Source of the DNA: an archaeon | Lineage (GTDB): Archaea > Nanobdellota > Nanobdellia > Pacearchaeales > GW2011-AR1 | Assembly: GCA_018697295.1 (NCBI GenBank) | Contig: JABHTJ010000002.1 | Coordinates: 154,027-218,026, forward strand | DNA: 64,000 bases | Direction: 5' to 3' | Shown here: positions 1 through 64,000 of the stretch, in pieces | Position numbering within the stretch: position 1 is the first letter of the stretch | How the letters are laid out: each line of letters opens with the position of its first letter | The notes under the pieces: model-generated | Seen by the model: the letters and a program-made list of their open reading frames with translations, nothing else | Told to the model about the DNA's origin: nothing | Database searches by the model: none | Position numbers and translations under genes: made by a program

Positions 1-2
1 GA

Positions 3-1340
3 TTCTTTGGTGAATCTAAATTACAAAATTCTCCCAGAAGTAATAAATTAATTTCTGCAGAACCGATTATTGTTATTGGTGGTCCTTCGCATGTGACTAG
101 CCTTCCCTTTCCGGGAAAAGCATTTGTTTATTCTGCAGATAATGGCAATTTTTTATGGGATGTTTCTGAAGAGGTTGCCGATAGCGGTTTTGGTATTAGT
201 GTTTCTGCAAGCGATTTTAATGGGGATTCATATCAAGACATAGTTGTTGGAGCACACGGGCATCAAGAGCCTGGTTCAATAAATAATAAGGGGAAAATAT
301 ATGTTTATTCTGGTGCTCCCCCTCACAATCTTCTTTGGTCTAAAAAAGGTTTTATTGCAGGCAATAATCTTCCTCCGAGTTTGTATAATCAATATCCTGA
401 AAAATATGTTGAGTTTGGAAAAGGAATATCTTCTATTCCAGATACTAATGGCGATGGCTTTGAAGATATTTTGGTAGAAGACCCTTCATATTCTCCTGGG
501 GGAGGAATTCTTCCAGGAAATCATTCACATCCTCCGGATAGTTCTGGGAGAGTAAATCTTTATTCTGGAATAGATGGGAGGTTGTTGTGGTTTGGTGTTG
601 GTCCAAATGAAACTCATGCCTATGCTACAGATAGTAGTGGGATTCCCGATTTAAATGGAGACGGTTTTGGCGACTTCGTGATTAGTGGATTTGGTGCAGA
701 TAATCATCGTGGAAAAATATATGTTTATTCTGGTGCTCCCCCTCACAATCTTCTTTGGTCTAAAACTGGAGAAAGTGTGGGGGATCGGTTTGGATATTCG
801 GTGGACGGAATCTCAGATCTTGACGGTGACGGATTTGGAGATATTGTTGTGAATGCAGCTAATTTTAATTCTATCCGGGGAAAAGTATATGTTTATTCTG
901 GAAATACCGGCGTTCTACTTTGGTCTTATCTGGGAGACACTGGAGTTTCAAGTGATGGGACTGTGAGCGGAGTTCATGATCTTGACGGAGACGGATATTC
1001 AGACATCGTCGTTGGAGAACCTTATTTTAGTACACTTTCTAATAATTGGGTTGGAAGAATTCAGGTATTATCTGGAAATACAGGCACGTTATTATGGAGT
1101 GAAAATGGTCTTAGTTATCCTGAAAATTTTGGAAGATTTCTTAGCTCAGTTATTGGTAGCAATGGTCGTGGAAAAATGATTATTAGTTCTCCTCAATATA
1201 TTCATAATGGGATGAGTCTTGCAGGGCGTGTAAAGGTTTATAGTGGTGATGCTGCTGGAGGAAATTTACGTTGGACCTATGAGGGCACTCATGATGGGGA
1301 GCTATTTGGGAGGAGTGTTTCCGGAGCTCCACGTTATTAG
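3..1340 (+). CDS. FG-GAP / integrin-alpha-like repeat secreted protein (5' partial, ORF open to window start)
   Basis: Frame open from base 3 to stop at 1340; repeated D-x-N/D-GDG-[FY]-x-D-I/F-V motifs (DLNGDGFGDFVISG, DLDGDGFGDIVVNA, DLDGDGYSDIVVGEP). Confidence 0.85.
   Translation, partial: FFGESKLQNSPRSNKLISAEPIIVIGGPSHVTSLPFPGKAFVYSADNGNFLWDVSEEVADSGFGISVSASDFNGDSYQDIVVGAHGHQEPGSINNKGKIYVYSGAPPHNLLWSKKGFIAGNNLPPSLYNQYPEKYVEFGKGISSIPDTNGDGFEDILVEDPSYSPGGGILPGNHSHPPDSSGRVNLYSGIDGRLLWFGVGPNETHAYATDSSGIPDLNGDGFGDFVISGFGADNHRGKIYVYSGAPPHNLLWSKTGESVGDRFGYSVDGISDLDGDGFGDIVVNAANFNSIRGKVYVYSGNTGVLLWSYLGDTGVSSDGTVSGVHDLDGDGYSDIVVGEPYFSTLSNNWVGRIQVLSGNTGTLLWSENGLSYPENFGRFLSSVIGSNGRGKMIISSPQYIHNGMSLAGRVKVYSGDAAGGNLRWTYEGTHDGELFGRSVSGAPRY
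294..345 (+). repeat. 52-bp exact direct repeat, copy 1 (second copy 714-765) inside the FG-GAP gene
   Basis: aaaatatatgtttattctggtgctccccctcacaatcttctttggtctaaaa identical at both positions. Confidence 0.9.
714..765 (+). repeat. 52-bp exact direct repeat, copy 2
   Basis: identical to 294-345. Confidence 0.9.
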
Positions 1341-1374
1341 TTACAATTAAAAAACCTTATTTCTATAAAAAATT

Positions 1375-1920
1375 ATGAGAACATTACAAGTTGAGCAGAT
1401 GAGAAAGATTAAGAAAGCTGTGCCTGAGATAGAGAAGAAAGTGAAGGTTAAGATTTCTTTTAGGAAGGGCTCTGTTGCTATCAAGGGAAATGAATTGAAT
1501 GAATTTTTAGTTGAGCAAATTATTCGTGCTGTTGACTTTGGGTTTTATGTGGATGATGCGCTTTTGCTTACTAATGAAACTTTTGTGTTGGAATTTATTT
1601 CTATTAAGGAGAATACTCGGCGGAAGAATTTGGAAGATGTTCGGTCCCGAGTGATTGGAACTGATGGTAAGGCGAAGCGAACGATTGAGAAATTGACTGG
1701 ATGTGTGCTTGTTGTTCATGAAAATACTGTTGGATTAATTGTAGATTCAATACATCTTGATTCGGTTGTCCAGGCACTTGAATCGCTTATCCGTGGCGCG
1801 AAGCATGGGAATGTGTTTGCGTACTTGGAAAAACAAAATGTTGGTCGTCGGAAATTTGATGATGAAGATTTGGGATTGAAAGATAATGTTGATGACGGTT
1901 TAGATGGGGACGAAGAATGA
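1375..1920 (+). CDS. KH-domain RNA-binding protein, Dim2/Pno1/Krr1-like
   Basis: 181 aa; VIGTDGKAKRTIEKLTGCVLVV KH GxxG region and layout typical of archaeal Pno1-like proteins. Confidence 0.75.
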   Translation: MRTLQVEQMRKIKKAVPEIEKKVKVKISFRKGSVAIKGNELNEFLVEQIIRAVDFGFYVDDALLLTNETFVLEFISIKENTRRKNLEDVRSRVIGTDGKAKRTIEKLTGCVLVVHENTVGLIVDSIHLDSVVQALESLIRGAKHGNVFAYLEKQNVGRRKFDDEDLGLKDNVDDGLDGDEE

Positions 1921-2531
1921 GGCTGATATTGGTTCGACATGGAGAAACAGAATTTAATCTTGGCAGAATAATGCAAGGTCATGCGAATTCTGGACTTACT
2001 CCCAGAGGGAAAATGCAGGCTGAACAATTAGCTAAAAGATTATCTAAAGAAAAAATTGATGTTATTTATTCTTCTGATTTGAAGAGATGTGAAGATACGA
2101 TACGACCTTTTTTGAATAAAACAAATATCCAAATAACCTTTCATCGTGAATTAAGGGAGAGAAATTATGGTATTTTTGATGGAGAGCCGGCTGATGATTT
2201 TTTGAACTATATGAAGGAAAATGGTTTTTTTGGAGACTATTCTTCTAAACCCCCTGGTGGAGAAAACTTGCCTGAAGTTCAGAAGAGAATGATGGAGAAA
2301 ATCAATGAAATCTTGGATATTGAACACGGCAAAACTATTTTGGTAGTAACTCATGGAGGGGCTAAAACTTCTTTTTTACTTGGTCTATTTAATGAAGTTG
2401 CGAACAATGAGACTTACTCTAAATATAGTCCGGGAAACACGGCCGTTACAGTTATAGAATTTGACGAAGAAAAAAATCCTAAATTAATTGAACTTAATTC
2501 TATTGAACATCTAGAAGCAGACTTTGATTAA
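1917..2531 (+). CDS. Histidine phosphatase family (phosphoglycerate-mutase-like)
   Basis: LVRHGETEFN RHG motif, VVTHGG; 4-nt overlap with upstream gene. Confidence 0.85.
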   Translation: MRLILVRHGETEFNLGRIMQGHANSGLTPRGKMQAEQLAKRLSKEKIDVIYSSDLKRCEDTIRPFLNKTNIQITFHRELRERNYGIFDGEPADDFLNYMKENGFFGDYSSKPPGGENLPEVQKRMMEKINEILDIEHGKTILVVTHGGAKTSFLLGLFNEVANNETYSKYSPGNTAVTVIEFDEEKNPKLIELNSIEHLEADFD

Positions 2532-2575
2532 GATAAATACATTTAAATATCCTTTTTTGAATTTTGTTATATCGT

Positions 2576-2648
2576 GCTTCGGTAGCTCAGTGGTTAGAGC
2601 ACTCGGCTGTTAACCGAGGGGTCGAAGGTTCAAATCCTTCTCGAAGCG
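2576..2648 (+). tRNA. tRNA-Asn (GTT)
   Basis: Cloverleaf: acceptor GCTTCGG/TCGAAGC, anticodon stem CTCGG-CTGTTAA-CCGAG, T-arm GAAGG-TTCAAAT-CCTTC. Confidence 0.93.
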
Positions 2649-2809
2649 TTCTCGAATGATTTTAACCTGTTTTAAATCCCAATTCACAATTTGCATCTCG
2701 TTTCACAATTTGATATTTTGTATTTTTAAGGAGGTATTTTAGATAATTTGCAATTTTAGAAGAATTTAAATAAAATGGGTGTTGTCATTATTTAATTAAA
2801 CGTTAGATT

Positions 2810-2824
2810 TAAATATAAACCTCC
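2810..2824 (+). promoter_or_regulatory. Putative archaeal TATA-box promoter for the ATP-grasp operon
   Basis: TTTAAATATAAA in the intergenic region about 60-70 nt upstream of the racemase ATG. Confidence 0.4.
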
Positions 2825-2881
2825 TACTTTTTTAGTTACAAGTAAGGAAAATTAGAAAAATTTAAAAATGGAAAATTTAAG

Positions 2882-3685
2882 ATGAAACAGGTCGGGATTG
2901 TCGGGGGAGTTGGGCCCGAAGCTTCAAATAAGTTTTGTGAACTGTTAATTAAACATACTCCGTCGAAGAAAGATCAAGAAAATATTCCTTTTTTACATTT
3001 TTGTAATCCTCAAATTCCGGATAGGACTGATTTTATTGTTGGATGTGGGGAGAATCCATTGGATGAACTTATCAAAACTTCGATTCTTCTCGAAAATGCC
3101 GGGTCTGATTTTTTAGTCATACCTTGTAATACTGCTCATTATTTTTTAGCAGATATTCAAAGAAATGTTTCTATTCCTATTATTGATATGACTAAAATAT
3201 TGGTTAAGGAAATTTTATCTGAATATCCTCCTCTTAAAAAGGTCGGTATTTTGGCAACTACTGGAAGTATCGAGGCAGGAATTTATCAAGATTATTTTTG
3301 TAGTGTTGGTGTCGAGGCAATTTTGCCTAACTCTTCTGATCAGGAAACTTTGGTGATGAGGGCAATTTACGGTAATGATGGTATAAAGGCTGGGAAAAAA
3401 ATTTTGCCCCAGAAATTATTGATGAATGCAGCTCAAAAGCTAATTGAAGAGGGTGCTGAGGCGATTGTTCTTGGATGTACTGAAATTCCTCTTGTTTTGA
3501 AACAAAAAGATTTTGGAGTTAAATTATATGACCCTATGGAACTTACAGCTAAGGAAATCGTTCATTATGTTCGAGAAGAAAGTAAGGATAGTTTTGTTGG
3601 TGTTGATTTTGTTTTGCAAGACTTTGCAAAAGATTTGGGAAGAAAATTCGAGGGTGATAAGCTCGTCGAGGTTGCTTCTTATTAA
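2882..3685 (+). CDS. Aspartate/glutamate racemase family protein
   Basis: VGIVGGVGPEAS start; VIPCNTAHYF and VLGCTEIPLVL active-site Cys motifs. Confidence 0.85.
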   Translation: MKQVGIVGGVGPEASNKFCELLIKHTPSKKDQENIPFLHFCNPQIPDRTDFIVGCGENPLDELIKTSILLENAGSDFLVIPCNTAHYFLADIQRNVSIPIIDMTKILVKEILSEYPPLKKVGILATTGSIEAGIYQDYFCSVGVEAILPNSSDQETLVMRAIYGNDGIKAGKKILPQKLLMNAAQKLIEEGAEAIVLGCTEIPLVLKQKDFGVKLYDPMELTAKEIVHYVREESKDSFVGVDFVLQDFAKDLGRKFEGDKLVEVASY

Positions 3686-3686
3686 A

Positions 3687-4607
3687 ATGAAAGTAGTAAT
3701 TTTGCACCACGATTTGGAAAATTCTGAAAAAGAAATGAAGCGAATTATCGAAGGGAAATATTCTTCCGAGGTTCTTTTATTGGATATTCGGAAAACTAAT
3801 TTTGAAGAAATCGAAGATTTTTGCCCAGATTTAATTTTGAATAGGGTTTATGCTAGTGTTGCTAATCGAGACTATTGTTCTGTGAAAAAAACTTTGACAT
3901 TATTGAAAAAATTGGATGAGAGTTCGTTGTTAATTGTCAATTCTTATGATGCTTCTCGAAGCGACTATAGTAAATTTTTTGCTTTTAATTTGATGAATGT
4001 CGTTGGAATTAATACTCCTCGGTCTTTTTTATATGGTTTGAATTCTGATTTGGAGAAAACGGTTAAGACTCTTGGAGATTTTCCAATTATTGTTAAACGA
4101 GATAGTGGTGGTCGTGGAAAGGATTTAGCAAAATGTAACAATTTTGAAGAATTAAAGCAAGCTATTGGGGTTATTGAATCTTCGGAAGATTATAGTGGAG
4201 GGATTATTTTACAGGAATTTTGTGAACCTTTGGAGTCCTATGATTATCGTGTTTGGGTTGTTGGTGGTGAGGCTATTCTTTATCATAAGCGAACTTTGAT
4301 TTCATTGCAAGAAGATGAGCCGGCATGGCTTGCAAGTAGGTCCTTGGGCTCACAGATTTTGAGGGCTGATGCTAATATTCCTCTTGAACTTAAGAAATTT
4401 TGTGAAACTGCTGCCGAGGCTATTAATTCTAAATTTGATGTTTTAGATATTATTAAAACTAAAAATGGATTTTGTGTTATTGAACATAATCCTACGCCCA
4501 ATGTTCGTCCAGAGTATAAAGAAATCTTAGGTTTTTGTGTTATTGAAAAATTGCTTGAAAAAATTATTGAGAGATATGGCTTGGAGGCAGAAGTGAATGG
4601 TGAATGA
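3687..4607 (+). CDS. RimK-like ATP-grasp ligase
   Basis: FPIIVKRDSGGRGKDL, QEFCEPLESYDYRVWVVGGEAI, FCVIEHNPTPNVRPEY; ATG at 3687 chosen over upstream ORF start inside the racemase gene. Confidence 0.8.
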   Translation: MKVVILHHDLENSEKEMKRIIEGKYSSEVLLLDIRKTNFEEIEDFCPDLILNRVYASVANRDYCSVKKTLTLLKKLDESSLLIVNSYDASRSDYSKFFAFNLMNVVGINTPRSFLYGLNSDLEKTVKTLGDFPIIVKRDSGGRGKDLAKCNNFEELKQAIGVIESSEDYSGGIILQEFCEPLESYDYRVWVVGGEAILYHKRTLISLQEDEPAWLASRSLGSQILRADANIPLELKKFCETAAEAINSKFDVLDIIKTKNGFCVIEHNPTPNVRPEYKEILGFCVIEKLLEKIIERYGLEAEVNGE

Positions 4608-5886
4608 TATTAGTCGATTAATCGATTTTAATAAAATGGATGATTATTTGAATTTTACTCAGGATAAAAACTTAATTAGTGTTTTGAATGAACGATTCTC
4701 TGAAGATGGTCTGCTGTATGGTGATGAGCCTTACTCTTCCTGTTTAAATCCCCTTATTTTGACCAAACAAGGATTAAAAGATTCTGAAGAAATACCAAAA
4801 AAATTTATATCTTTGCTAAAAGATTTGGTTGCCTTAGTTCAAGATAAAAATTTGATGGAAGATGTAATTAATTCAAATCCCATATATCGTTTATTACGTA
4901 AAAATTTTGAGCTATTGGTTTCCTCTGATTTTTCTAAATTGCTTTATCGAGTAGATGGCCTAATTCATAATGGCAAGATTATGATTATTGAAGCGAATAC
5001 AAATTCTTCGGGGAGTATTGTGACTACAGAGAAAATGAACCGAATTGGTCTAGAGTTACTCGAGAATCCCTCTAATTTGGAATGCCATTCTCTTTTTGAA
5101 AAAGTTGTTGCTAATTTTTCTGAAGTCTACCATAAAAATTGCAAAAATGGAGAATTGTTTTTGATCATAGGAGATAAGAATGACTCTGAGAGTGCAGAAC
5201 ATAAATTATTTCGAGATAAGCTTCTTGAAAATAAAATTCCTACTAAACTAGTAGACTATCGAGAGAAAATAATCTATGAGGATTCTAATTTAGTTTATGA
5301 TCAAAAAAAAGTCGGAGTTGTTTATAGGAGAATTTTTCCTCTCGATTATAATGGAGATTTAATTAAAGCAGATCTTGAAAAAACAACCATATTTTTTAAT
5401 CCACTTTCTTCATACTTTTTAGCTACGAAAGCTTTTTTTGCTCTTTTCCACAAATTAAAAGATTCGGAATTGAAAGAACATAAAGAGTTTATTGAATCGA
5501 ACATAGTTTATACTTCTTTTATGTCTGATGTTGATCGAGAAGAGATTATTGAAAATAAAGATGACTATGTTTTAAAAGAAATTGAATTTAATTGTGGGAA
5601 TGGAATTTATATCGGGAAGGCAGAGAATAAGGAAGATTGGGAAAAAATAGTTTCTGCGATTGGTGATATGGCAATTGTTCAAAAATATATTGAGCCCTTG
5701 GCTTATGAATTTCTCGATAATAAAATTCCTGGAAGTCATAAAAGAAAATTTGATTTTAATCTGATTTGTATTGGAGAAGAACTTCAAGGTGTTTTTGTGA
5801 GGTCTAATGCTCCCGGAAACTATAAATCAAATACTGCTTGTGGTGCTTCGGAAGTTTTTTGTTTTTACGAAGGAGATAAAAAATGA
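4597..5886 (+). CDS. Circularly-permuted / glutathionylspermidine-synthase-like ATP-grasp protein
   Basis: YRVDGLIHNGKIMIIEANTNSSG, VVYRRIFPLDYNGD, FFNPLSSYFLATKAFFALF, VLKEIEFNCGNGIYIG. Confidence 0.65.
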   Translation: MVNDISRLIDFNKMDDYLNFTQDKNLISVLNERFSEDGLLYGDEPYSSCLNPLILTKQGLKDSEEIPKKFISLLKDLVALVQDKNLMEDVINSNPIYRLLRKNFELLVSSDFSKLLYRVDGLIHNGKIMIIEANTNSSGSIVTTEKMNRIGLELLENPSNLECHSLFEKVVANFSEVYHKNCKNGELFLIIGDKNDSESAEHKLFRDKLLENKIPTKLVDYREKIIYEDSNLVYDQKKVGVVYRRIFPLDYNGDLIKADLEKTTIFFNPLSSYFLATKAFFALFHKLKDSELKEHKEFIESNIVYTSFMSDVDREEIIENKDDYVLKEIEFNCGNGIYIGKAENKEDWEKIVSAIGDMAIVQKYIEPLAYEFLDNKIPGSHKRKFDFNLICIGEELQGVFVRSNAPGNYKSNTACGASEVFCFYEGDKK

Positions 5887-6851
5887 AAAAAGTTTTAGTT
5901 TCAATTAATCAAAGAATTGCTATAAATCCTCAAACAACTTTTGGAGGGCTAGTGAAGGTTTGTGAAGACAGCGATGCAGAAGTTGAATATATTGGAAGTA
6001 TTGGAAATAATTATGATTTTGATGGAGGACGCATTAGAACTTCTCGTTTTGTTGAGGGTGCATTTGTCGATGGAGGTTTTTCTTCTCCGAATGCAGATTT
6101 ATGGATTTTTTATGCTGATGGTTATCAGAATGATACTGCCGCAATGGGATTTTCAAGACCGTTAGATTATCATGAACGGATGATGTCTTTTTTAGAAACT
6201 CAAGTTTCTTCAGGGAATGTTGGCGAAGTAATAAATTCTCCTGAAACTGAGAGGAGAACTCTTAAGAGTTATTTTGCTCGATTAAATCCTGCCGAGTTTG
6301 GAATAATCCCCACTTACTTACTTGCTGGTGTCGAGGAATTGAGGGAAGCATTGAGAGAAAAAGGAAAACTTGTTGTTAAGCCGGACTGGGGAGGGGGGAT
6401 GAATGGAGTATCTCTATTATCTGAAGGTGACGATATTAGAGAATATGAATCTGCTGATTTTTCTGGATTGGTTTTTCAGGACTATTCTCCGGGAGAAGAG
6501 AAAAGAATGTGGGTTGTTGATGGAAAATTTGCAGATGGAAGATTGATTAGGATGCGAAATAGTCCTTGGGAAAATCATGCTCAAGATAGTGTTGTTTTGC
6601 CTTATAATCTATCTTCGGCAACAGAGGGGTTAGGAGGAATAGAATTGGCTGATTTTCAAAGAGATGTTGCTGCTACCGAAAAAATTGCGAAAGAAGCTGG
6701 GCTAATGATTGGTTCTGTCGATTTCTTGGGATCTCGAATTAATGAATTAAATGGTGCTGGAACTGGATATACTGCGGTTAATCGGTCTAATACTGTCCGA
6801 ATTGATGCGAGGAATCATTTGGATTCTTACATCCGATCATTAATTGACTGA
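5883..6851 (+). CDS. Glutathione-synthetase-like ATP-grasp protein
   Basis: KLVVKPDWGGGMNGVSLL, FQDYSPGEEKRMWVVDGKF, GSVDFLGSRINELN; 4-nt overlap with previous gene. Confidence 0.7.
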   Translation: MKKVLVSINQRIAINPQTTFGGLVKVCEDSDAEVEYIGSIGNNYDFDGGRIRTSRFVEGAFVDGGFSSPNADLWIFYADGYQNDTAAMGFSRPLDYHERMMSFLETQVSSGNVGEVINSPETERRTLKSYFARLNPAEFGIIPTYLLAGVEELREALREKGKLVVKPDWGGGMNGVSLLSEGDDIREYESADFSGLVFQDYSPGEEKRMWVVDGKFADGRLIRMRNSPWENHAQDSVVLPYNLSSATEGLGGIELADFQRDVAATEKIAKEAGLMIGSVDFLGSRINELNGAGTGYTAVNRSNTVRIDARNHLDSYIRSLID

Positions 6852-7792
6852 TGGTTCGAAATAATAATTTTTGCTTTAGTGATTTCAAGGTTGCCTTGGT
6901 TGCTCCTTCTCGTGGAACAGATTTTGTTAAATTGGAACTTGCGAAAAAGAGATTGAATTCTCTTGGAATAGCAGATATTGTTTATCGGAAAGATATTTGT
7001 GAGAGGAGCCTTGGCTATTGGTCTGGTGATTTTAAAAAGAGGGCAGAGGAATTGAATGATTTTTTTAGAGATGATAGTATAGATATAATCTGGTGTCTGA
7101 ATGGCGGATATACTTGCCTAGAATTAATTCCTTATCTGGATTTTAATTTGATTAGAGGATCTAGGAAATTGTTTATTGGGTTTAGTGATATTACAAGTAT
7201 ACAATATGCAATGTTTTATTTTTCCGGACTAGAAACCATCCAATTTCACATGCCTGGAGTATCTGGTTGGATGAACACTGTTGGAGAAATTAAAATGTTT
7301 GAAAAATTATTAACTTTTGGTGGAAATAGCTTTAAAATATCTGATGAGCAAATTTATTCCCAAGGTAGTTCTTCTGGAATTCTTATTGGTGGATGCATTT
7401 CTCTTTTGTGCGGGACTCTTGGAACGGGGCATGAGCTCGATACCAGGGGAAAAATATTATATCTTGAGGACGCAAATGTTTCTCCACAAAGACTTTACAA
7501 TGACCTTTGTCATTTGCATCTCTCCGGAAAATTTGAAAAAATTACTGGCTTAGTGATTTCTAAAATGGCAAACTGTGGAGACTATAAACCTTTTTTAGAT
7601 TTATTTTTAGAAAAACTTAATTTATTATCCATTCCAATAATTAAAGAATTTGATGCAGGTCATTGTGATTTTAAGATTCCTATCGTTCTTGGTGGTGAAT
7701 GTTCTATAGATTCTGAGAAAAAAAATATTTTTTTCGGATTTTCTCAAAATGCTCTTGGGAACCGTAAGCCAAATTTCACAAAATCCTTATAA
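6851..7792 (+). CDS. S66-family LD-carboxypeptidase / microcin-C immunity MccF-like
   Basis: VALVAPSRG, IIWCLNGGYTCLELIPYLD, FIGFSDITSIQYAM, GGCISLLCGTLGT, LYLEDANVSPQRLYNDL; TGATG overlap with previous gene. Confidence 0.8.
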   Translation: MVRNNNFCFSDFKVALVAPSRGTDFVKLELAKKRLNSLGIADIVYRKDICERSLGYWSGDFKKRAEELNDFFRDDSIDIIWCLNGGYTCLELIPYLDFNLIRGSRKLFIGFSDITSIQYAMFYFSGLETIQFHMPGVSGWMNTVGEIKMFEKLLTFGGNSFKISDEQIYSQGSSSGILIGGCISLLCGTLGTGHELDTRGKILYLEDANVSPQRLYNDLCHLHLSGKFEKITGLVISKMANCGDYKPFLDLFLEKLNLLSIPIIKEFDAGHCDFKIPIVLGGECSIDSEKKNIFFGFSQNALGNRKPNFTKSL

Positions 7793-7814
7793 ACTTATTT
7801 ATCTAATAGATTAC

Positions 7815-8381
7815 ATGCAACTAAATGATGCGATAAAAAAGAGGCGTAGTGTGACGAGGTATCTTAACAAGAAACCAGATTGGAGAAAAGTTGTGCGTGC
7901 AATTGATGCTGCGCGTTATGCTCCTAATGCAGATAATCTTTTTGCTATGAAATTTATTTTAATCTCTAATGAAGAAACTATCAATAAGTTTTTTGATGCG
8001 TCTCAGCAAGATTTTGTTTCTAAGGCGAAATATTTGGTCGTTGCTGTGAGTGATGATTCAAAACTTGTTGCTCATTACAAAGAGAGAGGAACTCGATATT
8101 CCGCACTTCAAGCAGGGGCCGCGATTCAGAATTTTTTATTAGAATTAATGGAACAAGGACTTGTTACGAAATGGGTTAAATATTTTTATGACGAGAAGGT
8201 TAAGGAAATTTTGGGAATTCCAGAGAAGATGATTGTTGAAGGATTATTTCCGATTGGACTTGAGACGAAAATTAAGACTGGTGCAGAAGTTTTAACTGAT
8301 TTGGAAAATATTGTGTTCTTTGAGAAGTGGGGAGAGAAGAAGATGACGCCTAATCCTATTGTGACGTTGGAGAATTCTTAA
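7815..8381 (+). CDS. Nitroreductase family protein
   Basis: MQLNDAIKKRRSVTRYLNKKP, AARYAPNADN; own TATA-like TTATAAA just upstream. Confidence 0.75.
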   Translation: MQLNDAIKKRRSVTRYLNKKPDWRKVVRAIDAARYAPNADNLFAMKFILISNEETINKFFDASQQDFVSKAKYLVVAVSDDSKLVAHYKERGTRYSALQAGAAIQNFLLELMEQGLVTKWVKYFYDEKVKEILGIPEKMIVEGLFPIGLETKIKTGAEVLTDLENIVFFEKWGEKKMTPNPIVTLENS

Positions 8382-8434
8382 AAAATAATTAAAAAAATAA
8401 AAAAAATAAGTTGGTTTGTTATTTAGCAATTAAA

Positions 8435-9514
8435 CTAACTTAGATTATCTAATCCAAGTTCGTTTACCGAAATAGTATCTTCTTGCTCGAATTGGCTAGT
8501 GTTTTTTCCGAGAATGTATGGGGATTTAACTCCTGTCATAATCGTAATAACTCGTACTCGTCCTTGGAATTCCTTATTTACTCGTGCTCCGATAATAACT
8601 TGTGCTTCAGGCGATAAATTCTCTGTGATTAATCGTCCGATGTTATCGAATTCTTCAAGTTTTAAGTCTGGTCCGCATGTAATATGGACAAGTGCTCCGG
8701 TTGCTCCTCGATAATCTACATCCAGTAATGGGTGAGTTAATGCTTGTTGAACGGCTGCGTCCACTCGTGCATTTGAATTGTCTTCACCAATACCTATCAC
8801 TGCTACATCTCCGTTTTTCATAATAGAAGAAACGTCGGCATAATCTAAATTAATAAGAGAAGGAAGTGTAATTGTTTCTACGATTCCTTTAATCATTGTT
8901 GAGACTAATTCGTTAGCTACAGCGAATGCTTGTTCCATTGGTAATTGTCCTGCGATATCAACTAAACGGTTGTTATCAAGAACAATGACTGTGTCTACTG
9001 ATTCACGTAATTCTTGGAGTCCAAATTCTGCTTTGTCAATTCTTGCTCTTTCGGCTTCAAAAGGCATCGTCACTACGGCGATTACTACGGCTCCTGCTTC
9101 TTTTGCGAGTTGAGCAACTACTGGAATAGATCCAGTTCCTGATCCTCCTCCCATTCCTGCTAGGACAAAAACCATGTCCGAATTCGAAACGGCTTTTTTC
9201 AAGTCAGTAAGGGATTCTTTTGCTGCTTCTCGACCTCTCTTGGGATATCCTCCGCATCCAAGTCCTCTTGTTAATTCTTTTCCAATAAGGAGCTTTTCGT
9301 CGGACTTTGTAATCGATAAATGAAGTGCATCTGTATTAAGTGCATAAATTGTAGCACCGTTGATACCTTTGTTAAATAACCATGTGGCCATATTACACCC
9401 ACAACCTCCACATCCAAAAACTTTAATGTTAGCCTTTCCGGCTTTTAGTTCATCAAAATTAATCGAGTTAGCTTCTGAGTTTTGTATAGCTTCTTTTGCA
9501 AAATCTAATGGCAT
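8435..9514 (-). CDS. ftsZ: Cell division protein FtsZ (tubulin/FtsZ GTPase)
   Basis: GMGGGSGTGSIPVVAQLAKE signature; VTMPFEAE; NTDALHL. Confidence 0.93.
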   Translation of the reverse strand: MPLDFAKEAIQNSEANSINFDELKAGKANIKVFGCGGCGCNMATWLFNKGINGATIYALNTDALHLSITKSDEKLLIGKELTRGLGCGGYPKRGREAAKESLTDLKKAVSNSDMVFVLAGMGGGSGTGSIPVVAQLAKEAGAVVIAVVTMPFEAERARIDKAEFGLQELRESVDTVIVLDNNRLVDIAGQLPMEQAFAVANELVSTMIKGIVETITLPSLINLDYADVSSIMKNGDVAVIGIGEDNSNARVDAAVQQALTHPLLDVDYRGATGALVHITCGPDLKLEEFDNIGRLITENLSPEAQVIIGARVNKEFQGRVRVITIMTGVKSPYILGKNTSQFEQEDTISVNELGLDNLS

Positions 9515-9645
9515 TTTTCTTTTTTGTTAACCTCCTTTCAAATTTTTGAGTTTAATGAAATTTGAGCGATAATCTTCTGATTAACCCCCAGATTGTTAGG
9601 GATAGAAGTAATTTTTTCTTTAAAAATTTATATGTGGTTAGAAGG

Positions 9646-10668
9646 TTATTCTAGCGGGTTTTCTTTTAGAAATTCTCGAATATTTTCTTTGAATTGTTCT
9701 AAATCTTGTTTTCTGATTTTTCCGCCTGACGCATTATAATGTCCGCCGGCAGCACTTTCGAGCAAATCTTTTATTCCTGCATTGAGTAAGTCTGCCATAT
9801 TTATTTTCCCAGATTGACTTCGTGCACTAAACGTTATTTTTTTCTCATCTCTAGAACTTGCGAAGATAAATATTTTTTTGAAGTTTTCTTCTTCTAAACT
9901 AATGCTTGTGACAATTCCTTTGACAGATAATTTTGGTTCGAAATAATAAAATAATACTCCTCCTAAATCTTCTGCATTTTTCTCAAAGTCGCCAATTATT
10001 TTATTTGCTTCCTCCATTATTGGTTTAGAATATTTTTCTATAGATGACATATTGTTCTGGTCCGGTAGATTTTGAACCATTGAGAATGCTTTTTGTGGTT
10101 CTTCATTTAGGTAGAGAATTGCATTTCCTATTGGGAAGGCGACTCTTTGTTTAAATTCTTTTAAGCTCATTTGGGCATTGTCGAGAGCAGTTTTTATGAA
10201 TTCATCATTTTCTGGATATAAATATCCCACATCCATTACCACACCGACGAGAGCTAACCACTCTTTTCCTTTTGTTAATTCATATGCTGAACGGGCCGAA
10301 GGAATATATCCCCTATACATTGTCCTATATTCGTAAACTGAATCTGGAAGTGTTGCGTCTTTTGGATGATGGTCCATGAAAAAAATATCTTTATCTTGAT
10401 ATTTTTTTAAGATCGGCTCTGTTAATTTTGCGTTGAGGTCTGTTGTGATTATTTTATTGAATTCTTCGAGTTTGAAATCTTCAATATCTGAATAACTTCT
10501 CTTGAATGTAAATTGAGTAACTTTTGCTCCTTTTGTAATACAGTAATCGAAGAATAATGTTCCGCTCGTGAATCCATCTGGATCGTGATCAGTTATTAGT
10601 GCTATGTTGTCGTTGGAATTGATTTTATCTATCCAATCTTGTGCCTGTGCTTGTTTTATTTCTGGCAT
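9646..10668 (-). CDS. DHH-family phosphoesterase / RecJ-like
   Basis: ALITDHDPDGFTSG, FFMDHHPKDA, GGHYNASGGKI (DHHA1). Confidence 0.85.
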   Translation of the reverse strand: MPEIKQAQAQDWIDKINSNDNIALITDHDPDGFTSGTLFFDYCITKGAKVTQFTFKRSYSDIEDFKLEEFNKIITTDLNAKLTEPILKKYQDKDIFFMDHHPKDATLPDSVYEYRTMYRGYIPSARSAYELTKGKEWLALVGVVMDVGYLYPENDEFIKTALDNAQMSLKEFKQRVAFPIGNAILYLNEEPQKAFSMVQNLPDQNNMSSIEKYSKPIMEEANKIIGDFEKNAEDLGGVLFYYFEPKLSVKGIVTSISLEEENFKKIFIFASSRDEKKITFSARSQSGKINMADLLNAGIKDLLESAAGGHYNASGGKIRKQDLEQFKENIREFLKENPLE

Positions 10669-10669
10669 T

Positions 10670-11083
10670 TTATTGTAGTTCTCCTTTTTCTATTAGAAAT
10701 TGGAGATATGGCGAAACTTCACTTTTCCATTCATTTATTTTTTCTAAATCTAACCATTTAATTTCTTCAGTTGGGCTTATGGGTTTTATTTCTTCTTTAT
10801 TTTTTAATCTAGCAAGATAACTTACTAATAATATCGCCATTCTTTCTTTCGTTGTCGGATTTTTCCAAAGAATTTTTGGAGACAGGGATTTAATAATTTC
10901 TATTTCTCCATTAATTTCCTCTTTTACTTTTCTATGGCAAGCTTCTTCTAGATCTTCTATTCCCTCCTTCACAGTTCCTCCAGGGATTTTATAAAAATCA
11001 TCTTTGGAATCTTTATTTACTAATAATTTTCCATCTTCGATAATTACTGGTCCTGATGCGATGATAAATGTTCCTTTGTACAT
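10670..11083 (-). CDS. NUDIX hydrolase
   Basis: GGTVKEGIEDLEEACHRKVKEEINGE Nudix-box-like. Confidence 0.8.
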   Translation of the reverse strand: MYKGTFIIASGPVIIEDGKLLVNKDSKDDFYKIPGGTVKEGIEDLEEACHRKVKEEINGEIEIIKSLSPKILWKNPTTKERMAILLVSYLARLKNKEEIKPISPTEEIKWLDLEKINEWKSEVSPYLQFLIEKGELQ

Positions 11084-11153
11084 AAAAAAAAAGAGTTTTG
11101 AGAGTATATATTATTAATGGATACCTTTATATTTTGGTTAACTATGTTCTTAT

Positions 11154-11501
11154 ATGAAAAAAGAAATGTGTATTTTTTGCGAGATAATTTCTGGAAATGT
11201 TGAAGCAGAGAAGGTCTATGATGGAAAAAATTTTATTGTGATGAAAGATGCGAATCCTCAAACCACTGGACATAGCCTAGTTATTCCGAAAAAACATTGT
11301 AAAGATTTCTTGTGTCTTGACAAAAAATTTTACGCCGAATTTTTAGAGACTGTTAAATTTATTACGCCGAGAATTTTGGAACAAGTTGGTGCGACCGATT
11401 TTAATTTATTGGTTAATGATGGGAAACATGCAGGACAGGCAGTTAATCATTTACATATGCATATTATTCCTAGATTTGAGGGTGATGGATTTAAGTTTTG
11501 A
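11154..11501 (+). CDS. HIT family protein
   Basis: CIFCEIISG and HLHMHIIPR histidine triad. Confidence 0.92.
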   Translation: MKKEMCIFCEIISGNVEAEKVYDGKNFIVMKDANPQTTGHSLVIPKKHCKDFLCLDKKFYAEFLETVKFITPRILEQVGATDFNLLVNDGKHAGQAVNHLHMHIIPRFEGDGFKF

Positions 11502-11542
11502 ATGTTGGAAATATTTATTAAGGAAATTAACTAAGGTTTTGT

Positions 11543-13693
11543 ATGGAACAAAAAAAGGTGATTAATTTTATTTTGATTACAATTTTGAGTGTTGCAGTTA
11601 TTATTATTTTATTGGCAAATTTTGGCGTTGATGTTTTTAGTAGTCCGAGGATGGAAGAAAAATATCTAGAATCTTTTGCTGAAACTGAAAAAGGAGTTAT
11701 CTTGAATGCAGAAGTTTCAGATCTTTCCTCGACACTTATTTATTCTACGAATATAGCTAAAGATGAAATTCATACCATTGGAGTTTATCTTAATGGGGAA
11801 AAACAAGATTTGAATTTGAAATTTCATGAAGATTTTAAACAGCTAGATACAGGTGTTTATCTTGATCCGAAGAAATTAATCGACGGAAATAATGATGTTT
11901 ACTTAAAAATTCTTTTGAAGAATAGAAAGACTTTTGAAGATCGGCGGCTGTTGAGATTTGATTTAAGTGGTCCAGAAATTATTTCTATGGATACTGCAGA
12001 TGATGCAAGTTATCAAATTATTGATGTTATCGATGTCGCAGAGATTAGTGCGGTATATTATCTGGACGGTATTGGGACTTCAATTGATTCTTTAATAGAC
12101 TTGGGAAGTGGAAGATATAAGCTCGTAGTAGGAGATATGGGTCTTGAAGACATTGTTTATTATTTAGCGGATGTGAATGGAAATAAAAATGCTTATTCTC
12201 CTCAGAGTCTGGTTGGCGGATTTGACCGAATTGAGAAATTAGTTCCTTCGATGAACCTTCCTCAAGAAATTAATCCACAATTGATTTCTTTTGAAGATAT
12301 TATCCAAGTAACCAAATTTGGTGTAACTGAGGAAGGTGAAACTATTGATCTATCGTTGAGCCCTGCATCTTGTGAATATCGTGCAAAGTTTGTTTCGTTT
12401 TTCTTGTATGATGACTATTCTTTAGAAACTGGATTTGCTCGAGCACATACCAATCTTAACATGATTTATGGGGGATATATTTTATCAATTAACCGTTTTA
12501 ATCAACAATTAGTTCCTACCGATTATTCTCCCCTCAGTTCCCAATTGATTGTTCCCGGAGATTATTATTTGGTAGGTCTTGATAAAAATAACCTTGGTCC
12601 ATTTGAAGGCATTGTAGAGGAAGATTATGATGTGAGTTATTACACTGACGAGAATTTAGTTATTCATGAAATTCATATCCCTAATGGTGGTTTTAGGGTA
12701 ACTGATAACCATTACTTCTTTGAGCGAATTAAGGCATTTAATGATGGTTCTTTAACAACCTCTGTTGAAGGATTTGTTGAAGCTGTTACAAATCCTATTG
12801 ATAGGGAATTGATTTTGATTGCAGATTCTCTTAGCGATGCGGCCGGATCTACGCGTCCACGGGAAGGGATGATGCTGTTGTCTAATACTAATTCTGTTGT
12901 CGTTGGTCATGAAATGGCACATAGTCTTGGACTTGGACATTGGAATGCAAATGGTCCTGGAGTATCTGCAGTAAATCTTATGGATACTAATCCTTATCCT
13001 AGCACTCGATTGGAATGGAATCAGCTTGAGCGAATTCATGCTGCTCTTTGTGGAGATCCTGCAAATAAAATTTCGTTAGAGGGAAGATATGGTGGTTTTG
13101 GAGTAAATCTTGATTATGAGGGATTTCTTGCAGGAGATGGTACCAATAAATGTGGTAATGGTATGATTGCTAAAAATGAGCAAGATGATTGGGAATGGTG
13201 TGAAGATAGTTTTGAGGAAGTTCCGGTTTGGGGAAGTGAAGTTTGTCCAGATATGTATTCTCGTCCTATTGTAAAATGGCCGAGCGTTTATAGTTGTAGT
13301 TCAAGTTGCCTTTGTTCTGGGGGTGGAACTGGAAGTGAACCTCCTGCTCCTGGTACGGGAGACTCTGTTCCTCCAGGTGGTGGTGGTAATCCTGGTGGCG
13401 GGCCTAGCACTCCTCCTGGCGGGCCTCAAGGAAAAGATTGTGCAACTTGCAAGCCCGAGCCAGTTTTTGAACAAAATCCAGATAGTTTTTTAATGGAACC
13501 TACCGGAGAATACGAATGTCCTGATAAAGATTGTCCGAATGGTGCTGGGCCTAATGGAGAAATTGTTGAGATGGAATGTAAACCTGATATGAGTCAATTA
13601 TCTCCCGGACAACCACCCTATTCATGTAAGTGTCAACCTGCCACTGGAAAGAAACCAAAAGAAGCTTCGGATAGATCTTTTGAAGAATTTTAA
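11543..13693 (+). CDS. Membrane-anchored/secreted metzincin-like zinc protease with Pro/Gly linker and Cys-rich C-terminal domain (paralog A)
   Basis: N-terminal hydrophobic segment; VVGHEMAHSLGLGHW (HExxHxxGxxH); GGGTGSEPPAPGTGDSVPPGGGG linker. Confidence 0.75.
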   Translation: MEQKKVINFILITILSVAVIIILLANFGVDVFSSPRMEEKYLESFAETEKGVILNAEVSDLSSTLIYSTNIAKDEIHTIGVYLNGEKQDLNLKFHEDFKQLDTGVYLDPKKLIDGNNDVYLKILLKNRKTFEDRRLLRFDLSGPEIISMDTADDASYQIIDVIDVAEISAVYYLDGIGTSIDSLIDLGSGRYKLVVGDMGLEDIVYYLADVNGNKNAYSPQSLVGGFDRIEKLVPSMNLPQEINPQLISFEDIIQVTKFGVTEEGETIDLSLSPASCEYRAKFVSFFLYDDYSLETGFARAHTNLNMIYGGYILSINRFNQQLVPTDYSPLSSQLIVPGDYYLVGLDKNNLGPFEGIVEEDYDVSYYTDENLVIHEIHIPNGGFRVTDNHYFFERIKAFNDGSLTTSVEGFVEAVTNPIDRELILIADSLSDAAGSTRPREGMMLLSNTNSVVVGHEMAHSLGLGHWNANGPGVSAVNLMDTNPYPSTRLEWNQLERIHAALCGDPANKISLEGRYGGFGVNLDYEGFLAGDGTNKCGNGMIAKNEQDDWEWCEDSFEEVPVWGSEVCPDMYSRPIVKWPSVYSCSSSCLCSGGGTGSEPPAPGTGDSVPPGGGGNPGGGPSTPPGGPQGKDCATCKPEPVFEQNPDSFLMEPTGEYECPDKDCPNGAGPNGEIVEMECKPDMSQLSPGQPPYSCKCQPATGKKPKEASDRSFEEF

Positions 13694-13776
13694 TGTCCTA
13701 ATGCTGAAGAAAGTTACTATTTATTTAATATTTGAATCTTAGAAATGTTTATTAATGTGCCTAGCTAGAATTTTTT

Positions 13777-15891
13777 ATGAGACAAAAAAAGGCGATTAAT
13801 TTTATTTTGATTACAATTTTGATTGTTGCAGTTATTTTTATTTTGTTGGCAAATTTTGGCGTAGATGTTTTTAACAGTCCTCGAGGTGGAGAGATTTATA
13901 TAAATTCTTTTAATGAAATTGAACCTGGCGTTATTTTAAATGGGGCGACCCCAGACATTATTTCTTCGATAGCTTATTCAACAAATCTTGTGGAGAGTGA
14001 CGTAAAAAATATTGAATTTTATATTAATGGTGAATTGCAAAATATTCGTCCAGAATTTTTTGAAGAAATTGAACAATTAGACACTGGTTTTTATCTCAAT
14101 CCAAAAAATCTTTTAGATGGGAAAAATGAATTTTATTTGAAAATTTTTCTAAAAAATCGCAAAATTCTTGAAAATAAGGAAATTTATATTTATGATTTGC
14201 AAGGTCCAGAAATTATTTCTATGGAAACTGCCAAAGATAAAAGTTATCAAATTATCGAGGTTTCGGATACGGAGGAAATAAAAATTCTTTATTATGAGAG
14301 TGGTGAGTCACTCGAGATAGAGACCTTAATTGAACTAGGAAGTGGAAAATATAAAATTTTATTTGGCGGATTAAATCCAGATAATTTTGTTTATTATTTA
14401 TTCGATGAACATGAGAATACGGGTATTTATTCTACAAAAAGCTTGAATGGTGGCAGGTCAAATGTTAAAAATTTAGTTTCGGCAATGAATTTTCCAAAAG
14501 AACTAAACCAAGAATTGATTACTGCAGGGGATGTGGCTTCTGTTTCTGATGACGAAACTTTAAATCTTCTTTTGAGTCCGCCTTCTTGTGAATATCGTGC
14601 AAAGTTTGTTTCATTTTATCTTTATGACGATTCTCCGGGAAACGAGGAATTTAATCGAGGACTTGCGAATCTTAATCAAGTTTATGGCCAATATCTCACT
14701 TCTATTAATCGATTTAATCAACAATTACTTCCGACCGATTATGCCCCTATCACTCCCGCCCTCCTTAATTCAGGAGATTATTATCTTATTGGAATTGAAC
14801 AAGATAATTTAGGTCATTTTGGTGGAGTTTTGGAAAGAGAACATTATTATGATGAGCAATATGATCCTGAGCATGTATTTCCAATTTATACTGGTGGTGT
14901 TCGGATTGTTAATTATGCGGCACTTTTTTCATTAATCGATTCTTTTAATGGGGGTTCTTTAACTCCTCCTACTGATGGGACTGTCGGAGGAATTGCTCAG
15001 GCAGTCGTTAATCCTGATGATAAGGAATTAATTCTTATTGCGGATTCAATGGTTGGAGGAGATGGAATGACGGCTGCTAAAAGGGGTATGATGATACTTA
15101 CAGATACTGTTCCTCGTGTTGTTGGGCATGAAATGGGGCATAGTCTTGGACTTGGACATTGGGATGTTACTGGCGTAGATTCTTCAAATTATAATTTAAT
15201 GGACGTTCCCACTATGACTGCTGGATTGGAATGGAATCAACTTGAAAGAATTTCTGCTGCCCTTTGTGGAGACCCTGCCAATAAAATTTCTCTGGAAGGA
15301 AGATATGGGAAATTCGGAGTGAATATGGCTTATGAAAATGGAAATCCTAATGATTGTGGAAATGGTTTGATTGCAAAAAACGGAAATAATGATTGGGAAT
15401 GGTGTGAAGACAGTTTTTACGAGGTTCCTTCTATTTGGCAAAGTGATGAAATTTGTCCAGATATGTATTCTCGACCAATTGTGAAATATCCTAGTGTTTA
15501 TGCATGTGATAATAGCTGTCTTTGTTCTGGTGGAGGGACTGGGAGTGAACCTCCTGCACCTGGGACTGGAGATTCTGTTCCTCCTGGTGGAGGAACTGGA
15601 GGCGGCGGAGGTCCGAGTACTCCTGGCCCTAAACCTAAAGTATGTGAAGATTGTAAACCTAAATTAACCATTGCAGGAAATGCTGGCGGTTTTGGAATTC
15701 ATGCAGAGTTTACCTGTCCAGATAAAGACTGTCCAAATCTTGTTGGGCCCAATGGCGGAATTATAGAGCAAGTATGTAAACCAGATACAAGTCAACTATC
15801 TCCTGGTCAAGCTCCTTACTCCTGTAAGTGTGAGGGAGTTGGGGAAGAGACGATAAAAGATGCTTCAGATACATCTTTTGAAGAATTGTAA
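13777..15891 (+). CDS. Membrane-anchored/secreted metzincin-like zinc protease (tandem paralog B)
   Basis: Same architecture; VVGHEMGHSLGLGHW; extensive similarity to 11543-13693. Confidence 0.75.
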   Translation: MRQKKAINFILITILIVAVIFILLANFGVDVFNSPRGGEIYINSFNEIEPGVILNGATPDIISSIAYSTNLVESDVKNIEFYINGELQNIRPEFFEEIEQLDTGFYLNPKNLLDGKNEFYLKIFLKNRKILENKEIYIYDLQGPEIISMETAKDKSYQIIEVSDTEEIKILYYESGESLEIETLIELGSGKYKILFGGLNPDNFVYYLFDEHENTGIYSTKSLNGGRSNVKNLVSAMNFPKELNQELITAGDVASVSDDETLNLLLSPPSCEYRAKFVSFYLYDDSPGNEEFNRGLANLNQVYGQYLTSINRFNQQLLPTDYAPITPALLNSGDYYLIGIEQDNLGHFGGVLEREHYYDEQYDPEHVFPIYTGGVRIVNYAALFSLIDSFNGGSLTPPTDGTVGGIAQAVVNPDDKELILIADSMVGGDGMTAAKRGMMILTDTVPRVVGHEMGHSLGLGHWDVTGVDSSNYNLMDVPTMTAGLEWNQLERISAALCGDPANKISLEGRYGKFGVNMAYENGNPNDCGNGLIAKNGNNDWEWCEDSFYEVPSIWQSDEICPDMYSRPIVKYPSVYACDNSCLCSGGGTGSEPPAPGTGDSVPPGGGTGGGGGPSTPGPKPKVCEDCKPKLTIAGNAGGFGIHAEFTCPDKDCPNLVGPNGGIIEQVCKPDTSQLSPGQAPYSCKCEGVGEETIKDASDTSFEEL

Positions 15892-15894
15892 TTC

Positions 15895-16158
15895 TTATCT
15901 TCTTTTTGAGTGGTCTAATCTTTGAGAAACTTTGCCTGCGATAGTTTCTAATTCTGGTAAATGTCTTATAGATTCTTTTGCCTGAGAATTAAAATGGCCC
16001 CTATAATGTACTTCTAATGAATCTTCTGGATTTTCTCCACGTTTTAATAATGGTTTTATTGTTCCACTAAAGCGGTAAGGTATGACTTTAGCTCCACGTT
16101 CTAGGAGCTGGGGGCTCACTTCCAGTTCTGTAGAAATTGCGAGATATCTTTTTATCAT
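15895..16158 (-). CDS. Hypothetical protein (87 aa)
   Basis: ORF between convergent metzincin gene and aspS; no family recognised. Confidence 0.5.
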   Translation of the reverse strand: MIKRYLAISTELEVSPQLLERGAKVIPYRFSGTIKPLLKRGENPEDSLEVHYRGHFNSQAKESIRHLPELETIAGKVSQRLDHSKRR

Positions 16159-16210
16159 GCAGTTTTATATTTTTTTAATGTTTTTAAAATTAATCGTTCT
16201 CTAATATGTT

Positions 16211-17488
16211 TTATGGACTTAATCTATCTCTGTCTCTGGGGAAAAGGGTAACTTCTCGGATATTCTCAATTCCAAGCATAAGCATAGTTATTCGTTCTAG
16301 TCCGAGAGCCCATCCTGCGTGTGGTGGTGCACCATATTTGAAACTATTGATATATTCTTTGAAGTTTTTTGGGTCCATTCCGTTTGCTTTGAGTTGTTTT
16401 TTGAGAAGTTCTGGTTCATGAATTCTTTGTCCTCCTGAGGAAATTTCGAGTCCTTTCCAAATAGCATCGAAACCTTTTGAGTTTTCTCCATCAGGCATAA
16501 TATAGAATGGTTTTCCTTTAATTGGCCAATCAGTTACAAAAACTATTGTGTCAGGAAATAAATCTCCCAATTTTTTTTCTGCTTCTCCAGATAAATCATG
16601 TTCTGGAATTTTGATTTTTTCTTTTTTCATTAACTTTGCAACTTCATCGAATGTCAGATATTTTGTTTTTGGAATTTTTAGATTAACTTTTAAAAATTCT
16701 AATTCTTCTGAATTTTGATCCAATACTCGTTGAATCATATATTTCATGCACTCTGCTAGAACTTTCATAACGTCTTTATCGTCGGCAAATGCCTCTTCAT
16801 AATCTAGTTGTCTGGATTCGTTTAGATGTCTTAAGGTGTTGTGTTTTTCTGCTCTCCATGCAGTGAAAATTGCAAATACTTTTTCCATTGAACAGGCGAG
16901 CATTTGTTTATAGAGTTGGCAACTTTGAGATAAGTAAGCAGATTTTTCAAAATATTTAATTTCAAAAACATCTGTTCCACCTTCACTACTTGCTCCAATG
17001 ATTGCCGGAAATATTGCTTCGATTGTTTCGTTTTTTGTCATGAATTCTCTAAATGCTTGAAGAATTGTTGATTGTACTCTGAAAATGCTTTGTGCTTTTT
17101 TAGAATGTAAATCTAAGAATCTATTGTCAATTCTGTTTGCAAGGTCTGACTTAGAATAATCTGATGCGTCTACTGGTAATGGTTCTTCTGCTTTGGCTAT
17201 TATTGTAATCGATTCAGGTAATAATTCTTTTCCCGATTTTGCTTGTTTTGAATCTTGGATTGTTCCTACAACTTCTATTGCAGATTCTCTTGTGAATGAC
17301 GTCATTTCATCGAAAACTGTTGAAGCAGTTTTTCCATTTATTCCAGTTATTTGAATTCTTCCAGTTCTATCCTTTAGCACTATGAATCTTACTTTTTTTA
17401 AATCTCGAGAATCGTGAATCCAGCCTTTTAGTAAAACTTTTGTATTTTCCTTTTTTTGAAGTGCATCTTTGATGAGTGTTCTTTCCAT
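16211..17488 (-). CDS. aspS: Aspartyl-tRNA synthetase, archaeal type
   Basis: IEAIFPAIIGASSEGGTDVFEI, GAPPHAGWALGLERITMLMLGIENIREVTLFPRD. Confidence 0.95.
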   Translation of the reverse strand: MERTLIKDALQKKENTKVLLKGWIHDSRDLKKVRFIVLKDRTGRIQITGINGKTASTVFDEMTSFTRESAIEVVGTIQDSKQAKSGKELLPESITIIAKAEEPLPVDASDYSKSDLANRIDNRFLDLHSKKAQSIFRVQSTILQAFREFMTKNETIEAIFPAIIGASSEGGTDVFEIKYFEKSAYLSQSCQLYKQMLACSMEKVFAIFTAWRAEKHNTLRHLNESRQLDYEEAFADDKDVMKVLAECMKYMIQRVLDQNSEELEFLKVNLKIPKTKYLTFDEVAKLMKKEKIKIPEHDLSGEAEKKLGDLFPDTIVFVTDWPIKGKPFYIMPDGENSKGFDAIWKGLEISSGGQRIHEPELLKKQLKANGMDPKNFKEYINSFKYGAPPHAGWALGLERITMLMLGIENIREVTLFPRDRDRLSP

Positions 17489-17570
17489 ATGATTTTATTG
17501 TTGAACTAGTTTATAAGTTTTGATATTTTATTATGTAAAGATTTATTAATGGAAAAAAAGTCAATTTAAT

Positions 17571-17804
17571 ATGGATACAAAAGATTTAGAAAATGCGATT
17601 GATTCTGCGAAGAATGTTGGCGAGCCTGCAAAAGAGGATGTTGCTCCAAAAATGTCTAAGGAAGAAGAAATCGGATTTCATAAGGGTTCTGTTAATACGC
17701 TCGTTGCTGAGAGAGGAGAACTTGTGAAGATGGTTTCAAACGTTGAAGTTCTCTTGAAGGCTCATGTTGATCGATTGAAGGAACTTGGAATTGAATTCAA
17801 GTAA
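17571..17804 (+). CDS. Hypothetical small protein (77 aa)
   Basis: Intergenic ORF with a clean start. Confidence 0.5.
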   Translation: MDTKDLENAIDSAKNVGEPAKEDVAPKMSKEEEIGFHKGSVNTLVAERGELVKMVSNVEVLLKAHVDRLKELGIEFK

Positions 17805-17848
17805 TTTATTTTGAAAAGATTTTTATAGTCTTTTTTGTTTTAAACTCT

Positions 17849-18010
17849 ATGGATCAAAAAAATAGGAGATTTTTAATTTCTGGAACTTCTGCTGCGATTG
17901 GTGCTGCTCTTGGTGCCGTTAGTGGATCTTCTTCTTGGATTGTCGTTGCGATCGTAGCTGTGTTTTTTGCACTTTTTGCGACGTGGATTATTAATGGAAT
18001 GGTTCAGTAA
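17849..18010 (+). CDS. Small single-pass membrane protein (53 aa; not in the ORF track)
   Basis: Translation MDQKNRRFLISGTSAAIGAALGAVSGSSSWIVVAIVAVFFALFATWIINGMVQ; stop abuts the gatE stop. Confidence 0.55.
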   Translation: MDQKNRRFLISGTSAAIGAALGAVSGSSSWIVVAIVAVFFALFATWIINGMVQ

Positions 18011-19438
18011 CTATTCTAAAACTTTTTTCAAAATACCCATTACTTCTTTTCCACTTACCTGGCCCTTGAATTTTCCCATAACAAGCCCCATGTAAGCTCC
18101 AGAACTCAAATTTGGTTTTTCCTTAATTATTTTTCTTACTTCCGAATCTAAATCTATGTCGGACTTTTGTAATGCTTCATCTAAAGTTTTTCCTGAAGCA
18201 ATATTTTTCATAACTACCTTAACATCATTTGCTGCAATTGTTGAACCGACTTTTTCTAGAATGTCTTCTAATGTATGTGCGTTAAATATTTTGTTAAGTT
18301 CTTCTTTTGATAAATTTTGTTTCTTCGCAATTTCTTTTTGAAATAATGTTAGCATTTTTGCGATTAGTTCTGTGTTGTCAGAAGTTTTATTTAAGATTTT
18401 GAAATCTTCTACTTTCTTTTCTTTGAGAACTGCCTTAACTAGTTCTTCGTTTAGTCCAAACTCTGCTAAAAATGATTTATGTTCTGATGATAACTTCGGC
18501 AAATTCTTTTTAGCCGTATCCATTTGTTCTCTTGAAATTTTGAGAAGTGGCGTATCTGTTTCTGGATACATTCGTGCACTTCCTGGCATTGGGCGCAAAA
18601 ATTCACTTTTTCCGTTTGGAAGAGCTTTTCTTACTTCATTTTTACAAGAATTATTTTTTACACATTCAATTTGTCGCGAGACTTCTCCATCAATTATTTT
18701 TTCAAACATTTTTACATCTTGGAATCCCTTTATCTCAACTCGTTTGCTCTTTGCAATAGAAATATTTACATCTTGCCTGATTGTTCCAATTCCTCGTTTA
18801 ACGTCGCATGCCCGTAAGATTTCTCCAATTTTTAGTGCTGCTTCTTTTATTTGTTCTGCACTTTTTAGATCCGGATATGTTGTGATTTCGACCAATGGAA
18901 TTCCTAGGCGGTCAAGTTTATACGTTTTTGTTTCTTCGCTTGTTTGTACTTTCCTTGCCGAATCTTCTTCTAGCGCGATTGATTCAATTCGAACACGGCC
19001 CTCTTTTGTTTCAATGTATCCGTCGTGAGCAATCATAACAGTTCTTTGAAATCCGGAAGTGTTTGAACCATCGATTACGGTTTTTCTCATGATCTGAGAT
19101 ACTGGGAAAATTTTTGCGTTAAGGAGCGTTGCTATTTGTAGTGCGATTTTTAATGCATTTTGATTTATTGGCCTTGGAGGTTCTTCATCTAATTCGACTA
19201 AACAATTTGTATCGAAGACTTGGTAGATGAATTCTTTATTTTGTTCGTGTTCATGGAGTGCGGCAATGTCTACAACTCCTGTTTCTCCGATAACTGGGTT
19301 TAGAATTCTATTGATTTCATATTCTGGCTCGTCGCTTCTAAGTATTGAAGGACAAGAACAAAATAATTTATGAGTGTTTAATTGTTGATGAATTTCAAGA
19401 CCGCTTTTGAGTCCGACTTTTTTGTAATCATGTTCCAT
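18011..19438 (-). CDS. gatE: Glu-tRNA(Gln) amidotransferase subunit E
   Basis: GLKSGLEIHQQLNTHKLFCSCPS, NCLVELDEEPPRP, FPVSQIMRKTVIDGSNTSGFQRT. Confidence 0.9.
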   Translation of the reverse strand: MEHDYKKVGLKSGLEIHQQLNTHKLFCSCPSILRSDEPEYEINRILNPVIGETGVVDIAALHEHEQNKEFIYQVFDTNCLVELDEEPPRPINQNALKIALQIATLLNAKIFPVSQIMRKTVIDGSNTSGFQRTVMIAHDGYIETKEGRVRIESIALEEDSARKVQTSEETKTYKLDRLGIPLVEITTYPDLKSAEQIKEAALKIGEILRACDVKRGIGTIRQDVNISIAKSKRVEIKGFQDVKMFEKIIDGEVSRQIECVKNNSCKNEVRKALPNGKSEFLRPMPGSARMYPETDTPLLKISREQMDTAKKNLPKLSSEHKSFLAEFGLNEELVKAVLKEKKVEDFKILNKTSDNTELIAKMLTLFQKEIAKKQNLSKEELNKIFNAHTLEDILEKVGSTIAANDVKVVMKNIASGKTLDEALQKSDIDLDSEVRKIIKEKPNLSSGAYMGLVMGKFKGQVSGKEVMGILKKVLE

Positions 19439-19445
19439 TACTATC

Positions 19446-20111
19446 TTAATGAGTCAAGGATTTTAAAGATTGTTGTTTGATACTTTCGTAAAATTTTTTA
19501 GCTGAGATAAAATGTGGAAGTCTGAGTTTTCTTGCTATTTCTCTAGAATTTTTTCTATACCCATATAATGCAATTGGAGTTATTTTCACCGGATTATGAA
19601 AAATTACTTCATTATATTCTACAAGTCGATATTTTTGTTTTGGTAAGAGTTTATAGCCATTTTTTACTCGGAATTTGTTTACTTCCTTCCATGCAGTTTC
19701 TGGCGAAGGAAATTTTTCGAGCATTTCTTTAGCCGTTTTACAGATGAATTTTTCAAAACCAGAGATTAGTTCCTGATTATAATATTGGTGAAGGTTATTT
19801 TTTATTCGATAGTATTGGACAATTATTTTATTAGTTTTAGTGAGGAGGATTAAATCGAATGGAGATACATAATCTGGCTTGTCTTTTGTTTTAAAAATTA
19901 TTCCTTGTTGACGGTAAGTTTTTGTATAATTTTTACTCAATGCCGTACATGCAAGTCTGCTTTTCTTTCCAAAACTTTTTGTATTTGGATTAATTTTTTT
20001 AGTCTTAATTATATCCTCGATTGATTGAAAATCTACTTTCTTTTTTGCCCTTAATGTTTTAGAAATAAAATCTTCTTCCAGGGATTTTACATAGAATACT
20101 TCTTTTTTCAT
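19446..20111 (-). CDS. Hypothetical protein (221 aa) between gatE and gatD
   Basis: ORF, no recognised family. Confidence 0.55.
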   Translation of the reverse strand: MKKEVFYVKSLEEDFISKTLRAKKKVDFQSIEDIIKTKKINPNTKSFGKKSRLACTALSKNYTKTYRQQGIIFKTKDKPDYVSPFDLILLTKTNKIIVQYYRIKNNLHQYYNQELISGFEKFICKTAKEMLEKFPSPETAWKEVNKFRVKNGYKLLPKQKYRLVEYNEVIFHNPVKITPIALYGYRKNSREIARKLRLPHFISAKKFYESIKQQSLKSLTH

Positions 20112-20161
20112 AATTTGTTAAGTGGTTAGTTATCCTTAAAGGTTTCTAAAAGATTTTTTTA

Positions 20162-20238
20162 GATTCTCAATTGACGTCTCGTACGCCTATTTTGAATTGC
20201 GCCACGACGCTCCTCGTTCACGGTGGCGCTTGACAATC
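20162..20238 (+). repeat. 77-bp structured repeat, copy 1
   Basis: About 77% identical by hand alignment to 47764-47840, same length; closed by TTAGATTcTCAA/TTGAcAATCTAA stem (20159-20241). Confidence 0.75.
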
Positions 20239-20303
20239 TAAGAAGTTTTAATTCGCAAAAACATTTATATAACCTTAATTCATTATAATGTTAAGGAGGT
20301 AAA

Positions 20304-20558
20304 GTGATGAAATTAGCAAATATCAAATATAAATCTGCAGTGTTCTTTGGAGTGTTCGTGTTTATTTCGGCAGTTCTTCAGACATTAGTTTCTCATCTTG
20401 CATATGGTTTAGCGAATGCGAGCATGCTCGATTTATATCTTTTGAATCCATTAAAAAGTGCGGCAATTATGTATATAACATTTTTTGTTGCAATTTATAT
20501 CTATAATCTTTTAGCAAAGAAAGGATATGGATTTTCTTGGGAGATGTCCAAGAAATAA
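20304..20558 (+). CDS. Small membrane protein (84 aa)
   Basis: Two hydrophobic segments; TATA-like TTTATATAA and AAGGAGGT upstream. Confidence 0.6.
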   Translation: MMKLANIKYKSAVFFGVFVFISAVLQTLVSHLAYGLANASMLDLYLLNPLKSAAIMYITFFVAIYIYNLLAKKGYGFSWEMSKK

Positions 20559-20575
20559 ATTTTTTTATTTTTACT

Positions 20576-21859
20576 TTAATTTTTTAAATTGGGGTTAAAT
20601 TCCCCTGAAATATTTTCTAGCATTTTTTCTTTAATGCTTTTTTTCCAATTTGGATGGGCGAGAACCCATGAAAGTTTTACGAAGGCTGTTTCTGAGAGCA
20701 TATCATCTAAGAAGATTATTCCGGTTTTTTGTAATTGCCTTCCTGCGGAATAAACATTTGGGTTGAGGTTTCCAAATATTGTTTGAGCCGTTGCACAAAT
20801 TATCATTCCTGAAGATATTGCTTTTTTTATTTTTGGAATCCAATTATTTTTGGAATCTTTGCTTGGAACATGGCCAAGTCCTGTTGTTTCAAGAATTAAT
20901 CCTTTGTACCCATTCTTCTGATACCATTCTATAATGCCTGGGTCTTGTCCAGGATAAATTTTTATGATTGCAACATCTGGAGAATACTTAATATCCATTT
21001 TTACTTTTTTTGTTTTGTCTTTTGCTTTAAACTCTTTTAAAATTTCAAGATTTATTTTTTCTTTTGATTTTGCTATTTTTGCAATTGGTGATGTATTGAT
21101 TGCCTTGAATGCATCTCTTTTTGATGAATGCATTTTTCTTGTTTTTGTGGGATTTATTGCAATGCATGAATTATCGTTTGAATCTGCATGACCTATAATT
21201 GCAATTTGGGCAATGTCTGATGTTGCATACTTTGCAGAACATAACAAATTAAGATATGCGTCGGTTGAGCCTCTGTCAATTGATCTTTGAGAATACGTGA
21301 TTGCAATTGGTTTGTTTAGTTGTTTAATAAAAAATGAGAGTGCAGTTCCGGTATATGAAATCGTGTCTGTTCCTTGGGCAATTATTATTCCGTCGATAGA
21401 TTCATCATTTAATAATGGTTCAATTGTTTTTGCAATCTTTATCCAATGGAAACTACTCATATTCTCTGAAAGTGCGAGGAATGGTTTTTTGATAGTTGTT
21501 ATGTTTGCTATATCTTTTATTTCTGGAACAATATTTAGAATTGCTTGTCCGTCTGTAGGAATTACTGCCCCAGTTTTTGAATCAAGACGAGAAGAAATTG
21601 TTCCTCCAGTAATTATTAATGCGATATTTTTTTTATCTTTGTTTATCTCTGGTTTGAACTCTTTTTTTGGAAGTTCTTTAGATTTTTCTAATAATTTTGC
21701 ATTTAGGATTTCGTTTTCTCTAATTCCAATGTTATATCCTGATTGGAGCTTTAGGAGAATTATTTCTGGGTCGTGAGATTCTAAGACATAACCTTCCCAT
21801 TCTCTTGTTTTTGTTTTGAACAAGACTTTATCTCCCGGAGCGTATACTTTAGTTTTCAT
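20576..21859 (-). CDS. gatD: Glu-tRNA(Gln) amidotransferase subunit D (asparaginase-like)
   Basis: ALIITGGTISSRLDSKTGAVIPT, IIIAQGTDTISYTGTALSF. Confidence 0.92.
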   Translation of the reverse strand: MKTKVYAPGDKVLFKTKTREWEGYVLESHDPEIILLKLQSGYNIGIRENEILNAKLLEKSKELPKKEFKPEINKDKKNIALIITGGTISSRLDSKTGAVIPTDGQAILNIVPEIKDIANITTIKKPFLALSENMSSFHWIKIAKTIEPLLNDESIDGIIIAQGTDTISYTGTALSFFIKQLNKPIAITYSQRSIDRGSTDAYLNLLCSAKYATSDIAQIAIIGHADSNDNSCIAINPTKTRKMHSSKRDAFKAINTSPIAKIAKSKEKINLEILKEFKAKDKTKKVKMDIKYSPDVAIIKIYPGQDPGIIEWYQKNGYKGLILETTGLGHVPSKDSKNNWIPKIKKAISSGMIICATAQTIFGNLNPNVYSAGRQLQKTGIIFLDDMLSETAFVKLSWVLAHPNWKKSIKEKMLENISGEFNPNLKN

Positions 21860-21937
21860 AATTATTCTAGGAAGATTTAGATTTTAAAGTTTACGGGATA
21901 TACTCAGATTTATATATCTTTGAATAATTTATTAGTT

Positions 21938-22195
21938 ATGGAAATTATGATGTATGTTAAACCTGGATGTCCTTTTTGTAATTCTGCTCAAAAATTTTTT
22001 GATGAAAAGAATTTGGAATACAAAACGATTAATTATTTTGAAATTAATCGTGATGAAATGGATGGACTTATGAAAAAGACTAATAATTGGCCGACAGCTC
22101 CTATGATTTTTATTGATGGGAATTTTTATGGCGGTTATCAAGATCTTTTGAAGTTAGATAATTCTGGGAAGCTCGACGAGATTTTAAAAAAATAA
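21938..22195 (+). CDS. Glutaredoxin-like protein
   Basis: VKPGCPFCNSAQKFF; FIDGNFYGGYQDL. Confidence 0.82.
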   Translation: MEIMMYVKPGCPFCNSAQKFFDEKNLEYKTINYFEINRDEMDGLMKKTNNWPTAPMIFIDGNFYGGYQDLLKLDNSGKLDEILKK

Positions 22196-22247
22196 ATTAA
22201 GGAAAATCTTTAAATAGATGTTATCGATTTATTATATTAGGTGATAT

Positions 22248-23624
22248 ATGGAAAAGGAAAAAGGTGTTTTATTTGTAGTTTTTGGAGCGACTGGAAATTT
22301 GACTAAGAAAAAGTTGATTCCAGGAATTTATAATTTGGTTAAACGCAAGGGAATTAAGAAATTTAAGATTCTTGGGATTGCTCGCAGACCCTCTAGTGGG
22401 CATAAAATTGCTATGTCTGGGAAAAAACATATTGATGGAAAAATAGACTCTTCCGCTTTTTCTAACGTTCTTGCGAATACTCATTACGTTCAAATGGATT
22501 TTAGCGAATCTATTGATTATGTTAAATTGCAACAGAGGATACAAAAATATGAATCTGATGGATTTGCCAATAAAGTTTTTTATTTAGCGACTGGCTCTGA
22601 TAAGTTCGAAGTTATTTCTAGTAATTTGAAGAAAATTGGAGTAACTAAAGAGAAAAAATGTTGGACTCGCGTTGTCTATGAAAAACCTTTTGGAAAAAAT
22701 TTGAAGAGTGCAAAGAAATTGAACGCGTGTATTCATAAAATTTTTGACGAGAAGCAAATTTATCGGATTGACCATTATCTTGGAAAAGAACTTGTTGAAA
22801 ATGTTTTAGTTCTTCGTTTTACGAATCGTGTTTTGGAGCCTGTTTGGAATAAATATCATGTTGAAAGTATTAGTGTCGTTCTTGACGAGAATGTTGGAAT
22901 TGGTGAACGAGGTGCCTATTATGATTCTTATGGAGCTGTTCTTGATATGGTTCAAAATCATATGTTGCAACTTTTATCTTTAGTTACTATGGAAATGCCA
23001 GAATCTTTTTCTGGAGATTTTATTCAAAATAAAAAAGCAGAACTTTTAAAAAATGTTCGAATTACGAAAACTCTTGTTGGACAATATAAGGGTTATACTA
23101 GTGAAAGCGGTATACCTAAAAATTCAAAAACAGAAACCTTTGCTGCCCATCTCTTAAAAATTAAAAATCCGCGTTGGAATGGTGTTCCAATTTATTTTAG
23201 GACGGGTAAATTTTTGGGAAAAAAGGAATCAAAGATTGTAATTAATTTTAAGCCGGTAAAATGTTTGTTTGATAAAACGTGTCCGTCGAATGGAAATTCT
23301 TTAGAGATAAGATTATTTCCAAATCCGGGAATTGAGCTTATTCTTAATTCAAAATCTCCCGGAAAGCAAGCTGCGAGAAATATTAAAATGGACTTTTGTT
23401 ATGATTGCGAGTATGGCCCAAATACCCCTGAAGGATATGAAAATTTGTTTAAGGATATTCTTTTAGGGAATCAAACTACCTTTACTCGAGAAGATGAGCT
23501 TTTCAATTCTTGGAAAATTGTAGATAAGGTTTCTCGAGGTAAACTTCATAAGTATTCTAAGAAAAGTACGGGTCCTAAGGCTCTTGAGAAATTTAATAAA
23601 AATTCTGGAGTTAGATTGGCATGA
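22248..23624 (+). CDS. zwf: Glucose-6-phosphate 1-dehydrogenase
   Basis: VVFGATGNLTKKKLIPGIYNL, RIDHYLGKELVENVLVLRF. Confidence 0.93.
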   Translation: MEKEKGVLFVVFGATGNLTKKKLIPGIYNLVKRKGIKKFKILGIARRPSSGHKIAMSGKKHIDGKIDSSAFSNVLANTHYVQMDFSESIDYVKLQQRIQKYESDGFANKVFYLATGSDKFEVISSNLKKIGVTKEKKCWTRVVYEKPFGKNLKSAKKLNACIHKIFDEKQIYRIDHYLGKELVENVLVLRFTNRVLEPVWNKYHVESISVVLDENVGIGERGAYYDSYGAVLDMVQNHMLQLLSLVTMEMPESFSGDFIQNKKAELLKNVRITKTLVGQYKGYTSESGIPKNSKTETFAAHLLKIKNPRWNGVPIYFRTGKFLGKKESKIVINFKPVKCLFDKTCPSNGNSLEIRLFPNPGIELILNSKSPGKQAARNIKMDFCYDCEYGPNTPEGYENLFKDILLGNQTTFTREDELFNSWKIVDKVSRGKLHKYSKKSTGPKALEKFNKNSGVRLA

Positions 23625-24526
23625 AGATTGGCTTTGTAGGGTTGGGGAGAATGGGATCTGCGATGGTTCAAAATTTGTCAGAGCATAAGCATTCAGTTGT
23701 CGTTTACAATCGCTCAAAAGGTCCTGCAAAAAAACTTAGTAATGGAAAAAATATTTTTGCGAGTGATTCTTTGGAAGATATGGTTTCTAAACTTCCAAGT
23801 AATGAGCGAAAAATTATTTGGTTAATGGTTACTGCAGGAAAAGTTGTCGACAAAATTATGTTTTCATTAATTCCATTATTAAATAAGGGAGATATTATTA
23901 TCGATGGAGGAAATTCATTTTACAAAGATTCTATTCGAAGAAATAAGACTTTGAAGAAAAAGGGAATTTATTTTTTTGATTGTGGCACGAGTGGCGGAAT
24001 TGAGGGTGCTCGACATGGTGCTTGTATGATGATTGGAGGAGAGAAGAAAATTTTTAGAACTATTGAGCCTTTGTTTAAATCAATGTGTGTGGAAAATGGT
24101 TCTGGTTATATGGGAAAAAGTGGTGGTGGACATTTTGTCAAGATGGTTCATAATGGAATTGAATATGGGATGATGGGATCTATTAATGAGGGATTTTTGG
24201 CGCTTGAAAAATATGAAAAGAAATTTGATTTTGATTTGAAAGAAGTTTCTAAAGTGTATGCGAATGGGAGTATAGTTGAAGGTCGCCTAATGGGTTGGCT
24301 GTGGGATTCTTTTAGGAGAGAAAAATATCTGCGTTCTATTAGTTGCGAGGTTCCTCGAGGAGAAACTGAAAAAGAAATGAGAAAATTGGAACGACTCTCT
24401 GAAATGAAGATTTTGCAAGAAGCTAGATTGATGAGGAAACGAACTCGAAAGCTTGGACGATGTGGTAGATTAATTGCTGCTATGAGAAATCAATTTGGCG
24501 GTCATGCTGTTAAAACGCGAAGATAA
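23621..24526 (+). CDS. gnd: 6-phosphogluconate dehydrogenase (short, decarboxylating type)
   Basis: IGFVGLGRMGSAMVQNL, DCGTSGGIEGARHGACMMIGG, HNGIEYGMM; 4-nt overlap with zwf. Confidence 0.9.
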   Translation: MKIGFVGLGRMGSAMVQNLSEHKHSVVVYNRSKGPAKKLSNGKNIFASDSLEDMVSKLPSNERKIIWLMVTAGKVVDKIMFSLIPLLNKGDIIIDGGNSFYKDSIRRNKTLKKKGIYFFDCGTSGGIEGARHGACMMIGGEKKIFRTIEPLFKSMCVENGSGYMGKSGGGHFVKMVHNGIEYGMMGSINEGFLALEKYEKKFDFDLKEVSKVYANGSIVEGRLMGWLWDSFRREKYLRSISCEVPRGETEKEMRKLERLSEMKILQEARLMRKRTRKLGRCGRLIAAMRNQFGGHAVKTRR

Positions 24527-24536
24527 TCTAATGTTA

Positions 24537-26354
24537 ATGATGGAAAAAAAATTACAACAAATTGCGAAGGTTCTTAGAAAAGATTCTCTTGAAATGACGA
24601 CTTCAGCTGGAAGCGGGCATCCCTCTTCGTGTTTGTCTTGTGCAGATTTAATGAGCGTTTTGTTTTTTAATGAAATGAAATATGATGTTAAAAATTCTAA
24701 AAATCCTGATAATGACGAATTTATAATGAGTAAGGGTCATGCTGCACCAATTCTTTATTCTTCATTGTATCGTGCAGGATGCATTAAAGATAATCTGATG
24801 AAACTTAGAGATTTGAAGAGTAATCTTGAAGGCCATCCAGTTCCTTCTAGTCTTGATTGGATCAAAGTTGCTACAGGTTCGCTTGGACAAGGACTTGGTG
24901 TTGGAGTTGGAATGGCAATTGCTGCGAAACTACAGAAAAGAAAAAATAAAATATTTGTTTTGATGGGAGATTCTGAAGTTGCTGAAGGTTCTGTTTTTGA
25001 AGCTATGGAACTTGCACAGCATTATAAATTGAACAATCTTGTTGCAATTATTGATATTAATCGACTCGGACAGCGAGGAGAAACATTGCTTGGACACGAT
25101 ATTAGCGCGTATAAAAAAAGATATGCTGGATTTGGATTTGAAATTTTTTCAATTGATGGAAATTCAATTAAGGAAATTTTGAGAGTTTTCAAAAAAGCTC
25201 GTACTTCAAAAAAACCTGTTTTAATTTTAGCTAAAACTTTGAAAGGAAAAGAAGTATCTTTGCTTGAAAATAAAAATGGTTGGCATGGAAAAGCGTTAAA
25301 ATCTGAGGAACTTGAACATGTTTTGGAAGATCTGGGAGAAGCAAAAATGCCCAAGGTAACTATTCGAAAACCAATAAAAAAACTTTATCCTTTTTCTAAA
25401 AAGAAGTTGAAATTAAAGAAATATTCTTCTGATGTTGCAATTGCTACTCGGAAAGTTTATGGAGAAACGCTTGCTTCTCTCGCTCTTGCAAATGGAAATG
25501 TTTTGGGAATTGATGCAGAAGTTTCGAATTCTACTTTTTCTGCAGAATTGAAAAAGAAAACTTCAAAACAATTTATTGAAGCTTTTATCGCAGAACAAAA
25601 TATGCTTAGTGTTTCGCTTGGCTTAAGTAAAAAGGGGTTTAGAGTTTTTGCGTCGACGTTTTCTGCCTTTTTATCTCGGGCACACGATCAAATTCGAATG
25701 GCTAGTTTAAGTGATGCTAACTTCGTTGTTTGCGGAAGTCATAGTGGGGTTTCAATTGGTGAAGATGGTTCGAGTCAAATGGGTCTTGAAGACATTTCAC
25801 TTTTTCGTAGCTTGAATAATTCTCAGGTTTTCTATCCAAGCGATGCATTGAGCGCCCAAAAATTAACTGTTGCTGCTTCAAAACTCTCTGGAATTACTTA
25901 TCTTCGTACGAGTCGACCCGCAACGTTTCCATTGTATTCTTCATCTGAAAAATTTAATGTTGGAGATTTTAAAATTTTAAAACAATCAAAAAAAGATGTG
26001 GCTGTTTTTGTTGGTTCTGGAATTACGGTTTATGAAGCACTCAAGGCACACGAAGCAATGGGGAAGAAAGGAATTAGTGTGGCAGTTGTTGATTTATATT
26101 CTATAAAACCCTTTAATCATGCAAAGTTTATTCGATTTGTGAAAAAACACGGAAATAAAATTGTCTTGGCCGAGGATCATCGTAGTGAGGGTGGAATTGG
26201 AGAGATGGTTGCCGAAGGTTTGGTTGGTAAAAATATTTCAATGAAACATTTGGCCGTTAGAAAATTATCCCATTCTGGAACTGTGGATGAACTTCTTGAG
26301 AGGCATAAGATAAATTCTAAAGCTTATTTGGAAGGATATAAAAAACTAAAATAG
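24537..26354 (+). CDS. tkt: Transketolase (full-length, single polypeptide)
   Basis: TSAGSGHPSSCLS, GSLGQGLGVGVGMAIAAKL, GDSEVAEGSVFEAM; exact ATG among 24495/24531/24537 uncertain. Confidence 0.88.
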   Translation: MMEKKLQQIAKVLRKDSLEMTTSAGSGHPSSCLSCADLMSVLFFNEMKYDVKNSKNPDNDEFIMSKGHAAPILYSSLYRAGCIKDNLMKLRDLKSNLEGHPVPSSLDWIKVATGSLGQGLGVGVGMAIAAKLQKRKNKIFVLMGDSEVAEGSVFEAMELAQHYKLNNLVAIIDINRLGQRGETLLGHDISAYKKRYAGFGFEIFSIDGNSIKEILRVFKKARTSKKPVLILAKTLKGKEVSLLENKNGWHGKALKSEELEHVLEDLGEAKMPKVTIRKPIKKLYPFSKKKLKLKKYSSDVAIATRKVYGETLASLALANGNVLGIDAEVSNSTFSAELKKKTSKQFIEAFIAEQNMLSVSLGLSKKGFRVFASTFSAFLSRAHDQIRMASLSDANFVVCGSHSGVSIGEDGSSQMGLEDISLFRSLNNSQVFYPSDALSAQKLTVAASKLSGITYLRTSRPATFPLYSSSEKFNVGDFKILKQSKKDVAVFVGSGITVYEALKAHEAMGKKGISVAVVDLYSIKPFNHAKFIRFVKKHGNKIVLAEDHRSEGGIGEMVAEGLVGKNISMKHLAVRKLSHSGTVDELLERHKINSKAYLEGYKKLK

Positions 26355-26356
26355 AT

Positions 26357-27322
26357 TTACCAACACTCTTTTGAGATGTTTACTCTTTCATGTTTAATCT
26401 TCTTTAGAATTTGTTGGAGTGAGAGTAGCCCTGTATTTTTTTGCTGAGTGATTATTGATTGAGCACTTTTTATTGCGATTTTTATTGATTTTTCTATATC
26501 GTCATATTTTATCATTGAAGATACAAATGAGATTGCAAATACATCTCCTGCTCCTGTTGATTTTTTCGCGGTTATTTTTTTCGGTTTAAATGTGTAGATA
26601 TTTTTTCCGTTAGAAATTTTTCCTTTTTTATTTCCGTTAGTTATGCAAATAATTTTTGCTCCAAGTTTATGCAACTTTTTGAAAATTTCCTTTTCATTTT
26701 TTGCTTTTTTGACAAGGGTGTGTGCCTCTTCTTTATTCATTTGAAGAATATCTGCGTTTTTTATGATTTTTTTTATTTTTCCCAATCCTTGATTTATTTT
26801 TTTTATTCCGGGATTGTAAGATATTTTAATATTATTTTTTATTGCAAAACTGATTAATTTTTTTTGTGTTTGAAATGATTCGTCATTCATCGATGTGAAA
26901 TGAAACCATTTTGTGTTTAATTTTTTGAGATTGATTTCATTATAGGAAAGCATATCACTTGCTCCCTTGAATGTGAGGATTGTTCTCCTATTGTTTGTAC
27001 TCTTGAGAATAATTGAATAGCCGGTGTGTTCTTTTGATGTTGTTCCTAGGAAATCTACATTTGATTTTTTTAGTTCTCTAAGAATTATTTGTGCGTTATA
27101 ACCAGAGCCTATTTTTCCAAGAAATGCTGTTTTCATTCCAAGTTTTGATGCACATCTTGCAGTATTTGTTCCTCCACCTCCGCTTGAAAAAATTATCTTA
27201 TCTAGGGGAATTTTTGTTCCGAGTGGAATTTTTATAAAATGATTTTTTTCTTGAATATTTGTTTGAAGAGATGCATCGATTAAACCACTTCCAACTGTTA
27301 TGATGTCGTATTTCTTCCCCAT
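26357..27322 (-). CDS. PfkB-family carbohydrate kinase
   Basis: GGGGTNTARCASKLG, KSTGAGDVFAISFVSS. Confidence 0.88.
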   Translation of the reverse strand: MGKKYDIITVGSGLIDASLQTNIQEKNHFIKIPLGTKIPLDKIIFSSGGGGTNTARCASKLGMKTAFLGKIGSGYNAQIILRELKKSNVDFLGTTSKEHTGYSIILKSTNNRRTILTFKGASDMLSYNEINLKKLNTKWFHFTSMNDESFQTQKKLISFAIKNNIKISYNPGIKKINQGLGKIKKIIKNADILQMNKEEAHTLVKKAKNEKEIFKKLHKLGAKIICITNGNKKGKISNGKNIYTFKPKKITAKKSTGAGDVFAISFVSSMIKYDDIEKSIKIAIKSAQSIITQQKNTGLLSLQQILKKIKHERVNISKECW

Positions 27323-27414
27323 CTTTTTTGTTTAAGGAAGTTGAGGTATTTATAGGTTTTTGTTTGAATTGTTTTAGAAACTATTAAATAACTTCTTCTC
27401 GATTAGTTTTTAAG

Positions 27415-28071
27415 ATGGTGAAAAAGAAGAATATTCTAATTTGTTTTGATCGCGATGGGACGATAATTTATGATGATAAATATCATTTAGGAAGTCAAAA
27501 AAATTGGAAAGATTTGATTCGCTTTAGACGAGGGATTTTTGGCAGTTTGAAAATGTTGAATAAAAAACTTCCTGATGCTAAAATTTATATGATTTCTAAT
27601 CAGTCTGGTGTTGCGATTAAAGATTTTCCCTTACTTACTGAAAAAAAATCCAGAGAAGTTTGTCGTTATATTGTAAACTTGATTAAGGAACGAGGTGTTG
27701 ACTTGGAAAAATGTTTTGTTTGCCCTCATACGACCAAAGCATATACAAAATCTCATCCACAATTTACCTTCGATAAAAAAATTCTTTGTAATTGTAAATG
27801 TAATAAACCTCTTCCTGGAATGGTTTTGGAGGCTCTTAGGGATGCTGGTTGGAAACGAGAAAATACTTCTATTTATATTGTTGGAGATAGGGCAAGCGAT
27901 TTACAAACTGCTCATAATGCTCGCGGTTTTGGAATTTTAGTTCCTTTTGGAAATCGTCCTGGGGAGAAAAAGTTGGTTGGGAAATTGAAAGATAAGGAAA
28001 GGCATATTTCGAAGAATTTTGGAGATGCTGTAGAATTTATTGTTCATCGTGAAAATGGTTTGCGAGCTTAA
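27415..28071 (+). CDS. HAD-IIIA phosphatase, GmhB-like
   Basis: ICFDRDGTIIYDDKYH, YMISNQSGVA, Cys/His zinc loop CPHT...CNCKCNKP. Confidence 0.8.
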   Translation: MVKKKNILICFDRDGTIIYDDKYHLGSQKNWKDLIRFRRGIFGSLKMLNKKLPDAKIYMISNQSGVAIKDFPLLTEKKSREVCRYIVNLIKERGVDLEKCFVCPHTTKAYTKSHPQFTFDKKILCNCKCNKPLPGMVLEALRDAGWKRENTSIYIVGDRASDLQTAHNARGFGILVPFGNRPGEKKLVGKLKDKERHISKNFGDAVEFIVHRENGLRA

Positions 28072-28709
28072 TTTACTTTATATTTTTTATAATTTAAACA
28101 AAAATTCTCGTTTCCGGTTAGAAATTTCTCATAAGAATTGTCAATAATCTTAATTGCTTCATTACATGTCTTTACAGCAATTATTGGATTTAAATCTGAT
28201 TTTTTCATTCTCCCATTTTTTACAGGATATTTTTCTAACCATGAAATTAGTTCGGGCCACATATTGCCAATAAGAATTATTGGAACATTACACGTTTGTT
28301 TTACTTGCATTAGTTGTAATGCGTAGAAAAATTCTAAAATTGTTCCAATGCCTCCAGTTGCAACAACAAACGCATTTGAGAGATTCATGAAATTATCGAG
28401 CCTGTTTGAAAACCTGCTGAACTGTTTTTTGATATCTAAGAATTTTGATGCTTTTTGTTCTGTTGGCAATTTAATCAATAGACCGATTGAGTGAGATTTT
28501 TTACCAGATTTTTTTCTTCCAATTCTATGACCTTCGCTTGCTGCCTGCATAAGTCCGGGACCACCACCAGTTACTATATCAATTCCTCTCTTTCCCAACA
28601 TTTCTGCAAGATTTGAAGTTTGTTTGTAATATTTGTCATCTTTCTTTATTCTTGCAGAACCAAATATTGTTACTCTGAAATCTTTTCTTTTCCTTTCTTT
28701 TCTCATCAT
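28068..28709 (-). CDS. LOG-family Rossmann protein
   Basis: VTIFGSARIKKDDKYYKQ, DIVTGGGPGLMQAASEG, VATGGIGTILEFF. Confidence 0.85.
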   Translation of the reverse strand: MMRKERKRKDFRVTIFGSARIKKDDKYYKQTSNLAEMLGKRGIDIVTGGGPGLMQAASEGHRIGRKKSGKKSHSIGLLIKLPTEQKASKFLDIKKQFSRFSNRLDNFMNLSNAFVVATGGIGTILEFFYALQLMQVKQTCNVPIILIGNMWPELISWLEKYPVKNGRMKKSDLNPIIAVKTCNEAIKIIDNSYEKFLTGNENFCLNYKKYKVN

Positions 28710-29329
28710 TTTGTCTTGATTATTTCTTTTAAAAATTTAGTTGGGTTTTTTGATTTCATGATCCATGAACTTACTAATATCCCCTTGCATCCGAGTTTAT
28801 ATGCAGTTGCTACATCTTCTTTTGAATTAATTCCTGCTCCGCATAATGGGATGATCCTTGTTTTTTCAAGACTTTTTACGAATGAGATTATTGGTTTTGG
28901 AAAATTTGTTATCGAGGTTTTTGAAGCTATGAATTTGGGATTTTCATAAGCTATTGCATGTGGCCCTAGTTTTTTGAATTTTTTTAGTTCGCCTAAATTT
29001 TTTGTGCAAAGAATTACTTTAATGTTATTTTTTTTACATTCCCTTATAGTCTCTTTTATTTGTTTTAATGGAATTTGATGTTCTGAATGATTTAGAATTG
29101 TTAGCTGTATCCCAATAGCTCCTAGTGCTTTTGGCGTGACATATCCCGTATCTCTGGAACTTGTTTTATCATCTACGTGTTGTGCGCAAGGAATTAATCT
29201 TGTCTTTTTTGTAATATCTTGTAGGTTAATGATTGGTGCTGCAGCGATAATTTTTTTGCTAGAAATCTTTTTTGCAAATGCTAGAACTTCTTTTCCAGTT
29301 TTGTAATTTTTAAAATTGAGAATTATCAT
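28706..29329 (-). CDS. tpiA: Triosephosphate isomerase, archaeal type
   Basis: ILNFKNYKTG, ILNHSEHQ, YENPKFI, LCGAGINSKEDV. Confidence 0.88.
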   Translation of the reverse strand: MIILNFKNYKTGKEVLAFAKKISSKKIIAAAPIINLQDITKKTRLIPCAQHVDDKTSSRDTGYVTPKALGAIGIQLTILNHSEHQIPLKQIKETIRECKKNNIKVILCTKNLGELKKFKKLGPHAIAYENPKFIASKTSITNFPKPIISFVKSLEKTRIIPLCGAGINSKEDVATAYKLGCKGILVSSWIMKSKNPTKFLKEIIKTK

Positions 29330-30096
29330 TTTGCAAATAATATTTTTTTTATTTTTTTTATTAACTCATAGGGATTTTCACTTTGCCAAATATTTCTTCC
29401 GTATGCAAGACCAGTTCCTTTTGCATCTTTCAAGTCTTTTATTTCTTGTAGAAGTTTTTTCTCAGATTTTTTCAAGCCACCTGAAAGTATTACTTTGGTT
29501 TTTCCTGCAGATTTAACTGCCCATTCTAAATCAGATTTCTTTCCCTCATATCTTACTTTAACAAAATCTGCATCTAGCTCTAATGCAACTCTTGTTGCGT
29601 ATGCCATAAGTTTCGTTTTTGATTTTCCTTTTATTGATTTTCCTCGAGGATACATCCAAATCATTGTTACAAGTCCGAACTTTTTCGCTTCTTCTTCTAT
29701 TTTTGAGAATTCTTGCAACATTTTACTTTCGTGAATACTTCCCAGATAAATTGTATATCCAACCCCTATTGCTCCCAGATTTTTCGCTTCTTCGACTGAA
29801 CAAACTTGGCGAGAAATTGGATCTCCCTTGACTAAATTTGTTTTTCCATTTAACTTAATCATTAATGGAATTTTACTTTTTTTAATTTCAGAACTATATT
29901 TTTCTGCAATTCCTTTTTGGAGGACAAGTGCATTTAATTTCGCCTTTTTTGCAATTTCAATTATATATTTTGGATCGACATTTTTATCATTAAAATCTGT
30001 TGGCCCGTGTTCAAGACCTTGATCATAAGGTAAAAATATTGCATTCTCTTTTTTTAAGAATTTTTTTATATTTTTCTTCACCATCTTTTCAATCAA
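29326..30096 (-). CDS. Class I fructose-bisphosphate aldolase, archaeal DhnA type
   Basis: FLPYDQGLEHGPTDF, DADFVKVRYEGKKSDL, ILSGGLKK. Confidence 0.88.
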   Translation of the reverse strand: MIEKMVKKNIKKFLKKENAIFLPYDQGLEHGPTDFNDKNVDPKYIIEIAKKAKLNALVLQKGIAEKYSSEIKKSKIPLMIKLNGKTNLVKGDPISRQVCSVEEAKNLGAIGVGYTIYLGSIHESKMLQEFSKIEEEAKKFGLVTMIWMYPRGKSIKGKSKTKLMAYATRVALELDADFVKVRYEGKKSDLEWAVKSAGKTKVILSGGLKKSEKKLLQEIKDLKDAKGTGLAYGRNIWQSENPYELIKKIKKILFAK

Positions 30097-30129
30097 AAGG
30101 TTTTTAATTATATAAAGTTATTTATCTCC

Positions 30130-30471
30130 ATGGAAAAATATGAAGAAAAGAGACCGTGGGGAGGATTTGAACAATTTACTTTTAATGAAATCTCGACGGT
30201 GAAAATTTTAGAGATTAGTCCGGGCCAGAAATTTTCATTGCAGTATCATAATAAGCGAAAAGAGTTTTGGCGGTTTTTGGATAATTCGGCGAAGGTGACT
30301 ATTGGGGGGGAAGTGCGAGAGATGGCTGGTGGCGACGAAGTGATTATTCCTCCAAAGACGAACCATCGAATTGAGGCGCTTGATAAAACTGTAAGGGTTT
30401 TGGAAATTTCTTTTGGAGAGTTTGATGAAGATGATATTGTGCGTATTGAAGATGCGTATGGGCGAAAATGA
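30130..30471 (+). CDS. Cupin, type II mannose-6-phosphate isomerase-like
   Basis: EKRPWGGFEQF, ISPGQKFSLQYHNKRKEFW, RIEDAYGR. Confidence 0.88.
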   Translation: MEKYEEKRPWGGFEQFTFNEISTVKILEISPGQKFSLQYHNKRKEFWRFLDNSAKVTIGGEVREMAGGDEVIIPPKTNHRIEALDKTVRVLEISFGEFDEDDIVRIEDAYGRK

Positions 30472-30520
30472 ATGTGGTTGAATGGCTAACTTGGTAGATA
30501 AAAAATTTAGGTGAAATATA

Positions 30521-31282
30521 ATGGGGAAACAAAAATTAATTCGTGAACTTACAAAAAAAGATTTGAAGAAAATAAAACTTATTGCTTTTGATGTTGACGG
30601 GGTTTTGGTCCCTCGGGGAACTAAGATTAAACAAACTGGGAATGTGACGCGTTTGGAGACAAAAAGAATTTTGCCTGAACAAGTTGAACAGATAAAGAAT
30701 CTTCACTTTCTTGGATTTAAAATTACTATTAATTCTGGGCGAGGACTTTATATGCTCCAAGATATGTTTAGGGAGGTTCTTCCATTTGTTAGTCTAACTT
30801 ATGAAAATGGGAGTGCAACATGGTATCAAGGAAATATTCATCAGCACGTGAATTCATTTAAATCGCTTTATAGGGTCTATTCTGATTTAAAATCTGTTCG
30901 AAGTAAATATATTAAGGGATTTGAACAAAAAGAATTTATTATTACTATTCATTGCACTAATCGGGTTAAACGAATTGAGGAAATAGTTTCTAAACATAGA
31001 AATTTGTACACTATTTGGAATGGAGAGGCTTATGATATTGGGATGCGAAATATTCAGCAAAAATCTCGTGGGTTGCAATCTTTTATGAAAGTCTTGAAAC
31101 TTAAGAAGAAAAATGTTCTCGCGATAGGAGATAATTATAATGATCGCGATTTGCTTAGTAGTGCTGGTATTCGGGTAAGTGCAGATAAGGCTCGTTTGAA
31201 AGGAGACTTTTACATTGAACTTAATAAAAAAAATCTTCCTGCAAAACAATTAATGGGTCAAATTATTGCTGTTTGTTCTTAA
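30521..31282 (+). CDS. HAD-superfamily phosphatase
   Basis: LIAFDVDGVLVPRG; VLAIGDNYNDRDLL. Confidence 0.82.
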   Translation: MGKQKLIRELTKKDLKKIKLIAFDVDGVLVPRGTKIKQTGNVTRLETKRILPEQVEQIKNLHFLGFKITINSGRGLYMLQDMFREVLPFVSLTYENGSATWYQGNIHQHVNSFKSLYRVYSDLKSVRSKYIKGFEQKEFIITIHCTNRVKRIEEIVSKHRNLYTIWNGEAYDIGMRNIQQKSRGLQSFMKVLKLKKKNVLAIGDNYNDRDLLSSAGIRVSADKARLKGDFYIELNKKNLPAKQLMGQIIAVCS

Positions 31283-31363
31283 GAGAGATTTTTTGGTGAA
31301 ATTTTAAAAAAAGTTCTATTTTTTGGATAAGGAAGGCTTAAATATGTTGGAATCATCCGGATT

Positions 31364-33586
31364 ATGTATACAATGGCGAGTCAAATTGGTTCTTCTTCAG
31401 GAAATTCCCATATTCTTTTTTTAGGAACCTATCCTCCGCGCGAATGTGGAATTGCAACATTCACAAAAGATTTGACTACGGCAATTGAGAAGAAATTTTC
31501 CCCTTCTCTGAAAATAAAAATTGCTGCAGTTAATAAAAATGGCTCTAATATGTATAATTATCCGGAATCTGTAGTTTACAAGATAAGTGACAGTGAACGT
31601 GGAGATTATGTTCGGCTTGCACGTGAAGTAAATAGTGATGACTCGATTTCCTGCGTCTGTATTCAACACGAATATGGGATTTTTGGGGGAAACTATGGTT
31701 CTTATTTGCTTGATTTTTTACGAGAAGTTACTAAGCCAGTCATAGTTACTTTTCATTCTCTTCTTCCTCGTCCCAATCCTGAGATTCGAGAAGTTACTCG
31801 TCAAATTGCAGAATATGCTCAAGAGATAGTTATTATGAATCGAAAAGGAATTGAGATTTTGAAGAATGACTATGAGGTTACGGAGAATGTTACTGTTATT
31901 CCTCATGGGATTCCCAACGTTGCATTTAATTCACAAAAAATTTCCAAGAAGCGACTTGGGCTAAAAGATCGAGTGATTATTTCTTCGTTTGGAATGGTTG
32001 GCCCAGGTAAAGGCTACGAAGAAGTAATCAGGAGTTTACCTTCAGTTGTTGAAAAATTTCCAAATTTGACTTATTTAATTGTTGGCCAGACACATCCAGT
32101 TGTTCGAAAAAATGAGGGGGAAAATTATAGGAATTTTTTAGAACAGACTGCAAAAGACTTGGGACTTACAAATAATGTTAAATTTTATAATAGGTACTTG
32201 AGTCTTGCTGAAATTATTAAGTTTTTGTCTGCGAGTGATGTATATATGATGAGTAATCAGAATCCCAATCAAATTACCAGTGGCCCTCTCGTATATTCTA
32301 TGGGTGTTGGCCGTGCAATCATTTCGACGCCATTTTTGCATGCACAAGAAGAAGTTACTCCTGGGAGGGGATTTTTGACCTCATTTGGGAGTTCGAAAGA
32401 ATTTTCTGATTCACTTCTTACTATCTTATCGGATGATGAGCTTCGTCACACTATGGAAAAAAATAATTATTTAGCTACTCGGCGTATGATTTGGTCCAAT
32501 GTTGCCCTTTCCTATAAAATGCTTTTTGAAAAACATATCCTCATTTCCTCTGATCATGAACTTAATCTTCCAAAAATTAATACGCGACATTTACTTCGGT
32601 TGACGAATAAATTTGGGATGGTGCAATTTACGAAGCATTTGCGACCAGATATTAGCTCTGGATATACTCTTGATGATAATGCACGGGCACTGCATGCAAG
32701 TGCAATGCTTTATTCGAGAAATAGGGATCCTGAAATGATTCCCCTCATTAAGATTTATTTAAATTATATTTCCTATGTTCAAAATGCTGAAGGGAAGTTG
32801 TTTAATGTTGTCGACAAACATCGGAACGTGATTTTTGATGAATATAGTGAGGAAGCTGAAGGGAGAGCGATTGAAGCACTCGGATATATTTGCTCTCTTG
32901 ATTCGATTCCTCGAGATATTAGGGGGATGGCTGAAATACTTCTCCTTAAAACTGTTGAAGCACCTCATAGCTATTCTTCTCCCCGTACGGTTGCTTCTAC
33001 TGTTATTGGTCTTTGTAATTATAATCGGTACCGATATTCTGAATCAATGCTTGCACGGATTCGAATTATGTGTGATTTTTTAGTTTCGATTTATCGTGAT
33101 CATGTGAGTGAAACGTGGAAATGGTTTGAACCTTATTTAACTTATGATAATTCAAAACTTAGTGGGGCGTTATTGCATGCATATATGCAGACTCAGGAAA
33201 GAGACTATTTGGATGTGGGAATTTCCTCTCTTGATTTTTTAATTGGAAAACAGTTTGAAAATGGGGTTTTTGTTCCAATTGGACAAAGAGAATGGTGTCA
33301 TAAGGGGGCGGATGAGGCCCGAAGTTATTTTGATCAGCAACCCGTCGAGGCTGCTTCAAAGATATTTTCCCTTCTTCTCGCACATCAGATTTTTCCTGAT
33401 CGTGGATATAAGGAACGTGCAGTTGGAGTAATTCAATGGTTTTTTGGGAAGAACACGTTGTGTCAGAGCGTTTATAATGATACGACTGGTGGATGCCATG
33501 ATGGGCTTGGCGAGCAGACAATTAATTTAAATCAGGGTGCTGAGTCCACACTCGCATATTTGATGTCTCGATTAAGTTTTGATTAA
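31364..33586 (+). CDS. GT4-like glycosyltransferase fused to a C-terminal alpha/alpha-barrel-like domain
   Basis: GTYPPRECGIATFTKDL, GYEEVIRSLP; C-terminal TLDDNARALHASAML...DQQPVEAASKIFSLLLA. Confidence 0.78.
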   Translation: MYTMASQIGSSSGNSHILFLGTYPPRECGIATFTKDLTTAIEKKFSPSLKIKIAAVNKNGSNMYNYPESVVYKISDSERGDYVRLAREVNSDDSISCVCIQHEYGIFGGNYGSYLLDFLREVTKPVIVTFHSLLPRPNPEIREVTRQIAEYAQEIVIMNRKGIEILKNDYEVTENVTVIPHGIPNVAFNSQKISKKRLGLKDRVIISSFGMVGPGKGYEEVIRSLPSVVEKFPNLTYLIVGQTHPVVRKNEGENYRNFLEQTAKDLGLTNNVKFYNRYLSLAEIIKFLSASDVYMMSNQNPNQITSGPLVYSMGVGRAIISTPFLHAQEEVTPGRGFLTSFGSSKEFSDSLLTILSDDELRHTMEKNNYLATRRMIWSNVALSYKMLFEKHILISSDHELNLPKINTRHLLRLTNKFGMVQFTKHLRPDISSGYTLDDNARALHASAMLYSRNRDPEMIPLIKIYLNYISYVQNAEGKLFNVVDKHRNVIFDEYSEEAEGRAIEALGYICSLDSIPRDIRGMAEILLLKTVEAPHSYSSPRTVASTVIGLCNYNRYRYSESMLARIRIMCDFLVSIYRDHVSETWKWFEPYLTYDNSKLSGALLHAYMQTQERDYLDVGISSLDFLIGKQFENGVFVPIGQREWCHKGADEARSYFDQQPVEAASKIFSLLLAHQIFPDRGYKERAVGVIQWFFGKNTLCQSVYNDTTGGCHDGLGEQTINLNQGAESTLAYLMSRLSFD

Positions 33587-34716
33587 GTTTTGAGACGCTT
33601 ATTATTTTTAGAAGTTGGAGTTTTACTTTCTATTTTCTCTTCTTTTGGTGCATGATATTCAAGGCTGTTTAGAATATCTTCTATTGTAATTTTTCTCATA
33701 GTAATTACTCTATCTGCACCTCCGGAAAATATAAGGACGCTCTTGCCGTCAAGATCTGGTACCATCCCTGTTGGAAATGCTACTTGGTTGACGAAGCCAT
33801 TTTTTTCAAAATCTTCTTCTGGACCAAAAAGTGGTTTATTTTTTGGAGATCTTGCAATTACTTTTTCAGGTGATTTTAAATCTAAAAGTACTGCTCCTGC
33901 AGAATATACTTTTTTATCTTTTTCTTTTTTTATCCCGTGATGGATAAGAAGCCAGCCTTTGGCAGTTTTTATAGGGGGGGGACCTGCCCCAATTCTTGCC
34001 TCATCCCAAGATTCCTTTCTTGGATGAATTATGCTTGTTTCTTCGCCCCAATATTTTAAGTCCGGAGAATAAGATATCCAAATTGAAGGGTCTGAAAAAT
34101 TAAGGGAACCTTCTGGTCGATGAAGGGCCACATATCTTCCTCCAATTTTTTCAGGAAATAGGACTACATTCTTATTTTGTTTGCAGAAAATAATTCCTTT
34201 TCGTTGCCATTTAGTTGCATCTGGAGAAGTTGCGAGAGAACCGCAGATTCCGGTGTCTTCTGAGACCGTTACGTACGTCATGAAGTAGGTTTTGTTGATT
34301 TTAACGATTCTTGGATCTTCGACTCCAAAATTTCCTTCAGTTTTATTTCCTGTAAATGATGGGACAGAAGCAATTTTTTCAACTTTAGTTCCTGTCTCAT
34401 CAAGCGTTATTTTTCTTAAATGGGAAATGTGAGTCATTAGACAAATTCCTTCTTTTAAAAACATGTATTCTTCAACTTCGGTTGCAATTTCTGATTTATC
34501 TACTAAAAGATTGTGGGTTTTTCCTTTTCCGGAAATATAGGGGCACATTTTTTGACCTTCATGTTCGTGTACTGCACTTTCTGCTACGCGTGCATAGAGA
34601 ACTATTTTATTGTTTGGAAGTCTTATTGCTGCAGGATTTAGAACTCCCACTACTTCCCATTTAGGAAATGAAGGTTTTATGTCTTCGGGCTTTACTAAAA
34701 GTATCGGTTTTGTCAT
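33583..34716 (-). CDS. Glycoside hydrolase family 130-like (mannoside phosphorylase-like)
   Basis: GVLNPAAIRLPNNKIVLYARV, GVEDPRIVKINKTYFMTYV, IGAGPPPIKTAKGWLLIHHG. Confidence 0.8.
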   Translation of the reverse strand: MTKPILLVKPEDIKPSFPKWEVVGVLNPAAIRLPNNKIVLYARVAESAVHEHEGQKMCPYISGKGKTHNLLVDKSEIATEVEEYMFLKEGICLMTHISHLRKITLDETGTKVEKIASVPSFTGNKTEGNFGVEDPRIVKINKTYFMTYVTVSEDTGICGSLATSPDATKWQRKGIIFCKQNKNVVLFPEKIGGRYVALHRPEGSLNFSDPSIWISYSPDLKYWGEETSIIHPRKESWDEARIGAGPPPIKTAKGWLLIHHGIKKEKDKKVYSAGAVLLDLKSPEKVIARSPKNKPLFGPEEDFEKNGFVNQVAFPTGMVPDLDGKSVLIFSGGADRVITMRKITIEDILNSLEYHAPKEEKIESKTPTSKNNKRLKT

Positions 34717-35666
34717 GCTTGATATAATTGTGTTTCTGGATGAAATGCATACCATGCAAACCAAAAATCACGCTCCTTTACTATTTCTTCATCGCTATCG
34801 ACCTTTATTATCTTTACTATTCCGCTTTCATCTCGAGTAATTTTTATTTTTATTTCAGCGACTGTGTCAGTAATTGGTTGGAGCGCAATTACATCCTCTT
34901 CTTTATACGCCTTATAGGTCCCATCAATTTCGATTCCAAAGATTACTGTTTTTGGATGGACTGAATCGTCTTCATTTTCTACAGGAAATAGGGTAAATGA
35001 GTTTTCATAATAACTTCCATACGGGTCATTTCCATAATTTCGATTAAATCCTGTTTCTTGACTAAGAACTTGAGAGTCTGAATGAGTTACTTTCCAATCC
35101 CTCCATACGACTGTGTCAATTGATATTTCTTTTAATTCTGTTCCAGTTAATTGTCCGGTTACTGCGATTCCATCTATTTGTGTCCAATATGATTCTGTTA
35201 ATCTGTCATACATAATTAAATTTGAATTGTATAGTTTTCCTGAAGTTCCAAATTCTACAATCTCTCCATTAATTATTCTCTCGTATGCAATTCCAGAACC
35301 GCAGAGAGGACAGTAAGTAATTACTATTGGATCGCCTGCAATAAAATCATTTACGATTTCGTGCCAGACTAAAATCTGGAGTGGGTATACTCTCTTTTCT
35401 CCCTTGTAGATTATTGCTAAAACTAATTCATTATCTTCAATCCAATTGTCTGCTTCTCCCATACTTACGAATTTTGGGTCATCAATACTTGGGATCCCAT
35501 CTTTTGGAGGCCCTCCTGAAACTATTTTTGAAATATCAAATTCATTACTATTTTGAGAATTTTTATCTTCTAATTTTTCACTTTCTTGACTTTTTGAAGT
35601 CATATCGAAAATAAATAATCCAAGTAATAGAATTATTCCTATTGCTATTAGATATTTTTTATTCAT
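34713..35666 (-). CDS. DUF3179-like membrane-anchored protein
   Basis: VYPLQILVWHEIVND, ITYCPLCGSGIAYER, FGTSGKLYNSNLIMYDRLTESYWTQ. Confidence 0.85.
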   Translation of the reverse strand: MNKKYLIAIGIILLLGLFIFDMTSKSQESEKLEDKNSQNSNEFDISKIVSGGPPKDGIPSIDDPKFVSMGEADNWIEDNELVLAIIYKGEKRVYPLQILVWHEIVNDFIAGDPIVITYCPLCGSGIAYERIINGEIVEFGTSGKLYNSNLIMYDRLTESYWTQIDGIAVTGQLTGTELKEISIDTVVWRDWKVTHSDSQVLSQETGFNRNYGNDPYGSYYENSFTLFPVENEDDSVHPKTVIFGIEIDGTYKAYKEEDVIALQPITDTVAEIKIKITRDESGIVKIIKVDSDEEIVKERDFWFAWYAFHPETQLYQA

Positions 35667-36370
35667 TAGAGAATTAATTCCTGAATTTTAAATACTGAGA
35701 AAAGATAGTATGATGCAATTGCAAGCATAATTATTCCTGTGATTATATTAATTTTTCTTTTTTGATTTGTTAAAAATTTAATTATTTTTTGAGTTTTGTA
35801 TTGTGACATGTAAGAGAAAAGAAGTAATGGTGTTGCCATTCCGATTCCGAAGAGAACGAAATTAATGAGATTATTAATAAAGCTAATTGTTGAAGTGGAT
35901 ATTGCGAAGAGAATTACGAGGGAGGCTGGGTTGCAGGGGATTACGATTGCCCCGAAGAAAAGGCCGAAAAGAAAAGAAGTCTTCGTAGGGTTTGTTCCTG
36001 TTTTAATAGAATATTTGGGTAGAAATTTTGTAAAGTCTACATCGAATATAAGGAGGATACTTACAACTGCTAGAATTGCAAATGCTATTGGCGAGATTAT
36101 TCCAATTACATTTGTAAGAGATTCTTTTAAGATGAATGAAAAAATTAATCCTAATGTGAACATCGAAGTAATTATTCCGGCAGTTATTATCCATGCGAAT
36201 TTAATTATTTGTTTTCCCGTTTCTTTTGGATTTGGAGAAGTATTATTGCCTGTTGCAATTGACGCTAGATATGCTAGGAATCCTGGATATAGGGGAAGAA
36301 CGCACACTGCTGCGAGCGGTGCGATAATTCCTGCAAAAAATGACAACCAGTAATTTATGAGTATTTCCAT
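35666..36370 (-). CDS. CcdA/DsbD-like transmembrane thiol-disulfide transporter
   Basis: Multi-TM, LAAVCVLPLYPGFLAYL and FFGAIVIPCNPASL paired Cys-Pro motifs. Confidence 0.82.
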   Translation of the reverse strand: MEILINYWLSFFAGIIAPLAAVCVLPLYPGFLAYLASIATGNNTSPNPKETGKQIIKFAWIITAGIITSMFTLGLIFSFILKESLTNVIGIISPIAFAILAVVSILLIFDVDFTKFLPKYSIKTGTNPTKTSFLFGLFFGAIVIPCNPASLVILFAISTSTISFINNLINFVLFGIGMATPLLLFSYMSQYKTQKIIKFLTNQKRKINIITGIIMLAIASYYLFSVFKIQELIL

Positions 36371-36387
36371 AGTTATTTTGATTTAAT

Positions 36388-36957
36388 TTAACAAGAGGCA
36401 ATATGCTGAGCTAATTCTCCTGAATCTTTTACTCCGTTTTCGAGCAATTGGACATTTCCATCGGGGCAAATAATTATTGTTGGTGCTTGGGGGGCGTTTG
36501 CAACTGTTGGTCCAAATTCTTCAATGAGCTCTTTGGTTAGACTTACAGGAGAGACAGAGAAAAACCATTCAAACCCATTTTTTTCTGCATGGCCTTTTAC
36601 TTTTTCTTCGTCTTCGTTTGGGTCGATGTCAAGGGAAATATGGATTGAGTTATCTCCTGAATCTATTAATTTTTTTATTTCTTGCTGTTGTTTTCTACAC
36701 GTTGGGCACCAAACTGCAAATGTTTCTAAGATGATTACTTGGCCATCATAGTCACTTATTTTATATTCCTGGCTAGTTAGTGTGTCTTTTAGAGTTATAT
36801 CTCTCCAAGAAATTTCTTCATTATTTCCTTGAGTTATGGGCTCGTCAAATTCTCCAGAATATACATCTTCGTAAACATTATTGGGGAGGCTTGTCCAGAT
36901 AAAAATTGTTGCTGCCAATACTAGTACTGCAATGAATATTTTTCCTCTTGTTTTCAT
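36388..36957 (-). CDS. TlpA-like thioredoxin-fold protein, membrane anchored
   Basis: ETFAVWCPTCRKQQQEIKKL. Confidence 0.87.
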   Translation of the reverse strand: MKTRGKIFIAVLVLAATIFIWTSLPNNVYEDVYSGEFDEPITQGNNEEISWRDITLKDTLTSQEYKISDYDGQVIILETFAVWCPTCRKQQQEIKKLIDSGDNSIHISLDIDPNEDEEKVKGHAEKNGFEWFFSVSPVSLTKELIEEFGPTVANAPQAPTIIICPDGNVQLLENGVKDSGELAQHIASC

Positions 36958-37020
36958 GGTGAATCTCTTGTTAACATACGTTAACGTTTATTTATAAGTT
37001 TTTGGCAGTCGGTGTTAACC

Positions 37021-37830
37021 TTACTTAAACATTTTTTTATATTCGGGGACGATGTCTTTAGTAAACTTTTTCATGCCTTCAACTGTTTTGGAGTGTGAAA
37101 TTAATTTTTCAATTATTTTGAATGTAACTGTTGCAATATCTGCTCCTGCTGTTTCACATTCACGTAATTGTTTTTGGTTTCGAATACTTGCAGCTAGAAC
37201 TTCAGTTTTTATTTTTGATCGTTTAAAGTTAGTGCTAATTTTTTCAATTAAATTAACTCCTGAAATAATTCCCTTATCTTCTAATCTTTTTTTGTGTTTT
37301 TTGAATCCTTCCTTTGGAAAGTAATCGTTTTTTTCAAATTTGATTCTTCCCATTTCCCTAATGTAATCGTCCTCTCTTCCTACAAAGGGACTTACATAAT
37401 TTGCTCCAGCTTTTGCAGCGAGTGTTGCTTGCTCTGGTGTGAAAATTAGGGTGCAGTTTATCTTAATTTTTGATTTATGGAGTGTTTGAATTGCCTGTAT
37501 GCCGTCAGACTTCATGCTACAAGATTTTTGCAAGCAAGGGTTGATAGGAATTTTAACATAGACATTTCTTGAAATTTTATTAAATTTTTTGTGGAGAATT
37601 TTTCCTTCTCGGACCATTTCTTCATAATCTGTTCCAATAACTTCTAATGAAACGGGAATTGTTTTGCAAACTTTTAGAAGTTTTTTGATATATGTTTCAA
37701 GATTTTTTACTTTATATTTTTCAGCAGCTTTTTTTATGAGGGAAGGGTTAGTTGTAACACCCTCTAGAATTCCCCATGATTTCACTTTTTTGATTTCTTC
37801 AATATCTGCTGAGTCTAAGAATAATTTCAT
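37021..37830 (-). CDS. tal: Transaldolase
   Basis: MKLFLDSADIEEIKKVKSWGILEGVTTNPSLI; VKIPINP; start at 37830 preferred over upstream TTG. Confidence 0.9.
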   Translation of the reverse strand: MKLFLDSADIEEIKKVKSWGILEGVTTNPSLIKKAAEKYKVKNLETYIKKLLKVCKTIPVSLEVIGTDYEEMVREGKILHKKFNKISRNVYVKIPINPCLQKSCSMKSDGIQAIQTLHKSKIKINCTLIFTPEQATLAAKAGANYVSPFVGREDDYIREMGRIKFEKNDYFPKEGFKKHKKRLEDKGIISGVNLIEKISTNFKRSKIKTEVLAASIRNQKQLRECETAGADIATVTFKIIEKLISHSKTVEGMKKFTKDIVPEYKKMFK

Positions 37831-37944
37831 TAATTTCTTTCTTTTTGGCAAAAAGAAATTTCTCTTCCACCCAATTGGTGTGCCCCTGTTAGGGCAAAGT
37901 AGAAAAACTTATTCCAAAACTTTGTTTTGACATTTAATTCCATT

Positions 37945-38880
37945 TTATTCTCTTCTGATGTATTCGTATGCAGCGTAGCTTGCGGTACAGCCTTCTGCGA
38001 CACCCGTGATTAATTGTTTGAATGCACCGTCTGAAACATCTCCTGCTGCGAATACTCCCTTAAGGCTTGTTTGCGATAACTTATCTGTTATAATTTCTCC
38101 CGCTTTGTTTGTTTTTACTTTCATTTCCTTTGCTAAGTCTGAGAGGATGATATGGCCAATTGCTACAAAAACTGCACTTACTTTAAGATTTTTCGATTTT
38201 TTATATATTTTATCGAGAGTTATTTCTTCAACGACTTGTTTTCCCTTAATCTCTAAAACATTAGTATTGTTGATTACTTCAATTTTTTTGTTATCTTCTA
38301 CTCGTTTGAGATTAATTGGTTCTGGATGGATTTTTTCTCCTCGATAAATGATATAAACTTTTTCACAAGATTCTGCTAATACTAATGCATCTTTTGCTGC
38401 TGAATCTGAACCTCCTACAAGTGCAACTACTTTTCCCTTGAACAATGGTCCGTCGCAGAGTGCACAATAATTGACACCTTTGTTCTCAAATTCTTTACTC
38501 CCTGGAATATCTAACTTTCTCCATTTTGTTCCTGTCGCAAAAATAACTGCCTTTGCATTATATTTTTTCTTTTCTGCAGTTACAATAAATTTCTTTTCAG
38601 ATTTCTTTTCGACTTTTGAAACTGGTTCTTCTTTTATTGTTACTAGGTCGTATGAGCGTGCATGATCTTCAATTTTCTTTGCAAGTTCTGTTCCAGTTAA
38701 TTTTTGAAATCCGGGATAATTTTCAACTAAATTTGTTGTGGTAATCACCCCTCCTATTGGAAGTTCACTTCCTTGATTCTTTCCAAAGACAAGAGTTTTT
38801 TGTCCGAGCCTTGCCGCATACATTGCAGCTGCTAAACCTGTTCCTCCTGCCCCAATTATTATTATATCGTAGTTTTCCAT
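37945..38880 (-). CDS. trxB: Thioredoxin reductase
   Basis: IIGAGGTGLAAAMYAARLG, YCALCDGPLFKGKVVALVGGSDSAAKDAL, GVFAAGDVS. Confidence 0.9.
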   Translation of the reverse strand: MENYDIIIIGAGGTGLAAAMYAARLGQKTLVFGKNQGSELPIGGVITTTNLVENYPGFQKLTGTELAKKIEDHARSYDLVTIKEEPVSKVEKKSEKKFIVTAEKKKYNAKAVIFATGTKWRKLDIPGSKEFENKGVNYCALCDGPLFKGKVVALVGGSDSAAKDALVLAESCEKVYIIYRGEKIHPEPINLKRVEDNKKIEVINNTNVLEIKGKQVVEEITLDKIYKKSKNLKVSAVFVAIGHIILSDLAKEMKVKTNKAGEIITDKLSQTSLKGVFAAGDVSDGAFKQLITGVAEGCTASYAAYEYIRRE

Positions 38881-38905
38881 TTTAAAAAATTATTTTAAAG
38901 TTTTG

Positions 38906-39136
38906 TTAAAGCTTGAGAGCGCTTTTTAATTTCGCCTCATCAAATCCTGTGACGATCGTTCCATTTGCATCAATTACTGGAACTCCCATTTGACCGGATT
39001 TATCCATCATTTCTTTTGCTTTCTTTTCGTCGCTACTTACATCTACATTCTTGAAAGAAACTTTGTTCTCTTTTAGAAATGCTTTCACTTTTTTGCACCA
39101 AGGACAAGTTGGTGTTGAATATACTGTTACTGCCAT
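38906..39136 (-). CDS. Glutaredoxin family protein
   Basis: VYSTPTCPWCKKVKAFL, GVPVIDANG. Confidence 0.9.
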   Translation of the reverse strand: MAVTVYSTPTCPWCKKVKAFLKENKVSFKNVDVSSDEKKAKEMMDKSGQMGVPVIDANGTIVTGFDEAKLKSALKL

Positions 39137-39228
39137 TATTACCTCCTTTTGATTAGTTAAACTAATTAGTTACTCAAGTGTATCTTTGCTTTTATACTTT
39201 TTGGAAACTGTGTTGACAAAATTTAGAT

Positions 39229-39861
39229 TTATTTAATCAAACTTTTTAATTTTCTAATCCCTGATGAAATGCTTTTTTCTTTTTTTAGAAATGAGCCTGA
39301 GATAAAGTAGTTTGCTCCCGCTTCTTTTGCTTTTGAAATTGTCTTATCGTTTATTCCTCCGTCAACTTCAATTATTAGTTTTGGATATTTCTTGCGAAGC
39401 TGTGTTACTTTTTTTAGTGTCGATGGGATGAATTTTGCTCCATACTTTCCTGGATGAACGCTCATTACAGTTATCATATCTATTTTAGGAATGTAACGAG
39501 AAATTTTTGCGATTGGTGTTAGTGGTTTTATTGCGATTCCAACTTTTTTCTTTTTTGAGCTGATAAGTTTGATTATTTCGTTAGGGTTTTTTGTTGACTC
39601 AATGTGAAAAATAATAGTGTTTACTTTTTTGTAATTACTCTCTATCCAGATTTTTGGACCTTTTACCATTAAATGTGCTTCAACTTTTTGTTTTAATTTT
39701 GGAAGTTTAAAATCAAAGTCAAGAGAAGAATTTTTTACGAACTTTTTGTCCATTACATCTAGCTGGATTCTATTAGATTTATTTTTTACTTTCTTTATTA
39801 TTTTATCCAATGCTTTTTGGTTTTTTGCGATTACCGAAGGGATGATTTCTTGCTTCACCAT
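39229..39861 (-). CDS. rpe: Ribulose-phosphate 3-epimerase
   Basis: IIPSVIAKN, IQLDVMDKKFV, VMSVHPGKYGAKF, IEVDGGIND. Confidence 0.88.
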   Translation of the reverse strand: MVKQEIIPSVIAKNQKALDKIIKKVKNKSNRIQLDVMDKKFVKNSSLDFDFKLPKLKQKVEAHLMVKGPKIWIESNYKKVNTIIFHIESTKNPNEIIKLISSKKKKVGIAIKPLTPIAKISRYIPKIDMITVMSVHPGKYGAKFIPSTLKKVTQLRKKYPKLIIEVDGGINDKTISKAKEAGANYFISGSFLKKEKSISSGIRKLKSLIK

Positions 39862-39862
39862 T

Positions 39863-40345
39863 TTATTTTTTCGAAGACAATTTTTCTATTTTTTTTAATC
39901 TTCTTTTGTGGCGAGTGTCGTTGCTGAACGGGGTTTGTAACCAAACTGTAATCGCTCTTTTGACTAAATTTTCATCCATGAAGAATGCTCCGAGAGACAA
40001 TACATTTGAATTATTGTGTTCTCTGGATAATTTTAAGATTTTTTCTGGCGGTGAAGATCCATAGTAAAGTGCGGTTCTAATTTTTGGAACCCTATTTGCT
40101 GCGATTACTTCTCCTTGGCCTGAACCTGCAATGATTATTCCTCTGTTGTTAGGATTTTTAGCTACGAGTTTTGCCATAGGAATTACATAGTCTGGATAAT
40201 CGTCATTTGGATCCGAATTAAATGGGCCTACGTCTTCTACTTTGAATCCTTTTTTTTCAAGCCATGGCTTTATCTTTTCTTTTATTTTGAAACCTGCGTG
40301 ATCTCCTGAAAGATATATTTTCTTTATTTTAATTTTTTGTTTCAT
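39863..40345 (-). CDS. rpiB: Ribose-5-phosphate isomerase B (RpiB/LacAB)
   Basis: LSGDHAGFKIKEKIKPWL; GIIIAGSGQGEVIAANRVPKIRTAL; SREHNNSNVLSLGAFF. Confidence 0.9.
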   Translation of the reverse strand: MKQKIKIKKIYLSGDHAGFKIKEKIKPWLEKKGFKVEDVGPFNSDPNDDYPDYVIPMAKLVAKNPNNRGIIIAGSGQGEVIAANRVPKIRTALYYGSSPPEKILKLSREHNNSNVLSLGAFFMDENLVKRAITVWLQTPFSNDTRHKRRLKKIEKLSSKK

Positions 40346-40346
40346 T

Positions 40347-41294
40347 TTATTCTACTATTGGTTTAATCTCTGATTTAAATATTTTGGAAATATCTTGGGT
40401 ATACCTTACAATATTTTCTTTGAAATAAGGTTTTTTTGCTTTTTGGATTTTTCCGATTATAAAATAGCTAACTGCCATCATTGTTGCGTAATCTGCACCT
40501 TTTGGAAGTGGAATATTGAGGCGATTTTTGCCGTAGGTTTTATTTTTTTCTCCGAAGCTGATGAACAATTCCTTTGATGGGACAAGTGTTGTTGCATGTT
40601 TTACGTATTCGAGTGTTTCAACATCTCTTGCGACAACTCGACCAAAGAGTTCAATGAATTTTACTTGGAGCATACGAACAATTCCAGAAAATTTTGTCGG
40701 TACTATGATATAGTATTTGTCATACTTTTTGAAGTTAGGTAGTTTTATCTTATTTGTATTATTTTGAATATAGTTTAGAATCTTTCTTGGACTTTCGTTG
40801 GTTTTTCCTAAAATCATCCCAATATAGGTTGAGGTATTGTAGGTATATGGTTCTCGTTGTTTTGGAAAAACATATTCGTCGTAAGGATGTTTTTTATCGA
40901 GGAATTTTTCTGCAGGTGCAGTTTTTTCATTAGTAATAAGTGTTACGTGCTTTTTGTAATTCTTAGAAATCTTGGCAATTATTGGAGCGTGTTTTGCTCC
41001 TGAAGCTGAAATTAAAACTACTCCATCAATTGATTTTATGTTTTTTAATTTTTCTTCAAAATTAGATTCGCTTGCAAAAATTGCATCTCTATTTTCGAAA
41101 ATTATTCTTCCTGTCGCCTCCGCATTCCCTGAACCGACGACTAATGGTTTTTCGTAAGGGACGATTATCGACTGTAGCTTCTCCTTTGAGAAAAGTTCTA
41201 ATGCTCCAAGTACACAAGTATCTAAGTCTGGAATATTTTTTAGAGAAAAACTTTGCATTATGTCGTAGTTAGGACTAAGATTTTTTTTCACCAT
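40347..41294 (-). CDS. SIS-domain-like sugar isomerase/binding protein
   Basis: VVGSGNAEATGRIIF, GVVLISASGAKHAPIIAKI. Confidence 0.55.
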   Translation of the reverse strand: MVKKNLSPNYDIMQSFSLKNIPDLDTCVLGALELFSKEKLQSIIVPYEKPLVVGSGNAEATGRIIFENRDAIFASESNFEEKLKNIKSIDGVVLISASGAKHAPIIAKISKNYKKHVTLITNEKTAPAEKFLDKKHPYDEYVFPKQREPYTYNTSTYIGMILGKTNESPRKILNYIQNNTNKIKLPNFKKYDKYYIIVPTKFSGIVRMLQVKFIELFGRVVARDVETLEYVKHATTLVPSKELFISFGEKNKTYGKNRLNIPLPKGADYATMMAVSYFIIGKIQKAKKPYFKENIVRYTQDISKIFKSEIKPIVE

Positions 41295-41394
41295 CTTTAT
41301 TTTATTAACTGGAAGCAGTATTTAATAATTTTGGTTTCTGAAGGAGAAAATTTGTAATAATAAAAAAATAAAAATTGAATAAATCTAAATAGAT

Positions 41395-41727
41395 TTATTC
41401 GTTTGATTGAGCGTCTTCGATAGCTTCTGCGTCTGCCATTGGAGCTTCTGATGATTCTCCTCTTGGAGCTCGGTCATCGTCTCGTGGAGTCATTGGACGA
41501 GCTTCGTTAACATTTAATGCTCTTCCTTCGATTTCCTTTTGATCCATATCGGCCATTGCCTTTTTAGCTGAGTCTTCATCGTTGATTGTTACAAATCCAA
41601 ATCCTTTTGATCTTTTAGAAAATTTGTCTACAATTACGTTTGCTTCATCAACTCCGTAGCTTTCGAATAATGCCGCTAGTGCTTTATCATCAATACTCCA
41701 GGCTAAATTACCTACATATAATTTCAT
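41395..41727 (-). CDS. RRM-domain RNA-binding protein
   Basis: KLYVGNLAWSIDDKALAALFESYG (RNP2), SKGFGFVTI (RNP1). Confidence 0.9.
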   Translation of the reverse strand: MKLYVGNLAWSIDDKALAALFESYGVDEANVIVDKFSKRSKGFGFVTINDEDSAKKAMADMDQKEIEGRALNVNEARPMTPRDDDRAPRGESSEAPMADAEAIEDAQSNE

Positions 41728-41898
41728 ATTTATTTATCCTCCCGTGATTTAATTGTAAATTGCATTCTTAGAAACATTCCTTATATCCTTGAATTTCTTA
41801 CTGATTTTGATTATTTAAAGGTTTGTAATTAGTTGGCTTTGTGTAAAAAGTCTAGTTAATGACTCACTTTATACACAAAAATCTCAAGAATATATAAT

Positions 41899-42102
41899 TT
41901 AGGCATATAATTTTTTTAATTTTCCATTATAATTAATTCTTATATGAAAATGTATCTGGTTACGATTATCTATCGCCTTCTCGGCAGTTTCTTCGTCCGG
42001 GAAGGTTAATTCAGCTTTTAATTTGAAGGACTCATAAGAGTTTAATTGGAAAGGTATTGAAAGAATATAAAGAAATGGATTTTTTGCATGAAAGAAGTGC
42101 AA
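41899..42102 (-). CDS. Small ORF inside the mobile element (67 aa; weak Pcc1-like N-terminal segment LKAELTFPDEETAEKAI)
   Basis: ORF track; divergent from and overlapping the HEPN-like ORF start. Confidence 0.3.
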   Translation of the reverse strand: MHFFHAKNPFLYILSIPFQLNSYESFKLKAELTFPDEETAEKAIDNRNQIHFHIRINYNGKLKKLYA

Positions 42103-42506
42103 TGATAATAAAAAAGAGGCTAGCAGTGGTTGAATTTGTTCACGGGTTAGAATTAATTCTCAAAGCAATTCTAATAAGAAAAGGTTATTGTATCTATAAA
42201 TTCAAGAACAATAAGATATTCAAGAATAATGAAAAAATTGAAAGACTTGTATCCTCTGATAGGACTATAGAGCTAGAAGGTGTCATAAAATTCTTTAAGA
42301 AAGAATATCCAGAGCTTTCTTTTAATCTAGTTGATAAGTTGAGAGTTCTTAGAAATCAGATTACTCACAAAGGCACGGAAATAAGTGAAAAGAAAAGGGA
42401 TTATTTTATTGGTGCCATAAATTGCTTAATTGAGGTTTATGAAAAAGAAGATATAAGAAATAGAAAATTCCTTGGAATTATTAGGCAGGCAAAATTAGAT
42501 ATTTGA
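42075..42506 (+). CDS. HEPN-domain-like protein (passenger of the mobile element)
   Basis: FVHGLELILKAILIRKGY (E..LK helix) and LRVLRNQITHKG (R-x4-H motif); track start 42057, alternative 42075. Confidence 0.6.
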   Translation: MDFLHERSAMIIKKRLAVVEFVHGLELILKAILIRKGYCIYKFKNNKIFKNNEKIERLVSSDRTIELEGVIKFFKKEYPELSFNLVDKLRVLRNQITHKGTEISEKKRDYFIGAINCLIEVYEKEDIRNRKFLGIIRQAKLDI

Positions 42507-42543
42507 CTTTATACACAGAAGCCACTTAATCCACAAAGCCTAA

Positions 42544-43656
42544 TTAGTTAAATTGCAGTATGATTCCTATGATAAATGCAAGAGTTAATAGGATTATGAT
42601 TGGTGTGTTGATGAAAACCTTTATTTCAGGTTTTCTTTGTCCTTTTTTCTCCTCTTTTGCTCCTTTATTGATTAGCAGAATTAAAACTCCAGTTATTCCT
42701 GTCGAAATCACTCCTGCGATTCCAAGAATCGAAGAAAATCCTAACAAATTGAATTTTTGGATTATGATGTATAGAATTAGTGGCATTAAGGAGGTGAATA
42801 TGAATGTTTTTCTCTTTGAGAAGTTAAGGTCGAAAAGACAGCTATCTCTTAGGGAAAATGAAAGTACGAAATAGGATGTGAGCATGGTGAATATTCCGAG
42901 AATTATTATGATTGGTCCAAAAGAGAGCGTTGCGACTTCGGTTACGCTTTTTCCAAGGACTCCGACAAAGGTTGCCGTGAATATTGTGTAGAGAATGACT
43001 GGAATTGATAGTCCGATGAAAATTGCTTTTTTGAAGTTTTTCTCTTGACCTTTTATTTCGAGACGTAGTTCTGGGATTGCCGTGAAGCCAAGTAATGCAA
43101 ATAATATTACTCCTATTGGAAATGTGAAATTATTTGGCGGGATTGTTGTAAGATTTGCTGGATTAATGTTTTGGAGGTGGTAAATAAATAATCCGAGAAT
43201 GATTGCGATGATTGCGATGACGCCATATGTTTCAACTTTTTTGAGGCTCTTTAATCCTTCTCGTAAGAGTAACGTCATGACAAGCCAGAATAAGAATCCA
43301 AGAAATAGTGGGTTGATGTTTCCTGGAAGAAGCTGGGAAAAACTTTGACCTTCTCCGATTAGGTATGCGATTAGTGCAGAATAAACTCCAAAGATTACTG
43401 TTAGAAACATTATTTTTTCTCCCCAAGGTCCTAGGTATATTTTTGCATAACCTGTGAGTTGGTGTTTTGATTTTGTTCTTAGAGTTACTTCTGCAAGAGA
43501 AAAATTAATGAAAAGCATGACAATGGAGAGAATGATGAGCCAGAAGATTCCGACGAGAAAACCTGATTTTGCGAAAACAAATGGAAGACCAAGAATTCCT
43601 GCACCGATAACTGCACCTGAGAGTGTGAATGTTGTTGCCCAGAATTTTTTATTCAT
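42544..43656 (-). CDS. Amino-acid permease (aromatic amino acid / AAAP-like)
   Basis: TFTLSGAVIGAGILGLPFVFAKSGF; multi-TM. Confidence 0.82.
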   Translation of the reverse strand: MNKKFWATTFTLSGAVIGAGILGLPFVFAKSGFLVGIFWLIILSIVMLFINFSLAEVTLRTKSKHQLTGYAKIYLGPWGEKIMFLTVIFGVYSALIAYLIGEGQSFSQLLPGNINPLFLGFLFWLVMTLLLREGLKSLKKVETYGVIAIIAIILGLFIYHLQNINPANLTTIPPNNFTFPIGVILFALLGFTAIPELRLEIKGQEKNFKKAIFIGLSIPVILYTIFTATFVGVLGKSVTEVATLSFGPIIIILGIFTMLTSYFVLSFSLRDSCLFDLNFSKRKTFIFTSLMPLILYIIIQKFNLLGFSSILGIAGVISTGITGVLILLINKGAKEEKKGQRKPEIKVFINTPIIILLTLAFIIGIILQFN

Positions 43657-43766
43657 AGTATCACCTTTGTTTTGATGGTTGAGCGTGTTTATAAGATTTT
43701 ATGATTGATTTAATCACACACAATTTTTTAAATGAATTTTTGCTTATTAAATTCCTTGGGTGAAAT

Positions 43767-45572
43767 ATGGTAGAAATTGTAGTAAATGATAACTTTAACG
43801 AAGCAGGTGAAGCTAACTTATTCGAAGATATTGGTAATGGGAAATTTGAGTCTTCTGATTTATTTAAACTTAGAATGGATGTAGATGAACTAGTTGAGGA
43901 TTCGGAAATTAATGAACTTTTATCTTATGGGAGTTTTTCTAAAAACTTGGCGTACGATTTGCCTTATCAGAGGTCTGGTGCGATTAAACTTTTGCGAGAT
44001 TTTAATATGAGTGCTCTTTTGGCTGATGAGGTTGGACTTGGGAAAACTATTACGACAGGAATGGCGATTAAGGAGGGAATTTATCGTGGGTTTTTGAAAA
44101 AGATTGTTATTTTAACTCCTCCAAGTTTGGTTGATCAATGGGTGATTGAACTTCGAGATAAATTTGGGTTAGAGTTTAATATTATTGAGTCTGCCGAGGA
44201 TTGGAATAAATTTGATTTTGCTATTGCGTCAATTGATCGTGTGAAGATTTTTGACAAAGTTACTCGTGGATTCCGGCATAAAAGTGCACATTCTGTTTTG
44301 TGGGATTTGGTGATTGTTGATGAGGCTCATAAATTAAAAGAAAAAAATACGGTTCGTTGGAAATTTGTAGATCGGCTGCAAAAAAAGCGGTTTTTGCTCT
44401 TGACAGCGACGCCATTTCAAAATGATTTGATTGAACTTTACAATCTTTTACATTTGCTTAAGCGTGGTCACTTGGGAACAATAAAGGAATTTCGGCAAAA
44501 ATTCTTATACCGAGGAAATAGTCGTCATCCTCTTAATCCCCTTGACTTGAAAAAAAAATTAGAAGAAGTTATGGTTCGGCGTCGACGTGATGAAACTGGA
44601 ATTGATTACAAGGCTCGTGTTCCAAAAATTGTTACTGTTGAACTTAGCAAAACTGAGAAGATGATTTATGATAATACTGTTCGATTGTTAAAGGAGAATT
44701 ATTTTCGTGCAGATGGTCGGGAAATTAATGCCCTCTTGATCGTGTTTGCAATTTTGCCAAAGATTACGAGTTCATCTGCTTCGGCTAAAGAGAGTTTGCA
44801 AAGAATTATTGATACTGAAACTTACCATGAAATTACAAAGACGTTTGCGCAAGGTATACTTGATGATTATGCAACTGTTGAACGCGATTCGAAAATTGAA
44901 AAATTGGTTGAGTTGATTGAAGAAATTATTTCTCGCAAAAATGAAGATGGAAGTAAATCAGACGAGAAGATTTTAATTTATACTCGGCATCCAACCACAC
45001 TTCGCTATATTGTTGAAAAGCTCAAGCCATTTAATTTGAAAATTATTGAATTTATGGGTGGGCTTGATAGAGAAGAAAAATCGCGAAGGATAGAATCATT
45101 TAAACGAGGTGAAGCAGATATTATGATCTCGACAGATACTGGGGCGGAAGGACTTAATTTTCAGTTTTGTCGGAATTTAATTAATTATGATTTGCCTTGG
45201 AATCCGATGTCAGTTGAACAGCGAATTGGTCGCCTTGATAGGATTGGTCAGAATAGGGATATGTACATTTATTCGTTTGCGACGAAGGGAACGATGGAAG
45301 AACATGTAGTTGACCTGATAATAAATAAGATGTGTTGTGTTGGGCTTGTGATTGGTGAGTTGCCGATTATTTTATTTAATCTTGGACTTGATGGCGAGGG
45401 AAAATCTGGAAGAAATAAAATTGAAGAGAAGTTGATGGCGTCGTTTATCGAAGGGAAAGGGAACTTAGAATTTTTTGCTCGAAACGTAAATGAAATTGCT
45501 GCAGAGATTAGTTTAGGCATGAAAGATTATGAAAATGATAAAGTTAGCAATAAGAAATTTTTTGATGAATAA
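43767..45572 (+). CDS. SNF2/RapA-like superfamily 2 helicase
   Basis: LADEVGLGKTITTGMAIKE (Walker A), VIVDEAHKLKE (DEAH), LLLTATPFQND, MISTDTGAEGLNFQFCRNLINYDLPWNPMSVEQRIGRLDRIGQ. Confidence 0.92.
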   Translation: MVEIVVNDNFNEAGEANLFEDIGNGKFESSDLFKLRMDVDELVEDSEINELLSYGSFSKNLAYDLPYQRSGAIKLLRDFNMSALLADEVGLGKTITTGMAIKEGIYRGFLKKIVILTPPSLVDQWVIELRDKFGLEFNIIESAEDWNKFDFAIASIDRVKIFDKVTRGFRHKSAHSVLWDLVIVDEAHKLKEKNTVRWKFVDRLQKKRFLLLTATPFQNDLIELYNLLHLLKRGHLGTIKEFRQKFLYRGNSRHPLNPLDLKKKLEEVMVRRRRDETGIDYKARVPKIVTVELSKTEKMIYDNTVRLLKENYFRADGREINALLIVFAILPKITSSSASAKESLQRIIDTETYHEITKTFAQGILDDYATVERDSKIEKLVELIEEIISRKNEDGSKSDEKILIYTRHPTTLRYIVEKLKPFNLKIIEFMGGLDREEKSRRIESFKRGEADIMISTDTGAEGLNFQFCRNLINYDLPWNPMSVEQRIGRLDRIGQNRDMYIYSFATKGTMEEHVVDLIINKMCCVGLVIGELPIILFNLGLDGEGKSGRNKIEEKLMASFIEGKGNLEFFARNVNEIAAEISLGMKDYENDKVSNKKFFDE

Positions 45573-45584
45573 AAATTAAAAAAA

Positions 45585-46061
45585 TTATTTTTTTTCTTTC
45601 CAGGCAACGAATCCGATAACTACGAAGTAGAGGGGCGTTCCGATTTTTGGGACTATTTGTGCGAGGCTAAACCATCCAGGATATTTTCTTGCTTCAAAAA
45701 TTCTCCAGTGGGAGATTATTAATAATATGAATAGTGCTACCCAGCCAAGAATTGGAATTAGTATTAAGAAAATCCATGCCCAATGGAAACCTCCAAGTTG
45801 TAATCTCATTGCACTTGATGCGAATGGAATCCATGCAAGCCACGGGTTTTTATGTTTTGATTTTTTTGCAATTGTTTGCCATGCGAGTGCGTGATAGATA
45901 TATAGTGCTGCTAATAATGTTATCGCGAATAATATTCCAAATGCAAGTAGGATTCCGGCAATGCCTCCTGCAAAACCTCCTGCGAAATTTTGTGCGATTG
46001 GACAATTTGCTATAGCTGATTCATTTCCTGCGAAAAATTCTGTGCATGTGCTGAATACCAT
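45585..46061 (-). CDS. Multi-TM membrane protein, DUF5684-like
   Basis: YIYHALAWQTIAKKSKHKNPWLAWIPFAS. Confidence 0.65.
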   Translation of the reverse strand: MVFSTCTEFFAGNESAIANCPIAQNFAGGFAGGIAGILLAFGILFAITLLAALYIYHALAWQTIAKKSKHKNPWLAWIPFASSAMRLQLGGFHWAWIFLILIPILGWVALFILLIISHWRIFEARKYPGWFSLAQIVPKIGTPLYFVVIGFVAWKEKK

Positions 46062-46130
46062 CTTTTTATTACTTATAGTAAGTGGTTATTGTTTATAAAA
46101 TTTGGGTTTTTTGTCGGTTTAGGATTTATC

Positions 46131-46156
46131 GTTTTTGGCAACGTGTTACCAAAAAC
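46131..46156. promoter_or_regulatory. 26-bp near-perfect dyad, candidate operator
   Basis: GTTTTTGGCAACGTGTTACCAAAAAC between divergent genes 46061(-) and 46304(+). Confidence 0.45.
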
Positions 46157-46303
46157 TCGAGAGGGTGCAGTTTGTGAGTGCCTAGGTTTTGTGTTGTTGG
46201 TTGGTACTGGATTAATCCGATTAGGAATAATCTAGTTGGGTTGGTTAGATTGGGTGCGGTTTAGTACAACAATTCCTTTAAACTCTAGTCTAATTCTAAA
46301 AAC

Positions 46304-47749
46304 ATGTCATCAAAAATAGAAACATTCACGGAGGAATTTCTCAAGAATCTCAATGCAACAATAACCAAAAACTCGTCAACATGGAATGTCGAAAACATCC
46401 CGCAGAGTTTTCAGGATTTTGTTGGACTCTCTGCGCCATACACATTAAACTTCGCGGAATCAACTGACGACTCGCTTTTTGTTGGGCGGGGGAGTCGGTT
46501 CTTTTCTGCGATGACGCAATATCTTGAGAATGTGGGGAAGAATACTATTCTCAAGATTGACTTTGATGATTCGTTGCATAATCCTGTGGAGGAAATACGT
46601 AAGCGGATTTCTTTGAAGAACTGCGAGATTGAAAATCTTGCGAAGACTTTTACGAATCATTTTTTTACGCGGTTTACGTTTCGAACTCAGTTTCGTTATT
46701 TGAATGAGTCGGAAACGGTGATGGGTGAAATTTATGTTCATGATGGTGAGGTAGTCTCGGGAGATTTATCTGGATATCGAGTTGTTGAGGGGACGCTGGA
46801 CTCCTCTAGTTCTTCTGATTCTTCTCAGTCTTCTCATTCATTGAATGTTTCCCCGGATACTCTTCGTCCAGATCATGAAATTGCTATTGCGCGAGTTAAG
46901 GAATTGGTGATTAGTAAAACTCATGAAATTAGTGAAGTTCTTGAAAAAAATTTGGGCGAAGAAGAATCTCGAATTCGGATTCACTATGAGAATTTGTTGG
47001 GGGAACTTGGAGGTGACTTGCAAAGTAGGATTAGTAAAATTAAGGAGCTTGAACTTGCTCTTCGAGTTGCAGATGGCGTGGAGGCAGATGAACTTCGAGT
47101 AAAGCATGAACGGCTTCAAAAAAATCTTGTTAAGATTGGAGATGACGATTCCCGTTCGAGAATTTTAAAAGAACAGTCGTTTACATTGCAGGATGCGAAG
47201 ACAAAACATTCTTTGACTATTGATAATAAACTTATGAACACGACGATTATTTATTATCCTGTTTATTCTTGCAACTTATATTTGAAGGGATACGACTCGA
47301 AAAGATTTATTACACTTTCTTATGATCCACTTTTACAAAAACTTGGAGCAATTAATTGCGAAGTATGTAAAAATTCTGTAGTCGATATTAATCTTTGTTC
47401 TAATGGACATATTACTTGTGAGGATTGTTTAGATAAATGTGGGGAGTGTGGAAAGATTCATTGTAAGACTTGCGTTTCTAAATCTTGTAGTGGTTGTGCG
47501 AAAAAACTTTGTAAGTCTTGTTCGTTTTTATGTTTTGGTTGTAGTAATTATGTTTGTATTAATCATTTGAGAAATGATGTTGTGACTGGCGAACAGCGTT
47601 GTGCAATGTGTCTTCGTGCGTGTCTGCGCTGTCATGGATTAACGGAAGCGAAATATTTTGGTGAAGCGATTGATGGTTCAAAAGTTTGTCAGAAATGTTT
47701 GGGTGGAGAAAGAAGAGGGGAAGTTTTGAAAGATGTTTTTCGAGAGTGA
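46304..47749 (+). CDS. 481-aa protein with Ser-rich linker, coiled-coil and C-terminal multi-zinc-finger array
   Basis: C-terminal CxxC/CxH array: CEVCKN..CSNGHITCEDCLDKCGECGKIHCKTC..CSGCAKKLCKSCSFLCFGC..CAMCLRACLRCHG..CQKC. Confidence 0.75.
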   Translation: MSSKIETFTEEFLKNLNATITKNSSTWNVENIPQSFQDFVGLSAPYTLNFAESTDDSLFVGRGSRFFSAMTQYLENVGKNTILKIDFDDSLHNPVEEIRKRISLKNCEIENLAKTFTNHFFTRFTFRTQFRYLNESETVMGEIYVHDGEVVSGDLSGYRVVEGTLDSSSSSDSSQSSHSLNVSPDTLRPDHEIAIARVKELVISKTHEISEVLEKNLGEEESRIRIHYENLLGELGGDLQSRISKIKELELALRVADGVEADELRVKHERLQKNLVKIGDDDSRSRILKEQSFTLQDAKTKHSLTIDNKLMNTTIIYYPVYSCNLYLKGYDSKRFITLSYDPLLQKLGAINCEVCKNSVVDINLCSNGHITCEDCLDKCGECGKIHCKTCVSKSCSGCAKKLCKSCSFLCFGCSNYVCINHLRNDVVTGEQRCAMCLRACLRCHGLTEAKYFGEAIDGSKVCQKCLGGERRGEVLKDVFRE

Positions 47750-47763
47750 TGGATTGACTTATC

Positions 47764-47840
47764 GATTGTCAATAGCGCTTTTGTAGCGCTATTTTGTATT
47801 GCGCCACGACGCTCTTTTGTCGCGGCGGCGCTGGACAATC
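47764..47840 (+). repeat. 77-bp structured repeat, copy 2
   Basis: GATTGTC...GACAATC closing stem; internal AATAGCGC/GCGCTATT and GCGCC/GGCGC hairpins; homologous to 20162-20238. Confidence 0.75.
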
Positions 47841-47886
47841 AACAAAATTGTTAAAAGATTTTTTTGAAAATATTTAGTGGAAATAT

Positions 47887-50800
47887 TTATCTTCTTGATT
47901 TGACTTCTGCTGTATTTGGCGAAGTTGAACTTGACGTAGTTGTTGGCTCCGAATTTTTCCCTTCACTGTTCGCGTCGCTAGTTTCTTTGATGTCATTTCC
48001 TGTTGAACTGATTTGGCCAGTGAAACTTTTTATCTTATCGTAGATTTTTTGAATTACTGTTCTTGAATCTAGTTCTGGTGTTGGAGGCGATTGGGGTAGT
48101 GGCGCAGTTGCACAAACACAGCCCTGCGTTCCCGAAATTGTTGGCATAATACATGTTCCGCCGCTACAAGGATTATCTCCTCCCCAATTTGCTTCATCTA
48201 ACAGGTTTATATTTACGTCACATTCTTCTGATTGTCCGTAAGCATTTGGTGTTTGAACTATTCCATCTCCACAAAATCCTGCTGGAAGAGAGGCTGCACT
48301 ACAATATCCCCATGGGTCTCCATTTCCTGCCCAAGCACAAATTTGATCATCGCAACGTAACTTTCCATCACAATTATAATCTACATTTGGATTTACTGGA
48401 TTTGCACAATTATTGTTCTCTGTCCACCATTGCGGATGGACTAATGGGTCTGTATCATCACAATCTCCTGCACAATCAGTAAATCCATCATTATCATTAT
48501 CTTCACAAGTGTTTGTTTGGATTCCATTAGGAATATTGCTTACAAAATTTAGTCCACAAGGAAGTTCTTCATTGAATTTTTCTAAATGAATTCCAACATT
48601 GTCAGTTTCAAAGAATCTATCTGGATTAATATATGCTACCTTAAAAAGTTCTGTAAAAATAGCTTTATCTTCGCTAAATGAAGAGATACCCAAATCTTGA
48701 GACACTTTTAACCCACCACACCATCCAGTATACATTTGTGGATCTTCAATATTTTGGTATGTTGTATATGCTCGTAACTCTGAACCGGCTGGGTATGACC
48801 GATAAATTAATCTATTATATAATGCCACGCCTCCCTCTCCCTCATAGAGAATTATTGAATCATCAGCGTCGGAAGGATCGCCATTTCGAACCTTGGAATA
48901 ATCTTTATATACGAAAGTTCTAAGGTGCCAATAGTAATCTGTTATGATTTCTTCGATTAAATCTATATCATTTTGGTCTGTGATTGCATTATAAAATGCA
49001 TTAGATATTCCTTGTATGGCTAGTAAGTCATGATAGTGTTGTATTTTACAGTAGCCTAAGCTCTCAAAGCATCCACCACCTGATGCCAAATATTTTACTG
49101 GTAATGGATCTCCAGTCATAGGACTATTTCCATTAATTCCATATTGGCTTACAGTATCTTTATTTCTATTCCAATCAATAATTCCTAGTGTCGAAGTTAT
49201 GCTGTCTTGATAATAAGGGTCTCCGGTCATTGAGAACATTTTTGTAGCAATACCTAACAGCCGGCCATTATCTCTGGACGATTGATAAAAGCCTGGGACC
49301 CATCCTTCATTAGCAATATAGGACGAAACTATATTCTCTACCTGATTTTCAGCTAATTCAAATGCCATATAATCTCCAGCTAACATATATCTGTATGCTT
49401 CAGTTCCAATAGATGCATGAGATGCAATTTTCCCTGACCAACCGTGCCATAATGAACGAGAACCAAAAAGAATATTATTGTATAATACTCCGTTTGCACT
49501 TCTCCTATATTCGTTATTAGTATTGACGTCATGATCGCAGAATCCAAGATAATCTGTTGCACTTCCAGTGTGTCTGCAATCTAAAATTCCTCCAACCGTA
49601 GTTTCATATAAAGGTGAATCAAATTGTGTAAATGTGCTTGCATCCAAATGTTCTAATGGTTCATATCCTATTCCGTGGTCAGTTAGATAGGGAGTTGCAT
49701 AAAGGAGAAATCTCATTCCATCTAAATATTCTCTATTACAGTCATCCTGACAAGACATGAAATATTTTATTGCCTCATCTGGGTCCTGTCTGAGATTTGG
49801 GGCCATCCCTGGAGTTCCTGCATTTTTGTAGCCATAGAAATATCTTCCAAAACGGTGACCTAAAAAACCACTCGATAATTCGCCCTTTTTTCCAGCAAAA
49901 TCGGCCTGAGCCTCGGTATCCCAATTAAATGTAGGATCGATTGCATCAGGATTTACCATGTCTTCGAAAAAATATTTACCTGCGGTATTCCACTTGTCCA
50001 ATTTTTGCCCTCCATTAATTCCATTTTCTTCATAATAATCAAATTGTTTTGGGGTATTTGTGTCCAGAGATAGCGTCATTCTTGTTAAAATTCCCTGCCC
50101 TCCTGCAATGAAATTACTCGCAGAGTTTCCCTCATTATATGGTGCGCCGCTCAAAGTTTCTTGACCGTCGGTTGGCATAATCCAATATTTTCTATGTCTT
50201 GGTCCATTATTTTCTTTGTAAGATGGGTCTAGATAACTATCGTCTAAGATGTAAATATTTGATGGATCTACAGTTTTAGTCTCTAAAGAAATATTTTCAT
50301 AAAACATAAATCCGTTTTGACCAGTTATATAATTATAGGGATCATTACCTACTCCTGGAGTCCAACTATCCTCTGCCAAGTTACCGAAGTTAGTTACTAA
50401 AACATCAATTTTGATATGTGGCTGATTACTTACTATAGTTATAATAAATGTCGCACTAAACATGTAAGGAAGGCATGTTCCGCTTGAGTGTGTTGTACTA
50501 CATCCTTCAATTGGTCGAAGATTTTTTTGTAGTTTATACACTTGTGAAACTGGCCCAGTTTCTAAGCGTTCTATTAATGTGTCGTGGAGGTCGAATGCTA
50601 CTTCGTATTTTCCTCCAAGTAAATCTCCGGCGTATACTTTAATCGAATCATCTGTTAATGCAGTTAATACTTTTGGATGCATTACAAAGTTAGGGTTTGT
50701 TCCTTCTCCGACAGTATAATCTTTTCGTTCCCCAGCACTAAGTGAATGTAATACTTTTGCAACTCCAGTCCTTACCCATAATTCATCTGTTGCAGGATCT

Positions 50801-52464
50801 GTTATTTTATAATAAGAGGTTGGCATAATTTGAGTTACTAAAGATTCTCCTGCATTTACATGGACTATTTTTATTTGACCAAGTTGTGATTTTACGTATT
50901 CTCCCTGTTCAAAAGAAATTGGAAAGAAAGCATAATCGTTATTTGCGTCGAATGAATTATCGTTTTCTAAAAATACATCGTTTGTTCCAGGCTCGGGAGG
51001 AATGACAGTACATTCGGAATCATCTCCATCAGTATATCCATCACAATCATTATCATCTCCATCACTACACGTATCTCCCGTATCATCGTTTTCTAGTTCT
51101 TCTCCCGGGAGAATATGCCCTTCACAGTCTCCCCAAAATCCTTCCTGGTCACAAGTTACTGTTCCAGCATTACATACTCCAAATTCTCCTGTTTGACATG
51201 CCTCAGATGTTCCTGGAGTACATTCCGAACCTGCTTGACATTCCGGTTCGTTGGCATCTTTTCTTCCATCACAATCATTGTCTCGACCATCATTACAATT
51301 TCCTGCAGCGATACTCTCCTCAGTCCCATCTCTTACTTGATCGCACGTTCCCCACGCACTTGTACTTTGACAGATATGAATTCCTAAATTACAAATTCCA
51401 GGCTCTCCCGTTGAACAAAACTCGTCTTCTCCAGGTGTACATACTTGGCATCCCGTATCTGCTGCGTCGGTGTCTCCATCACAATCATTATCAAAAGTAT
51501 CTAGACAGGTTCCTGCTAATTCACTTTCTTCATCTGGTTCATTATCTTGTTCACAATTTCCCCATTCATTGTTGGGTCCGCAAGTTCTTGTTCCAGCATC
51601 GCAGATTCCAAGAAGGTCCATATTACAACTTTGTGTATCTCCTTCGAAACATAATCCTATGACACAATCACCATCTTGGGAATCAATTGCACCATCACAA
51701 TCATTATCGAGTCCGTCTGTACATATTTCTACTCCGGGTGAGTTCGCAACGCAAGCTCCCCACGATTCTTCTGAACAAGTTTCTGTTCCAACACTACAAA
51801 CTCCTTGTAAGTTGGTTGGGCAACTTCTAGTATCTCCATTAGTGCAATCTCCGCTTGAACCACTGCCGCCTCCACCGCCTCCGCCACCGCCTCCGCCAGA
51901 GCCTCCTGAACCTCCACTTCCCCCAGAATCATCACTATTGTCGTTTTCATTTTCAAAATCGAATTCGTTAATAATTATTTTAAAACTTGTAGAATAATAG
52001 TTGTATACATCTTCTTCAATTGAAATTACTGCGACGAGATAAGAAAGTTTTCCATTGTACTTTCCTATTAAATTTTCATTTAAGTTTAGTTTAATTTTAT
52101 TTGGGTTTATGAATGTGAAATCTAGTTTTTCGAAATCTTCTAAACTTTCTATGAACTCAATTTCTGGCCCAATATATAATCTCATTGTCGGTTCGTTTCC
52201 ATTATCTGAAGATTGTGGATAAAAATTTGCTCCGAGAATTTCATAGGTGCTTTCGTCAACGGCAGTGATTGATTCTGCGAGGATTGGGATTGAATAATCT
52301 TCTGAAGAATCTAATAAAAATTCTTTTTGCAATGGCCCTTCAAAATAAAATGTGAATAGGAGTATTGTTGGGATTCCGATGGCGATTAGTGCAATGAGAA
52401 CCTTAGAAGTTGTTTTTAATCTCGGCTTATTGTTCCTTCCCATTGCCCTCTCCCACTCTTTCAT
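47887..52464 (-). CDS. Very large secreted protein (1525 aa) with Gly-rich linker and MopE-like DNDCDG metal-binding repeats
   Basis: N-terminal TM; GGSGGSGGSGGGGGGGGGGGSGSSG; CTDGLDNDCDGAIDSQDGDC, CLDTFDNDCDGDTDAADTGC, CNDGRDNDCDGRKDANEPEC, CSDGDDNDCDGYTDGDDSEC. Confidence 0.85.
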   Translation of the reverse strand: MKEWERAMGRNNKPRLKTTSKVLIALIAIGIPTILLFTFYFEGPLQKEFLLDSSEDYSIPILAESITAVDESTYEILGANFYPQSSDNGNEPTMRLYIGPEIEFIESLEDFEKLDFTFINPNKIKLNLNENLIGKYNGKLSYLVAVISIEEDVYNYYSTSFKIIINEFDFENENDNSDDSGGSGGSGGSGGGGGGGGGGGSGSSGDCTNGDTRSCPTNLQGVCSVGTETCSEESWGACVANSPGVEICTDGLDNDCDGAIDSQDGDCVIGLCFEGDTQSCNMDLLGICDAGTRTCGPNNEWGNCEQDNEPDEESELAGTCLDTFDNDCDGDTDAADTGCQVCTPGEDEFCSTGEPGICNLGIHICQSTSAWGTCDQVRDGTEESIAAGNCNDGRDNDCDGRKDANEPECQAGSECTPGTSEACQTGEFGVCNAGTVTCDQEGFWGDCEGHILPGEELENDDTGDTCSDGDDNDCDGYTDGDDSECTVIPPEPGTNDVFLENDNSFDANNDYAFFPISFEQGEYVKSQLGQIKIVHVNAGESLVTQIMPTSYYKITDPATDELWVRTGVAKVLHSLSAGERKDYTVGEGTNPNFVMHPKVLTALTDDSIKVYAGDLLGGKYEVAFDLHDTLIERLETGPVSQVYKLQKNLRPIEGCSTTHSSGTCLPYMFSATFIITIVSNQPHIKIDVLVTNFGNLAEDSWTPGVGNDPYNYITGQNGFMFYENISLETKTVDPSNIYILDDSYLDPSYKENNGPRHRKYWIMPTDGQETLSGAPYNEGNSASNFIAGGQGILTRMTLSLDTNTPKQFDYYEENGINGGQKLDKWNTAGKYFFEDMVNPDAIDPTFNWDTEAQADFAGKKGELSSGFLGHRFGRYFYGYKNAGTPGMAPNLRQDPDEAIKYFMSCQDDCNREYLDGMRFLLYATPYLTDHGIGYEPLEHLDASTFTQFDSPLYETTVGGILDCRHTGSATDYLGFCDHDVNTNNEYRRSANGVLYNNILFGSRSLWHGWSGKIASHASIGTEAYRYMLAGDYMAFELAENQVENIVSSYIANEGWVPGFYQSSRDNGRLLGIATKMFSMTGDPYYQDSITSTLGIIDWNRNKDTVSQYGINGNSPMTGDPLPVKYLASGGGCFESLGYCKIQHYHDLLAIQGISNAFYNAITDQNDIDLIEEIITDYYWHLRTFVYKDYSKVRNGDPSDADDSIILYEGEGGVALYNRLIYRSYPAGSELRAYTTYQNIEDPQMYTGWCGGLKVSQDLGISSFSEDKAIFTELFKVAYINPDRFFETDNVGIHLEKFNEELPCGLNFVSNIPNGIQTNTCEDNDNDGFTDCAGDCDDTDPLVHPQWWTENNNCANPVNPNVDYNCDGKLRCDDQICAWAGNGDPWGYCSAASLPAGFCGDGIVQTPNAYGQSEECDVNINLLDEANWGGDNPCSGGTCIMPTISGTQGCVCATAPLPQSPPTPELDSRTVIQKIYDKIKSFTGQISSTGNDIKETSDANSEGKNSEPTTTSSSTSPNTAEVKSRR

Positions 52465-52559
52465 TTATTTAGTAGATAATTCGCCTTTATATAATTGATG
52501 AAGATTTGGCAGATAGTTACTTTTATAAATAATTTTTCGCTTTGATTTGTATTCCACGA

Positions 52560-52632
52560 GAGCCCGTAGTTTAACGGATTAGAATGTCAGGTTTCGGCCC
52601 TGAAGATGGGAGTTCGATTCTTCCCGGGCTCG
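52560..52632 (+). tRNA. tRNA-Arg (TCG)
   Basis: Acceptor GAGCCCG/CGGGCTC; anticodon stem TCAGG-TTTCGGC-CCTGA; T-arm GGGAG-TTCGATT-CTTCC. Confidence 0.9.
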
Positions 52633-52676
52633 TGGAATTTGGATAATTTTATAAAGTTTTAATTCTTTTATTTTTT

Positions 52677-54179
52677 ATGAAAAAGCGGGCGAAGAAAGGT
52701 TTAAATCGTAAACTTAACCAGCAAGAAATTGTTTTTATTATCGTCGTCGCTATGTTAGTTTCATTTTTGACTATTTGGTTTATTTCTGCTAACTTTGGTG
52801 ATGAGTTGAACTTGTCTCCTCGGTTATTTATTGGTCCCCCTAGCTCGAGTGTTCGAGTTCCTGGAGTTACTGGAATTGGAGCTTGTCCTATTGGTGGCTG
52901 TGCTCCTATTGGTGGCAGTGGGGCTTTGAGGTGGAGTTGGACTCCTCCTAGTGCAGTATCTTTTAATACTATTTCATTTGGAGATAGCGATTTAAAAATT
53001 TTTAGTGGTAGTGTAGGTCACTTACCATCTCCTTTCATTTTTTCTGCAGATGATACAGACCCTGTCAATCCTCTTTTTTCTTATAGTGGCTCTATACTTT
53101 CTTCTAATAAAAAAACTGCTTCAGCAAAAAATGTTGCAAGTTATGTCGAATATCGTCAGCGTGGAACCTATCCAAATAAAATTGCTTCTGTTAGAAAATA
53201 TTCTCCTGATTTGTCCTCTATTGAATGGGAGCGAGATTTTACTGGATTTTCTTCTTCTTTTCCTGGAGGAATTGCCGTAAGTGATGATGGAAATCGGATT
53301 GTTGCTTTCTCTTATGGAAATCCTTTTGGTCCTTTATTGATGAAAGTTCTTGACTCACAGGGAAATGGTTATGAAGTAGATTTAAGTGCTATGGATTCTC
53401 TTATGGGCCAACTTAATGGGCAGAACGGAGAAGGATATGCGCTTTCTGGAGATGGTTCAAGAGTTTTTGTTATGTCTAGTTTAAAATGGATGATTCTTGA
53501 ACTTGGAGATACTTCTGTAAATCTTCTTGGGAGTTGCTATGCCCATAATAATATTTATTATCCTCGAGGAAGTGTTGCTATTAATTATGATGGTTCAAGA
53601 GCAGTTGCTCCTTATGCTCGAGGCGAACCAGGTCATTCATATTCTTATCTAGGAGTTTTTGAAGAACCTTTTTCTTCAGGAGTTTGTTGGATGGGATATA
53701 ATCATGAAATTCAGGTTCCTGGAGATCGTATTTCTTCTTCTTATGGTGTTGCCATAAGTGATGATGGAACTCATGCAGTCTACGGGGCTACAGGTTTTGG
53801 TGTTGGAGAAGATACTAATACTAATATTATCTCATTGAGTCTTTCAGACATATCTAGTCCGCAATTTAGTTATCAATTACTTATGAATTATTTTTCTCCA
53901 GGAGATCAAGGAGAAAAGACAAATAGGGTTGTCAAGGTTTCGATGACTCCAGATGGAGAGCGATTTGTTGCGGGACTTTGGGGAGATTTAAGTCATTTTT
54001 CTCCAGAGATTATGGTTTTTGATAAAGGGCAATCAAGTCCTGCCGATATATTTTCTACTCCTGGTTCAATCGCGGATTTAGAAATATCTGATGACGGGAC
54101 TCAATTTACAGCTAGTGTTTATCATCGCCATGCTTCTCAAGGTGTGCATACAGATAGTTTAAGGGTTTACGACATTTAA
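52677..54179 (+). CDS. Membrane-anchored beta-propeller-like secreted protein
   Basis: N-terminal TM; repeated [AI][VI]SDDG blades (IAVSDDGNRIV, VAISDDGTHAVYG, LEISDDGTQFTAS). Confidence 0.7.
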   Translation: MKKRAKKGLNRKLNQQEIVFIIVVAMLVSFLTIWFISANFGDELNLSPRLFIGPPSSSVRVPGVTGIGACPIGGCAPIGGSGALRWSWTPPSAVSFNTISFGDSDLKIFSGSVGHLPSPFIFSADDTDPVNPLFSYSGSILSSNKKTASAKNVASYVEYRQRGTYPNKIASVRKYSPDLSSIEWERDFTGFSSSFPGGIAVSDDGNRIVAFSYGNPFGPLLMKVLDSQGNGYEVDLSAMDSLMGQLNGQNGEGYALSGDGSRVFVMSSLKWMILELGDTSVNLLGSCYAHNNIYYPRGSVAINYDGSRAVAPYARGEPGHSYSYLGVFEEPFSSGVCWMGYNHEIQVPGDRISSSYGVAISDDGTHAVYGATGFGVGEDTNTNIISLSLSDISSPQFSYQLLMNYFSPGDQGEKTNRVVKVSMTPDGERFVAGLWGDLSHFSPEIMVFDKGQSSPADIFSTPGSIADLEISDDGTQFTASVYHRHASQGVHTDSLRVYDI

Positions 54180-54220
54180 TTTTCGAATAATTTTATAAAG
54201 TTCTTTTAATAGTTTACAAT

Positions 54221-55672
54221 ATGGGAAAAAGTAAAACAACATTTAATATTAGTAAAACGGAAAATTTTAGCGAGTGGTATAGTGAGATACTTGCTCGAGC
54301 TGAGGTGACTGATATTCGTTATGGTGTGAAAGGTTTTGTTGTGATTCGTCCTTGGGGTGCTCGAATTATTGAAAAGATGTATCGGATTTATGAGTCTGCA
54401 CTTAGAAGAACTGGGCACGATCCTTCGTTTTTTCCGACAGTGATTCCTGAGGAGAATTTTACGAAAGAAGCAGGACATATTGAAGGGTTTACACCAGAAG
54501 TATTCTGGCTTGAGAACAAACAAGGTGATGAAAAATTGGCACTTCGTCCGACTAGTGAAACTGCGATGTATCAAATGTACTCTATGTGGATTCGAAGTCA
54601 CCGAGATTTGCCACTTAAGATGTATCAGCGAGCAAATGTATTTCGTTACGAGACTAAAGCTACTCGACCATTAATTCGTGGACGAGAATTTTATTGGATT
54701 GAAGCTCATAACTGTTTTGCGACTAAAAAAGAAGCTGAAGCTCAAGTTAAAGAAGATATTGCAATGACTGAAGCGGTTATGCATCGAGTTTTTGGTGTTT
54801 CATTTTTGGCAATGAAACGGCCGGAATGGGATAAATTTCCCGGAGCAGAATATACTGTGGGAAGTGATTGTATTTTGCCTGATGGAAAAATTATTCAGCA
54901 GCCGTCTACACATATGCTCGGTCAACATTTTTCAAAAGCATTCGATGTAAAATATGTTGATGAAAAAGAGAAAGAAAAATTTGTATATCAGACTTGTTAT
55001 GGTCCTGCGATTTCTCGAATTATGGCGTCTGTGATTGCGACCCATGGTGATGACAATGGTTTAGTGTTACCTTATACTCTTGCTCCGGTCCAAGTTGTTA
55101 TTGTTCCAATGTATAGTAAAGATTCTGAACAAAAAATTGGAAAAGTTGCAAATAGTTTGAATGAAGATTTTTTTGAGGAACAAATCGAAAGTTTGGTTGA
55201 TGATTCAGATAAACGACCTGGGGAGAAATTTTTTCATTGGGAAATGAAGGGTGTTCCTTTTAGAATTGAAATAGGGGAACGTGAATTGGATTCTGGAGAA
55301 GTTAACGTTTTTATTCGAGATATGAAGGAGAAGGTTTTAGTTAAACTTGAAAATCTTGTTGAAGAAATTAAGAATCTTGGTGTTGAATACGATGCGCGAC
55401 TGATTGCCAAGGCTGGCGATTCTTTTAATGGTCGAATTAGTGACTGTAAAGATAAGAAAGAAATTAAGAAAACTCTTGACTCTGGAAAAATCGCACGATT
55501 TAATTTTTGTTCTGTTGGTGCTGATGGGAAAAAGTGTGCTGAATTTATTGAAAAAGATTTATCTGCTCGCGTAATGGGAATTCGTGCTGATTTGAATGAG
55601 ACAGCGTCGGGAAAATGCTTGTTTTGTGGCGAGAAAGCAAAAGAAGTTGTTTATGCGGGGAAGAGCTATTAG
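54221..55672 (+). CDS. proS: Prolyl-tRNA synthetase, archaeal/eukaryotic type
   Basis: DIRYGVKGFVVIRPWGARI, RPTSETAMYQMYSMWIRSHRDLPLKMYQ, GPAISRIMASVIATHGDDNGLVLP. Confidence 0.95.
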   Translation: MGKSKTTFNISKTENFSEWYSEILARAEVTDIRYGVKGFVVIRPWGARIIEKMYRIYESALRRTGHDPSFFPTVIPEENFTKEAGHIEGFTPEVFWLENKQGDEKLALRPTSETAMYQMYSMWIRSHRDLPLKMYQRANVFRYETKATRPLIRGREFYWIEAHNCFATKKEAEAQVKEDIAMTEAVMHRVFGVSFLAMKRPEWDKFPGAEYTVGSDCILPDGKIIQQPSTHMLGQHFSKAFDVKYVDEKEKEKFVYQTCYGPAISRIMASVIATHGDDNGLVLPYTLAPVQVVIVPMYSKDSEQKIGKVANSLNEDFFEEQIESLVDDSDKRPGEKFFHWEMKGVPFRIEIGERELDSGEVNVFIRDMKEKVLVKLENLVEEIKNLGVEYDARLIAKAGDSFNGRISDCKDKKEIKKTLDSGKIARFNFCSVGADGKKCAEFIEKDLSARVMGIRADLNETASGKCLFCGEKAKEVVYAGKSY

Positions 55673-55755
55673 TTTTTTAAAGGTTAATTTTTTTTGAACT
55701 TAATTCATTTTTTTGCCAAAACATTTATATACCAATGGTAACCAATAGTATGTTT

Positions 55756-55935
55756 ATGGTAACCGCAATAAGAACAAGAAAAGATACTGCTGTTCGAGTG
55801 AGTAAATGGCTTGACAAGGAAATTGAGAACTATCTTACTGATAAGAAGATTAAGATCGAATTTCCATCGAAGCGAAATTTTATTGATACAGCAGTTTTGC
55901 AGTTATTAGAAGAAAAAAAAGTAATAAAAAAATAA
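55756..55935 (+). CDS. Small ribbon-helix-helix-like protein
   Basis: TAVRVSKWLDKEIENYL...SKRNFIDTAVLQLLEEK; TATA ATTTATATA about 30 nt upstream supports this ATG (track start 55735). Confidence 0.5.
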   Translation: MVTAIRTRKDTAVRVSKWLDKEIENYLTDKKIKIEFPSKRNFIDTAVLQLLEEKKVIKK

Positions 55936-55945
55936 GAGGTAAATA

Positions 55946-56074
55946 ATGGATAAAATTGAAAAGGCACGACAATTATTTCAACAACTTGAAGAGAATGATG
56001 TTTCCTATGCGCATGAACTCTCAAGAAGGAATTTTTGTATTCATGAGCGATTATTAGAGATTCGAAGTAATTAG
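55946..56074 (+). CDS. Short ORF (42 aa; not in the ORF track), putative partner of the RHH-like gene
   Basis: MDKIEKARQLFQQLEENDVSYAHELSRRNFCIHERLLEIRSN preceded by AAGAGGTAAATA; 10 nt after RHH-like stop. Confidence 0.4.
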   Translation: MDKIEKARQLFQQLEENDVSYAHELSRRNFCIHERLLEIRSN

Positions 56075-56122
56075 TTTTTAGGCAATCCTAAAACTTATAA
56101 ATTGTAAACTTGTTTATGTTGT

Positions 56123-56401
56123 ATGGTTATTGAAGTTGAAAAACAATCAAAGGCGCTTGGTACCTTAAAGAAAGGAGATGCGTTTTTTATTAATGGGAAG
56201 GAAATGAAAGTTGATTCACATTATCTTTTTCAAAAACATAAAGATATGAAAGAAATGATTATTGAGGTTTTCAATCCTGCTAATGATAGAGAATATCAAG
56301 TTCGTTATTTTGATGATCAAATTGAATCAAGTATTGAAATTTATGAGTTGCAAGAAGATATACAGTATGTGAGACGTGAACCAAAGAATGTGGGATGGTA
56401 A
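56123..56401 (+). CDS. Hypothetical protein (92 aa)
   Basis: ORF, no family recognised. Confidence 0.55.
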   Translation: MVIEVEKQSKALGTLKKGDAFFINGKEMKVDSHYLFQKHKDMKEMIIEVFNPANDREYQVRYFDDQIESSIEIYELQEDIQYVRREPKNVGW

Positions 56402-56402
56402 T

Positions 56403-56496
56403 GAAATTTTATTGGAGGATTTTGTCGTGATAATTTTTTTGTGTACGTGAAGTACGCAGCAAAAATTCTAACTTAAAAATCCTCTCACTAAAATTC
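56403..56496. terminator. Nested long hairpin between convergent genes (bidirectional terminator or structured RNA)
   Basis: GAGGATTTT(56415-56423)/AAAATCCTC(56476-56484) with inner TGTGTAC-GTGAA-GTACGCA. Confidence 0.5.
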
Positions 56497-56524
56497 TATT
56501 ATTTTGTTTTAATTAGATACAATT

Positions 56525-56956
56525 TTATTCAACTTTAACTTCTTCTGCTGGAACTTCTGCCGGAGCAAATAAACTATCAAACTTTTTAGCACCTTCTTTG
56601 ATAACTTTTGTATTAATTTGGACTGTGTCTAAAGAAATTTCTTTTCCTCTGACTGTTTTTCTTAATCGTAATCCTTTTGGTCGTGTGCTTTTCTTTTTCT
56701 CTCCTTTTGGCTTTCGTTTCATTCCCTTACCATATCCAAGAAGTGCTCGTTTCATGTTTGGGCCGTCGATTTCTTCAAGTCCCGTGAATCCTGATTTATC
56801 TGACGTTCCAGTAATTTCGATTTCATAATCTTTTAAGTCTTCTGAGATCTCGGCTCCATCGATTTTTTCTCCGATTGAATGTCCGACTAACTTTTCGTCT
56901 TCAGTTTCTACTTTGAATGTCTTCCCATTATGAGACACATTAATTTTGAATGCCAT
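56525..56956 (-). CDS. rps6e: Ribosomal protein S6e
   Basis: KVETEDEKLVGHSIGEKIDG, GLEEIDGPNMKRALLGYGKGMKRKPKGEKKKSTRPKGLRLRKTVRG. Confidence 0.93.
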   Translation of the reverse strand: MAFKINVSHNGKTFKVETEDEKLVGHSIGEKIDGAEISEDLKDYEIEITGTSDKSGFTGLEEIDGPNMKRALLGYGKGMKRKPKGEKKKSTRPKGLRLRKTVRGKEISLDTVQINTKVIKEGAKKFDSLFAPAEVPAEEVKVE

Positions 56957-57100
56957 AGTAGGTTAGTGAAAATTTGGTTTATAAAACTTACTGCGTTCAA
57001 TTTTTAACTTTATTTTTATTAAAATAAATTGGTAAAAGTTTTTGCTGAATAGATAATAATCTTTAAATAAGGTGTTTTGTTTATATTTTTGGAGGTTAAC

Positions 57101-57292
57101 ATGGCAAAAAAGAAAGAGGCTTGTTGCAAGGGTGCTGCTGTCGGACACATATTTGCTCTTGTAGGATTTTATATTCTTACTTGGGGATTAATTGGTTCTG
57201 CTGGTTTTGGCGATGTTCTTAAAAGTCCAATATTTTGGGGACTTTTTTTAATTGGAATGTCTATTTGTAGCGCATCACAAAAACAGAAGTAA
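57101..57292 (+). CDS. Small membrane protein (63 aa)
   Basis: MAKKKEACCKGAAVGHIFALVGFYILTWGLIG...; GGAGGT upstream of ATG 57101. Confidence 0.6.
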   Translation: MAKKKEACCKGAAVGHIFALVGFYILTWGLIGSAGFGDVLKSPIFWGLFLIGMSICSASQKQK

Positions 57293-57365
57293 TCTTTTGT
57301 TTTATTTTTTATTTTTTATTTCGAAACTTTTATTATGGGTTGTTTGCTTTAGGTGTACTGTTATT

Positions 57366-57668
57366 ATGGTGAGAAAAAAATCTTGTGTTGAATCCAGAAA
57401 TTCTTTTTCGATTACGCGGAAGAATCAGAGTTCTCACTCCAATTTTGTATATGTTGGCTTGATTGTTTTTATTGTAGCCTTTTTTACAATGATGGTTTTG
57501 GATGGTAATGGTCTTGGTTATATGACTTATGAAGAACTTGTTTTTAATTCTCCAGGGGCAAGTCAATTTGAAGAGAAAACTATTGGGCCAGAGATTTTTT
57601 TTAGCGGTGGAGTTATTGCTGGGCTAGGATTGCTTCTCCTGATTTATTTTTATCGGTTGAAAAAATAA
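57366..57668 (+). CDS. Two-TM membrane protein
   Basis: Start 57366 (MVRKKSCVES...) preferred over the track start; two hydrophobic segments. Confidence 0.5.
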   Translation: MVRKKSCVESRNSFSITRKNQSSHSNFVYVGLIVFIVAFFTMMVLDGNGLGYMTYEELVFNSPGASQFEEKTIGPEIFFSGGVIAGLGLLLLIYFYRLKK

Positions 57669-57722
57669 TATTTTTGAAACTGTTTGAGGAATTTTTTCTT
57701 GAAAAGAATAAAAATAAAAAAT

Positions 57723-57929
57723 TTATTTTAGGTAGAATCTATAAAATGGTTTTGCTACCAAAATTATGAATGCTATTAAGAAGTGCCATGGATTAACTGA
57801 ATGTACCCAAGTCATTAATGCAGGCCAGATTGTTATAAGAAATAATGTTGCTGCTACAACAGACCCCTTGATTAATCCTAAATCCCACACATCTAATTTT
57901 TTTGTTTTTTTGTTTAGATATTTTATCAT
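57723..57929 (-). CDS. Small membrane protein, paralog of 58899-59165
   Basis: WDLGLIKGSVVAATLFLITIWPALMTWVHSVNPWHFLIAFIILVAKPFYRFYLK. Confidence 0.6.
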   Translation of the reverse strand: MIKYLNKKTKKLDVWDLGLIKGSVVAATLFLITIWPALMTWVHSVNPWHFLIAFIILVAKPFYRFYLK

Positions 57930-58021
57930 TTTAACCTCCTGCTGTTTATTTTGAGGATAAAGAAGTATTTATATTTTTTGGAATGCAGAGATATTTTTAT
58001 TTTTTTAAATTATTTCTTTTT

Positions 58022-58819
58022 CTAGTACTTTTTTTGCGAGATTTCTTTTCTTAAGATGCTGATGAGGTAGTAATCTATTGCACCTAGTCCAATTAGTGTT
58101 AGGATTACGATTGCCCATCGAAGAGTTTTATTTATTTTTTCTTCAATGGTTATGCTCCATGAACTTATAGTTGTTTCTTGTCCGTCGGTTGTTTCGAGAG
58201 TTATGGTGTACTCTCCTATTTCAAGATCATTAAATGTATTTTTTGGCCCTTCTCCAGAGACTTGAACTCCGTCGACAAACCATGAATAGCTTAATAGATC
58301 TCCTTCGCTGTCAGTGGCCGTTACAGATAAATTTAACTCTTCTCCGATTTTTTTTAAGATTGTGCTTTCATGATTTATTGTTACTGTTGGTGGATTATTG
58401 ACTATAGTGTTATTTTCTTCTGTTGAATTTTCTACAGTTGTGTTTGTTTCGTTAGAATTTCCATTTTCTTCCGGATTAATTGGAACAACATAAATAAATA
58501 CATCATCTGTTTTTGAAACATTAGAATCGCTTACTTTTACAGACATGTTTGAACTTCCAAAAAAACCATCATCTGGAGTAATTTTTAATTCATCTATAGT
58601 TAGATTAATTCCAATTCCAATTCCTGGAGTGATTTCATATGTAATGTTATCTCCATCTGGATCAGTATAATATTCCGATAAATTAATTGTTAGGGATATT
58701 CCTTCTCTTAAGATAATTTCTTCGAATGTTTGGGTTAGCGTAGGGGCACTATTTGCCGAGATAACTATCGCTAAGAAAAAAATTATTGTACTGCTTATTA
58801 AGACCACTGACCTCTTCAT
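58022..58819 (-). CDS. Secreted Ig/PKD/cadherin-like domain protein with C-terminal TM
   Basis: SEYYTDPDGDNITYEITPG; NHESTILKKIGEELNLSVTATDSEGDLLSYSWFVDG. Confidence 0.7.
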   Translation of the reverse strand: MKRSVVLISSTIIFFLAIVISANSAPTLTQTFEEIILREGISLTINLSEYYTDPDGDNITYEITPGIGIGINLTIDELKITPDDGFFGSSNMSVKVSDSNVSKTDDVFIYVVPINPEENGNSNETNTTVENSTEENNTIVNNPPTVTINHESTILKKIGEELNLSVTATDSEGDLLSYSWFVDGVQVSGEGPKNTFNDLEIGEYTITLETTDGQETTISSWSITIEEKINKTLRWAIVILTLIGLGAIDYYLISILRKEISQKKY

Positions 58820-58898
58820 TTTGTTTTTAGTTAATTCAAATTATTAAATGTTTCTGATTTTGTATCATGTTTCGTTTCTGTTCTAAAATTTAAAAAAT

Positions 58899-59165
58899 TT
58901 ATTGGAAATAGATCTTTCGAAATGGTCTTGTCACGAAAACAATAAATATTGCTAGAAAAACTATTGGGTTTGTTAATTGTACTAGCTTCATTGCAGGAGA
59001 CCATACTTTTAAGAGGAATAATATTCCGGCAAAGGAAGAGAATTTAATGAAGACGATATCCAAAAATGTTAATCGTTTAATTCTTTGATCTAATCTATTC
59101 AAAAGTTGTTTCATTTTGTGATTAATAGGTTGTTTGGTCAAAGAGTATTTAATTGTTCTTATCAA
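58899..59165 (-). CDS. Small membrane protein, paralog of 57723-57929
   Basis: FIKFSSFAGILFLLKVWSPAMKLVQLTNPIVFLAIFIVFVTRPFRKIYFQ. Confidence 0.6.
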   Translation of the reverse strand: MIRTIKYSLTKQPINHKMKQLLNRLDQRIKRLTFLDIVFIKFSSFAGILFLLKVWSPAMKLVQLTNPIVFLAIFIVFVTRPFRKIYFQ

Positions 59166-59171
59166 TTATTT

Positions 59172-59720
59172 TTATAGTTTTAACATTTTGTGATAGACTT
59201 CTGCTGTAATGTGGCAATCTGCTAGTGCGTCGTGAGCTTTTGTGTAATCGATGTCAAAATAAGTAGCGACAGTTTCTAAATTGCTTCGAAGATGTTGTGG
59301 GACTACACGCTCTTTTTGTAATTGTCTCCACAAGTACATTGTGTCAAGATGTTCGGTATGCAATTCAGATTTGCAGTTTGATTGATCAAATAATTCTCTT
59401 AAAAATCCTTTGTCGAAATGGAAATTATGTCCGAGCAGCGTCGTTGTTTGTAAGTTGTTTTTTCCTATGAATGTGTTGATTGAATTACATGCATTAGCTG
59501 GAGAGATTGCAATTTTATTATGTTCTTCAATATTTATTTTATTTATTTTTAGTGCTGTAGGATTTACATTTCCCGATTCGTGTTTGATAAAAATATGGCC
59601 TTTGTCGAGGATTTGTAACTGTTTTTCGTTTGTCTGGATTAGTAAAAGTCCTACTGTTAGAGTCTTATTATAGCGGGGAGAAAGCCCCGTTGTTTCTGTA
59701 TCTATCACTAATCTTTTCAT
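59172..59720 (-). CDS. DnaQ-like 3'-5' exonuclease (DEDDh)
   Basis: VIDTETTGLSP, LLGHNFHFDKGFL, KAHDALADCHIT. Confidence 0.88.
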   Translation of the reverse strand: MKRLVIDTETTGLSPRYNKTLTVGLLLIQTNEKQLQILDKGHIFIKHESGNVNPTALKINKINIEEHNKIAISPANACNSINTFIGKNNLQTTTLLGHNFHFDKGFLRELFDQSNCKSELHTEHLDTMYLWRQLQKERVVPQHLRSNLETVATYFDIDYTKAHDALADCHITAEVYHKMLKL

Positions 59721-59823
59721 GGGAGAGATTATTGAGTTGATTATTTAAGAATTGTTGTTTTTTGAGAATTAATTCGAGATTATTAATTGATTTTATCTTA
59801 ATATTTTAATTGATTAAAAATTG

Positions 59824-61566
59824 TTAAATTCCCCATGTGGGATTCAATCTTCTTTTGAGTGTTGCAATTTCTTGAAGAACTGTTTTTTCGTCTGAAGTTA
59901 AGAGATCTTTATTGTCTTTGAATTTTCTGAAATCTGTTTCTGAGAGGTTTGTGTATAAACTTTCTCCTACAGTTAGTTGCCTTTCAAAATTTACTCCTGG
60001 AATTGAAACTGCCACCTCTGAATTCTTTTCTGCTTTTCCAACACTTTTTTTATCTTCTTGAATTTCTTTTATTTGGCCGATTTTTACATCATCAGAATTT
60101 ATGAATCTCTCTCTTGTTTGCACGGTTCCGCCATTCACGACTACTCCAAATACTGCCGGACTAGAATTTCTGAAGACAAAATCAAGAACTGTAATCTTTG
60201 CAATTTTTGGAAGTTCATCTAATTTTCTTTTTTCAATTTCTCTTGTTTTTTGTTCAGAATATTCTTCTAAATCTTCAATTAATTTGTAAACAACTTTGTT
60301 AGTGATTACTTTAATTTGAGTTAGTTCTTCAACATCTGTTTCATTTGCAATTTCTACATTGAATCCGAGAATTACTTTTTCTAGTTCGGGAAATGCGGCA
60401 GCCGTATAAATATCTTTTTTTGTGATTGGGCCAATTCCGGCTTTTAGGACTTGGATGTTGTGTTGTTTTAATAAGACTAAGAGTGCTTCGAGACTCCCGA
60501 GGGAATCTGCTTTTACGACGATTCCTGTTTCGTCAGTTTGAATTTCTTCCGAGATTTCATTTTCAAATTCTTCCTTAATTTCTTCTAAATTATTATTGAT
60601 TGCTTGAAAAGGCATTCCAGGCATTATGTCTTCTTTTGAAATTATTTGTACTTTGAGTCCTGCCGCTGCATGAACTTCTTTTTTTGTAAGGTATCCTTTA
60701 TTTAATGGGCGAGCTTCTTGCATTATTCTGGTTTTTGTTGTTAGGGTTTCTCCATCGAGACTTGCGATTGCGATTTCATCTTCTAATTTTAGTTCTCCGT
60801 CGTAGAGAATGCATTCAAGAAATGTTCCTGTGCGTTCTTTTTTCACTTCTAAGATTACTCCTTTTGCTGTTTTGCTTACAGTGATTTTTTCTGTTAGGAA
60901 CTTTTGAGAGAGGGCTATAATCATTGCGAGGATTTCGGAAATTCCCTGTCCAGTTTGTGCAGAGCATGGGACGATTGCAACATTTTTTGTGAAATCAGAA
61001 ATTTCTGAATACATTTCAGCGTTTATTCCGTGTGAATGGAGGGCTCCAATTAGTGTGAAATATTTTTCTTCAAAATTTTGTTTTACATTGATTGCTTGAT
61101 TTCCTAGTGAATTTAGGAATTGTTTGTTTTCCGGAGTTTGCCATCCAGAAATATTATCAATCTTATTGAGTGCGATGATGAATGGCGTTTGATTTGCTTT
61201 TAAGATTTGTAAAACTTCTGCAGTTTGAGGTTTTATTCCGTCATTGATGTCGATTACCATGACTGCGATGTCTGCGAGACTTCCTCCTCGTTTTCGAAGA
61301 TTGGTGAATGCTGCGTGACCTGGCGTGTCAATAAAAAGAAGTCCTGGAATTTCTAAGGGGATTTTAAATTTTTCCAGAATTTCTCCTGCCCTTTTTTGAA
61401 TATTTTCTTTAGGAAGTGTCGTGAACGAGATTTTTTGAGTTATCCCTCCTGCTTCATCATCTTGAATTTTTGTTTCTCTTATCGCATCAAGAATTGAAGT
61501 TTTTCCGTGGTCGACATGCCCAGCTACAGTAACTATCGGTTGACGGATTTTTCTTTGAGTTGTCAT
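59824..61566 (-). CDS. infB: Translation initiation factor IF-2 (aIF5B)
   Basis: RQPIVTVAGHVDHGKTSILDAIRETKIQDDEAGGITQKI, LFIDTPGHAAF, ALNKID. Confidence 0.95.
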   Translation of the reverse strand: MTTQRKIRQPIVTVAGHVDHGKTSILDAIRETKIQDDEAGGITQKISFTTLPKENIQKRAGEILEKFKIPLEIPGLLFIDTPGHAAFTNLRKRGGSLADIAVMVIDINDGIKPQTAEVLQILKANQTPFIIALNKIDNISGWQTPENKQFLNSLGNQAINVKQNFEEKYFTLIGALHSHGINAEMYSEISDFTKNVAIVPCSAQTGQGISEILAMIIALSQKFLTEKITVSKTAKGVILEVKKERTGTFLECILYDGELKLEDEIAIASLDGETLTTKTRIMQEARPLNKGYLTKKEVHAAAGLKVQIISKEDIMPGMPFQAINNNLEEIKEEFENEISEEIQTDETGIVVKADSLGSLEALLVLLKQHNIQVLKAGIGPITKKDIYTAAAFPELEKVILGFNVEIANETDVEELTQIKVITNKVVYKLIEDLEEYSEQKTREIEKRKLDELPKIAKITVLDFVFRNSSPAVFGVVVNGGTVQTRERFINSDDVKIGQIKEIQEDKKSVGKAEKNSEVAVSIPGVNFERQLTVGESLYTNLSETDFRKFKDNKDLLTSDEKTVLQEIATLKRRLNPTWGI

Positions 61567-61639
61567 GAGAGATTTTAGAGAATTAAGATTAAAAGGTTTG
61601 TGGGGAAGGATTTTTTAATCATCTTATCTTTATTCTTGA

Positions 61640-62689
61640 ATGAAACAATATACTATTCTGAGCGATTCTGAAAAAATTTATGAACAAATGCTCTTGGATA
61701 TAGAATCTGCTCGAGAAGAAATCTTTTTAGAGACTTATATTTTCGAGGATGATGCTATTGGAAGGAGCTTTCGAGACCTCCTTATAAAAAAAGTTCTTGA
61801 TGGTGTTCGTGTTCGGTTGCTCATTGATGCCTGGGGTTCTTCTATTCGGAAAAAATTCTTTAAGAAATTTATTGACGCTGGAGGAGAAGTTCGTTTTTTT
61901 AGGGAACTTCGTTATGCACTTCGATGGTTTAATGCGAATCATGAACGTAATCATAGGAAATTATTATTAATTGATAAGGAAATTTCTTATATTGGTTCAA
62001 TAAATATTACGAAGAAATCCTTGAAGTGGAGAGAGCTTGTTTTGAGAATAGATAGTCCTTTAACTAAAGCTTTTCGACAACTTTTTTTAAAGACATGGAA
62101 ATATTTTAATTTGTTTACGACGAAAAAAATGAAGAAAATTTCTTATGAGGGTTTTGAAGTAATTCCAGATTTTCCTTCTCAAATTGATCGGCCGACTGAG
62201 AAAAGATATGGGCAGTTGATTCGACGAGCCAAAAAAGAAATTTTGATTGAAACACCTTATTTTATTCCCTCTCCTTTTATCCGAAAAGCTCTTCGAAAAG
62301 CAGTAAAGCGTGGAGTCAAGGTAAAGATTGTTCTGCCTCATAATTCTGATTTGAGATTAGTTGATGTTCTTCGAGATAGGACTCTTGGGAAGTTATATCG
62401 GATGGGAGTTAAGATGTTTTATTATCCAAAAATTTTACATTCAAAACTATTAATTGTTGATAATGGATTATTTTTGCTTGGTTCATCTAACTTAGATTAT
62501 CGAAGTTTTATCCATCAATATGAAGTTAATCTTCTTGGACGTGATAAGGAAATTTTGAAAGATTTAAAAGATTATTTTGAGGAGAATTTGAAAATATCAA
62601 AACCTTTTGATTATTCTGTTTGGAAAAAGAGAACTTTAAAGAGTCGTTTTGTTGGAAGAATTTTGCATATTATTCGTGAATTGTTTTGA
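61640..62689 (+). CDS. Phospholipase D / cardiolipin-synthase-like
   Basis: Two HxKxxxxD motifs: NHRKLLLIDKEISYIGSINIT and LHSKLLIVDNGLFLLGSSNLD. Confidence 0.88.
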   Translation: MKQYTILSDSEKIYEQMLLDIESAREEIFLETYIFEDDAIGRSFRDLLIKKVLDGVRVRLLIDAWGSSIRKKFFKKFIDAGGEVRFFRELRYALRWFNANHERNHRKLLLIDKEISYIGSINITKKSLKWRELVLRIDSPLTKAFRQLFLKTWKYFNLFTTKKMKKISYEGFEVIPDFPSQIDRPTEKRYGQLIRRAKKEILIETPYFIPSPFIRKALRKAVKRGVKVKIVLPHNSDLRLVDVLRDRTLGKLYRMGVKMFYYPKILHSKLLIVDNGLFLLGSSNLDYRSFIHQYEVNLLGRDKEILKDLKDYFEENLKISKPFDYSVWKKRTLKSRFVGRILHIIRELF

Positions 62690-62725
62690 AGATAATTATA
62701 TAAACTTCTTTTATTATATTGTTTA

Positions 62726-64000
62726 ATGAAGAATATTCCTTTTAGTAAAAAAGAGTTTGTGTTTGTAATGATTGTTGTTTTGTTGACGACGATTGTTTCA
62801 ACAACGGCACTTTATTCTTATTATTCTAATAATGTTAGCTTAGCACCTTCTTGGATTTCTTCTGGCTGGACTGCCACGAAAGCGCCAGGACCATATACGA
62901 AGGCTACTTTCGTTCCTTTTCCAACATGGAAACTTAAATGGGAATATTATCCTGAACAGATGAACCCATTAAGTGCAGGTGGATCTGCCCCTTGGTTAAA
63001 TCCTTCTGGTAGGAATATAGCTCTTGGAAATAATGACGATAACATTTTTATTAAACGATCTTCTGGTTCAATAGTGGGGGTCCTTTCAACGCCAAGAATA
63101 TTATTTGACGTTAATAGTCCTATTCCGTTGTGGGAATCTAATCCTGTTGTGCCAAATATGGTAACTGAATTTGAATTTCCTAGTCAGGAAGCATTATCTT
63201 CCGTTTCTGCTGCTGCAAAAAATTCAGATATTTTTGCAGTGATTGTGGCACAAGAGATTCAGAGTCAATTTTTTAATGAATATTATTATAGGTTAGAAGT
63301 TTATGACTCAGCCGGGTTTTTATGGGATTATGTTTTTAGTTCTTCTGCGCCTTCGGGAAATTCCCCTAAGAGAATTAGTTTAAAAATCTCTGATGATGGA
63401 AGCAAAATTATCGGTATCGTTGAAAAAAATACTTTTTCTCCAGATAGATTTGATTTAGCGATTTTTGATGTAAATTCTCAAACTCCAAATATTCCAACAT
63501 TTACTACTTCTCTCCAATCTTCAATTTTTGGGACAGAAATATCTCAAGATTTATCGAGCGTTATGGTCGGAGGTAGTTCTCCCCTATTTTCTCACGTTTA
63601 TGATGTTTCTACAAATACTTATTCAAACTATTTTGCGAGTCAGTTTAGTTTATCAGACAATTTTCAAGATATTGCTATTTCGGATGACGGAAGCAGGGTT
63701 GCATTGAGTAGTTCAGCAGGACCTTTAGGAAAGGTTTTAGTCTATGAAAAACAGGGAACAAATTATATTTTGATTCATAATTATCCATTGCCTGGGCATT
63801 TTTCCTCGGAGATGGCTCGGACAATGAAATTTTCTACGAATGGAGATCTATTGGTTCTTGGAGTTAGTAAGGGACTAATAGGTGATGATTTTTATGTTGA
63901 AGCGATTGATCTGAGTTCCTCTGGGATTGGGAACATTTTATTTACAGATATTTATGTGGGTGCTGGAACAGGAAATAACTTTGTGAATGCTATTGATATT
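62726..64000 (+). CDS. Membrane-anchored beta-propeller-like secreted protein (3' partial; no stop before window end)
   Basis: ATG 62726, MKNIPFSKKEFVFVMIVVLLTTIVSTTALYSYYSNNVSLAPSW; ISDDGS-type repeats similar to 52677-54179. Confidence 0.7.
   Translation, partial: MKNIPFSKKEFVFVMIVVLLTTIVSTTALYSYYSNNVSLAPSWISSGWTATKAPGPYTKATFVPFPTWKLKWEYYPEQMNPLSAGGSAPWLNPSGRNIALGNNDDNIFIKRSSGSIVGVLSTPRILFDVNSPIPLWESNPVVPNMVTEFEFPSQEALSSVSAAAKNSDIFAVIVAQEIQSQFFNEYYYRLEVYDSAGFLWDYVFSSSAPSGNSPKRISLKISDDGSKIIGIVEKNTFSPDRFDLAIFDVNSQTPNIPTFTTSLQSSIFGTEISQDLSSVMVGGSSPLFSHVYDVSTNTYSNYFASQFSLSDNFQDIAISDDGSRVALSSSAGPLGKVLVYEKQGTNYILIHNYPLPGHFSSEMARTMKFSTNGDLLVLGVSKGLIGDDFYVEAIDLSSSGIGNILFTDIYVGAGTGNNFVNAIDI

Follow-up and report, generated by a model that had tools for sequence, protein, structure and literature searches.

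Results

Organisation of the locus

The window analysed here is a 64,000-nucleotide stretch of an archaeal draft genome (731,777 bases in nine contigs, 85% complete), and between positions 2882 and 7792 it carries five open reading frames encoding a racemase, three ATP-grasp ligases and a serine peptidase (Table 1). An earlier sequence-only reading of this DNA had described five coupled same-strand genes, and the reading frames were confirmed at its coordinates, with measured junctions of +1, -11, -4 and -1 nt. Its five family identities were likewise borne out by Pfam matches, by the scores of relatives and by the catalytic residues, which are intact in all five proteins when these are aligned with their relatives. 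The frame of the second gene is open upstream to a TTG at 3513, and most homologues start at the position of the ATG at 3687. At the locus a terminator scan found none, promoter-like sites were no more frequent than by chance and base composition gave no clear island signal.

Table 1. Features of the cluster and its boundaries in the window.
Feature	Coordinates	Strand	Basis or context
KH-domain protein	1375..1920	+	Pfam KH_KRR1_2nd; left neighbour kept in genus; boundary, outside cluster
tRNA-Asn(gtt)	2575..2649	+	Left edge of variable cargo interval; same place in congeners
Asp/Glu-type racemase, cofactor-independent, 267 aa (RAC)	2882..3685	+	Pfam, NCBI models, PDB relative
RimK-like ATP-grasp amide ligase, 306 aa (G1)	3687..4607	+	Pfam, profile matches
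Circularly permuted GSP-synthase-like ATP-grasp ligase, 429 aa (CP)	4597..5886	+	Pfam, L093 homologue
GshB-like ATP-grasp ligase, 322 aa, divergent (G3)	5883..6851	+	Relatives' profile, tree with L093
S66 serine peptidase, MccF/LD-carboxypeptidase type, 313 aa (S66)	6851..7792	+	Pfam, triad
Nitroreductase-family protein	7815..8381	+	Housekeeping right edge of cargo interval; boundary, outside cluster

Family membership of the five proteins

The racemase matches Pfam Asp_Glu_race with 132 bits and its closest solved relative is the Pyrococcus aspartate racemase 1jfl (1.9e-58). Residues C82, C199, R48 and K169 are invariant among relatives, and R48 and K169 align with R48 and K164 of the Pyrococcus enzyme, which we take to be its ligands for the substrate carboxylates. 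The protein therefore possesses the two catalytic cysteines and both carboxylate ligands of a PLP-independent Asp/Glu racemase. It also scores 204 bits against the NCBI equivalog model for the cysteate racemase CuyB, above the cut-off of 190 (seven relatives reach 213-252 bits), a score that would not by itself settle the substrate; because this model too is passed, we regard D-Asp as only the likely product.

G1 passes the Pfam RimK model (PF08443; 49 bits, cut-off 21) and falls below the cut-off of the RimK alpha-L-glutamate ligase family TIGR00768 (79 bits, cut-off 143); its closest solved relatives are RimK and alpha-glutamate ligases. CP scores 30.8 bits against GSP_synth (PF03738), over the curated cut-off of 29.3, and carries the R-x-D...E-x-N signature of GSP-synthase-like circularly permuted ATP-grasps. 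This weak assignment is firmed up by the homologue in locus L093, which reaches 54.8 bits and, at 35% identity and in the same position of its cluster, is the sole other copy found; no relatives were present in the searched collection of genome contigs, and the only PDB match was a non-significant one to Cp1B of E-64 biosynthesis (E=0.13). For G3 the match to GSH-S_ATP is weak and under the cut-off (14 bits), and the assignment is firmed up by a profile of six GshB-like relatives, which finds E. coli GshB (PDB 1gsa) at 1.3e-6. With 18 bits against NCBIfam GshB equivalogs that have cut-offs of 272-299, G3 is best described as GshB-like in fold family only.

The sequence-only reading had named missing ATP/Mg ligands as evidence that would tell against it, and such ligands are present in all three ATP-grasps: relatives keep the Mg-ligand triplets (D254/E266/N268, D120/E132/N134 and D280/E288/N290) without any change, and likewise the ATP-grasp lysines. 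AlphaFold models of CP (mean pLDDT 34, single sequence) and G3 (40, five rows) were both too low in confidence for use.

The peptidase contains both S66 domains (Peptidase_S66, 102 bits; S66C, 84 bits) together with the Ser-Glu-His triad of the family, S112/E206/H271, which is invariant among relatives. It is the only S66 match in the window's genome, and its closest solved relatives are MccF proteins.

The cluster belongs to a modular family

A RimK-like profile built from four loci and applied at E<=1e-20 had matches in 12 genomes of the family (n = 181) and 13 of the class (n = 378), two sets that overlap. The resulting cluster family, present in roughly twelve genomes of DPANN archaea of the Pacearchaeota/Woesearchaeota type, is modular rather than a fixed operon (Table 2). 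Loci have one to three ligases and their genes still overlap, nearly all junctions being overlaps or gaps of <45 nt. The gene order recurs in at least four families of the class, so that the complete lack of conservation in relatives that would have spoken against the sequence-only reading did not occur; with the order seen again in further genera and families, the cluster exceeds what chance would give. The co-occurrence of all five protein families in DPANN genomes, named there as a check, held in part: gene order is kept, the first four genes are found again in L093, and several further families have a racemase, one or more ligases, a GshB-like ligase and S66 in that order, while no locus other than the window showed all five genes.

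Table 2. Gene sets of the window and related loci. RAC, Asp-type racemase; G1, RimK-like ligase; CP, circularly permuted ligase; G2, middle ligase related to DcsG/GshB; G3, GshB-like ligase.
Locus	Gene set
Window	RAC-G1-CP-G3-S66
L093 (family f73)	RAC-G1-CP-G3
L006 (f67, Woesearchaeota ARS73), L040	RAC-G1-G3-S66
L084	RAC-G1-G2-G3-S66
L081	RAC-G1-G2-G3
L080, L079	RAC-G1-G2
L037	RAC-G2-G3-S66
L039, L078	G1-G3-S66
L082, L083	G1-G2-G3-S66
L091 (f15)	RAC-G1-G2 and a 440-aa protein reading as ATP-grasp, no Pfam match
L092 (f15)	G1, another ATP-grasp, PLP racemase
L005 (f34)	G3, octopine-dehydrogenase-type enzyme, S66

The racemase is dedicated to these clusters. When 32 genomes, 16 with and 16 without a cluster, were searched with a racemase profile, matches at E<1e-80 occurred in 10 of the former and none of the latter, all ten at cluster coordinates (one-sided hypergeometric probability about 1e-4). 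This confinement is not circular because the clusters had been located through RimK, GshB-like or S66 queries. In L092 the place of the Asp-type enzyme is taken by a PLP racemase of the alanine-racemase fold, closest to ornithine racemase Orr (355.8 bits, cut-off 480). Substitution by an unrelated racemase argues that the D-amino acid is what matters, and is the best indirect evidence for it. The contig of L039 stops just upstream of G1, and its racemase is therefore not judgeable.

Among the loci found with the RimK profile, S66 accompanies G3 in eight of ten cases and is found in none of the four loci that lack G3 (Fisher p 0.015). Pairwise divergences correlate between G3 and S66 (rho 0.56, p 0.0025) and between G1 and G2 (rho 0.62, p 0.012), and show no correlation when RAC or G1 is compared with G3 or S66; these correlations are exploratory, coming from a set of ten comparisons between strongly diverged sequences. 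The pattern suggests two functional pairs, one a core ligation pair and the other a terminal ligase with a peptidase that would undo or trim its bond. Four ligase clusters, L079, L080, L091 and L092, have no S66.

An accessory site next to a tRNA-Asn gene

Within the genus of the window, the order KH protein, tRNA-Asn, nitroreductase and FtsZ recurs. What lies between tRNA-Asn and nitroreductase varies: L112, L113 and L117 have almost nothing there (78-210 nt), L110, L111, L115, L116, L118 and L119 have GT2/GT4 glycosyltransferase or other genes, and the window, L037 and L081 have the ATP-grasp cluster. In genome G431 the cluster lies beside a gyrase-like gene (L080) and the tRNA-Asn site is empty (L117). 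The cluster is thus sporadically present accessory cargo between the tRNA-Asn gene and the nitroreductase gene. The nitroreductase itself was rejected as a sixth member, since 15 of 16 genomes of the genus have it, whether or not they carry the cluster. Carriage by viruses was also discarded, the RimK and CP profiles having no relatives in viral contigs, as was a defence system, for which there was no PADLOC match.

Phylogenies of the individual genes differ. Racemases of the window's family, f1, form one clade (100/99), and grouping the window's racemase with that of L093 is rejected (AU p 0.003). The window's G3 nevertheless groups with L093, which belongs to another family (97/94), and its G1 with L093, L092 and L084 (100/99); grouping G3 with that of the congener L081 (p 8e-7), or G1 with its congeners (p 0.0004), is rejected. 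The groups tested in these trees had all been chosen after identities had been seen. These trees indicate that ligases have been exchanged between lineages while the racemase stayed, and for G3 ancient paralogy instead of transfer is possible.

Discussion

A model for peptide synthesis by the cluster

Here we have described a cluster that combines ligases with an intact ATP/Mg site and a dedicated building-block enzyme, the racemase, as expected of an ATP-grasp peptide-ligase cluster. On balance we think it probable that this is an accessory operon for the ribosome-independent synthesis of a short peptide, of about two to four residues, that contains a D-acidic residue and is subject to trimming or self-protection by the S66 enzyme. 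The ribosome-independent peptide of the sequence-only reading is thereby supported, and we infer from these data the product, its D residue and the role of S66.

According to the model, the racemase would convert an L-acidic amino acid to the D form, most likely Asp, with cysteate or Glu possible. The RimK-like, circularly permuted and GshB-like ligases would then make one amide bond after another by way of acyl-phosphate intermediates, in an order that could only be guessed; ATP-grasps form amide bonds, and acyl-phosphate chemistry is established for the fold. S66 enzymes cleave murein LD-peptide bonds, and those of the MccF type cleave the Asp-nucleotide bond of processed microcin C. The S66 protein of the window may hydrolyse the bond at the carboxyl end, most likely that made by its partner GshB-like ligase, and such cleavage would protect the producer or trim a precursor. 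These steps are predicted from family chemistry, and the model further supposes that the product is a free small peptide with a specialised use in competition or interaction. Counting against this model are the G3 loci that have no S66 (L081 and L093), the loci that have no racemase (L078, L082 and L083) and the absence of an exporter gene inside the operon; moreover, the ATP-grasps could modify a protein, glycan or cofactor instead.

A wider proposal, which we hold only tentatively, is that DPANN archaea share a horizontally exchanged, combinatorial non-ribosomal D-amino-acid peptide system in which a resident racemase and interchangeable ATP-grasps would yield variable peptides directed against or toward hosts and neighbours, with the S66 peptidase conferring MccF-like self-immunity.

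Alternative functions

The sequence-only reading held that a murein role was not an easy explanation, and this view stands: the window's genome (85% complete) has no match to Mur ligase (PF08245) and none to YkuD (L,D-transpeptidase), which argues against a murein-like wall, and we rejected a role in murein or pseudomurein synthesis. An unlikely variant applies peptidoglycan-like logic to another backbone, so that D- and L-amino acids would be added to a surface or lipid-linked glycan as decoration and S66 would trim the stem. Glycosyltransferases at the same tRNA-Asn site in congeners, the fusion of S66 to DUF1861 in L037, a YkuD L,D-transpeptidase two genes upstream in L040 and the prediction that Woesearchaeota/Pacearchaeota proteins attach to bacterial walls (PMC8204110) are all consistent with such decoration. 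However, Mur ligase is absent not only here but from 31 of the 32 tested genomes, YkuD occurs in just 4 of 16 cluster genomes (1 of 16 others), and no glycosyltransferase lies inside any examined cluster.

That the product is an intracellular metabolite, such as a peptide osmolyte, metal ligand, thiol-like redox compound or cofactor tail turned over by S66, we consider unlikely. RimK/LysX and GshB, the closest described relatives of two of the ligases, have such roles, and in L005 ligase and S66 flank an octopine-dehydrogenase-type enzyme, as in opine pathways; yet the very patchy distribution of the cluster, the interchange of its ligases and racemases and its place at an accessory cargo site are a poor match for core physiology.

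Maturation of a ribosomal, graspetide-like peptide, or protein tagging by the ATP-grasps, is very unlikely. A GshB-like relative in L084 does match RiPP ATP-grasp families weakly (22-31 bits) and the microviridin ligase AMdnB is among the PDB matches of the GshB-like profile, but all RiPP scores are far below curated cut-offs, overlapping genes leave a precursor no space and no conserved small ORF is found in the upstream flanks of 15 loci. A survey of archaeal RiPPs reports 221 Nanoarchaeota clusters, and its text contains neither the word ATP-grasp nor the word racemase (PMC12144867). Scavenging or detoxification, in which S66 and racemase would act on murein or antibiotic peptides taken up by the cell, with the ligases recovering fragments, accords with the known S66 substrates and with MccF proteins as closest solved relatives, but is the least probable of these functions, given that an operon with two or three ligases that consume ATP points to synthesis and that ligase clusters occur without S66.

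Relation to known systems

The D-Asp ligase Aslfm of Enterococcus faecium has a linked Asp racemase, and the feeding of a D-acidic residue to an ATP-grasp ligase by a racemase is what we propose for the window. Aslfm serves the bacterial wall (cited in PMC2922099) and acts on a peptidoglycan precursor, in contrast to the window's genome with its lack of Mur ligase matches.

The searched literature, outside which lies the amidoligase neighbourhood survey of Iyer et al. 2009, yielded no characterised pathway with the same complement of genes; a match to such a pathway had been a further ground for doubting the sequence-only reading. Recurrence of the cluster in rearranged forms in related archaea suggests an undescribed small-molecule pathway in organisms that are thought to make very little themselves. 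With ligases swapped and the D-amino-acid step kept, the cluster would be a small, testable peptide-synthesis system. It would be a source of new ATP-grasp ligases and would exemplify the use of D-amino acids by an archaeon in which no murein or pseudomurein genes are detected. All five genes are small enough for expression, and the product and the role of S66 can therefore be decided directly.

Stand-alone ATP-grasp peptide pathways are known, among them those of the phosphonoalamides (PnaB/PnaC; PMC11867202) and E-64 (Cp1B; PMC12568646). As proposed here, stand-alone ATP-grasps in these pathways join free amino acids by one amide bond after another, and a building-block enzyme is clustered with them; they are, however, bacterial or fungal, have other warheads and different ligase families and, in the text available, no Asp-type racemase or S66. 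The archaeal pseudomurein ATP-grasp (Ddl_archaea, OG0001014; PMC11915815) is likewise an archaeal ATP-grasp in peptide assembly, but its partners are Mur ligases and MraY-like proteins, and the best score here is 11 bits against a cut-off of 500.

The S66 protein shares with MccF and LdcA (MEROPS S66) the fold family and the Ser-Glu-His triad and is linked to a putative peptide-ligation operon, but is shorter (313 aa compared with about 336-371). It differs from a microcin C system in that the cluster has no MccA/MccB-type genes and the loci share no upstream small ORF. Finally, the D-cycloserine synthetase DcsG, an ATP-grasp that acts on a D-amino-acid derivative, is the best NCBIfam match of five middle ligases. 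These G2 relatives score 43-59 bits and the window's G3 12 bits, both below the cut-off of 360 (NF058666), and at the position of the DcsG-like middle ligase the window has its circularly permuted ATP-grasp.

Genomic context of the ATP-grasp cluster

In the genus to which the window belongs, the interval between the tRNA-Asn and nitroreductase genes (window 2650-7814; L037, L081 and L110-L119 in relatives) is a variable cargo site, which across the genus holds almost nothing, glycosyltransferase genes or the ATP-grasp cluster. Adjacency of the cluster to a tRNA gene was seen again in two further genomes, where a tRNA-Glu gene lies on the opposite strand a few bases from the S66 end (L082:381-455; L083:2833-2906).

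FtsZ is encoded near the cluster both in this genus and in family f15, a proximity that is probably coincidental. YkuD was present in 5 of the 32 genomes tested.

Features near or within clusters
Feature	Location	Strand	Context
YkuD L,D-transpeptidase-like protein, TAT-like start	L040:1493-2209	-	Two genes upstream of cluster, Pacearchaeota genome
S66 peptidase fused to C-terminal DUF1861 (PF08950) domain, 617 aa	L037:5867-7717	-	Congener of window's genome
FtsZ	window 8435-9514		Near cluster, window's genus
FtsZ	L091:2288-3352; L092:11708-12775		Near cluster, family f15, different gene context

Partners out of the ordinary were encoded at three relatives' loci (L092:9115-11491, L005:9923-12515 and L091:4095-5126), namely an ornithine-racemase-like enzyme, an octopine-dehydrogenase-type enzyme, C39-like proteins (PF11814/PF13529) and an AAT acyltransferase-like protein. 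A RimK-like relative (33% identity) encoded by a Gallionellaceae MAG adjoins a TupA-like ATP-grasp (L059:6074-7954). Elsewhere in the window are a probably extracellular protein with FG-GAP-type repeats (93-1340) and a predicted secreted protein bearing the zinc-protease motif GHEMAHSLGLGH (11543-13693).

Follow-up and report, generated by a model that had tools for sequence, protein, structure and literature searches.

A structured palindromic repeat of Pacearchaeota, probably a non-autonomous mobile element, with in-frame copies in pheT and nre

Palindromic elements that enter genes in-frame are best known from Rickettsia. The Rickettsia palindromic elements (RPEs) are short and lie both between and inside genes, including in-frame within housekeeping genes, where the encoded protein gains a segment (PMC10969869). 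REPs and REPINs are mobilized by RAYT (TnpA-REP), and a single-stranded DNA intermediate at the replication fork has been proposed for them (PMC3116915, PMC6006769). Members of the IS200/IS605 family target the lagging-strand template (PMC6006769); such targeting would fix orientation by replication. Integrons, with their folded attC sites, occur in archaea (PMC9668308). The element described here is a palindromic non-autonomous repeat that we do not file as a REP, an RPE or an attC site. It lacks the sequences that define REPs and attC sites. In what it does to proteins it resembles RPEs, and in the way it probably moves, REPINs or IS200/IS605 elements.

The window, i.e., the whole 64,000-nucleotide stretch analysed (C6:154027-218026), is part of the 255-kb contig C6 of a DPANN archaeon, whose genome (a MAG, 85% complete) comprises 731,777 bases in nine contigs. 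Two copies of the element lie in the window (Table 1), and a recount of their ungapped alignment returns the 59 identities over 77 positions given by the initial annotation. From 5′ to 3′ the element consists of the outer-stem 5′ arm, hairpin 1 (5-7 bp with a small loop), a conserved unpaired linker (TTTGTATT in the host genome and about TGCTGTT in the second genome described below), hairpin 2 (GCGCCA.. stem, tip CGCTCTNCGTTCGC) and the outer-stem 3′ arm. It measures about 77 nt and reaches about 150 nt with nested hairpins; homology among copies ends at the outer stem, so that the element is a discrete unit. Copy 2 is 86% identical to the copy at C6:97807 over 77 nt. The fold drawn by the initial annotation coincides with the minimum free energy structure of copy 2; that of the plus strand of copy 1 contains the outer stem and hairpin 2, but a shorter hairpin 1. 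Copy 1 is located between divergent ORFs (19446-20111, minus strand; 20304-20558, plus strand), in agreement with its earlier assignment to a divergent promoter region; this is, however, not a property of the element, because copy 2 sits between convergent genes. Archaeal GatD and GatB/GatE-type genes adjoin copy 1: positions 18011-21859 of the window hold a gatE-type gene, a 221-aa ORF and gatD on the minus strand, and a gap within this region accommodates copy 1 together with an 84-aa plus-strand ORF with TATA-like and Shine-Dalgarno-like sequences.

Table 1 Copies of the element in the host genome and parts of the two copies in the window (window positions; contig positions marked C6)
Feature	Position	Strand	Evidence
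Host-genome copies	C6:74578, 97804, 125191, 129398, 174185 (copy 1), 201787 (copy 2)	all +	BLAST, covariance model
Copy 1, whole element	20162..20238 (C6:174188-174264)	+	59/77 to copy 2; covariance model match 20159-20242, E 6e-23
Copy 1, outer stem, 5′ arm GATTCTC	20162..20168	+	helix 1; two-sided changes at all 7 pairs
Copy 1, hairpin 1	20170..20190	+	helices 2-3, covarying
Copy 1, conserved single-stranded linker TTTGAATT (family: TTTGTATT / TGCTGTT)	20191..20198	+	alignments
Copy 1, hairpin 2, conserved tip CGCTCCTCGTTCAC	20199..20229	+	helices 4-5
Copy 1, outer stem, 3′ arm GACAATC	20232..20238	+	helix 1
Copy 2, whole element	47764..47840 (C6:201790-201866)	+	covariance model match 47761-47844, E 1.6e-24
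Copy 2, outer stem, 5′ arm GATTGTC	47764..47770	+	fold and covariation
Copy 2, hairpin 1, palindrome AATAGCGC...GCGCTATT	47772..47792	+	fold and covariation
Copy 2, conserved single-stranded linker TTTGTATT	47793..47800	+	alignments
Copy 2, hairpin 2	47801..47831	+	fold and covariation
Copy 2, outer stem, 3′ arm GACAATC	47834..47840	+	fold and covariation

Searches for further copies used BLAST and the covariance models R1, built from five copies, and R2. Six copies were identified in the host genome (E 5e-10 to 2e-24), one of which (C6:125191) has a hairpin 2 longer by about 30 bases, and nine in ‘Candidatus Pacearchaeota archaeon ARS50’ (NYZR01; G077; 62% complete), a member of the same family but of another genus. 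The weaker ARS50 copies, on contigs C10, C18 and C26, were accepted at whole-genome E-values of 2e-4 to 6e-2, with parts of hairpin 1, linker and hairpin 2 visible. These 15 copies, and the covariation among them, support the original description of a dispersed structured repeat. The copies are spaced 4-45 kb apart and form no array, and the genes that flank them are unrelated from copy to copy. All six host copies are confined to C6, for which arithmetic from the sizes gives a chance of about 0.002; this clustering is not explained by the mobile-element reading preferred below.

Occurrence of the element is patchy, with two positive genomes among the 181 searched in the family. No convincing further member was obtained from the other family genomes or from 200 genomes of the order, and a more sensitive covariance model search of 38 relatives, 15 of them from the host's genus, was empty. 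The 378 genomes sampled from the class gave no match except the host genome, which is consistent with sporadic acquisition. Across 84,980 named species, a pattern scan for hairpin 2 matched three ARS50 contigs only (C21, C25 and C49). Weak matches in G031 (L033), in G045 (L024) and at C6:68978 were rejected as members, the last being a different structured repeat, F2. Searches of Rfam at the gathering threshold and at E 0.1 returned tRNAs only and no match to the element. Neither ARAGORN nor a tRNA model recognized it, which bears out the earlier statement that it is not a tRNA. Plasmid and phage records contained no match, and two structural patterns had none in viral contigs, where a 16-mer gave 27 exact matches, by our own estimate about the chance level, none of them recognized by the covariance model. 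A limited literature search retrieved no description of such elements in Pacearchaeota.

What is conserved in the element is its structure rather than its sequence. Covariation was assessed in the R2 alignment of 16 rows, i.e., the 15 copies plus, as a separate row, one copy's inverted hairpin-2 tip. Standard pairs occupy 92.4% of the pair cells compared with 73.3% in shuffles, two-sided changes occur at 19 of the 24 pairs and all three main helices covary. The number of cells with two-sided changes is 66 where shuffles predict 17.4, and the covariation score is 0.462 versus 0.169, a value that none of 500 shuffles attained; structures shifted by 1-3 columns as a control gave pairing of only 23-60%. 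The covariation that the initial annotation had noticed in hairpin 1 thus persists with more copies, and is significant in the enlarged set. Neither of the two outcomes that the annotation had named as refuting it, a lack of further copies and covariation short of significance, therefore occurred. The R2 alignment was fitted to the covariance model, a bias toward structure; despite this, the outer stems of the ARS50 copies are unrelated in sequence, yet complementary over 8-10 bp. Across the alignment the outer stem pairs in 95.6% of cells despite such unrelated sequences, e.g., GATCGTGCA/TGCACGATC and GATGATGCAA/TTGCATCATC. Two ARS50 copies (C49 and C40) have no clear outer stem, and two copies (C6:125191 and ARS50 C18) carry further small hairpins within hairpin 2. 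The ARS50 C26 copy has an inverted hairpin-2 tip, its hairpin 1 and linker being oriented as in the other copies, a state to be expected of a hairpin that had at some time been extruded or single-stranded.

Two in-frame copies in ARS50 argue most strongly for the element being an insertion. One (C49:15040-15102) lies within a 571-aa ORF with the B5 and CLM domains of the PheRS beta subunit according to Pfam, i.e., pheT, and the other (C15:9337-9421) within an ORF of 488 aa whose domains are Nre_N and Nre_C, i.e., nre. Both are antisense to the host gene and are read in different frames. In PheT, residues 1-441 and about 472-569 are matched by the orthologues of relatives, which have few residues between these two parts, and Nre orthologues align up to residue about 323 and resume at about 370, with short gaps between. 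The spacing between the aligned flanks is about 2-14 aa in the orthologues (about 25 genomes each) compared with 30 aa (PheT) and 46 aa (Nre) in ARS50, and in the multiple alignments PheT has a net excess of about 26-27 aa and Nre one of about 35 aa. The extra stretches are about as long as the element with its outer stem, and the same positions are empty in relatives.

Like RPEs, the element is a short, palindromic, dispersed repeat with a stable structure and with in-frame genic insertions that are absent from the orthologues (pheT and nre). The likeness concerns behaviour only; the host is an archaeon, and no descent from RPEs is claimed. Compared with RPEs, the archaeal element is shorter (77 versus about 150 bp) and has two hairpins on a stem, and it is antisense to both host genes, in different frames, and constant in its orientation to the GC-skew strand. 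A PheT insert in a relative from another genus (G028, C23, L063), in-frame in the same loop, was examined as a candidate and is unrelated to the element: it is a GCGATTTCGC hairpin repeat, composed of GAGCGATTTCGCGAAGG hairpin repeats, and is hardly repeated elsewhere in the 99 kb sampled.

As established for GC skew in general, the skew strand is taken here to mark the replication strand, a positive skew denoting leading-strand sequence and hence the lagging-strand template. The orientation of the element follows the sign of the skew in all 15 copies (6/6 in the host and 9/9 in ARS50; binomial p 6e-5). Each of the nine ARS50 contigs has a uniform skew of one sign with an absolute value of 0.27-0.38. 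Genes on either strand share this skew (0.388 and 0.251 after flipping), which is therefore a feature of the replication strand and not of coding. Among ARS50 ORFs of at least 100 aa, 68 are co-oriented and 64 opposed, and among the tRNAs four are co-oriented and five opposed. Since neither is biased, the orientation of the element does not follow transcription in ARS50, and an origin merely from gene strand is rejected there; with nine copies, the comparison of element and tRNA orientation reaches a Fisher p of only 0.03. On C6 the skew is positive up to 245 kb in all 5-kb bins but one, which is zero, and it has a gene-strand component (0.242 in plus-strand genes and -0.03 in minus-strand genes). 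Because genes (141:70) and tRNAs (12:3) also favour the plus strand of C6, only ARS50 separates replication from transcription; C6 provides a weaker test, and the orientation argument rests mainly on ARS50. The end of the contig outside the window, C6:245000-255147, has a G+C content of 48-52% and no GC skew, the preceding 245 kb having mostly 33-38%; it may be foreign DNA, rRNA or a joining error.

The unrelated contexts, the antisense copies within genes, the patchiness and the skew-strand orientation point to mobile DNA for which the folded form is important, and mobility is suggested in particular by the patchy occurrence and the empty sites. We therefore favour, with moderate confidence, a palindromic mobile element of DPANN archaea that is non-autonomous and probably inserted as folded single-stranded DNA at replication forks; conserved structure, entry into genes, sporadic distribution and strand-fixed orientation all fit such movement, which has been described for IS200/IS605 and proposed for REPINs (PMC6006769, PMC3116915). 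Each copy would arise by insertion of the folded single-stranded form, always of the same strand, at the fork and on the side of the lagging-strand template, through a putative structure-reading single-stranded DNA enzyme acting in trans. Insertion of this kind would make the fold the property that selection preserves and would let fork direction set the orientation. Once inserted, the element is probably passive (selfish), being tolerated in intergenic gaps and protein loops.

The element shares with REPINs its non-autonomous nature, compensatory changes in structure and extragenic dispersal. It differs from them in that it is not composed of two inverted copies of one REP, that its orientation is fixed and that no RAYT/Y1 gene was found in either element-bearing genome (85% and 62% complete), where searches for the IS200-like Y1 transposase (PF01797) were negative while positive controls matched. 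The GTAG/GGAG tetranucleotide at the hairpin foot is not conserved, occurring in 4 of 15 cores and in three of these only within hairpin 1. Like the ends of IS200/IS605 elements (IS608 and ISDra2), which have subterminal hairpins read as single-stranded DNA, the element is defined by hairpins, but there is no transposase gene between them, most copies have an outer stem, and neither a conserved 5′ target sequence nor a recurrent target was seen among the copies. With attC sites, which are folded single-strand recombination sites, it has in common one constant orientation and probably the folded single-stranded form; in contrast to a cassette array its copies are 4-45 kb apart, and the attC core GTTRRRY is present in none of the 15 copies and the paired RYYYAAC core is absent. 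Terminal inverted repeats would be expected of a classical MITE derived from a DDE transposon; the outer-stem arms of the element are inverted repeats, but they differ among the ARS50 copies and are missing in two, and no target-site duplication or consistent flanking direct repeat is found across the copies. A more specific version, in which a structure-defined element enters the lagging-strand template as one folded strand by means of a non-Y1 enzyme and adds in-frame loops to essential proteins, with the repeats F2-F4 described below possibly of the same class, appears to us rather unlikely in its entirety.

The functional RNA implied by the initial annotation agrees less well with the unrelated contexts, the antisense in-frame genic copies, the patchiness and the skew-strand orientation. 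In its most explicit form the element would be a multi-copy family of genes for trans-acting small RNAs, oriented along replication like many RNA genes; strong structure and covariation are in line with this, as is the plus-strand location of 12 of 15 tRNAs on C6. The plus strand also has 9 G-U pairs versus 3 A-C cells or mismatches, a weak hint that this is the strand that folds. We nevertheless regard small RNA genes as quite unlikely: two copies lie antisense inside pheT and nre and lengthen the proteins, the copies share neither a promoter nor any upstream sequence, their similarity ending at the outer stem, the sequence of that stem can change entirely, hairpin 2 accepts about 30 to 70 nt of additional sequence, no relatives retain the element at the same place, and in ARS50 4/9 tRNAs are co-oriented compared with 9/9 copies. 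A cis-acting mRNA element, i.e., a REP-like terminator or 3′-end stabilizer that owes its spread to an influence on the adjacent upstream gene, would account for the copies at C6:74578, 125191 and 201787, which start 4-12 nt past a stop codon, and for the copy at 97804, which directly adjoins a minus-strand gene at its end, and the ARS50 C21 copy, which overlaps a gene end. It becomes improbable in view of the copies between divergent genes (C6:129398 and 174185) and inside genes, of the ARS50 copies on C34, C40, C26 and C18, which are opposed to both neighbours, and of the lack of a consistent T run at the 3′ side.

The strict orientation with the GC-skew strand and the clustering on one part of the host chromosome could also be read as the signature of a DNA site with a chromosomal role in oriented replication, segregation or repair. 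Chromosome-maintenance sites are, as a rule, short, without structure and conserved throughout a genus, whereas this element is absent from nearly all related genomes, has few copies and lands in essential genes, which makes a chromosomal role highly improbable. Hairpins of an AT-rich genome may resemble each other, but E-values down to 1e-24, gapless 77-nt matches and the same order of parts in 15 copies leave chance similarity of GC-rich palindromes with practically no weight, and the covariance model E-values and the ARS50 copies refute it.

If the mobile-element reading is correct, the Pacearchaeota element offers a small, searchable system for how hairpin elements that lack an enzyme of their own move via single-stranded DNA, and for how such repeats add segments to essential proteins. 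It deserves attention that in archaea with reduced genomes structure rather than sequence is kept, and that orientation is apparently fixed by replication; left unannotated, the repeat can cause errors when genes and RNAs of DPANN genomes are annotated.

C6, the one contig of the host genome analysed over its whole length, carries three other structured repeats, each with all copies on the same strand, which could be other members of the element's class. F2, about 100 nt long, has three plus-strand copies (C6:68977-69076, about 134064-134150 and 153728-153826), the last of which ends about 200 bases upstream of window position 1. Its outer stem (TTTTTATTTTCA/TGAAAATAAAAA) varies in sequence between copies with pairing kept, and its inner stem is AAAATTTTC..GAAAATTTT, with a covarying tip. 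F3 has two plus-strand copies, one intergenic in the window at 46128-46189 (C6:200154-200215) and one at C6:99647-99709, and forms a perfect hairpin (GTTTTTGG.AAC..GTTACCAAAAAC) with a conserved 3′ flank. The two copies of F4, also structured, have the same orientation and are 74% identical over 112 nt; one lies between genes in the window at 37836-37943 (C6:191862-191969) and the other at C6:104341-104446.

Follow-up and report, generated by a model that had tools for sequence, protein, structure and literature searches.

How a 706-bp stretch of DNA with a single HEPN-like gene came to lie between a permease gene and an RRM protein gene in the genome of an archaeon, probably a Pacearchaeota-type DPANN member, what moved it there, and what its passenger does are the questions raised by this locus. 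The window, i.e. the whole stretch of DNA that was analysed, comprises 64,000 nucleotides of a genome of 0.73 Mb (85% complete), in which the element is single-copy. The locus reads TAATTAGTT / GGCTTTGTG...CACAAAGCC / TAATTAGTT, with the element proper at 41835-42540. Its 9-bp terminal inverted repeats (TIRs) GGCTTTGTG (41835-41843 and 42532-42540) are identical, as are the two copies of the 9-bp target duplication TAATTAGTT (41826-41834 and 42541-42549), confirming the coordinates given in the first-pass annotation. The TIR match extends to 14/17 positions (GGCTTTGTGTAAAAAGT / GGCTTTGTGGATTAAGT). Inner repeats, absent from that annotation, are also present at 41866-41878 (inverted) and at 42506-42518 (direct), and the element is oriented with its B end on the left and its A end on the right (both end types are described below). 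The parts of the locus are the following:

41395..41727, minus strand: flanking RRM protein gene (Pfam RRM_1, 2.9e-17), adjoining the permease gene in six congeneric genomes
41826..41834, no strand: left target duplication TAATTAGTT, identical to 42541-42549
41835..41851, plus strand: B end, outer 17-bp terminal repeat GGCTTTGTGTAAAAAGT
41866..41878, minus strand: B end, inner repeat, inverted, at offset +31 counted from the end, as in 15/15 elements that combine one A with one B end
42057..42506, plus strand: HEPN-like gene, 149 aa (TTG 42057) or 143 aa (ATG 42075); Pfam DUF3644 below cut-off, weak PADLOC matches
42351..42368, plus strand: RNQITH, an Rx4H motif as in HEPN ribonucleases (motif definition PMC3710099); its R and H are R93 and H98 in the numbering of the 143-aa form
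42506..42518, minus strand: A end, inner repeat at offset +22, oriented like the outer repeat and overlapping the HEPN stop codon in the final base of that codon
42524..42540, minus strand: A end, outer 17-bp terminal repeat GGCTTTGTGGATTAAGT
42541..42549, no strand: right target duplication, within which the flanking permease gene has its stop codon
42544..43656, minus strand: flanking amino-acid permease gene (Pfam Trp_Tyr_perm, 3.8e-27)

An Rfam scan of 41600-42800 gave no match. Inside the element, a minus-strand ORF of 67 aa (41899-42102) overlaps the start of the HEPN ORF; scanned as a candidate partner, it matched RRM_1 alone (E=0.12) and could be either a degraded remnant or a partner not recognised as such. 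Beyond the permease gene lies a 601-aa SNF2-like helicase gene (43767-45572, plus strand), called by eye from its DEVGLGKT and DEAH motifs.

Repeats of this length may coincide in AT-rich intergenic DNA. The 9+9 arrangement of TIR and duplication has one occurrence in the real window, and 60 dinucleotide shuffles likewise yielded one (p about 0.02 alone), so that the pattern by itself is only moderately unlikely. Chance is nevertheless out of the question because of the extended TIR, the inner repeats, the matching family of ends, and the empty orthologous sites. In six congeneric genomes, the permease and RRM genes are adjacent, ~113-168 bp apart, without the element; these sites were located via the permease, orthologues of which were present in 15 other congeneric genomes. 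Taking out 715 bp (the element plus one duplication) leaves a spacer of 101 bp in the window. With empty sites and an identical end architecture across independent assemblies, the coincidence of repeats is refuted and its probability is practically nil. The window element is a lineage-specific insertion directly behind the permease gene. The first-pass annotation had called this insertion recent, which holds insofar as it is absent from the congeners; it is recent in relative terms only, the permeases of the congeners without the insertion being ~58-66% identical to that of the window.

The same annotation had proposed a search of relatives for the TIR, and a matching family of ends was indeed present. 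The TIR pattern was matched in 76/191 genomes of the same taxonomic family, with much lower numbers for reversed-pattern controls. Elements were recovered in fetched regions by pairing inverted ends with 9-bp flanking repeats, yielding sizes of 66, 66, 120, 120, 129, 197, 276, 911, 1028, 1204, 1337, and 3672 bp as well as larger elements of 4026, 4063, 6311, 6400, 7877, and 12,439 bp. Their duplications are mostly perfect, a few showing one mismatch. Two types of ends were discerned: a family A end consists of a 17-bp TIR followed, from +22, by the inner repeat CTGTKTAWAAAGT in direct orientation, a family B end of a 17-bp TIR and an inverted copy of CTGTKTAWAAAGT at +31. These asymmetric offsets are found in all 15 elements that combine one A with one B end, a count that leaves out some small or degenerate elements that were not typable and includes L070 and L116, both without a matching duplication. 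A second end class, GGCTTTGTTGAAAAAGT, is frequent in genera g29 and g48 of the same taxonomic family and may represent a separate IS5-type group.

An exact search for the A-end motif in 85,488 species genomes returned 23 stretches, all titled archaeal except one unclassified 'bacterium' bin. They stem from Pacearchaeota, Woesearchaeota, Nanoarchaeota, Micrarchaeota, Hadesarchaea, Methanosarcinaceae (ANME3 in one contig name), and Nitrososphaerota. Genomes of Methanosarcinaceae harbor up to 35 TIR-pattern matches each; in some of their elements, the ends, of 48, 66 or 86 bp, are palindromic throughout. Tandem-like end arrays with a period near 1.88 kb were observed on Methanosarcinaceae (HMMV, HMMV2) contigs (L140, 17-3308; L132/L195, 55-1938). 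No description of the family was found in the open-access papers searched; this IS5-like archaeal transposon family is apparently undescribed.

Which enzyme could move such elements is indicated by the autonomous members. Their transposase of ~410-420 aa (449 aa in L075) shows a DDE_Tnp_1 domain and a sub-threshold match to an N-terminal SWIM zinc finger; the best NCBIfam model is IS5_2 (E=1.8e-36 and 9.7e-41), with scores just under or at the cut-off. For IS903B, ends of the sequence GGCTTTGTTGAATAAATC and a direct repeat of 9 bp are given in PMC10569121. The family B consensus agrees with the IS903B ends at 16/18 positions, the window ends at 14/18 each, and the window element has the GGCTTTGT-type terminal repeat together with the 9-bp target duplication of the IS5/IS903 group. 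The IS5/IS903 relationship suggested from the window alone is thus borne out by the transposase of the same-genus partner, which matches IS5_2, and by the B consensus. Similar GG-TCTGT ends had raised the option of an IS6 element, which was dropped, since the duplication here is 9 bp and the transposase scores as IS5; IS6 produces 8-bp duplications. Neither the sequence nor the ORF list of the window element contains an IS5-type DDE transposase gene, as had been noted before; therefore, the element is IS5-related and non-autonomous, not an IS.

An autonomous IS5-family partner had also been postulated. Two SWIM-DDE transposase copies, each inside a complete element with matching ends, were found in a genome of the same genus (G011), and none was detected in the assembled part (85% complete) of the window's own genome. 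Related transposases occur in 57/382 genomes of the phylum, while no close SWIM-DDE transposase was found in the Methanosarcinaceae genomes with family ends. Relatives of the enzyme with 61% and 42% identity are encoded on two viral contigs from IMG/VR (L187 and L188), a possible route between hosts.

The sole sizeable ORF of the element encodes 149 aa if TTG 42057 is the start codon and 143 aa if translation begins at ATG 42075; its stop codon is at 42504-42506. Its product matches Pfam DUF3644 with E=1.2e-5 and 25.4 bits, 2.2 bits below the curated cut-off of 27.6 bits, and weakly matches PADLOC models for CARF-HEPN, DUF3644, and Csx1. DUF3644 is a recognised HEPN family, and HEPN motifs follow the rule Rx4-6H with a polar residue after the arginine (PMC3710099). 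RNQITH fits Rx4H with such a polar residue; together with the sub-threshold DUF3644 match, it lends support to the HEPN-like ORF proposed earlier. Weak matches to a superantigen-like protein (NCBIfam, PDB) were put down to chance. The single-sequence AlphaFold model (pLDDT 42) is useless for judging the fold; that of a second HEPN cargo (L130, same element as L074) has a pLDDT of 36. A search for homologues among viral contigs, plasmids, and phages, as well as in 382 genomes of the phylum, yielded nothing beyond weak HEPN-region matches. Archaeal relatives with related HEPN regions (L005, L007, L210) adjoin nucleotidyltransferase-type genes, as judged by eye; neither an MNT nucleotidyltransferase nor another antitoxin partner is present within the window element or between its flanking genes. 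By analogy with its protein family, the passenger is a candidate HEPN RNase with a putative toxic or defence role.

Genes of defence type recur among the cargo of the family. They were found in 10/17 duplication-bearing elements with genes and in 0/20 flanking genes (Fisher p = 6e-5; stricter count 8/17, p = 6e-4). The 17 elements have 9-bp duplications with 0-1 mismatch and internal genes, which excludes L070, without a matching duplication. Since the sets are small and hand-sorted, and whole elements are set against single genes, the defence bias is to be read as a lead, not as a census. The ten cargoes are:

Window element: HEPN
L064: HerA/NurA/TOTE-type primase
L067: restriction-modification and PemK-like toxin
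L068: restriction-modification
L074: HEPN (weak match)
L107: type II methylase
L117: Eco57I-type
L193: AlbA_2/HATPase, matching a PADLOC pAgo model
L196: SIR2
L200 (953-3470, G522:C27): RiboL-PSP-HEPN adjoining a GmrSD-N gene, without transposase

HEPN genes are thus found in three family elements (the window element, L074 with a weak match, and L200), and the two genes of L200 are a possible defence pair. The remaining seven (L066, L073, L075, L083, L113, L203, and L204) are without defence-type cargo. The identified ones among the 20 flanking genes are mostly housekeeping genes (proteasome, RNA polymerase, TFIIB, NAD kinase, eIF2 alpha), the others being unrecognised. The 12.4-kb element L075 (3481-15919, G246:C17) harbors its own transposase, a perfect 9-bp duplication, and a metabolic-looking gene block devoid of defence genes; therefore, the cargo of the family is not confined to defence.

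The window element is thus most probably a non-autonomous mobile insertion cassette (MIC) of an archaeal IS5/IS903-related family, moved in trans and carrying a candidate HEPN RNase as passenger. It combines IS-like ends, an internal passenger gene, and no transposase gene, the make-up of a MIC. The first-pass interpretation was mostly right; its term 'MITE-like' does not apply, as strict MITEs are short, non-coding, and multicopy, whereas this single-copy element of 706 bp bears a full gene. A SWIM-DDE transposase supplied in trans would presumably recognise the two asymmetric ends, each composed of a 17-bp outer repeat and an inner repeat in direct (A) or inverted (B) orientation, and insert the element via a 9-bp staggered cut. 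With its intact Rx4H motif, the passenger would most likely act as a ribonuclease, either as a toxin or in defence of the abortive-infection type, and owe its spread to a transposon family in which defence genes are frequent. Against this reading stand the single-copy state of the element, so that the mobility of the window copy is presumed, the lack of a detected transposase of this type in its genome (85% complete), the sub-threshold HEPN match, and the missing antitoxin partner.

An ordinary deletion derivative would look similar: an IS5-like element could have lost its transposase and gained an adjacent ORF by chance, the HEPN-like gene being incidental and devoid of toxin or defence function. 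The sub-threshold HEPN match and the genes without defence annotation in several family elements (L066, L073, L075, L083) are compatible with such an origin, but the ORF is intact, has a full Rx4H motif, and ends exactly at the A-end repeat. HEPN-type genes moreover recur in L074 (weak) and L200, and the defence bias of the cargo exceeds that of the flanks, which renders this origin unlikely. Still less is to be said for an HEPN protein that serves the element itself, e.g. by regulating transposase mRNA or transposition, instead of host defence. It is the sole gene of the element and abuts the A end; however, most family elements, autonomous ones included, lack an HEPN gene and carry unrelated cargo, making this role very improbable.

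A further alternative concerns the smallest members of the family. The inner repeats flank the cargo as direct repeats, and arithmetic on the sequences of the 15 A/B elements reveals that a crossover between them would reduce 15/15 to exactly 66 bp. Elements of 66 bp that have a single, shared inner repeat and 9-bp duplications exist in several genera. In 382 phylum genomes, five 66-bp elements with such a repeat were detected, and none in the reversed control; two have perfect 9-bp duplications, one a duplication with one mismatch, one with two, and one none. In contigs of Micrarchaeota and Nitrososphaerota, perfect duplications flank versions of 86 bp. The count leaves out Methanosarcinaceae solos of 48/66/86 bp without a duplication of their own, because these are often palindromic ends of larger elements. 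The 66- and 86-bp elements could be minimal transposons, deletion scars, or shells after cargo exchange. Under the last option, cargo would be gained and lost by recombination at the direct inner repeats, with the 66-bp element as the empty form. This is considered quite improbable because no circles, cassette arrays or recombinase were seen, nor was an integrase; other cargo-less sizes exist (120, 129, 197, and 276 bp), and a 66-bp element could equally be the smallest transposable unit or the product of a repeat-mediated deletion. A modular archaeal defence-gene shuttle, in which an IS5-derived shell of ~66-86 bp has its cargo swapped at the inner 13-bp repeats, is a similarly doubtful reading. 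If true, the genes mobilised by one transposase across archaeal phyla would form an open-ended pool of HEPN, restriction, SIR2, and GmrSD-type genes, to which cassettes with a single gene and no transposase, like the window element, would also belong. Fixed asymmetric ends and 66-bp shells also offer testable models of minimal transposon ends.

Compared with known systems, the family is closest in its ends to the IS903 group of the IS5 family (IS903B, ISVal1), sharing the terminal-repeat start GGCTTTGT and, with IS903B, the 9-bp direct repeat (PMC10569121; PMC5633605); its transposase likewise scores best against an NCBIfam IS5 model. It differs by the N-terminal SWIM-like zinc finger of the transposase, by inner repeats at fixed offsets that render the ends asymmetric, by sizes reaching 12.4 kb with cargo, and by its occurrence in archaea. 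MICs harbor passenger genes between IS-like ends without a transposase, transporter ISs do so with one, and a cognate transposase can move them (PMC3129680). The family resembles both in these respects, while it is archaeal, has IS5-type ends and an HEPN passenger, and ranges from 66-bp shells to multi-gene elements. A parallel to the window gene is the stand-alone HEPN protein with Rx4-6H encoded on an integron cassette (PDB 3jrt; PMC3710099), although neither an integron integrase nor an attC site was seen in the window element, and the 66-bp crossover arithmetic alone hints at an integron-like exchange. HEPN-MNT toxin-antitoxin pairs (PMC7641770) have an RNase toxin, to which the window protein would correspond, whereas the window element lacks the nucleotidyltransferase partner.

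According to a 2026 survey, restriction-modification and CRISPR-Cas are underrepresented in DPANN archaea, compact systems are enriched, and archaeal-specific systems are wanted (PMC12988326). A delimitable family with often defence-like cargo offers a route to such systems, as its short end signature is searchable and the content between the ends can be read; it also supplies concrete HEPN candidates for assay. Of greater weight than the window copy are the family as such, the architecture of its ends, and the defence bias of its cargo. Tn7-like transposons likewise carry cargo rich in restriction, sirtuin-like, and HEPN genes and have several repeated sites per end, and homologues of their transposase are reported to be absent from archaea (PMC8649781). 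In contrast to these, the family described here has just one transposase, of IS5 type, and its 9-bp duplications lie at varied sites; it may carry the defence-shuttle role known from Tn7-like elements over to an IS5-type element.

Follow-up and report, generated by a model that had tools for sequence, protein, structure and literature searches.

Gene context and structure of the element

The window, by which we mean the whole stretch of 64,000 nucleotides analysed, forms part of a contig (C6) that makes up 255,147 of the 731,777 bases of the genome. Between two convergent genes it carries a structured element of 77 nt, designated E6, which lies 15 nt past the stop codon of the plus-strand gene and 47 nt from the 3' end of the minus-strand gene. 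The 1525-aa gene whose end adjoins E6 (window 47887-52464) possesses repeated DNDCDG motifs and has a weak MopE-like match. In window coordinates the parts of E6 are:

47756..47763, plus strand: 5' flank GACTTATC, pyrimidine-rich, as are the 5' flanks of all copies in this genome
47764..47840, plus strand: whole element E6, 77 nt (7+63+7), from sequence, fold and genome search
47764..47770, plus strand: 5' arm of the closing stem P1, GATTGTC; a compensatory change from G-C to A-U occurs among the copies of this genome
47771..47793, plus strand: hairpin P2, AATAGCGC-TTTTGTA-GCGCTATT; five pairs changed on both sides
47794..47800, plus strand: single-stranded junction TTGTATT; the TT before GCGCC is conserved
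47801..47831, plus strand: P3/P4 hairpin GCGCC...GGCGC (P3 arms GCGCC at 47801-47805 and GGCGC at 47827-47831) with conserved apical GCTC..TC-GC; four P3 pairs changed on both sides
47834..47840, plus strand: 3' arm of the closing stem P1, GACAATC

A genome search yielded six copies of the element (best E-value of copy against copy 3e-20), and a covariance model built from these recovered the same six and no others up to E = 10. All of them are on C6, the remaining 476 kb of the genome being without any, and all six are on the plus strand:

C6 74581-74659, plus strand: E1, 7 nt past the stop of a plus-strand gene
C6 97807-97883, plus strand: E2, 5 nt from the stop of the minus-strand ArgRS gene
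C6 125194-125301, plus strand: E3, 8 nt past a plus-strand stop and upstream of a plus-strand gene; extra 31-nt hairpin within P3
C6 129401-129478, plus strand: E4, between divergent genes
C6 174188-174264 (window 20162..20238), plus strand: E5, the first copy in the window, between divergent genes
C6 201790-201866 (window 47764-47840), plus strand: E6

C6 is considered chromosomal because it carries genes for EF-1 alpha, IleRS, ArgRS and ProRS as well as GatB/GatE-like and HerA-like genes (named by eye). Together with the size of the genome, these proteins suggest an archaeon of the DPANN type. All six copies are intergenic, in convergent, divergent and tandem contexts; four are situated 5-15 nt from the 3' end of a gene, whichever way that gene points, and the other two between divergent genes.

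An earlier note, made from the sequence of the window, had described E6 as a 77-bp dispersed repeat of high GC content in an AT-rich genome, convergently located and folding into a three-way junction. Its coordinates, stems and hairpins proved exact when checked against the sequence, the location is as described, and the genome-wide search that it called for brought out the six copies. The GC content of the element is 0.52, whereas the contig has 0.35 and intergenic DNA 0.285. When E6 was folded as RNA it took the form of a three-way junction, with z between -3.7 and -4.0, and none of 200 shuffled sequences folded as well. The note had also argued against a simple terminator or promoter. This is supported by E4 and E5, which lie between divergent genes, and such roles are disfavoured because the direction of the element is independent of gene direction. 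Terminator, promoter and tRNA-like readings were all rejected in view of context and structure.

Conservation of the fold

Mean column identity among the six copies is 64%. In these copies alone 90% of cells pair and 11 two-sided changes occur, a level reached by none of 500 shuffles. When the copies from a second genome (G111, see below) were included, two-sided changes were found at 9 of 18 pairs, amounting to 22 cells where shuffling gave 6.9 on average (0/500), and slid controls gave far lower values; this alignment (A6) comprised the core without P1 and was made with MAFFT, not fitted to the structure. The more variable part of the element is the first hairpin. Two stretches are unpaired yet conserved, namely the TT preceding GCGCC and the apical GCTC..TC. 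On the plus strand several of the pairs are G-U.

Distribution in other genomes

The covariance model matched no element in 15 congeners, the weak matches there being taken as chance. Among 200 genomes of the order the sole carrier besides the present genome was G111, which belongs to the same family but another genus and is 62% complete. The model of the six original copies found six copies there at E values of 1e-9 to 4e-4. A core model (R2), built with the G111 copies that it scores, placed these six at 4e-20 to 7e-13 and added copies on contigs C26, C18 and C10 at <=3e-4, so that the copies in G111 comprise six that are clear and about three that are decayed. In the copy on C26 (L143:1501-1561) P3 runs the opposite way to P2, as though this hairpin had been flipped.

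When 378 genomes drawn from the class were searched, two weak single matches were added and nothing else; weak model matches in G337 and G422 were taken as chance. No Rfam family matches the element, and phage and plasmid collections gave either nothing or one chance match. In IMG/VR 67 matches to a 15-mer were obtained, none of which passed the model (best E 0.17), and stricter patterns matched nothing. When 84,980 GTDB species genomes were scanned with a DNA pattern, three matches came up (Clostridiaceae, Alistipes and Anaerolineaceae), which likewise failed the model and were attributed to chance; two Alistipes matches lay within an 81-bp direct repeat resembling paralogous coding sequence. 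Such a patchy occurrence fits mobile DNA.

Evidence for mobility

In two archaeal genomes, both from one family, the element forms a dispersed set of copies with conserved structure. Relatives have empty sites where it is inserted, and in one case it lies in-frame within a conserved gene. On contig C49 of G111 the element is found inside the gene for a 571-aa PheT, where it encodes an in-frame insertion of 26 aa. The PheT proteins of the two genomes are 38% identical over the protein, and that of the first genome lacks the insertion, with an alignment gap exactly at the element (...TVFEKAG[GVGRRSEQGAMRRNSKQAHEAPFGG]GDTSS...). A second copy, on contig C15, lies in the gene for an Nre protein and takes up residues about 331-356, in the interval that separates Nre_N (to 323) from Nre_C (from 380). 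In both cases the gene reads the element antisense to its forward strand, the frame differing between the two.

Empty sites could be identified for E3. The HerA gene downstream of this copy is present in 13 congeners, and in nine of these (L151, L152, L153, L155-L158, L161 and L163) the upstream pilin-like gene is kept and the element is missing. The gap measures 31 nt in L151 compared with 163 nt in the genome of the window; in L161 other sequence intervenes at the equivalent site. A different large fold, GCAAATTAAAATTT...AAATTTTAATTTGC around two hairpins, was observed at the E3-equivalent place upstream of HerA in the congener G009 (L159:1250-1500).

Because of the PheT and Nre insertions, the empty E3 sites and the patchiness, the element is best regarded as mobile DNA rather than as a terminator, a promoter or a conserved host RNA; half of this evidence comes from G111, and both genomes are incomplete assemblies. 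The earlier note had suggested a mobile (REP/MITE-like) or ncRNA element. Its mobile part is supported, since occurrence is patchy, PheT of G111 has an in-frame insertion, congener sites are empty and all gene contexts are represented. A REP in the strict sense it is not, because the GTAG tag is missing and the genome of the window yielded no Y1 transposase, and an independent role as ncRNA is neither shown nor needed.

Orientation relative to inferred replication

All copies have one orientation relative to strand composition, whatever the direction of the neighbouring genes. At third codon positions the plus strand of C6 is G-rich in plus-strand genes (+0.38) and also in minus-strand genes (+0.25), and since the sign does not depend on gene direction, transcription cannot be the only cause of the skew. 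The nine G111 contigs have a third-position skew of either -0.33 to -0.78 or +0.39 to +0.71, with one sign across gene directions, and in 9/9 this sign agrees with the strand of the element. The folding strand is therefore on the G-rich strand in 6/6 copies of the first genome and in 9/9 of G111, which makes 15/15 in all (two-sided binomial p = 6.1e-5) and 12/12 for the clear copies (p = 4.9e-4). The copy on C26, which matches on both strands owing to its inverted P3, was assigned to the minus strand by P2 and the junction. Exclusion of the DNA near the elements left the result unchanged. Strand asymmetry is very strong on the G111 contigs L164-L172, with a third-codon-position GC skew of up to about 0.7 in both gene directions.

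The G-rich strand is usually the leading strand. If this applies here, the folded strand would correspond to the lagging-strand template, as judged from GC skew rather than from a mapped origin.

Ends and flanking sequences

P1 is common to all copies of the first genome, and in G111 it is copy-specific or absent. It pairs well in L120 (GATCGTGCA), L121 (GGAGGCGC) and L122 (GAAGAGATGT) and is unpaired in L123-L125, L123 having C-rich flanks on both sides. The true left-right combinations of G111 paired better than all 265 derangements. The element may favour targets able to pair around it, or else insertion may create a new outer stem.

In the nine copies whose ends are defined by a paired P1, the six bases on the 5' side are 83-94% pyrimidine (30/36, p = 0.0004, in the first genome and 17/18, p = 0.00045, in G111, both from small samples and with ends set by P1). 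The 3' flank is unremarkable (21/36 pyrimidines). These nine copies have no fixed 5' target tetranucleotide, and inspection of the flanks compared in both genomes revealed no target-site duplication.

Relationship to known elements and possible mode of transposition

By its behaviour the element resembles IS200/IS605, REP and Rickettsia palindromic elements (RPEs), and yet it is neither a REP nor a Rickettsia RPE. The orientation of IS200/IS605 elements follows host replication (PMC5371812), and the element shares with them a structure on one strand and an orientation that follows replication (15/15 against GC skew); it may also resemble them in a one-sided preference in the 5' flank and a lack of target duplication. 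It differs in having no tnpA or tnpB, in being far smaller and in its copy-specific outer stem; the conserved ends with guide sequences typical of IS200/IS605 are not found, as P1 varies from copy to copy in G111. REPs are single-stranded DNA hairpins, mostly intergenic and sometimes intragenic, which are cut by TnpA-REP (PMC6006769). The element is like REPs and RAYT-mobilised REPINs in these respects of structure and location, but inspection of the alignments revealed no GTAG or GTGG at the 5' foot of a hairpin, the genome of the window has no detected Y1 transposase and only six copies, and the paired inverted arrangement is missing. RPEs are small palindromic repeats without a mobility gene of their own, many of them in-frame in conserved protein genes (PMC10969869, PMC3733652). 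The insertions in PheT (compared with the uninterrupted PheT) and in the Nre linker of G111 are reminiscent of these. However, RPEs measure about 150 bp and have a CGTC end according to one survey, whereas the element has 77 nt, a three-way junction, an archaeal host and a complete replication polarity, and inspection of the aligned copies showed no CGTC at their left or right ends. Like classical prokaryotic MITEs it is short and non-autonomous and has inverted terminal repeats in the first genome; these are only 7 bp long and unconserved in G111, target duplications were not seen, and among the elements encountered there is none from which it could be recognised to derive by deletion. A search of open-licence papers brought up no previous account of it, and we place it among the miniature palindromic mobile elements.

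The reading we prefer, with a probability of roughly 0.6, is that of a miniature non-autonomous palindromic element moved as single-stranded DNA by an IS200/IS605-like route, the enzyme being unproven. The folding strand would be exposed on the lagging-strand template, where an enzyme that reads the hairpins would perform cutting and joining. It would then insert again where the lagging-strand template is single-stranded, on the 3' side of a pyrimidine-rich tract, and would leave the target unduplicated. This overall logic would be the 'peel and paste' of IS200/IS605 elements. Landing in-frame in a gene, in a protein linker or at the surface, may be tolerated as in the case of RPEs. The enzyme may have been lost from the genome of the window or may yet be found there. 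The REP-type tyrosine transposase that the earlier note proposed to look for did not turn up in a search with PF01797 (genome 85% complete; the control search worked). Three proteins of the tyrosine-recombinase type are present and resemble XerA, a phage-type integrase and topoisomerase IB (by eye). Since the copies are old, as their column identity indicates, the mobilising enzyme may be gone.

Several points weaken the single-strand reading. Apart from the missing PF01797 protein, the ends in G111 are not conserved between copies, unlike those of IS200/IS605, and several other insertion sequence families also have a replication-linked orientation, brought about via the sliding clamp (PMC5371812). 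Moreover, all six copies of the first genome are on one contig, for which the chance is about 0.005 with an even spread, and the model gives no account of this. A bolder proposal, to be held only tentatively, is that of a tiny selfish class in archaea whose movement takes place solely at the replication fork, in the form of folded single strands, through a non-Y1 enzyme or host repair alone, with a copy-specific closing stem that is built or chosen and with in-frame passage through genes.

It is unlikely, though worth serious consideration, that the element is a MITE-like palindrome of an ordinary double-strand (DDE) transposase, its bias arising from clamp contact or from selection against wrong-way copies. 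The mobility evidence would fit equally, clamp-linked bias has its precedents (PMC5371812) and the copies of the first genome do have 7-bp terminal inverted repeats. On the other hand, the terminal repeats are probably not recognised ends, as those of G111 vary by copy and three copies have none, target-site duplications were not seen, covariation shows that the folding of one strand is conserved, and a bias of 15/15 is complete. Constant orientation relative to replication, a conserved structure on one strand and the intergenic location in the first genome would also suit a polar chromosomal site acting as folded single-stranded DNA on the lagging-strand template along one replichore, such as a single-strand initiation or replication-restart hairpin or a segregation signal. 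Such a site is distinctly improbable, since no congener and hardly any relative has the element, which is missing also from the other 476 kb of its own genome and present within the PheT and Nre coding regions of G111.

Very improbable, too, are paralogous small ncRNAs or 3'-UTR elements that fold into a three-way junction. The compensatory changes, the G-U pairs on the plus strand and the location of two copies 7-8 nt and one copy 15 nt past a plus-strand stop are what one would expect of them. Against this stand an orientation independent of gene direction with two copies between divergent genes, the antisense copies inside genes of G111, the lack of an Rfam family and the patchy occurrence. 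It is scarcely credible that the copies are recombination sites resembling attC, decayed members of an integron-type cassette array: folded single-stranded sites with one direction throughout and a tyrosine integrase in the genome would be in keeping with them, but spacings of 4-45 kb between housekeeping genes are not cassette-sized, the GTTRRRY/RYYYAAC core is missing and the integrase-family proteins have the affinities given above.

As to how RPE-like palindromes without a known transposase spread, the complete polarity seen in both genomes speaks for movement as a single strand, a reading that is directly testable. In-frame palindromic insertion occurs in archaea with small genomes, whose housekeeping proteins carry element-coded peptides, and the covariance signature is available for finding more such elements.

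Other repeats and features of the contig

Besides the element, four dispersed non-tRNA repeat pairs were noted on C6, all four in direct orientation. A second dispersed intergenic repeat, GGTGTACCTCT..GAGGCAAAGYAGAAAA..CCAAAACTTTGTTTTG, is located at window 37868-37943 (C6:191894-191969), C6:104370-104450, L110:13756-13796 and L154:3056-3094; its two C6 copies are on one strand, and the type also occurs beside HerA in a congener. A hairpin repeat, CGTTTTTGGCAAC..GTTACCAAAAACTCGA, has two copies on one strand (window 46128-46189, i.e. C6:200154-200215, and C6:99647-99709). The intergenic pair C6:68996-69076 and 153748-153826, the latter just left of the window, is direct and folds as a long hairpin, and the intergenic pair C6:12446-12494 and 78754-78801 is direct as well. 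The last 10 kb of the contig (C6:245000-255147), outside the window, have mostly 48-52% GC and a foreign tetranucleotide use (correlation 0.44), and may represent either an integrated element or an assembly join. Finally, window 11543-13693 and 13777-15891 are tandem paralogous genes for proteins of about 710 aa, with a DNA identity of 76-81% in blocks and a zinc-metalloprotease-like HEMAHSLGLGH motif.
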